From: Candidatus Parcubacteria bacterium
GTDB lineage: Bacteria > Patescibacteriota > Minisyncoccia > Minisyncoccales > JAGLUP01
Assembly (NCBI GenBank): GCA_023134715.1
Contig: JAGLUP010000007.1
Span: forward strand, 1 to 23,068
Direction: 5' to 3'
DNA: 23,068 nt
Below are positions 1 through 23,068 of the stretch, piece after piece. Numbering within the stretch: position 1 is the first letter of the stretch; each line of letters starts with the position of its first letter. The notes under the pieces were generated by a model. It was not told the DNA's origin. It did no database searches and worked only from the letters and a program-made list of their open reading frames with translations. Made by a program: the position numbers and the translations under genes.

Positions 1-168
1 CTTCTTTCGATTGAATTAAAAATTCCAGTTGAATTAGGAAACCCACTGATTAATATTTCGCCGAACACTAAAAAGAAAATACCTAAAGCCTTTTTGGAAA
101 AATCATTAGCTTATACAACGGCCATTGGTTTAGCTTTAAAGGGAAAAAACAAGGATAATCATGATTAA
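1..168 (+). CDS. pilM: PilM, C-terminal end (5' truncated by window)
   Basis: An open frame runs from the window edge to a TAA at 166-168 and gives 55 residues. They include VELGNP and, near the end, SLAYTTAIGLALKG, which match the C-terminal end of PilM, the actin-like cytoplasmic ATPase that binds the N-terminal tail of PilN in type IV pilus assembly. The stop overlaps the ATG of the next gene by 8 bases, which suggests translational coupling. The identification rests on this short tail plus the pilN/pilO-like genes that follow. Confidence 0.75.
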   Translation, partial: LLSIELKIPVELGNPLINISPNTKKKIPKAFLEKSLAYTTAIGLALKGKNKDNHD

Positions 169-712
169 TCTATTATCTCCAAAGGAAAAACTAGTTTTAA
201 TACAAGAAGAAAATCAAAAACTCATTTTAATTTTAGGAATTATTCTTTTTCTTGCCTTACTTTGTTTTGCTTTAATTTTACTCTCAATCAAAATTCATAT
301 TTCAGGAGAATTAGAGGCTCAAAAAATTTTCCTTGAGCAGAAAAAACTTGATACTTCCTCAACCCAGGAGATTGAGCAAGAAATTGAGCATCAGAATCTT
401 TCCTTTTCCGAACTTAAAACTTTTTATGAAAAAGATTTTAGGAAAAGCGAGATTTTAGAAAGGGTTTCTCAAAAGCTTCCTTCAAGCACTTATTTAACTA
501 ATTTTAGTCTTTCAACCGTTATTTCTAAAGATAAAACGAGCGAACTTTCAATTTCTCTTCTTGGATTTTCTCCCAGCAGAGATATTTTGCTGGAATTTAA
601 GAAAAACCTTGAGAGCGAAGATATGTTTCAAGATGTATATTTTCCTCCATCTAATTGGGTTAAACCCAATGATATTGAGTTTTTAGCAAGTTTTAAAGTT
701 GAATTAAAATGA
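161..712 (+). CDS. pilN: PilN-like type IV pilus inner-membrane assembly protein
   Basis: This 183-residue protein starts MINLLSPKEK, close to the INLLP motif at the cytoplasmic N-terminus of PilN, which docks into PilM. One transmembrane helix follows at about residues 20-43, then a coiled-coil segment (about 50-90) and a small alpha/beta periplasmic-type domain. Length and layout fit PilN, a bitopic protein linking cytoplasmic PilM to PilO. The start overlaps the pilM end by 8 bases and its own stop overlaps the next start as ATGA. Sequence similarity is weak, as usual in this family, so the call leans on the INLL motif, topology and gene order. Confidence 0.75.
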   Translation: MINLLSPKEKLVLIQEENQKLILILGIILFLALLCFALILLSIKIHISGELEAQKIFLEQKKLDTSSTQEIEQEIEHQNLSFSELKTFYEKDFRKSEILERVSQKLPSSTYLTNFSLSTVISKDKTSELSISLLGFSPSRDILLEFKKNLESEDMFQDVYFPPSNWVKPNDIEFLASFKVELK

Positions 713-1278
713 ATTTCAAAAATAAAACCCAAACATCCCTAATAATGTTTTGCGTTCTTAATATTGGCCTCATTGCTTTTTTGATTTATCCTCTTATTTC
801 AGATATTAGAAAAAATTCTCAGGAATTGATTTCTGCTAAAAAAGACTTTATTGTGTTTGAGGCAAAAATCAGAAACTTAGAAGAGTTTAACACAACCTAT
901 TTAGAACTTGAGCCAAATTTTGAGAAAGCTTTTAATCTTTTCATTGACCCTAAGGCACCAGTGAGATTTATGGAGTCTTTAGAAAAAATTTCTCAGGATT
1001 GTCAAATGCAAACTGAAATTCTCCCTGTTCAGATTTCAAGGGTTAAAGAAGATCAGTGGTCATTTTTACCACTTAAAATTACTTCAGTCGGATATTTTCC
1101 TAATTTTTTGAAATTTCTAAAAAAGATAGAATATAGTCCTTATTTAATTGAAATTCAAAGTTTAAGTATTAATGGGTTGACTGAAAGAGAAATCAAGTCA
1201 AAAGAATTTGAGAATCTTGTATTTGGGGGTGTAAGAACCACTCTTGATATAAAAGTTTTTACTCAACAAGAACAATGA
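709..1278 (+). CDS. pilO: PilO-like type IV pilus assembly protein
   Basis: This 189-residue protein has a short cytoplasmic N-terminus, one transmembrane helix at about residues 11-30, a coiled coil (about 32-65) and a C-terminal ferredoxin-like-sized domain. This is the usual PilO architecture; PilO dimerises with PilN to align the pilus machine. The start is fixed by an ATGA overlap with the pilN stop, and the stop overlaps the next gene in the same way. No catalytic motif is expected. The name rests on position after pilM-pilN and topology, not on strong sequence identity. Confidence 0.7.
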   Translation: MNFKNKTQTSLIMFCVLNIGLIAFLIYPLISDIRKNSQELISAKKDFIVFEAKIRNLEEFNTTYLELEPNFEKAFNLFIDPKAPVRFMESLEKISQDCQMQTEILPVQISRVKEDQWSFLPLKITSVGYFPNFLKFLKKIEYSPYLIEIQSLSINGLTEREIKSKEFENLVFGGVRTTLDIKVFTQQEQ

Positions 1279-1580
1279 AGATACCTAAAGTTAAAACTAA
1301 AAAGATTAAAGATTTTTTAGAAAAAATACCTAAAAAATTAGCTGTTTATGCTTTTTTAACTTTTTTAGGGATTTTACTGATTTTCTTTATTCTTAGTGCT
1401 TTTATTTTTTACCAAAACGTTACTTTGGCCCAGAGGAAAGAAATAGAAGTTTCTGAGAGTCCTTTGGGGTTTGACAAAACTACTTATCAACAAGTTCTAG
1501 ATATTTGGGAACAAAGAGAGAAAAGGTTTGATGAGTTGGATTTTGAGGAACATCTTAATATTTTTATAGCAATTGACTAA
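1275..1580 (+). CDS. Small membrane protein of the pilus cluster, unknown function
   Basis: This 101-residue protein has a lysine-rich N-terminus (about 25 residues), one strong transmembrane helix at about 25-48 and an acidic extracytoplasmic tail containing TYQQVLDIWEQREKRFDE. It lies in the slot where pilP would sit in proteobacterial operons, but it lacks a lipobox and the PilP beta domain, so I do not call it PilP. Its start overlaps pilO as ATGA, so it is probably a co-translated accessory subunit. It is the last gene of this operon; its stop codon overlaps the -35 box of the tRNA promoter. Confidence 0.7.
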   Translation: MKIPKVKTKKIKDFLEKIPKKLAVYAFLTFLGILLIFFILSAFIFYQNVTLAQRKEIEVSESPLGFDKTTYQQVLDIWEQREKRFDELDFEEHLNIFIAID

Positions 1581-1601
1581 ACAATTAATTTGATTTAAAA
1601 T
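1573..1601 (+). promoter_or_regulatory. Sigma70-type promoter for the tRNA pair
   Basis: TTGACT at 1573-1578 and TAAAAT at 1596-1601 are separated by 17 bases, each 5 of 6 to consensus. The expected start near 1608 lies just upstream of the mature 5' end of tRNA-Arg at 1613. The -35 box overlaps the stop codon of the preceding pilus gene. Confidence 0.7.
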
Positions 1602-1612
1602 ATTGATTACTT

Positions 1613-1684
1613 GCCCCTGTAGTTCAACGGATAGAATAGGAACCTTCTAAGTTCTAGATCGAGGTTCGATTCCTCGCAGGGGCA
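1613..1684 (+). tRNA. tRNA-Arg (anticodon TCT)
   Basis: A full cloverleaf can be folded. The acceptor stem GCCCCTG/CAGGGGC is perfect. The D stem is GTTC/GAAT, the anticodon stem GGAAC/GTTCT has loop CTTCTAA, and the T stem CGAGG/CCTCG has loop TTCGATT. The anticodon TCT at 1646-1648 reads AGA/AGG, the arginine codons favoured in AT-rich genomes. The discriminator is A1684. The 3' CCA is not encoded and must be added by CCA transferase. Confidence 0.95.
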
Positions 1685-1691
1685 TTGTAAT

Positions 1692-1764
1692 GGTGGGCGT
1701 AGTGTAGTGGATAGCACAAGAGCCTGTGAAGTTCTTAGGGGGAGTTCGAATCTCCTCGCTCGCC
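1692..1764 (+). tRNA. tRNA-His (anticodon GTG)
   Basis: The cloverleaf has acceptor GTGGGCG (1693-1699) paired with CGCTCGC (1757-1763) using two wobble pairs, D stem GTGT/GCAC, anticodon loop CTGTGAA in stem AGAGC/GTTCT, and T stem GGGAG/CTCCT. The anticodon is GTG. G1692 and C1764 would form the extra G-1:C73 pair that marks bacterial tRNA-His, which supports the call. CCA is not encoded. It lies 7 bases after tRNA-Arg and probably shares its promoter. It meets convergent tatD 4 bases later. Confidence 0.92.
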
Positions 1765-1768
1765 CATT

Positions 1769-2542
1769 TTAAATCTTAAACAACTCTTTAGCGTTTTGGA
1801 AAGTAGTTTCTGCTATTTTATCAAAACTTTCATTTTTTATTTTTGCGATATATTCAGCTACAAATTTTACTGCCAAGGGATTATTTCTTTTTTCTTTAAA
1901 ATCTGGAGGGGTAAGATAGGGACAATCTGTTTCAATTAAAATCCTGTTTAAGGGGATTTTTTTAATAATTTTTTCAAAATCAATTCCTTTGGTTTTTCTA
2001 AAAATTATTCCTGTAAAGCCAATATAAAAGCCCAAAGCTAAATATTTTTCAGCTTCCTGTAATGTTCCAGTAAAACAATGCACCACCCCTTTTAGCTTGC
2101 ACAGACCCGACGTGTGTAAATCTTGAGATAAAATTTTAATAAGATCGTTGTGGGCAAAACGGCAGTGAATAATCATTGGCAAGCTTAACTCTTTGGCTAA
2201 TTTAATTTGCTCTATTAAAGCTTGTTTTTGCGCATTTTTATCTGTTGGGTATTTATAATCCAAACCGATCTCACCAATCGCGACCACTTTAGAATTTTGA
2301 GCAAGCTTTTTATATTTCTCATAATCAAAGCCATCTAAATTTTCTGAAGTCGGATGTAATCCAACAGTCGCATAAACACCTTTTTTATATTTTTCAGCAA
2401 TCTCAATTGCTTTTTTTGATGTCTTAAAATCCACGCCAACATTTATGAGCCAGACATTATTATCTAAACATTTTTTTATAACTTCATCTCTGTCTTTATC
2501 AAAATCAGAAAAATTTAAATGGCTATGAGTATCAATTAACAT
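1769..2542 (-). CDS. tatD: TatD-family metal-dependent hydrolase (DNase)
   Basis: This 257-residue protein is full length for TatD/YcfH TIM-barrel hydrolases. These cleave DNA with two metal ions and have been linked to 3'-5' exonuclease, repair and turnover roles. The metal-binding motifs appear in order: DTHSHLN near residue 4, GEIGLDY near 91, MIIHCR near 122, VVHCFTG near 152, and ETDCPYLTP near 203. The start ATG lies inside the end of aroA (11-base overlap), so the two genes are co-transcribed. The biological substrate cannot be told from sequence. Confidence 0.93.
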   Translation of the reverse strand: MLIDTHSHLNFSDFDKDRDEVIKKCLDNNVWLINVGVDFKTSKKAIEIAEKYKKGVYATVGLHPTSENLDGFDYEKYKKLAQNSKVVAIGEIGLDYKYPTDKNAQKQALIEQIKLAKELSLPMIIHCRFAHNDLIKILSQDLHTSGLCKLKGVVHCFTGTLQEAEKYLALGFYIGFTGIIFRKTKGIDFEKIIKKIPLNRILIETDCPYLTPPDFKEKRNNPLAVKFVAEYIAKIKNESFDKIAETTFQNAKELFKI

Positions 2543-3782
2543 TAATATTTGCTTTTAGGTAAATTAAATGCTCCCAGAACTCGGGAAAAGATTTTGAAAC
2601 GCATTCTGCGTTTTTTATAATCGTTCTCTCTTCCGCAACTAATCCCAAAACTCCAAAAGCCATAGCAATTCTATGGTCAATTGAACTAATGACAGCTCCT
2701 CTTGGCTTTGAACCCCAAATAATAAATTTATTATTTCGTGTTTTTGTTTTTATCATCATTCTCGCCAATCCTTTCTCCATTTCTTTAATCCGATTTGACT
2801 CTTTTAAAACTAATCTTTTAATTCCTGATATTTCACTCTTTCCTTTTGCTTGAGAGCATAAAACGCAAATTATTGGAAAAATATCCGGACAATCAGAAAT
2901 ATCTATTTTTATTGATTTTAGTTTTGATTTCTCCGCTATAACCGCATTTTTTCTTGTCTTAATTTTTGCGCCCATTTTTTCCAATATATTTATTATTTCT
3001 TTATCAGCTTGAGCGCTTTTAATATTTAAATTCTTAACTTCTGTTTTTCCAGCTAAAACCCCAATTGCCAATAAAAAAGCTGCTGAAGACCAATCGCTTT
3101 CTACAAAATAATTACATGGTTTATATCTCTGTTTTTGGATTAAAAATTTTCTTAAATTATTTGAATGTTTTACTTTTACGCCAAATTTTTTCTGAACATC
3201 AATTGTCATTAAAACATATGGCTTTGACTCTAAAACAGTTGTTAACTTTAGTTCAGTTTGCTTTTGACTAAACGGAGCTATAAGCAATAAAGCAGAAATA
3301 AACTGAGAGCTAATATCTCCTTTTATTTTTGTTTTTCCGCCAACAAAATTATTTTCAACCACTACTGAAGAAATTTTTTCCTCACAATCCACGCCAAGGT
3401 TCTGCAAAGCATTTATTAAGGGTTTAATCGGCCTTTTTAATAAAGAAATTTCTCCTGTAAGCTGACATTTTCCTTTTATTAAAGAACAAATTGCTATCAT
3501 AAATCTAAAAGTTGTCCCAGATTCTCGGCAAAACAAATCTTGTTTTGGAACAGAAAAATTTCCTCCTTTGACTTCCCAAATTTCTTTCTTTTTTTTAACA
3601 CTTATTCCTATTTTCTTTAATACATCTAAAGTCGCCCCTGTATCATCTGAGATAAGTGGAGATATTATCTTGCTTTTTCCTTTTGCTAAAGCAGCGCAAA
3701 TAAGAGCCCTGTGAGTATAGCTTTTTGAAGCCGGAGCTTTTATTTCGCCATATATTTTACTTTTCTGAATTATTGCTTCCAT
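2532..3782 (-). CDS. aroA: 3-phosphoshikimate 1-carboxyvinyltransferase (EPSP synthase)
   Basis: AroA transfers the enolpyruvyl group of PEP to shikimate 3-phosphate, the sixth step to chorismate. The protein has 416 residues, close to the usual length. Visible motifs are KAPASKSYTHRA near residue 16 (substrate-binding Lys20, Ser21, Arg25), RESGTTFRFM near 85, the DCPDIFP catalytic Asp segment near 298, and KESNRIKEM near 326. It begins downstream of the purD terminator and overlaps tatD at its end, so aroA-tatD looks like its own unit. With aroQ and tyrA-pheA nearby it suggests retained synthesis of aromatic amino acids, although the other shikimate genes are not in this window. Confidence 0.95.
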   Translation of the reverse strand: MEAIIQKSKIYGEIKAPASKSYTHRALICAALAKGKSKIISPLISDDTGATLDVLKKIGISVKKKKEIWEVKGGNFSVPKQDLFCRESGTTFRFMIAICSLIKGKCQLTGEISLLKRPIKPLINALQNLGVDCEEKISSVVVENNFVGGKTKIKGDISSQFISALLLIAPFSQKQTELKLTTVLESKPYVLMTIDVQKKFGVKVKHSNNLRKFLIQKQRYKPCNYFVESDWSSAAFLLAIGVLAGKTEVKNLNIKSAQADKEIINILEKMGAKIKTRKNAVIAEKSKLKSIKIDISDCPDIFPIICVLCSQAKGKSEISGIKRLVLKESNRIKEMEKGLARMMIKTKTRNNKFIIWGSKPRGAVISSIDHRIAMAFGVLGLVAEERTIIKNAECVSKSFPEFWEHLIYLKANINVN

Positions 3783-3824
3783 TATTTTTTAATTCTAATT
3801 TTATTTTAGAACACTTTAAAAAAT

Positions 3825-3853
3825 AAAAAAAGCCCTCAGAATTCTGAGGGTTT
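3825..3853 (-). terminator. Rho-independent terminator after purD
   Basis: The palindrome CCCTCAGAATTCTGAGGG at 3833-3850 forms a GC-rich hairpin. On the minus strand a run of T follows it directly (3825-3831 as A on the plus strand). It begins 5 bases past the purD stop and separates purD from aroA. Confidence 0.88.
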
Positions 3854-3855
3854 AT

Positions 3856-5121
3856 TTAAATTACTTTCCGGGCAATATCTTTTCTAAATTGCATACCTTT
3901 AAAAGATATCCTACCTACTGCTTTATACGCCCGCTTAACAGCCTCGGCATAGCTGTCTCCCAGGGCCGCAACCTCTAAGACTCTTCCGCCAGCAGTGACG
4001 ATCTTATCGCCTTTGCGGGCAGTACCGGAATGGAAAACCATTACATCTTTCATAGAGCTTGCTTTTTCAAGACCAAATATCTCCATCCCTGTTTTATAAT
4101 CACCTGGATACCCTTCTGAGGCAAGGACCACACAAACGCATTTCTTGTTAGACCACTTAATCTCTATCTCTTCTGGTCGCCCACTAATTACTGCTTCAAA
4201 AATATCAACTATATCGCTCTCAAGAAGCGAAAAAGTTACTGTGCTTTCTGGATCACCGCCACGACAATTAATTTCCATAACCATTGGCCCATTTTCTGTC
4301 ATTATCAGGCCAAGATAAATAATTCCCTTAAATGGCACTCTTTCGCGAGCCATCCCCTTAAGAAGAGGGCTAAGCATCCTCTTTTTAATCTGTTCAAGGT
4401 CGTTGCTGTTAAGAAACGTCACCGGAGCATAAGAACCCATACCTCCTGTATTTGGTCCTTGATTTCCATTATAAGCAGCCTTATAATCCTGGGCTGGAGG
4501 CAAAAAGCAGGATGTTTTTCCGTCAGTAAAAGCAATCACCGAGACCTCTTCTCCTCTTAAATATTCTTCGATAACTACTTTGTCGCCAGCCGAACCAAAA
4601 ATTTTCTTGAGCATAACATCCTTTAAAAAATCTGCTGCTTCTCGATAAGTCATTGCTACCTTAACTCCCTTTCCAGCAGCTAATCCGTCAGCTTTAATAA
4701 CAATTGGCAAAGGCCTGCCCTGGATATAATTAAATGCTTCATTAAAATCTGAAAACACCTCATATTCGGCCGTAGGGATACTACATTTGCTCATCAATTC
4801 CTTAGCAAACGCTTTACTGCTCTCAATGGCCGCCGCTCTTTGGGTTGGACCAAAAATGCGCAACCCGTTTTCTTCAAACAAATCTACAATTCCATTAGCC
4901 AACGGCGCCTCTGGGCCGACTATTGTTAAATCAATGCTTTCTTTTTGAGCAAATGTAACTAAATTAGAAATATCATTGATTTCAATAGGAACACATTCAG
5001 CCAGTTTTGCAATCCCAGCATTCCCTGGGGCACAAAATATTTTGCCTACTTTTGGACTATGAGCAATCTTCTCAACTAAAGCATGCTCTCGCCCACCCCC
5101 TCCAATAACTAAAATTTTCAT
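3856..5121 (-). CDS. purD: Phosphoribosylamine-glycine ligase (GAR synthetase)
   Basis: PurD joins glycine to phosphoribosylamine using ATP, the second step of de novo purine synthesis. The 421 residues cover the full enzyme: N-domain MKILVIGGGGREHAL with GPEAPL near 69, ATP-grasp domain with KADGLAAGKGVKVA near 143 and QDYKAAYNGNQGPNTGGMG near 212, and metal-binding MEINCRGGDPES near 278. A good Shine-Dalgarno site (AGGTGG, 10 bases before ATG) and its own promoter and terminator make it a single-gene unit. The gene is visibly richer in G and C than its neighbours and no other purine gene is in the window, which suggests separate acquisition. Confidence 0.96.
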   Translation of the reverse strand: MKILVIGGGGREHALVEKIAHSPKVGKIFCAPGNAGIAKLAECVPIEINDISNLVTFAQKESIDLTIVGPEAPLANGIVDLFEENGLRIFGPTQRAAAIESSKAFAKELMSKCSIPTAEYEVFSDFNEAFNYIQGRPLPIVIKADGLAAGKGVKVAMTYREAADFLKDVMLKKIFGSAGDKVVIEEYLRGEEVSVIAFTDGKTSCFLPPAQDYKAAYNGNQGPNTGGMGSYAPVTFLNSNDLEQIKKRMLSPLLKGMARERVPFKGIIYLGLIMTENGPMVMEINCRGGDPESTVTFSLLESDIVDIFEAVISGRPEEIEIKWSNKKCVCVVLASEGYPGDYKTGMEIFGLEKASSMKDVMVFHSGTARKGDKIVTAGGRVLEVAALGDSYAEAVKRAYKAVGRISFKGMQFRKDIARKVI

Positions 5122-5148
5122 TTTTAAAGAACCACCTCTCTTTTTATA

Positions 5149-5166
5149 TCTGCTGACTTCAGCAGA
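5149..5166 (-). promoter_or_regulatory. Hairpin at the 5' end of the purD leader
   Basis: TCTGCTGA (5149-5156) pairs with TCAGCAGA (5159-5166), a perfect 8-bp stem. It sits at the expected start of the purD transcript, about 28 bases upstream of the ATG and just before the Shine-Dalgarno site. It could stabilise the mRNA or modulate initiation. No T run follows on the minus strand, so it is not a terminator. Confidence 0.4.
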
Positions 5167-5174
5167 GATTGTAG

Positions 5175-5202
5175 TTTATCATAAAAGAAAACAATCTGTC
5201 AA
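5175..5202 (-). promoter_or_regulatory. Probable purD promoter
   Basis: On the minus strand, a perfect -35 TTGACA (5202-5197) is followed after 16 bases by GATAAA (5180-5175, 4 of 6 to the -10 consensus). It lies 3' of the tyrA-pheA stop codon at 5206-5208 and would start transcription near 5167, giving purD a leader of about 45 bases. Confidence 0.55.
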
Positions 5203-5205
5203 AAT

Positions 5206-6903
5206 TTAACTTACGCCGATTACTCTGATAATGGAGCAGTATTTTTCAATTTGTTTTATTGTCTTTTTTATTTCAGGACAAGGGTAGGAAACATCCGCCT
5301 CTAAAAAGAAAAAATAATCCCAAGGCCGTAAATGAGAAGGGATAGAATGCAATGATGTTAAATTCAAATTATTTTGAGCAAAAACATCTAAAATATCGCG
5401 CAAAATTCCGACTCTATTGTAAACAGCAAGTAATAATAATGTCTTTTCAGCTTTTAATTTTTTTTGAAACTTTTTGTTTATATCTGGTGTAATTAAATAA
5501 AATTTTGTAAAATTATCCTTACTATCCTCTATATTTTTCGCCAAAATATTCAGTCCATATTCTTTAGCGGCAATCTCGCCAGCGATAAAACCAACTTCTT
5601 TGTCTTGATTTTCTAAAATCGGAGCGGTTGTGCTTGAGCTGGTTTCTAATTTTACTCTCGGCAAATTCCTTGCCAGCCAATCCCGGCATTGAGATAATGC
5701 CTGAGGATGGGTTTTCACAGTTTTAATTTCTTTTTTATTTTTTGTTCTTGCTAAAAAACAATGATGCACAGCTATATTAAAAGACCCACTGATTTTTAAG
5801 GGATACTCGGCTAAACAATTAATTGTCTCTGAAACTATTCCTCCAATTGTATTTTCTGCAGGCGCTATTCCCAAATCAATTTCTTGAGAATTAACTTTTT
5901 CAAAAATTTCTTTAATTGTTCCTAATGTAATAAACTTTGATTTTTGAGGAAAAACCTTTCTAACCGCTTGATGAGAAAAAGTTCCTTTTGGCCCTAAAAA
6001 TCCAATTTTTATTTTACTTTTAAGGTTAATTATTTTTTTTGCTTGTTTTATTTTAATCGGCTGCCTGTTAATTATTCTCAATACCTCTGTTGATTTTGTT
6101 TGGGAAACTTTTCTGAATCCGTCTAAATACAAAGAGGTCTGCTTAAATTTCTTAACAAAGCTCTTAAGATTTTTGTCTCTTACATCTTTAGACAAATCTT
6201 TAATCTGATTTTCAAAATCAATTAAAACATTTTTAAAATAAGGATTTCTTATCTCAAGCTCTGCATAAAGCTCAGGATTTTGGCCTAAAATTCGGCCTAT
6301 GATTAAGATTTGAAGACGAAATACCGGAGTTAAAAATGAACTTTTTGGAATAATTTTTTGCGAATAAAGCGTTCGGGCAAGCCCAATATTTGTAAAATGA
6401 ATCAAGGCTTGGACTATTGCCATCTGTTTGTCGTGTTCTTCTGGAGAAACTTCAATTATCTCGGCTTTATTTTTAACAAAAATCTTTCTTAAAAAATCTA
6501 CCCATTGATTATTTTTTACCCCACAGAAAACAAATTTCTGGCCTTCTAAATTTTGAACTAAAGGACCAAATAAAGGATGCATGCCAAGTACTCCGGATTT
6601 TGCTTTTCGCATTGCTTCTACCGGCTCTTCTTTAAGAGAGGTGATATCACAAAGCAAAGCGTCTTTTCTAACAAAATCTCTAACTTCTTTAATAACTCTT
6701 ACCGTATTTCCTATAGGGACTGAAACAATAACAATATCAGCTTTTTTTGCTAATTCAACATTAGAAAACTTTGTCTTGACATCTGAAACTAAAACTTTAA
6801 ATCCTTGGTTCTCAAAAAAACCATTAAACCAAGCTCCCATTTTTCCTTTTCCGCCAATAATCCCAATTAAGGGCTTTTTATTCAATTTTTTATTCTTTCT
6901 CAT
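5206..6903 (-). CDS. TyrA-PheA fusion: prephenate dehydrogenase / prephenate dehydratase with ACT domain
   Basis: This 565-residue bifunctional protein sits at the prephenate branch point. Residues about 11-270 are a TyrA-type dehydrogenase: NAD-binding GIIGGKGKMG at 13-22 and GMHPLFGP at 107-114 with the conserved His109. Residues about 298-475 are a PheA-type dehydratase: IGFLGPKGTFSHQA at 300-313, PAENTIGG near 348, HPQALSQC at 399-406, and NFTKF at 464-468 in place of the usual TRF motif (Lys for Arg). An ACT domain follows (about 488-562), but the phenylalanine-binding ESRP motif is replaced by LHSIPS, so feedback control may differ. I chose ATG 6903 over a GTG at 6930 because the Rossmann motif begins a few residues later and the GTG lies inside a palindrome. 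It follows aroQ. Confidence 0.88.
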   Translation of the reverse strand: MRKNKKLNKKPLIGIIGGKGKMGAWFNGFFENQGFKVLVSDVKTKFSNVELAKKADIVIVSVPIGNTVRVIKEVRDFVRKDALLCDITSLKEEPVEAMRKAKSGVLGMHPLFGPLVQNLEGQKFVFCGVKNNQWVDFLRKIFVKNKAEIIEVSPEEHDKQMAIVQALIHFTNIGLARTLYSQKIIPKSSFLTPVFRLQILIIGRILGQNPELYAELEIRNPYFKNVLIDFENQIKDLSKDVRDKNLKSFVKKFKQTSLYLDGFRKVSQTKSTEVLRIINRQPIKIKQAKKIINLKSKIKIGFLGPKGTFSHQAVRKVFPQKSKFITLGTIKEIFEKVNSQEIDLGIAPAENTIGGIVSETINCLAEYPLKISGSFNIAVHHCFLARTKNKKEIKTVKTHPQALSQCRDWLARNLPRVKLETSSSTTAPILENQDKEVGFIAGEIAAKEYGLNILAKNIEDSKDNFTKFYLITPDINKKFQKKLKAEKTLLLLAVYNRVGILRDILDVFAQNNLNLTSLHSIPSHLRPWDYFFFLEADVSYPCPEIKKTIKQIEKYCSIIRVIGVS

Positions 6904-6913
6904 TATTAAAAAG

Positions 6914-6951
6914 TATAACACATATACCACGATCGTTGTATATGTGTTATA
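6914..6951. promoter_or_regulatory. Perfect 14-bp inverted repeat between aroQ and tyrA-pheA
   Basis: TATAACACATATAC at 6914-6927 and its exact reverse complement at 6938-6951 flank a 10-base spacer that contains the palindrome ACGATCGT (6929-6936). It fills the gap between the aroQ stop (6952-6954) and the tyrA-pheA ATG. On the minus strand the hairpin is followed by CTTTTTA, so it could act as a terminator-like attenuator. As DNA it is also symmetric enough to be an operator. The sequence alone does not decide between these. Confidence 0.6.
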
Positions 6952-7236
6952 TTATGGCCTTTTGTGATTTTTATAATTTTTGTGATTTTGGCAAACCTTT
7001 TTTATAATCAACTTAAAAAGCCCTTTTGCTAAAACTGAATCAAGCTCAAATTCTTTTGCCCACTCCTCTCTTTGGGTGAAAACTTGCTTTTCTCTTTTCT
7101 TGTCTTGCGGCTTTAGATTATATTTATTTTTATACTCCCCAACTTTTTGAGTCAAAGCAAACCTTTTTGCTAAAACTTTAAACAATTGTTTATCTGTTTT
7201 ATCAATTTGTTGACGCAAATCTTTAAGCTCTTCCAT
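6952..7236 (-). CDS. aroQ: Chorismate mutase, AroQ class
   Basis: This 94-residue all-helical protein would convert chorismate to prephenate, the substrate of the TyrA-PheA fusion encoded 48 bases downstream. Aligned by eye to the E. coli mutase domain, the active-site residues appear present: Arg8, Arg25, Lys36, Asp45, Arg48, Glu49 and Gln83 (E. coli R11, R28, K39, D48, R51, E52, Q88). The Ser84 equivalent appears to be lysine. The motif LRQQID at the start is typical. The C-terminal tail is lysine- and asparagine-rich. An extended -10 promoter lies 6 bases before the ATG, so the mRNA is probably leaderless. Confidence 0.88.
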   Translation of the reverse strand: MEELKDLRQQIDKTDKQLFKVLAKRFALTQKVGEYKNKYNLKPQDKKREKQVFTQREEWAKEFELDSVLAKGLFKLIIKKVCQNHKNYKNHKRP

Positions 7237-7242
7237 TGTTGT

Positions 7243-7251
7243 ATTATATCA
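7243..7251 (-). promoter_or_regulatory. Extended -10 promoter of aroQ (leaderless start)
   Basis: On the minus strand, TGATATAAT (7251-7243) is a perfect extended -10 element (TGn-TATAAT). Only 6 bases separate TATAAT from the aroQ ATG, so transcription should start at or next to the A of the ATG. No good -35 box is seen, which fits extended -10 promoters. Confidence 0.6.
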
Positions 7252-7361
7252 CATTATCTATTCTCCAAAAATTGTAATTTTAAAAATACATTTTTTTGCT
7301 TGCTCAAAAAAACAAATAAAATTACTTATTTGCTTTTTTCTCACTTCGCTGTGAAAATAAA

Positions 7362-7384
7362 AAGGATTATTCAAGTAATCCTTT
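7362..7384. terminator. Bidirectional rho-independent terminator
   Basis: AAGGATTA (7362-7369) and TAATCCTT (7376-7383) form an 8-bp stem with a 6-base loop. It is flanked by T runs on both strands: 7382-7388 on plus, and the complement of 7357-7363 on minus. It lies 12 bases past the stop of the minus-strand gene at 7396 and probably ends that transcript before the aroQ promoter. Confidence 0.7.
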
Positions 7385-7395
7385 TTTTCTTTTTT

Positions 7396-7713
7396 TCACA
7401 ACGATATCGCGCGTGTCGAATAATGAGATACTCTTGTCTCAGGCGCAAACGATGATTCTCCCGGCGGTCTATTATCGCAAACAAGATGGCCTGTTTCTCC
7501 GACTATACCATTTACCTTGATGGTTTCTCTTTTCTTTGTCATAAGCGTTGCCTTAATACGAGCCCCGACAGGCAAAGATCTTACTTGCTTTGCGGGCTGC
7601 TTATTTTTTCGCAACTTCTTATTTTTCTCTTCTTTTCTTGTGCATCTTCTGCTTTCTTTGCTTCCAACTTTTCCATTATTTTTCCTCCTAAAACTACCTC
7701 CACGATCTCTCAT
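7396..7713 (-). CDS. Basic hypothetical protein, 105 residues
   Basis: I do not recognise this protein. Residues 1-45 are extremely basic (many Lys/Arg, with RRCTRKEEKNKKLRKNK), which suggests nucleic-acid or ribosome binding. Residues 45-80 (RSLPVGARIKATLMTKKRE onward) look like alternating beta strands, and the tail carries CDNRPPGESSFAPETR. A good Shine-Dalgarno site (AAGGTGA), a downstream terminator and GC-richer codon use than the neighbours support it as real. An in-frame TAA lies 6 bases upstream, so the ATG at 7713 is the earliest start. A 9-codon ORF ends in an ATGA overlap with that start. Confidence 0.6.
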   Translation of the reverse strand: MRDRGGSFRRKNNGKVGSKESRRCTRKEEKNKKLRKNKQPAKQVRSLPVGARIKATLMTKKRETIKVNGIVGETGHLVCDNRPPGESSFAPETRVSHYSTRAISL

Positions 7714-7739
7714 TCCTTATCACCTTTCATGTTTTTCAT
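7710..7739 (-). CDS. Possible 9-residue leader peptide
   Basis: The minus strand reads MKNMKGDKE then TGA, and that TGA overlaps the ATG of the basic 105-residue protein as ATGA. The Shine-Dalgarno site of the larger gene lies inside this mini-ORF, so ribosomes on it would affect the downstream start. It could be a coupling peptide or chance; an AGGAGG about 30 bases upstream is too far to serve it unless a hairpin brings it close. Confidence 0.3.
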   Translation of the reverse strand: MKNMKGDKE

Positions 7740-7752
7740 TTTTTTATTGTTA

Positions 7753-7774
7753 AGGGGCTAAATAGCTCCCTCCT
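7753..7774 (-). promoter_or_regulatory. AGGAGG element next to a small hairpin in the leader
   Basis: The minus strand carries AGGAGGGAG (7774-7766) followed by CTATTTAGCCCC. GCTA and TAGC can pair, and GG can pair with the CC beyond one mismatch, partly folding the purine-rich site into a hairpin. No start codon sits at normal distance, so this may be a regulated leader rather than a plain ribosome binding site. Confidence 0.3.
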
Positions 7775-7783
7775 AATAATTAC

Positions 7784-7811
7784 ATAATGCCTGAAAATAA
7801 AAAATAGTCAA
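7784..7811 (-). promoter_or_regulatory. Possible promoter of the basic 105-residue protein
   Basis: The minus strand has TTGACT (7811-7806, 5 of 6) and, 16 bases on, CATTAT (7789-7784, 4 of 6). It lies between the metG remnant and the leader of the 105-residue protein and would give a leader of about 60 bases. Confidence 0.4.
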
Positions 7812-7824
7812 CCCCATAGAAAAA

Positions 7825-8227
<403 letters not shown>

Positions 8228-8240
<13 letters not shown>

Positions 8241-8255
8241 AAACTATGTTATTAT
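8228..8255 (+). promoter_or_regulatory. Possible rpsT promoter, divergent from metG
   Basis: TTGCAT (8228-8233, 3 of 6) and TATTAT (8250-8255, 5 of 6) are 16 bases apart. The two divergent -35 boxes lie in an inverted repeat, TTGCA-TTG-TGCAA (8228-8240). The plus promoter would give rpsT a leader of about 75 bases. Confidence 0.4.
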
Positions 8256-8291
8256 TAAATCAAATCAAAGGTTAATTAAGAAATAAAATAA

Positions 8292-8318
8292 ACTTTTAAT
8301 TTTTCACTTTTAATTTTT
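8292..8318 (+). repeat. Two copies of a 13-bp A/T repeat before rpsT
   Basis: ACTTTTAATTTTT occurs at 8292-8304 and again at 8306-8318, followed by TTTGAGCGAAGCGAAT up to the rpsT start. The block lies in the rpsT leader and takes the place of a Shine-Dalgarno site; only weak GAGCGA purines precede the ATG. Confidence 0.55.
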
Positions 8319-8336
8319 AATTTGAGCGAAGCGAAT

Positions 8337-8603
8337 ATGCCTAATACTAAATCTGCTAAAAAATCTTTGCGGCAAAATATAAAAAGAAAATTGCATAACC
8401 GCCGCATAAAAAGAAAAATAAAAGACCTCATAAAAGAGGTGAAGATTTTAATTTCTCAAAAAAAGATTGAAGAGGCTAAAAAACTTTTACCAACGCTTTA
8501 TAAAGCATTGGATAAGGCCGTAAAAACTAATCTTTTTAAGAAAAACACTGTAAGCAGAAAAAAATCAAGAATAACTAAATTGACAAATTCTAAATCCCAG
8601 TAA
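8337..8603 (+). CDS. rpsT: Small ribosomal subunit protein S20 (bS20)
   Basis: bS20 binds 16S rRNA early in 30S assembly. The 88-residue product has the family start MPNTKSAKKSLRQN and the helical KR-rich body with the LDKAVKTNLFKKNTVSRKKSRI segment. I chose ATG 8337 over an in-frame TTG at 8322 because MPN(T)KSAKK is the standard N-terminus and the length is then normal (about 87). No strong Shine-Dalgarno site is seen. Its last 14 bases overlap the convergent holA 3' end; rpsT next to holA is a common pairing in bacteria. Confidence 0.94.
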   Translation: MPNTKSAKKSLRQNIKRKLHNRRIKRKIKDLIKEVKILISQKKIEEAKKLLPTLYKALDKAVKTNLFKKNTVSRKKSRITKLTNSKSQ

Positions 8604-9501
8604 CCAGTAAATCAAGCGCTGCTCCCGCTTCTATTCTTCCTGTTTTTATGCTTAGATCTGCTTGAAAAATCTTCAAGTAGATTTTTTTTAGTTCCTCTAA
8701 AGAAAATTTCCTTGCCTGCTCCATGCTTTTTCTTGCCACATAGGGATGCATGCCAACAGGACGGGACTGCTCTTTTACCATTAAAAGATTGCGGAATTGA
8801 AAATTAATCATTGAAAGAAGATACAAGGGCGAATCGCCTTTTTCTAAATGTTTATGAAGAAATTTTAACGCTTGATTTTTATTTCTCAATGCAATAGCGT
8901 CAATGGTTTTAAAAATATCTGTTTCTATTTTTGGCTTAACCAAAAGCTCAACATCTTGTCGCTCTATTTGCTTTTTATTTTTAAAGCTAACTAACTTTCT
9001 TATTTCATTTGAAAATCGCCAAAGGTCGTTGCCAACAAAAGCAATTAATTTCTCCAATGCCTCTGGGCTTATTCTTGAATTATAGCTCTTAAATTCCCGC
9101 CTGAGCCAATTTTTTAATTCTATTCCCTCTAAAAGCTTGAATTCTTGCGCCTTGGCGCGTTGTTTTAAAAATTTAAACAAAGGTTTATTCGCGGCAATCT
9201 TTTCTTCACAATAGAACAAGATTACATCTTCTGATTTTAAATATTTTTCTTTTTCTTTTAAAAATTTCTCCTGAAAATCAGAACTTGAAAAAATATTTTT
9301 TAAAATAATAAGTTTCTTCTCTTTAAACATTGACGCGGAGCGAATTACATCTTTAAAGTCCTGAAAAGAAAAAACTTGGGCGAACAAGTCAAAAACCTTT
9401 AAATTAAGCCCGCTTTTGCGGACTTTTTCGTAATGTTCAATTATTTCCCGCAATTTTTTGCGGCTGCGATAAACGTCTTGGCCATAAAGAAAAATAATCA
9501 T
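8590..9501 (-). CDS. holA: DNA polymerase III delta subunit
   Basis: HolA is the wrench of the clamp loader: it opens the beta sliding clamp and hands it to DNA. The 303 residues begin MIIFLYGQDVYRSRKKLRE, the degenerate AAA+ start of delta (no Walker A, as normal). Next come SASMFKEKKLIILKNI (clamp-binding region, about 55-70), a helical domain with LWRFSNEIRKLVSF near 160, and the C-terminal collar containing FKTIDAIALRNKNQALKFL near 197. Length is normal to slightly short. It starts 3 bases after the response regulator gene stop at 9505, so it is probably read from the upstream signalling/tsaE run. Confidence 0.88.
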   Translation of the reverse strand: MIIFLYGQDVYRSRKKLREIIEHYEKVRKSGLNLKVFDLFAQVFSFQDFKDVIRSASMFKEKKLIILKNIFSSSDFQEKFLKEKEKYLKSEDVILFYCEEKIAANKPLFKFLKQRAKAQEFKLLEGIELKNWLRREFKSYNSRISPEALEKLIAFVGNDLWRFSNEIRKLVSFKNKKQIERQDVELLVKPKIETDIFKTIDAIALRNKNQALKFLHKHLEKGDSPLYLLSMINFQFRNLLMVKEQSRPVGMHPYVARKSMEQARKFSLEELKKIYLKIFQADLSIKTGRIEAGAALDLLVTGI

Positions 9502-9504
9502 AAA

Positions 9505-9870
9505 CTATTTTAAATATTTCTCAATTTTTTCAATAATCTCTCCAGGAGTAAAATGAGCTTTAATTAAATAATCAACAGCTCCTAATTTAAATCCTTTTTC
9601 AATATCTTCTTCTTGTCCAAGATTAGATAAAATAATCACAGGCACTTTAATAAGACTTGACTTGCTTTTTATCTGCTGTAAAACTTCAAAACCATCAATA
9701 CCCGGCAGTATTAAATCAAGCAAAACAAGGTCTGGCTTTTCTTCTTCTGCTTTTTTTACTCCTTCTTCTCCGTCAATTGCTTGCGCTATTTCAAAACCTT
9801 GACCCAAAAGCTTGCGAACAATTAATTCTCTTAAAAATTTATCATCCTCAATAATTAAAATTTTCTTCAT
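9505..9870 (-). CDS. Single-domain CheY-like response regulator (second copy)
   Basis: This 121-residue receiver domain has no output domain. The phosphorylation site is complete: acidic pair Asp9/Asp10, phospho-acceptor Asp52 (LLDLILP), switch Ser82 and Lys104. It probably receives phosphate from the histidine kinase encoded upstream. It closely resembles the regulator at 9955-10323 (both start MKKILIIED and share DGEEG and DGFEV), so the two likely arose by tandem duplication. Without an output domain it must act by protein contact or as a phosphate sink. holA begins 3 bases later. Confidence 0.9.
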   Translation of the reverse strand: MKKILIIEDDKFLRELIVRKLLGQGFEIAQAIDGEEGVKKAEEEKPDLVLLDLILPGIDGFEVLQQIKSKSSLIKVPVIILSNLGQEEDIEKGFKLGAVDYLIKAHFTPGEIIEKIEKYLK

Positions 9871-9877
9871 AATTTCT

Positions 9878-9913
9878 ACTACGAATTTACGAATTACTAC
9901 GAATTTACGAATT
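9878..9913. repeat. Two perfect 18-bp tandem repeats between the regulator genes
   Basis: ACTACGAATTTACGAATT occurs twice head to tail (9878-9895 and 9896-9913) in the 84-base gap between the two receiver genes. Each unit holds two ACGAATT words. It precedes the downstream regulator gene by only a few bases and could be a binding site or a mobile intergenic repeat. Confidence 0.7.
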
Positions 9914-9954
9914 TTTTATTAGTATATTCGCACTGATTAGTAGTTTCGTAGGGG

Positions 9955-10323
9955 CTATTTGCCTATTTGTTTGATTGTTTTATCAATTACCTCTTGGGGA
10001 TCAAACTCCGTCTTTATCAGCCAATCTTTAGCTCCAAGCTTTTCAGCCCGATCTATCTCTACCGGCTGGCCAGAATTAGAAATTACAATTAGAGGGATGC
10101 TTTTAAGTTTTTTATCCTTGTTCATTTCTTCCATAACTTCAAATCCATCAAGTTTTGGCATAATAATATCTAATAATATGAGGTCTGGCTTTGCTTCCCG
10201 CATCATCTGAAGCCCCTCTTCTCCGTCCCGAGCCACTAAAATCTCATAACCCTCTTGAATTAATTTATTTTGAAGAAGATCAAGTAGTATTTCTTCATCT
10301 TCAATAATTAAAATTTTCTTCAT
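9955..10323 (-). CDS. Single-domain CheY-like response regulator (first copy)
   Basis: This 122-residue receiver-only protein has the acidic residues Asp9/Glu10, phospho-acceptor Asp52 (LLDIIMP), Ser82 and Lys104. It begins 22 bases after the histidine kinase stop, so it is the most likely direct partner of that kinase. No DNA-binding or enzymatic output is fused. The gap to the next receiver gene holds tandem 18-bp repeats. The duplicate pair could split one kinase signal into two outputs, or one copy could drain phosphate; neither can be decided from sequence. Confidence 0.9.
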   Translation of the reverse strand: MKKILIIEDEEILLDLLQNKLIQEGYEILVARDGEEGLQMMREAKPDLILLDIIMPKLDGFEVMEEMNKDKKLKSIPLIVISNSGQPVEIDRAEKLGAKDWLIKTEFDPQEVIDKTIKQIGK

Positions 10324-10345
10324 ATATTATTATTATAAATCCTTT

Positions 10346-11485
10346 TTATTTCAAAGGCAAGCCCCGCATAGGCAAGGAGAAACTAAATTCTGATCCCTTG
10401 TCTTTTTCAGATTCAAACCAAACTTTGCCTTTATGAGCTTCAATAATATTTTTAACAATAAAAAGCCCTAATCCAGATCCTTCTGTTCTTGTTTTTACGG
10501 CATCAGGCGCTCGAAAAAATTTATTAAAAATTCTTTTCTTTTGGTTTTCAGAAATTCCTATGCCGTTATCTTTTATAGAAAATTTTACTTCTTTTTTGTT
10601 ATGGCTTAAAGAAGCTATTATCTCTCCGCCAGGTGGTGTATATGATATAGCATTATCAAAAAGATTCTGAATAGCTATTTGCATTTTTTCAGCGTCAATT
10701 TTAATTTTAGGAATTTTTTCTTTTGGTTTTTTAAATCTAATTTTTAATTTTTTTCTTTTGGTTTTTTCTTTAAAAAATTCAATCACTGAGCTAACTAAAT
10801 CTTCAAAATTAACTAATGTTGGCTTATAAACATACCTTCCCTCTTCAATTCTAGTTACATTTAAAAGGTCATTAACCAAAGAAATCATTCTTTCATTGCT
10901 TTGATAAGTTTTTCTAAGAAATTCTTCTTGTTCTTTCCCAATTTTACCCAAATCTCCCGCTAAAAACATTTTAAGCGTCCATTTAATCGCTGAAAGGGGT
11001 GTGCGTAATTGATGAGCGGCAATAGTGACAAACTCTGTTTTCATTTTTTCAATCCTTTTTTCTCGAGTAATATCATGCAAAATAACCAATGCTCCTATCT
11101 CTTCTTTCTCTCTTATAATAGAAACAGTGCTCACTTCTAAAACTAAATTTTCTTTTAAAGTCAACTCTTTCCTGGAAATATTCTTAATATAATCTGGGCC
11201 TAGTATTTTTATTAAGGACTGCAAGGATGAAACCTCGGAAAGAGCAGATATAGAAAGCCCGACAACATCTTTATGGACGACATTAAAAAATCGTTCGGCT
11301 TGAGGATTAAACAAAACAAGAAAATGTTCTTTATCAAAAAACAAAAGCCCGTCAGTAAAATTAGTAATTATGGCCAATGTTTTATTTTTTTCCTCTTCAG
11401 CTCTGTCTCTTGCGTTCTCAACATCTTCTAAAATGTTCATTAACGCATCTCTTCCTGATTTAAATTCTTTTGTTTCTTCTGTCAT
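10346..11485 (-). CDS. Soluble PAS-sensor histidine kinase
   Basis: This 379-residue kinase has no transmembrane segment. Residues 1-35 form a coiled coil, about 36-140 a PAS domain (TDGLLFFDKEHFLVLFNPQAERFF), and about 150-215 the dimerisation/phosphotransfer domain with His158 in AAHQLRTPLSAIKW. The ATP-binding domain (about 225-375) has N box NLFDNAISYTPPGG (Asn278 region), G1 DNGIGI and G2 GSGLGLFIV. All kinase motifs look intact. The start overlaps the stop of the PAS/coiled-coil gene as ATGA, so the two are translationally coupled. It is the only kinase among the neighbouring sensory proteins and should phosphorylate one or both receivers downstream. Confidence 0.94.
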   Translation of the reverse strand: MTEETKEFKSGRDALMNILEDVENARDRAEEEKNKTLAIITNFTDGLLFFDKEHFLVLFNPQAERFFNVVHKDVVGLSISALSEVSSLQSLIKILGPDYIKNISRKELTLKENLVLEVSTVSIIREKEEIGALVILHDITREKRIEKMKTEFVTIAAHQLRTPLSAIKWTLKMFLAGDLGKIGKEQEEFLRKTYQSNERMISLVNDLLNVTRIEEGRYVYKPTLVNFEDLVSSVIEFFKEKTKRKKLKIRFKKPKEKIPKIKIDAEKMQIAIQNLFDNAISYTPPGGEIIASLSHNKKEVKFSIKDNGIGISENQKKRIFNKFFRAPDAVKTRTEGSGLGLFIVKNIIEAHKGKVWFESEKDKGSEFSFSLPMRGLPLK

Positions 11486-12159
11486 TTTTTTAATTTTTCT
11501 AACCTCTTAATCTCTTGTTTTAATTCTATCATTTTTAATTCTCTTCCGATAGTAAGCTTATGAAATCTCTCCAATTCGTCAACTCTTTCCTGAAGCTCTT
11601 TTGTTCTTGCTTTTACTTTTTTGTCTAACCCTTGATTCAGTTCTGCCAACTCTCTCGTCCTTGCCTTTACTTTTACCTCTAACACATTTTTTGATTCTTC
11701 GATGGAATCTTTTGCTTTTTGAAGCTCTTTTGTTCTTTCTTTCACTTTATCTTCCAATTCCTCTCTATTTCTGCTTAAACTATTAACTAATCCTTGATAC
11801 TGCGTTGCATCTGTAAATACTGCAAATCCTCCAATTATTTTCTTCTTTTCCTTTAGGGGTAAAATACTGAAAGAAATTGGAATTTTTTCTTTCTCTTTAG
11901 TCAAAAGAAGCGTGTCAAATTCTTTAAAATTTGTTTCTTCTATTAAAGTCTTCTGAATGATTTCATTAATTCTATTTTTTTCTCTTTCTGAAATTAAATC
12001 GCTTACTGATTTCTTAACTAATTCTTTCAATTGATATCCGCTAAAATTCTCCAAAGAATTATTAGCATATTCAATAATTCCTTGTTCATTAAATATCGCT
12101 ATTGAGCTTACTACGTTAACAAAAATATCCTTATAAAGTTTTTGTGTTTCTTTAATCAT
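11482..12159 (-). CDS. PAS-domain protein with coiled-coil tail, no kinase domain
   Basis: The 225 residues split in two. About 10-120 is a PAS domain (IAIFNEQGIIEYANNSLENF, then a beta sheet ending GGFAVFTDATQ). Residues 120-225 are a long coiled coil with repeated K(V)KARTRELAELNQ-like units and the end ELERFHKLTIGRELKMIELK. There is no HisKA or ATPase domain. The last 60 residues are almost the same as those of the HAMP protein at 13572-14234. It is coupled to the kinase gene by an ATGA overlap, so it may dock on the kinase and feed it a signal. No ligand is evident. Confidence 0.85.
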   Translation of the reverse strand: MIKETQKLYKDIFVNVVSSIAIFNEQGIIEYANNSLENFSGYQLKELVKKSVSDLISEREKNRINEIIQKTLIEETNFKEFDTLLLTKEKEKIPISFSILPLKEKKKIIGGFAVFTDATQYQGLVNSLSRNREELEDKVKERTKELQKAKDSIEESKNVLEVKVKARTRELAELNQGLDKKVKARTKELQERVDELERFHKLTIGRELKMIELKQEIKRLEKLKK

Positions 12160-12179
12160 CTATTTATTAGAAATTATTT

Positions 12180-13568
12180 TCAACGTAATTTGTCAGATAT
12201 TCCGAACATGGTGATGGTTAAGTTTGTCGCTGTCGCTTGCCCGGTTTTATAAAATGCCTGCTCGCCAACAGAACATATCCCAAAGACAGGAATATCTTGT
12301 TTTAAGGTTTTCTTTATTGCTTCTATTTCTTTAAAATACTGAGTTCCTAAAATATAAGCTCTTCCTCCACAGGAAAAAAAGAAAACAAAATGAAATTTTT
12401 TCTCCGCTGTATCATCCATCATTCTCTGGGCAGCTTTTTCTGTAGCTTTTTGAGCATCTTCTGAAGAAATGTTAACTAAATTAAGACCTAATCCTTGTTT
12501 TATTTTATCCATAACTATAACTTTTTTATCCTTAACTCCGACAATAGATAATGGCCAATAAAATTCTGCGGCTGGGTCGGAAAACGCCAAAGCCCAGCCC
12601 TTCATCCAGGTTTTAAACGCTAATCTTTGAAATTCTTGTTTTTTTATGCCAGCGTGTTTTTCAAATAATGGCGCTAATACCTCAAAAGCAGGTTTATTAT
12701 TTATTTCCTCGATAGTCCAATCTTTCCCTTTAGTAATTATTCCTACAGGTTCAATAATCTTGGCTCCAGTATCTACTCCATAACCAATTTTAAGGTCAGA
12801 ATCAAAAACAACAGAAATCACCGCGTTTTTGTAGGCCTTATCATTGTAGAAATGGAAAGGAGATTTGAGCTCTCCTGATGAACCTCCTCTTATTAACCCT
12901 CCGCCTATTAACTTTACCATTCTTTTTGTGTAAAAATTTATTCCTTCAAGAATTTGAGCGTCAACAAGTCCTTTTTCAGAAATAGCGCTTTGTGTTCCCG
13001 CAGTAAGCAATAATCCATCTAAAAATCTTACATTTTCCATTTCTTTTTCTCCTCTTTTTAATATTGCCATATATGCCAAAACTGGATTATATTCTAAGTT
13101 GCTTAATGCCTGCTTTATACAATCAAGGCCAGCTTGTTTCGGATCTTTGTCTGTATTTAAACCTATGCCTGTGCCAACTCGCAAAAAAGGCGACTCTAAA
13201 GCCAGAACACAAACTCCAGAAAACTTCAAGGGTTTTATTATCTTCCCTAAAGGTTTTGTTATGATTCCGGTTAATTTACTTATAAGGTCTATATCAAAAT
13301 AATATTTATTTTTAGCAAAAAAACCTAATACTGTGCCGCCGACTAAAGGTATTTTTTTATCTGGAAAAATTTCTCTTATCGCTCTCATTGCTTTTTCATA
13401 ATCAGCTTCTTCCTTGTAGCGGACAACATAAGAAAGGTCGCAAAAAAACATCAAGAGTTTTGGTTTTTTGCCCTTTATTTCCTGTTTAGCTTTTTGAGCC
13501 GCCTCTCTTGCGGCTTCTATTAAATTGTCTTTTTGGGATATGCCGAGCCCAACATTTACTTCTGCCAT
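12180..13568 (-). CDS. FIST-domain sensory protein
   Basis: The 462 residues match FIST proteins (FIST_N then FIST_C). FIST_N covers about 20-230 with the DLSYV and PLVGGTVLGFFA segments. FIST_C covers about 245-445 with the family signature FFSCGGRAYILGTQYFKE and PVFGICSVGEQAFY. FIST domains are sensory; one studied branch (NosP) binds heme, responds to nitric oxide and controls a neighbouring histidine kinase. Whether this protein binds heme, amino acids or something else cannot be told. It has no membrane segment. It lies 3 bases after the HAMP gene and 20 before the PAS gene, in a kinase operon. Confidence 0.88.
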   Translation of the reverse strand: MAEVNVGLGISQKDNLIEAAREAAQKAKQEIKGKKPKLLMFFCDLSYVVRYKEEADYEKAMRAIREIFPDKKIPLVGGTVLGFFAKNKYYFDIDLISKLTGIITKPLGKIIKPLKFSGVCVLALESPFLRVGTGIGLNTDKDPKQAGLDCIKQALSNLEYNPVLAYMAILKRGEKEMENVRFLDGLLLTAGTQSAISEKGLVDAQILEGINFYTKRMVKLIGGGLIRGGSSGELKSPFHFYNDKAYKNAVISVVFDSDLKIGYGVDTGAKIIEPVGIITKGKDWTIEEINNKPAFEVLAPLFEKHAGIKKQEFQRLAFKTWMKGWALAFSDPAAEFYWPLSIVGVKDKKVIVMDKIKQGLGLNLVNISSEDAQKATEKAAQRMMDDTAEKKFHFVFFFSCGGRAYILGTQYFKEIEAIKKTLKQDIPVFGICSVGEQAFYKTGQATATNLTITMFGISDKLR

Positions 13569-13571
13569 AAT

Positions 13572-14234
13572 TTATTTATTTTCTAATTTCTCTTCTAATT
13601 TTTTAATCTCTTGTTTTAATTCTATCATTTTTACTTCTCTGCCTATGGTTAATTTATGAAATCTTTCTAATTCATTAATTCTATTCTGAAGTTCTTTTGT
13701 TCTTGTTTTGACCTGTTCTTCCAACGTCTGGTTTAACTCTGCCAATTCTCTCGTTCTTGCTTTGACTTTTATTTCTAAAGACGCCTTTTCTTCTTCAAGA
13801 GCTGTTTTAGATTTTTTTAAATCCTCTACCATTGCGTTAAATGAACTTGTAAGCTCTCCAATTTCATCGCGGGATATAACTTTTAACTTTATATCTAAAT
13901 TTCCTTCTGACACTTTTCTTATTCCTTTTATTAAATTCTGCAAAGGACGAACTAAATTCCGATTAAGAATTATACTGACGAATATCACCAAAATTAGTAC
14001 TAAAAGAAAAGTTAATTGAGTTTGAATTTTAACATTTTGATAGGTAAGAGTTAAATCCTGTTCAACTAAAGGCAATTCTTTAGGAAAGTATTTAGTAATT
14101 ACCTCTTGATAAGTAGAAATAATTAAAAAATTAGAAATTATCAAAGGGATAATTGAAACAATTATAATAACTATTAGCAATTTGGTAAAAATTCTCCGTT
14201 GGATAGGAATTTTTTTTCGTAATAAATTTTTCAT
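13572..14234 (-). CDS. Membrane HAMP protein with coiled-coil tail, no kinase domain
   Basis: From ATG 14234 this gives 220 residues (a TTG at 14252 would add six and overlap the previous gene). Two transmembrane helices (about 17-40 and 73-92 in this numbering) flank a loop of only about 32 residues, too small for a classic sensor domain. A HAMP domain follows (LVRPLQNLIKGIRKVSEGNLD ... DEIGELTSSFNAM is spread over 94-136). The rest is a coiled coil with KVKARTRELAELNQ and the end ELERFHKLTIGREVKMIELK, nearly identical to the tail of the PAS protein at 11482-12159. It could relay a signal from the 7TM protein encoded just upstream. Confidence 0.85.
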   Translation of the reverse strand: MKNLLRKKIPIQRRIFTKLLIVIIIVSIIPLIISNFLIISTYQEVITKYFPKELPLVEQDLTLTYQNVKIQTQLTFLLVLILVIFVSIILNRNLVRPLQNLIKGIRKVSEGNLDIKLKVISRDEIGELTSSFNAMVEDLKKSKTALEEEKASLEIKVKARTRELAELNQTLEEQVKTRTKELQNRINELERFHKLTIGREVKMIELKQEIKKLEEKLENK

Positions 14235-14238
14235 TAAA

Positions 14239-14952
14239 TTATAATTTTTCAAATTTAGTCATTACTTCTTCGCTAGTATAGGAAAGATAATTAATTAAAA
14301 TAGCGACTAAAAATAGAATTCTAAATAGAAATAATTGCCAACCAGCCGCAAAAAGCCCGGTTGTTTCCATGGCTAAAATACAACAAATCAAAAATATGGT
14401 TAAACTGGTGAACCATTTATAACTATCTATAACCCTTTTGTTTTTAATCCAGTTCCCAATCCGAGCAACTAAATCATAGATTATAATTACGTATTTTCCT
14501 AAAAATCCGATGTTTAAAACTATCCCCCCAACACCTAAAAGAGAGTATTGATTTCCCCAATCAGTAATTATTGGTCCTTTTATTCCATCTTTTAACATTA
14601 ATAAAAGAACCGTTAACATCATTAAAGAACCAGCCAAACCTGCTATTTTGGCAAGTTTTTCCTGAAAACCAATTTTTAAAACCAAATGATAAAGACAAGG
14701 AGCCATTGCTATCGGAGCTACTACAAAAAGACCGTAAAAAAGAATCCTATCAATTTGAGAGTAACCAAGATAGGAAAACAAAAGCCGAAGCCCGTCTAAA
14801 GCAAATATCAGCAGAATTAAAAATAAATACCAAGCAAAAGAAATTGATTCTTTGTCTTTTCTCGCTTTTTTAAAAATAGTTCTAACTGTAAATAAGCCGA
14901 CTGCGACACAAAGAAAAAGAATAAATATATTGTAAAATACTAAAGAAATCAT
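14239..14952 (-). CDS. Polytopic (about 7 helices) membrane protein, possible sensor
   Basis: The 237 residues contain about seven hydrophobic helices (near 3-22, 40-60, 70-90, 103-122, 138-160, 180-202 and 205-225) with short loops and a short cytoplasmic end (TSEEVMTKFEKL). I recognise no transporter or enzyme motif. Size and topology resemble the 7-helix sensory modules often fused to histidine kinases, and the gene is followed 4 bases later by the HAMP relay protein. I infer a stand-alone membrane sensor; another membrane function is possible. It starts 23 bases after the 5'-nuclease stop. Confidence 0.75.
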   Translation of the reverse strand: MISLVFYNIFILFLCVAVGLFTVRTIFKKARKDKESISFAWYLFLILLIFALDGLRLLFSYLGYSQIDRILFYGLFVVAPIAMAPCLYHLVLKIGFQEKLAKIAGLAGSLMMLTVLLLMLKDGIKGPIITDWGNQYSLLGVGGIVLNIGFLGKYVIIIYDLVARIGNWIKNKRVIDSYKWFTSLTIFLICCILAMETTGLFAAGWQLFLFRILFLVAILINYLSYTSEEVMTKFEKL

Positions 14953-14975
14953 ATTCTTTTATTTTAACACAAATT

Positions 14976-15902
14976 TTAAAAAAGTTTTCTGTTATAACTG
15001 TTAATATCTATTTTATCTTCTGATAATCTTTTTATTAAGCCATAAAATTCAAAATCCTTAAGGATTCTTATTGCTTTTTCTTTATCAAAATCTTTCCAAA
15101 GACAATTTTTTAAATTAAAATCAATGGACACGTCGCATTTAATGGTGGCCAGCATTTTGCTAAAAAACGCCTGGTCCCGGTATTCAAACAACTTATTCTT
15201 CAAAGAATCTTTAATCTTTTCTGCTTGCTCGCTTTTTTCGTCTAATTCTTTATAAAGATTTTCCAAAGAGCCAAATTCTTTAATTAAAACAATAGCGGTT
15301 TTCTCGCCAATTCCTAAAATGCCCGGAATGTTGTCTGAAGCGTCTCCTTTTAGCCCTTTTAAATCAGCCATTTGTTCTGGTTTTACTCCTCCGTATCTTT
15401 CTTTAACTTTTTCTTCATCATATAAAACCGCATCCTTGACGCCTCTTCTTAAGGCAAGAACTTTTGTGTTTTTATTTATCAACTGAAGCGCGTCTAAGTC
15501 CCCAGTAATAATAATTGTTTCTATGGGCGACTGAAGGGCGATTGTCCCGATTAAATCATCTGCCTCAAATCCTTCCTGCTCAAAAATCGGAACATTAAAT
15601 TCTCTTAAAATATTTTTTATCTTTGGAATTTGCTCATAAAGCTCGTCAGGCGCTTTTTGCCTTTTCGCTTTATATTCTTTATATTTTTTATGCCGAAAAG
15701 TAGGGCCGGGCAAATCAAAAGTAGCCGCAACATAATCCGGCTTAAATTCTTTCAACGCTCTAAAAAAAACCAATAAAAAACCGTAAACAGCGTTAACTAA
15801 TTCCCCTTTTTTTGTTGTTAAGGGCGGCAAAGCGTGATAAGCCCTATGGACTAAAGCGTTGCCGTCAATAACGATAAGCCGTTTCTTTTTTTCTTGTTCC
15901 AT
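14976..15902 (-). CDS. Stand-alone 5'-3' exonuclease / flap endonuclease (PolA N-domain type)
   Basis: The 308 residues equal the 5'-nuclease domain of DNA polymerase I, without 3'-5' exonuclease or polymerase domains. The metal-binding acids are present: Asp13 (VIDGN), Asp63 (ATFDLPG), Glu113/Asp115/Asp116 (EADD), Asp135/Asp137 (TGDLD), and Asp187/Asp190 (KGDASDNIPG). The H3TH region GILGIGEKTA follows. It would remove RNA primers and 5' flaps. It ends cleanly with FYGLIKRLS and a short tail, so it looks like a natural short enzyme rather than a truncated polA. Its first 52 bases overlap tsaE in another frame. Confidence 0.9.
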   Translation of the reverse strand: MEQEKKKRLIVIDGNALVHRAYHALPPLTTKKGELVNAVYGFLLVFFRALKEFKPDYVAATFDLPGPTFRHKKYKEYKAKRQKAPDELYEQIPKIKNILREFNVPIFEQEGFEADDLIGTIALQSPIETIIITGDLDALQLINKNTKVLALRRGVKDAVLYDEEKVKERYGGVKPEQMADLKGLKGDASDNIPGILGIGEKTAIVLIKEFGSLENLYKELDEKSEQAEKIKDSLKNKLFEYRDQAFFSKMLATIKCDVSIDFNLKNCLWKDFDKEKAIRILKDFEFYGLIKRLSEDKIDINSYNRKLF

Positions 15903-16321
15903 TGTTTAATCTTAACACGTCTGGTGTTTTGAGCAATAAAATCAAACTCTATAATCAGAGCGTGTTTTGGCAATATGTCCTGAATCTGGTCTGCCCATTC
16001 AAGAGCGACGATATTTTGGGGATTAGAAATAATTTCTTTAAATCCTAAATTTAAAATCTCTTTTGGGTCTTTTATTCTATAACAATCAAAGTGGTAAAAA
16101 TTTTTATATCTTTTCATAATTACAAAAGTTGGGCTGTTGATTTTGTCCTTAATTCCTAATCCTTTGGCAAGACCCTGAAGAAATGTGGTTTTCCCTCCTC
16201 CTAAATCTCCTATTAAACCAATAACAAAAGCGTCTTTTTTTTGAGAGCAACTTAAAATCTCTTTAGCTAATTTTTCTCCTAATTTCTTTGTCTCAGAAGA
16301 ACTATTCGTTAAAATTTTCAT
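15851..16321 (-). CDS. tsaE: tRNA threonylcarbamoyladenosine biosynthesis protein TsaE
   Basis: TsaE is the P-loop ATPase that works with TsaB, TsaD and TsaC to make t6A37 in ANN-reading tRNAs. The 156 residues show Walker A GDLGGGKTTF at 38-47, the switch-like NSPTFVIM near 62, YHFDCYRI at 76-83, and VALEWADQI near 105. The core ends near VKIKQW; the remaining tail overlaps the start of the 5'-nuclease gene by 52 bases. It heads the minus-strand run to holA and is divergent from the DHH-like gene, with only 45 bases between the two starts. Confidence 0.93.
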   Translation of the reverse strand: MKILTNSSSETKKLGEKLAKEILSCSQKKDAFVIGLIGDLGGGKTTFLQGLAKGLGIKDKINSPTFVIMKRYKNFYHFDCYRIKDPKEILNLGFKEIISNPQNIVALEWADQIQDILPKHALIIEFDFIAQNTRRVKIKQWNKKKRNGLSLLTATL

Positions 16322-16328
16322 AGAAATA

Positions 16329-16357
16329 TTGACTAATACTTAGATTTAAGCTAATTT
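16329..16357 (+). promoter_or_regulatory. Possible promoter of the DHH-like gene and pilB
   Basis: TTGACT (16329-16334, 5 of 6) is followed after 17 bases by TAATTT (16352-16357, weak). The start would lie close to the ATG at 16367, giving an almost leaderless mRNA. A GATAAT sits directly before the ATG but is too far from TTGACT to pair with it. The same 45-base gap must also hold the tsaE promoter. Confidence 0.4.
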
Positions 16358-16366
16358 AAGATAATC

Positions 16367-17419
16367 ATGGACTCTTTAACCCGAGCAAAAAACATTATTC
16401 AAAAATCTCAGATTATTTTTATCGTTCCTGATCAAAAGGTTCAGGGAGATATTCTCGGCGCAAGCTTTGGTCTTTTTTATGCCCTAAAAAAAATGGGGAA
16501 AAATGTAAATCTGCTTCTGGAAAAAATTCCAGAAAATTTCCAGCTTTTACCTCCGCCCCCTCTTGTCAACGCTAACCCCTTTTTAAAAGATTTTATCATT
16601 TCAATTAACAATCCACAAGCAGAAATTTCCCGCGTCTATTATGAAAAAGATAAAAATAATTTAAAATTTTATTTAACTCCTAAGAATGGAACTATTGAAG
16701 AAAAAAATGTTTTTTTCAGCGCCGAAGAGTCAAAACCAGATCTTGTAATAACTTTAGGAATAGAAAAACAAAACCTCAATATTTTCCAAGACGTTCCTGT
16801 TTTAAACATTGACGACATAAAAACCCTTAACAGCTCTTTAGCTGAAACAACAACTATCCTCGTAAAATCAATTGACGAAAATCTATTCAGTAAAGATGCG
16901 GCCACATGGTTATTATCCGGTGTTATCTGGGCTTCACAAAATTTTCAAAACCAAAAAACCAATCCAAAAACATTGGAAACTGCCGCTTATTTGATTGAGC
17001 AGGACGCAAATCATCAAAAAATAATTCATTATTTCCACAAATCAAAGCCAATGTCCTATCTTAAACTTTTAGGCCAGGTTTTAAAAAAAATAAGTTTTAA
17101 TTCTGAAAAAGAATTTGCCTGGGCGTCTTTAACCTCTCAAGACTTTAAAAATTCCGTGTCTAGTCCCCTTGATTTAGCTCTTGTGGTCAAAGAATTAAAA
17201 ACAGGGCTTTTTAGATTGCCAGGATTATTGATTCTCTGGGAAGAAAATTTTTCTCCGATTTCTATTAAGGGAATTTTCTATTCTGACAATCCAGAATTAA
17301 GAGAAAAAATTTTGAGAAATTTTGAAGGAATTTCAAGAGGTCAGGGGATACTGTTTTTAGACAGAAACCCAAATCTTGACTCTACCCAAAATAAAATATT
17401 ACGAATTTTAACTAATTAA
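16367..17419 (+). CDS. Degenerate DHH-family (NrnA/RecJ-like) protein, probably inactive
   Basis: The 350 residues have the outline of DHH phosphoesterases. QGDILGASFGLFYALKKMGK (26-45) matches the usual DGDALGS...GL...L...GK motif I, with the first Asp replaced by Gln. LNIDDIKTLNSS (147-158) stands where the IDHH signature should be, but the two His are Asp-Ile. DLVITLG (125-131) lacks the motif II Asp. A C-terminal DHHA1-like part follows. With metal ligands missing it is probably a pseudoenzyme or binding protein. It ends 5 bases before pilB, so a role in pilus control is plausible but inferred only from position. Confidence 0.65.
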   Translation: MDSLTRAKNIIQKSQIIFIVPDQKVQGDILGASFGLFYALKKMGKNVNLLLEKIPENFQLLPPPPLVNANPFLKDFIISINNPQAEISRVYYEKDKNNLKFYLTPKNGTIEEKNVFFSAEESKPDLVITLGIEKQNLNIFQDVPVLNIDDIKTLNSSLAETTTILVKSIDENLFSKDAATWLLSGVIWASQNFQNQKTNPKTLETAAYLIEQDANHQKIIHYFHKSKPMSYLKLLGQVLKKISFNSEKEFAWASLTSQDFKNSVSSPLDLALVVKELKTGLFRLPGLLILWEENFSPISIKGIFYSDNPELREKILRNFEGISRGQGILFLDRNPNLDSTQNKILRILTN

Positions 17420-17424
17420 AATTT

Positions 17425-18723
17425 ATGACAAAAATTGCCGGCAAATTCACAATTTCTAAAATTAATTTTGACAATTTTCAAGAAAAAATAAAAAATATTG
17501 ATGATTTTAAAAAAGAACTTGAAAATGCTTCAGAGAAAAAAACAAGCGACCTCTTAGAAATTATTTTAACAGGAGCAATAATATTAGACGCTTCTGATTT
17601 TCATATTGAGCCGGAAGAAAAACAAGCAAGAACGCGCGCAAGAATTGATGGAATGCTGCAAGACGCAACAACCCTAAAACCAGAAATTTATAACGCTTTA
17701 CTTTCTCGAATCAAAATGCTTTCAGGAATTAAATTAAACATTACCAACAAAGCGCAAGACGGCCGATTTTCTGTAGTTATAAACACCGCGACAATTGAAG
17801 TTAGAGCGTCTACCTTGCCTGCTGAATACGGAGAATCAATTGTTTTAAGAATTCTAAATCCTAAAAACCTAATGGAGCTTGAAAAATTGGGGCTAAGAAA
17901 CAGCTTATTAGCAATATTTAATCAAGAAGTAAAAAAACCGAATGGAATGATTATTGTTACCGGACCCACTGGCTCTGGAAAAACCACCACCTTGTATGCT
18001 TTTCTAAAAAAGATACAAAAACCAGAAATTAAAATCATTACAATTGAAGATCCCATAGAATATCATTTAAAAGGAATTTCTCAAACTCAAGTTGATCCTA
18101 AAAAGGGCTATGATTTTGCCAATGGTCTTCGCTCAATAATGAGGCAGGACCCTAATGTAATTTTAGTTGGAGAAATCAGAGACTTTGAAACAGCTCAAAT
18201 TGCGCTGCAAGCCGCTTTAACCGGCCATTTGGTTTTAAGCACGCTTCATGCTAATGACGCGGCAAGCACTATTTCCCGCCTTATCGACCTGGGAGTCAGC
18301 CCTAATTCTATTGCTCCGGGACTAAATATGGTTGTGGCTCAAAGATTAGTGAGAAAAGTGTGTAAAAAATGTGCAAAACTTGAGGAAATCTCTGTTCAAG
18401 ATATGAAACAAATAAAAAAAGCTCTTAAAAACATTTCTTCTGAAATAAAAATCCCTGACTTAAATGGAAAAATTAAAATTTATAAAACAGGAAAGGGCTG
18501 CGAATATTGCAACTTTACCGGACACAAAGAAAGAACCGGTATTTTTGAAAGCTTTATAAATAACGATGAAATAAAACAATTTATTTTAAGCTCTTCTTCT
18601 GCTTCCGGTTTAAGACAAATAATAATAAAAAGGGGAATGCTCACGCTATATCAAGACGGCCTAATAAAAGTTCTTAAAAGAGAAACCACCTTGGAAGAAA
18701 TAAAAAGAGCAACAGGAAAATAG
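17425..18723 (+). CDS. pilB: Type IV pilus assembly ATPase PilB (GspE family), N-terminally short
   Basis: PilB is the hexameric motor that drives pilus extension. The 432 residues begin almost directly with the N2 domain (SDFHIEPEEKQARTRARIDG near 57). Next come Walker A GPTGSGKTTT at 180-189, the Asp box TIEDPIEYHLKGISQTQV, Walker B ILVGEIRDFETA at 246-257, and His box LVLSTLHANDAAST at 269-282. A zinc site is formed by Cys313/Cys316 and Cys359/Cys362. The N1 domain that contacts PilM/PilC in longer homologues (about 560 residues) is mostly missing. The ATPase core looks intact. It follows the DHH-like gene by 5 bases. Confidence 0.92.
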   Translation: MTKIAGKFTISKINFDNFQEKIKNIDDFKKELENASEKKTSDLLEIILTGAIILDASDFHIEPEEKQARTRARIDGMLQDATTLKPEIYNALLSRIKMLSGIKLNITNKAQDGRFSVVINTATIEVRASTLPAEYGESIVLRILNPKNLMELEKLGLRNSLLAIFNQEVKKPNGMIIVTGPTGSGKTTTLYAFLKKIQKPEIKIITIEDPIEYHLKGISQTQVDPKKGYDFANGLRSIMRQDPNVILVGEIRDFETAQIALQAALTGHLVLSTLHANDAASTISRLIDLGVSPNSIAPGLNMVVAQRLVRKVCKKCAKLEEISVQDMKQIKKALKNISSEIKIPDLNGKIKIYKTGKGCEYCNFTGHKERTGIFESFINNDEIKQFILSSSSASGLRQIIIKRGMLTLYQDGLIKVLKRETTLEEIKRATGK

Positions 18724-18737
18724 TAAAACCCAATAGA

Positions 18738-18874
18738 AAAAGGGCTCTGAACTGCAGACAATCCCTCCGATTCTTCGGAAAGCGAGAACTTTCCTGAGGA
18801 ATGGCCTCGTTGAAAAACCAAGCCACCCATCAAGAGAAAGTTCCCATTCTCTGTCTGCAGTTCAGAACCCTTTT
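18738..18874. ncRNA. Unidentified structured element with a 23-bp closing stem
   Basis: Arms 18738-18760 and 18852-18874 are complementary over 23 bp with a single C·A mismatch (18745/18867). Inside, 18770-18782 pairs with 18789-18802 (13 bp, one bulged T, one wobble, hexaloop CGAGAA) and 18834-18838 pairs with 18847-18851 (loop of 8). GAACTTTC (18786-18793) and GAAAGTTC (18836-18843) are exact complements and would allow an alternative fold joining the two hairpins. T runs follow the closing stem on both strands. It could be a small RNA, an elaborate pilB terminator, or a MITE-like element; no known family (6S, SRP, tmRNA, RNase P) fits by eye. Confidence 0.5.
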
Positions 18875-18888
18875 AAACTTAATATTAT
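18861..18888 (+). promoter_or_regulatory. Possible ruvB promoter
   Basis: TTCAGA (18861-18866, 4 of 6) lies in the right arm of the structured element and is followed after 16 bases by TATTAT (18883-18888, 5 of 6). The start near 18895 would leave a leader of about 10 bases before the ruvB ATG, which has no Shine-Dalgarno site. Confidence 0.4.
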
Positions 18889-18904
18889 AGCAAATCCTAA
18901 ATCT

Positions 18905-19915
18905 ATGTCAACCCCTGTCAATAAAAACACAAAAGAAAATGAAATTTTTGATTTTACTTTAAGGCCAAAAGCATGGCAGGATTATATCGGACAAGAAAAA
19001 ATAAAAAAAAATATTCAAATAATTATTGAAGCTGCAAAAAAAAGGCAGGACTCTTATTTTGAACACCTGCTTTTTTACGGAGGACCTGGATTAGGAAAAA
19101 CCACGCTCGCTTATTTAATCGCTGAAAAAATGGGAACAAACATTCGAACAGTTTCCAGTCCAACTATTGAAAAAGCCGGCGACCTCGCTGCTATTTTAAC
19201 CAATCTTTCTGATGGAGACATTCTCTTTTTGGACGAATGTCATCGCTTAAATAGTGTTTGCGAAGAATACCTCTACTCGGCAATGGAAGAGTTTAAACTA
19301 AATTTAATTTTAGGCAAAGGCCCAATGGCAAGAACAATGGAGCTTGATATTCCTCGTTTTACTTTAATCGGCGCCACTACCCGCTTAGCCATGCTCTCAT
19401 CTCCTTTAAGGTCTCGCTTTGGAGCAATTTTTCAACTTGGTTTTTATGAAAATGAAGAAATTGAAAAAATTATTCAACGCTCCAGCAAAATTTTAAAAAT
19501 ACAAATAGAGCCAGAAGCAATCAAAATAATTGCTAAACGCTCTCGATTCACTCCCAGAATAGCCAACCGACTCTTAAAACGTGTTCGGGATTTTGCTCAG
19601 GTTGAAGAAAAGGGATTTATTACTTCCCAAATCGCTCAAAAAGCGCTGAATTTTTTAGAAATTGACGAAGTCGGAATTGATGCAAACGACAGAAAAATTT
19701 TAGAAACAATTATTAAAAAATTCAATGGAGGACCAGTTGGTCTTCAGGCGTTAGCCGCAGCAAGCTCAGAAGAAGAAAACACTATCTTAGATATTTATGA
19801 ACCATATTTAATGCAGCTCGGCTTTATTAAAAGAACACCTCGCGGCAGAATAGCCGGCGAGTTGGCTTACAAACACTTAAAAATAAAATATAAAAATCAA
19901 AACACCTTGATATAG
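18905..19915 (+). CDS. ruvB: Holliday junction branch-migration helicase RuvB
   Basis: RuvB is the AAA+ motor that, with RuvA, drives branch migration of Holliday junctions for RuvC to cut. The 336 residues are full length: LRPKAWQDYIGQ near 19, Walker A GGPGLGKTTL at 59-68, Walker B LFLDECHRL at 107-115 (usually DEIHRL), sensor I GATTR, arginine finger SRFG near 175, and winged-helix end KRTPRGR near 313. It is followed 2 bases later by the lamin-tail gene and then by yebC and ruvC. ruvA is not in the window. Confidence 0.96.
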   Translation: MSTPVNKNTKENEIFDFTLRPKAWQDYIGQEKIKKNIQIIIEAAKKRQDSYFEHLLFYGGPGLGKTTLAYLIAEKMGTNIRTVSSPTIEKAGDLAAILTNLSDGDILFLDECHRLNSVCEEYLYSAMEEFKLNLILGKGPMARTMELDIPRFTLIGATTRLAMLSSPLRSRFGAIFQLGFYENEEIEKIIQRSSKILKIQIEPEAIKIIAKRSRFTPRIANRLLKRVRDFAQVEEKGFITSQIAQKALNFLEIDEVGIDANDRKILETIIKKFNGGPVGLQALAAASSEEENTILDIYEPYLMQLGFIKRTPRGRIAGELAYKHLKIKYKNQNTLI

Positions 19916-19917
19916 AA

Positions 19918-20700
19918 ATGGAAAAATTTCTAAGAATATTTCTATTAATTTTATTTGCTTTATTGTCAGCTGATTTTGTTTTTGCCGCGAACTCTCCTGA
20001 TATAGTTATTAATGAAATCGCATGGATGGGAACAAACATCTCACATAACGATGAATGGATTGAACTTTATAACAACAGTAATTCTTCAATAAAACTTGAC
20101 GGCTGGCTCTTAAAAACTGTTGACGGCTCTCCAAAAATTGAATTAGAGGGAATAATCCCTGCTAAAAGCTTTTACTTATTAGAAAGGACCAATGATGAGT
20201 CAGTTCCTGAAATTCCCGCAAATCAAATTTATACCGGAGCGCTAAGCAATAAAGGAGAAAAATTAGAACTTTATGATAATCTCGGAAATTTAATAGATTC
20301 TGTAGATTGCTCTTCTGGCTGGATTGCGGGCGACAATAAAACCAAGCGAACGATGGAAAGAAAATCCCCAAAACAACAGGGAAGCCATCCCGGTAGTTGG
20401 CAAACCAGTCAAAATCCTAACGGAACCCCAAAAGCGAAAAACAGCATTATAAAAGCTAAAGCAGAGGAGACCCGACTTCCGCCAAAATTGGCGAAAGTTG
20501 GGTCTCTGGAAACTGAAAAAGTTTCAGACGTCGGGTCTCTGGAAAATGTAGAAAATTTAGCCGCCATAGGCGAACAAGTTCCTATGTCTAAATCGCCTAC
20601 GCCCTTTTTTATCTTATTTGTCTCTTCAATTATCGCAATTTTCTCTGGAACAATAATTTTAACTCTTAAAAAGAAAATTGAAACCAAAAAATTGATTTAG
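19918..20700 (+). CDS. Exported lamin-tail-domain (LTD) protein with C-terminal anchor
   Basis: The 260 residues start with a signal peptide (hydrophobic core 5-20, likely cut after FVFAA near 24). A lamin-tail domain at about 27-150 shows VINEIAWMGT, DEWIELYNN, LDGWLLKTVDGSPKIEL and NLIDSVDCSSGW. A low-complexity linker (about 165-225) and a transmembrane helix (about 224-246) with a lysine-rich cytoplasmic end follow. Bacterial LTDs occur in exported proteins and nucleases; no nuclease domain is present here. The linker is encoded partly by a palindromic repeat (20467-20506) and a second copy of its arm. Function unknown; likely a surface protein. Confidence 0.82.
   Translation: MEKFLRIFLLILFALLSADFVFAANSPDIVINEIAWMGTNISHNDEWIELYNNSNSSIKLDGWLLKTVDGSPKIELEGIIPAKSFYLLERTNDESVPEIPANQIYTGALSNKGEKLELYDNLGNLIDSVDCSSGWIAGDNKTKRTMERKSPKQQGSHPGSWQTSQNPNGTPKAKNSIIKAKAEETRLPPKLAKVGSLETEKVSDVGSLENVENLAAIGEQVPMSKSPTPFFILFVSSIIAIFSGTIILTLKKKIETKKLI
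20467..20506. repeat. Palindromic repeat inside the LTD gene
   Basis: The 19-base arms 20467-20485 and 20488-20506 are complementary with one G·T and one C·A pair and a 2-base loop. GAGACCC/GGGTCTC form the ends. The right-arm sequence recurs nearly unchanged at 20530-20548 (GTCGGGTCTCTGGAAAATG), 33 bases further on, so the protein repeats VGSLE. It looks like an intergenic REP-type hairpin that has entered a reading frame. Confidence 0.7.
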
Positions 20701-20726
20701 GCAAAATTTAAAGGTAAAATAAAACA

Positions 20727-21440
20727 ATGTCAGGACATTCGCATTTCTCAAGCATAAAACATAAAAAGGCTATTACTGACGCTAAGCGAGGAAAAATTTT
20801 TTCAAAGCTCGCCAAGCAGATTTCAATTGTTGCCAAAGAAAAAGGAGGCGACTCGGAAGCCAACTCCTCTTTAAAAATGGCTATTGAAAAAGCCAAGAGT
20901 TTTAATATGCCGAAAGAAAATATTGAAAGAGCTATAAAACGAGGCACAGGAGATGTTGAGGGCGCAAAATTAGAAGAATTTATTTTTGAGGCATACGGGT
21001 CAGGTAAAATAGCAATAATTATTCAAGGAATTACTGACAATAAAAATCGCGCGTTGGGAGAAATTAAGCAGATATTAGCAAAAAATAATGGAAAATTAGC
21101 TGCTCAAGGTTCAGTAAAATGGCTCTTTGAAAGAAAAGGAGTTATTGTCATAAATCCAAAATCCAAAGAAAATTTAGAGCTTAAAGCGATTGAGGCGGGA
21201 GCAGAGGATATTCATTGGCATAATGCCGCCCTATATGTTTATACGAAAATAGAAGATTCAGAAAAAGTAAAGAAAAATTTAGAAAATCAGGAAATTAAAA
21301 TTGAGTCGGCGAGTTTGGACTGGGTGGCGAAAGATGAAATTGAATTAGACGAGAAAAACAAACAATCTTCTCAAAAACTTTTTGAAGCATTGGATGAAAA
21401 CGACGACATTCAGGAAATATACTCAAATCTGAAACAATAA
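20727..21440 (+). CDS. yebC: YebC/PmpR family protein (TACO1-like)
   Basis: The 237 residues are full length and begin MSGHSHFSSIKHKKAITDAKRGKIFSKLAK with the family signature (usually MSGHSKW). Further family segments are NMPKENIERAIKRGTG near 68, FEAYGSGKIAIIIQGITDNKNRA near 93 and GSVKWLFERKGVI near 135. Members were first named transcriptional regulators; more recent work links them to translation of proline-rich stretches. It lies 26 bases after the LTD gene and 4 bases before ruvC; yebC-ruvC adjacency is common. Confidence 0.95.
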   Translation: MSGHSHFSSIKHKKAITDAKRGKIFSKLAKQISIVAKEKGGDSEANSSLKMAIEKAKSFNMPKENIERAIKRGTGDVEGAKLEEFIFEAYGSGKIAIIIQGITDNKNRALGEIKQILAKNNGKLAAQGSVKWLFERKGVIVINPKSKENLELKAIEAGAEDIHWHNAALYVYTKIEDSEKVKKNLENQEIKIESASLDWVAKDEIELDEKNKQSSQKLFEALDENDDIQEIYSNLKQ

Positions 21441-21444
21441 AATT

Positions 21445-21945
21445 ATGATTATATTAGGTATTGATCCCGGAATAGCCACTGTGGGATATGGAATAGTTAA
21501 GAAAGGGGATGAGAAAACACAAAAATTGGAGTGTTTAGATTTTGGAACGATTAAAACCGACCCGTCATGGACAATGGGGGAACGTTTAAAAAAAATAAAT
21601 AGTGAACTGACTAAACTAATTAAACAATATAAACCAAATATTTTAGCGGTTGAAAAAGTTTATTTTTTTAAAAACCTAAAAACTGCTATGCCTGTTTCTC
21701 AGGCAAAAGGAGTTATTTTGTTTACAGCCGCCAAGAAAAAAATTCCTGTCCATGAATTCACTCCTTTGCAAATCAAAACTGCCGTAACGGGATATGGAAG
21801 AGCAGATAAAAAACAAATTAAAGAAATGGTTAAAATTCTGCTTAACCTAAAAGAAGCCCCTAAATCTGACGACGCGGCAGACGCTTTAGGCGCGGCAATT
21901 TGTTATTCCCAGTTTTTTAACACTATGGGGTTGACAAGTATTTAA
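21445..21945 (+). CDS. ruvC: Holliday junction resolvase RuvC
   Basis: RuvC nicks Holliday junctions symmetrically using two metal ions. The 166 residues have the catalytic acids in family context: Asp7 in LGIDPGIATVGYGIV, Glu70 in LAVEKVYFFKN, and Asp143/Asp146 in KSDDAADALGAAIC. The sequence VTGYGRADKKQI (114-125) is typical. Length is normal. It starts 4 bases after yebC and is the last gene of the ruvB-LTD-yebC-ruvC run. The promoter of the next unit lies inside its 3' end. Confidence 0.95.
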   Translation: MIILGIDPGIATVGYGIVKKGDEKTQKLECLDFGTIKTDPSWTMGERLKKINSELTKLIKQYKPNILAVEKVYFFKNLKTAMPVSQAKGVILFTAAKKKIPVHEFTPLQIKTAVTGYGRADKKQIKEMVKILLNLKEAPKSDDAADALGAAICYSQFFNTMGLTSI

Positions 21946-21958
21946 GAACGTTTATAAT
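21931..21958 (+). promoter_or_regulatory. Perfect-consensus sigma70 promoter
   Basis: TTGACA (21931-21936) and TATAAT (21953-21958) are both 6 of 6 and 16 bases apart. It sits over the ruvC 3' end and would start transcription near 21965. The unit it drives is short (to the terminator at 22299-22325, about 360 bases). The leader also holds an 11-codon ORF (21992-22027, MTIKYIKIITK) behind AAAAGG. Confidence 0.8.
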
Positions 21959-22037
21959 ATCTTTATTAACCATTAATGACAGAAAAGGTCGATGACAATT
22001 AAATATATCAAAATAATAACTAAATAAATTTAAAATT

Positions 22038-22295
22038 ATGGAATTTAAAACTATTGTTAGCCAAGATGAAACTCCTGAAACTCCTGAAACCACTGAAGAA
22101 ACTACTGAAGAAACCAGCAAAGAAGGAGAATCTTCTAACGAAGAAGAAGAAAGCGAAGAAACTACTGAAGAAACCAGCAAAGAAGGAGAATCTTCTGACG
22201 AAGGAGAAGAAAGCGAAGAAACTACTGAAGAAACCAGCAAAGAAGGAGAAAAAACTGAAGAAACCGAAGAAACTACTGAAACACCAGGACTCTAA
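22038..22295 (+). CDS. Acidic low-complexity repeat protein, 85 residues
   Basis: After MEFKTIVSQDETPETPETT the protein is built from a 20-residue unit, EETTEETSKEGESSDEGEES, encoded by a 60-bp repeat: copies at 22095-22154 and 22155-22214, and a partial third to about 22250. It is almost wholly Glu, Thr and Ser, has no signal peptide or membrane helix, and is probably disordered. No Shine-Dalgarno site precedes the ATG, but an 11-codon ORF with one lies just upstream. A perfect promoter and strong terminator frame it, so the transcript should be abundant. Other frames are also open through the repeat, so the protein reading needs proof. Confidence 0.6.
   Translation: MEFKTIVSQDETPETPETTEETTEETSKEGESSNEEEESEETTEETSKEGESSDEGEESEETTEETSKEGEKTEETEETTETPGL
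22095..22250 (+). repeat. 60-bp tandem repeat, about 2.6 copies
   Basis: Two full units start at 22095 and 22155 and a third starts at 22215. They differ by only a few bases (for example AAC/GAC and GAA/GGA). The unit length is a multiple of three, so copy number can change without a frameshift. Confidence 0.85.
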
Positions 22296-22298
22296 CTC

Positions 22299-22325
22299 AA
22301 AACCCCGTCCAATGGACGGGGTTTT
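22299..22325 (+). terminator. Rho-independent terminator of the repeat-protein unit
   Basis: AAAACCCCGTCC (22299-22310) pairs perfectly with GGACGGGGTTTT (22314-22325) around the loop AAT, ending in a T run. It starts 4 bases past the stop codon. The A run on the other side lets it work for the minus strand too. Confidence 0.9.
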
Positions 22326-22339
22326 AACTAATTATATTA

Positions 22340-22359
22340 TAAAACCTACCCTAAGGTAG
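22340..22359 (-). terminator. Probable terminator of the FISUMP gene
   Basis: On the minus strand CTACC (22359-22355) and GGTAG (22350-22346) form a 5-bp stem with loop TTAG, followed by GTTTTATAA. It lies 17 bases past the FISUMP stop. The stem is short, so termination may be partial or aided by the hairpin at 22299-22325. Confidence 0.45.
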
Positions 22360-22375
22360 TACAGGAAAAATTAAA

Positions 22376-23068
22376 TCAGTCCTTAAGACAGCGGACAGAA
22401 AAGCCGTACGCCCGGGCGTTACTCTCCATGCTCACGCCGCTGCCGTAGAAGGATAGAAAATCGGCAAACACGTTCCACGTTCCACTGCTCCAATAGTTGC
22501 CGGAGATGCCTCCGGATCCGACTATAGCATCGCCGAAATACCGGTTACCGGCCGCTGTTAATTTCAGAGGACTGAAAAAAGCTCCGTTGCGGTTCTGTTG
22601 ACTCCAACTCGCTCGCTCAGTGTCCCATTCTGTTTCAGTCGGCATCCGCCAGCCACTTGGACAAGGATTGTTAATGCCTGACACTCCCTGCCACAAATTA
22701 TTATTTTGAGGAAAACGCCAGTCACATTCAACGCCACCACAAGCTGTTACGGCCACTGGGATAAAATTACTGTGACCAGGATCGTCAAAAGCAGAACAAT
22801 ATCCTGACCCCATAAAACACATTAATGTTGTTGGACTATTGCGATCTTGATGGCCATCATCAAGCCGCCCCCACTGAAACAAATCGCCATAGGCAAGGCT
22901 GTCATTATAAGCTGTAGCTACTTGTGAAGCGCCAAGGTTGCGGTCAAGCCAGCATTCATTAGTAGCGCTATTATGAACTGAACCGTAAGCAACTGGAATG
23001 TCTCTGTAAGTAAAAATTACATTATCTCCGCACGCCCACTCCTCTCCTCCATATTCTATCCCTCCTCC
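22376..23068 (-). CDS. FISUMP-domain (Fib_succ_major) surface protein, 5' end outside window
   Basis: The frame is open to the window edge (230 residues), so the gene starts beyond 23068. The sequence shows the FISUMP pattern: NECWLDRNLGASQVA, YGDLFQWGRLDDGHQ, PCPSGWRMPTETEWD and the end NYWSSGTWNVF...FSVRCLKD, a C-type-lectin-like fold of exported proteins. Several Cys (CWLD, MCFMGSGYC, CGGVEC, NPCPSGW, RCLKD) could form disulfides, fitting the cell surface. It is clearly richer in G and C than the rest of the window, which suggests transfer. Proteins with this lectin-like end are sometimes targets of diversity-generating retroelements; no reverse transcriptase or template repeat is in the window. 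Confidence 0.85.
   Translation of the reverse strand, partial: GGGIEYGGEEWACGDNVIFTYRDIPVAYGSVHNSATNECWLDRNLGASQVATAYNDSLAYGDLFQWGRLDDGHQDRNSPTTLMCFMGSGYCSAFDDPGHSNFIPVAVTACGGVECDWRFPQNNNLWQGVSGINNPCPSGWRMPTETEWDTERASWSQQNRNGAFFSPLKLTAAGNRYFGDAIVGSGGISGNYWSSGTWNVFADFLSFYGSGVSMESNARAYGFSVRCLKD

Follow-up and report, generated by a model that had tools for sequence, protein, structure and literature searches.

Sensor kinases are usually seen as single proteins, with the input wired to the kinase core by fusion. How might a kinase be controlled if its candidate sensors are encoded as separate genes next to it? This question is raised by the window, i.e., the whole 23,068-nucleotide stretch of DNA analyzed here, from contig JAGLUP010000007.1 of a Candidatus Parcubacteria genome (761,603 bases, 12 contigs).

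A seven-gene two-component locus

The original prediction described seven consecutive minus-strand ORFs at 9505-14952, and all of them are present. They are listed below in the direction of transcription, together with the conserved segments that we discuss later and the two flanking genes.

14976..15902, minus strand, homologue of polA-type 5'-3' exonuclease ("polA5"), upstream flank, named by sequence and synteny, not domain-scanned
14239..14952, minus strand, 7TM membrane protein, 237 aa, no Pfam or NCBIfam family (ORF)
13572..14252, minus strand, kinase-less sensor with two TM helices, HAMP, RTKEL coiled coil and GRE tail (ORF, Pfam)
13587..13706, minus strand, GRE tail of the HAMP protein (profile match, E 2e-25)
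12180..13568, minus strand, FIST N and FIST C protein without the tail (Pfam)
11482..12159, minus strand, kinase-less sensor with PAS, RTKEL coiled coil and GRE tail (ORF, Pfam)
11491..11610, minus strand, GRE tail of the PAS protein (profile match, E 3e-25)
10346..11485, minus strand, soluble histidine kinase with N-terminal motif helix, PAS, HisKA and HATPase_c (ORF, Pfam)
11324..11461, minus strand, kinase N-terminal motif segment (ALMNILEDVENARDRAEEE...), the proposed tail socket (profile match, E 5e-27; profile from the locus kinases)
9955..10323, minus strand, RR2, receiver-only regulator of the SNSGQPVE...KTEFDPQEV group (Pfam, RR grouping)
9505..9870, minus strand, RR1, receiver-only regulator of the LSNLGQ...KAHFTPGEI group (Pfam, RR grouping)
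8590..9501, minus strand, holA-like gene, downstream flank, named by sequence and synteny, not domain-scanned

The predicted spacings of 3, 20, -4, 22 and 84 bases follow directly from these coordinates. With ATG 14234 as the start of the HAMP gene (220 aa), the first spacing is 4, as given; with TTG 14252 (226 aa), it turns into an overlap. Among the kinase-less proteins, Pfam recognizes HAMP (E 7e-16), FIST N/C (E 6e-18) and PAS_9 (E 2.5e-12). As had been claimed, HisKA (E 1.6e-15) and HATPase_c (E 1.6e-28) are found in only one of the seven proteins, which also has a weak PAS match, and the His158 proposed as a kinase motif is the phospho-acceptor within AAHQLRTP. The two receivers match Response_reg (E 4e-24 and 6e-26), both with the phospho-acceptor Asp52 in LLD(L/I). 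Judged by sequence, the set is a two-component system, i.e., a HisKA/HATPase_c kinase with its His and receivers with their Asp, for which phosphotransfer is predicted. The name "phosphorelay" originally given to it has to be dropped: there are one kinase and two separate receivers, and neither an HPt domain nor a hybrid receiver was found in the seven proteins or in the relatives' loci examined.

The genome has three histidine kinases and four receivers; a fourth HATPase match is a gyrB/parE-like gene by sequence. Promoter matches are near the shuffled background. Elsewhere in the window, positions 3856-6930 hold purD and a fused prephenate dehydrogenase-prephenate dehydratase-ACT gene, both kept in this small genome and adjoined by an EPSP-synthase-family gene (2532-3782).

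Constant outputs and exchanged inputs

Conservation of gene order had been set as the test of the original prediction, and the arrangement tsaE–polA5–sensor genes–kinase–RR2–RR1–holA does recur across the taxonomic order, in Patescibacteria each taken from a different family, often with one extra gene between RR1 and holA. It is the core of kinase, RR2 and RR1 that is conserved; the exact seven-gene set is not, and the input genes vary. In relatives the sensor slot is occupied by HAMP-tail, PAS-tail, 6-9TM-tail, Cache-HAMP-tail, FIST, 7TM, V4R-like and HbpS-like proteins, by Bmp and by two other solute-binding proteins. The outputs (RR2 and RR1) are constant and the inputs are exchanged between relatives. 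RR1 and RR2 form two ancient groups, and the branch between them has support of 100/99.

Several occupants of the slot deserve a separate mention. A V4R-like family of ~200 residues, without the tail and under the Pfam cut-off, is encoded immediately upstream of the kinase in some ten relatives (L018:8984-9595, L040:9175-9780, and others), with up to four copies in a row in L022. SBP_bac_3, SBP_bac_8, Bmp or an HbpS-like protein holds the slot in L024:8235-12247, L030:6092-7231 and L052:9158-9571, which may be compared with three-component systems. Further upstream, across tsaE-polA5, a type IV pilus-type ATPase is found in at least 18 loci; in the window, a type IV pilus/type II secretion-type ATPase is located at 17425-18723. 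This neighbor is only a hint of the output.

A common C-terminal tail of the kinase-less sensors

The HAMP and PAS proteins of the window have a common C-terminal coiled coil, with 66% identity over 89 residues, which ends in a 41-residue tail, ERTKELQERxxELEKFxKLTVGRELKMIELKKEIK, here called the GRE tail. This shared tail was absent from the original prediction. T3, G22, R23, E24, M27 and K31 are invariant in 28 aligned tails. Three more kinase-less tail proteins are encoded in the window genome, i.e., a coil-only protein of 125 residues beside a FIST gene (contig C7), a 6TM protein (C5) and a 2TM-HAMP-like protein (C8).

The tail is present in 27 of the 40 genomes searched (the window genome and its order relatives, each from another family). 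Within the order it is C-terminal in 54 of 54 proteins, with at most 17 residues following it; outside the order, it is found no more than 20 residues from the stop in 92/97 proteins. None of the 151 matching proteins combines the tail with a kinase core in one ORF, so the existence of fused tail-kinase proteins was not confirmed. Matches in GTDB genomes are in records named Nitrospirae, Planctomycetota, Deltaproteobacteria, Chloroflexi, Acidobacteria, Bacteroidales, Bdellovibrio and several archaea, and the most similar tails among public records are from Patescibacteria. The tail profile gives no match to reversed sequences. Neither the tail nor the kinase motif described below has a named counterpart in Pfam or a meaningful match in the PDB, where the motif profile matches the WalK linker region weakly, and the strings of both are absent from the open-access literature searched.

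A kinase N-terminal motif associated with the tail

Ahead of the PAS domain, the locus kinases have an N-terminal segment, LxxxRxALLNILEDxEEARxxAEEER, with the core ALLNILEDxEEAR. Only kinases of the order went into the training of the motif profile, which makes a set of named lineages outside Patescibacteria independent of it. In this set, the motif is found in 17 of the 22 kinases whose gene immediately follows a tail gene versus 3 of the 40 further kinases from those stretches (p=2.9e-8). There it often appears as two or three repeats of ~22 residues on a soluble kinase of ~350 residues, with a 4-base gene overlap; tandem repeats are seen, for example, in L081:8149-9042, L087:8129-9208 and L110:8147-9151, and are perhaps several docking sites for several sensors. 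Since the motif precedes HisKA as well as HisKA_2 kinases, it is not likely to be part of the catalytic core. Archaeal kinases adjacent to tail genes mostly give no match to the motif as modeled, and the L024 and L054 kinases have the motif together with fused membrane helices.

Tail and motif also occur together at the genome level. Both are present in 23 of the 40 genomes, the tail only in four, a strong motif only in two and neither in 11 (p=3.5e-5); please note that a strong match means E about 1e-20, a threshold chosen after the score gap was visible, and that related genomes are not fully independent. Most exceptions are found at contig ends: the G015 and G018 kinases start <300 bases from the end, and the tail genes of G014, G037 and G038 are near contig ends. 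In a phylum sample of 117 genomes, the tail is present in all six with the motif versus 7/111 without it (p=5e-7), and in 4/4 of the motif genomes outside the order. Genomes with the tail and no motif kinase include G033, G038 and seven in the phylum sample. A genome often has several tail genes (up to seven), and the motif kinase is almost always single; the window genome has five tail proteins and one motif kinase. As a separate observation, L092:3062-9762 is one operon with seven tail sensor genes upstream of a single motif kinase, in which the tail gene at 9010-9762 has a copy of the kinase motif immediately ahead of its tail.

Relatives with fused sensors as a natural control

Seven relatives have a kinase of the same family and no tail gene at the locus (L141, L142, L145, L146, L147, L150 and L151). 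Their kinases have no motif or, in L141, a degenerate form of it; six of the seven have fused membrane sensors and L142 has a long soluble N-terminal part instead. The motif is present in 20/20 loci with a tail gene and a visible kinase versus 0/7 tail-less loci (Fisher p=1.1e-6), where the tail-bearing loci were selected by their tail, so that such counts characterize the class without being a census; fairer tests are the searches across genomes and the set from outside Patescibacteria given above. For L035, whose kinase ORF is broken, the first half was counted, and L028 (tail frame-shifted), L031 (kinase cut by the contig end), L153 and L154 (upstream part cut off) were left out.

The most telling of these relatives is L150, in which a 7TM homologue is followed by a fused HAMP-PAS kinase and then by RR2 and RR1. 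Residues 23-176 of the fused protein match the window HAMP protein with 44% identity, the alignment ending at the RTREL coil, and the window kinase, from its own residue 23, aligns to residues 166-520 with 51% identity. The fused protein is without just two things, i.e., the tail and the first 22 residues of the kinase. Of all single observations, this speaks most strongly for the split proteins being one sensor kinase in two pieces and for the extra ends being tied to the split. For the original idea that the kinase-less proteins feed one soluble kinase there is good support, most of all from this relative; the contact itself is the part that we infer.

The fused, motif-less L142, L146, L147 and L151 tend to keep RR1 only, with RR2 lost; L145 and L150 keep both. 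On the kinase tree, 6-7 split/fused changes are needed and no bootstrap tree is at one, with a poorly supported backbone; we do not claim repeated switching, since the strongly supported branches force only one.

A connector model and its alternatives

We consider it probable that this is a two-component system in which the sensor and kinase halves are separate and are joined by a conserved tail/motif connector that replaces fusion. In this model, the main sensors (2TM-HAMP and PAS here; 6-9TM, Cache and bare coil proteins in relatives) end in an S-helix-like RTKEL coil followed by the GRE tail, and the tail would bind the ALLNILED-EEAR helix at the start of the soluble kinase. The resulting composite signaling coil would do, between separate sensor and kinase dimers, the job of the continuous coil in ordinary fused kinases. 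Sensor dimers would set the kinase/phosphatase state, the readout being the constant RR2 and RR1, and several sensors may share one kinase through the connector, possibly including those encoded by tail genes elsewhere in the genome. The direction of control, the signals and the output are our suggestions, as is the physical contact of tail and motif.

Alternatively, the sensors might control the kinase via their folded domains (PAS, FIST, HAMP bundle), the tail being a homodimer or stability cap and the motif a dimer coil of the kinase itself. Tail and motif are helical by pattern and each might homodimerize, tail-less FIST proteins share the slot, and the FIST protein NosP binds to NosK, a kinase that has no sensor domain, and inhibits it (PMC12570481). 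However, a mere dimer cap fails to explain the joint gain and loss of tail and motif or the fused relative without both, and a 125-residue protein of only coil and tail exists beside a FIST gene, so that we regard this explanation as unlikely. It is very unlikely that sensors and kinase form higher-order arrays in the chemotaxis or stressosome style with the tail as a packing element: the several tail proteins per genome with typically one motif kinase, an operon with as many as seven tail genes (L092) and the common C-terminal module behind varied N-termini would fit such arrays, but CheW, CheA-type kinase, MCP hairpin or STAS was not reported in any of the proteins scanned, and one-sensor/one-kinase pairs are common in other phyla. 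That the genes are merely co-transcribed and the tail proteins act elsewhere, on the receivers or the pilus machinery whose ATPase lies nearby, has the least to commend it, as the motif-tail association persists in other phyla with other neighbors and the fused kinase of L150 has the HAMP protein as its sensor half.

Returning to the connector model, the tail-less FIST and 7TM proteins may be accessory sensing subunits, acting via tail proteins or directly on the kinase; for both, gene association and precedent suggest contact with the kinase. FIST could act via co-encoded tail proteins or on the kinase itself, in the manner of NosP and NosK. The FIST gene sits beside the window kinase, which, however, has its own PAS domain, and the NCBIfam NosP model gives only E 0.0016 and 17.6 bits with the window FIST protein, far under the cut-off of 450. 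There are six FIST genes in this 0.76 Mb genome, two of them at contig starts. On contig C7, a FIST gene is followed by the coil-tail protein (L007:8319-9913) far from any kinase, and this pair is possibly a remote FIST cartridge.

The 7TM protein, for which Pfam and NCBIfam hold no family, was modeled as a seven-helix bundle in a receptor-like arrangement (pLDDT 79). Distant homologues adjoin a HAMP-tail gene (L021) and the fused HAMP kinase (L150). Foldseek gave no match at E<=0.001, only generic seven-helix receptors, and against GPCRs the model reached VIA-align Z 13-15 at about 4 A, a score that helical bundles generally can reach. Heliorhodopsin was considered because heliorhodopsins adjoin kinases in Patescibacteria; it was rejected, as was any other rhodopsin, with helix 7 (AGWQLFLFRILFLVAILINYLSY) lacking the retinal-binding Lys.

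Relation to known systems

Several known systems come close to the locus. NosP acts in trans on NosK, a kinase without its own input domain (PMC12570481), and NosP-NosK-NosR resembles the window in having a separate FIST protein, encoded with the kinase, that senses in trans; that system has one sensor, no reported GRE tail and a response regulator with HD-GYP output, whereas here there are several sensor types, a common tail and receiver-only regulators. The RT/ERT-containing coiled coil after HAMP or PAS is like the S-helix, which is almost always between two domains of one protein (PMC1592074); here, in contrast, the protein ends with coil and tail and the kinase has a gene of its own, which places coil and tail outside the S-helix as defined. 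Kinase core and domain order are those of WalK/PhoR-type HAMP-PAS kinases, to which the fused L150 belongs, with the difference of two genes and the added tail and motif. In HbpS-SenS-SenR (PMC4991794) and QseG-QseE (PMC6075780), a separate protein modulates the kinase, and HbpS-like and solute-binding proteins are in the relatives' slot; those kinases keep their own sensor and membrane anchor, whereas the kinase here is soluble and all sensing at the membrane is elsewhere. Many varied sensors with one conserved C-terminal module and one kinase recall chemoreceptor arrays and stressosomes, but the modules are unrelated, and no CheA, CheW or MCP signaling domain was found by Pfam in the seven proteins, nor was STAS seen. 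Hik36-Hik43 (PMC7656254) is also a kinase from two gene products; it is split inside a CheA-type kinase core, and the split here is between sensor and kinase.

Significance

The arrangement is real and conserved and, to our knowledge of the open-access literature, undescribed. As a bolder and more tentative proposal, one that we find attractive without quite favoring it, the tail and ALLNILED may be a general heterotypic docking code of bacterial and archaeal histidine kinases, by which one soluble kinase is served by interchangeable, genome-wide kinase-less sensors. If true, signals would be integrated here in a way that differs from hybrid kinases, chemoreceptor arrays and stressosomes. The connector idea is directly testable because fused and split forms of the same kinase occur in relatives. 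If it is true, many orphan PAS, HAMP, Cache and FIST proteins of bacteria and archaea could be assigned to a kinase by sequence, and sensor engineering would gain a ready-made part. The connector would also explain how minimal Patescibacteria, with very few kinases, could read many signals.
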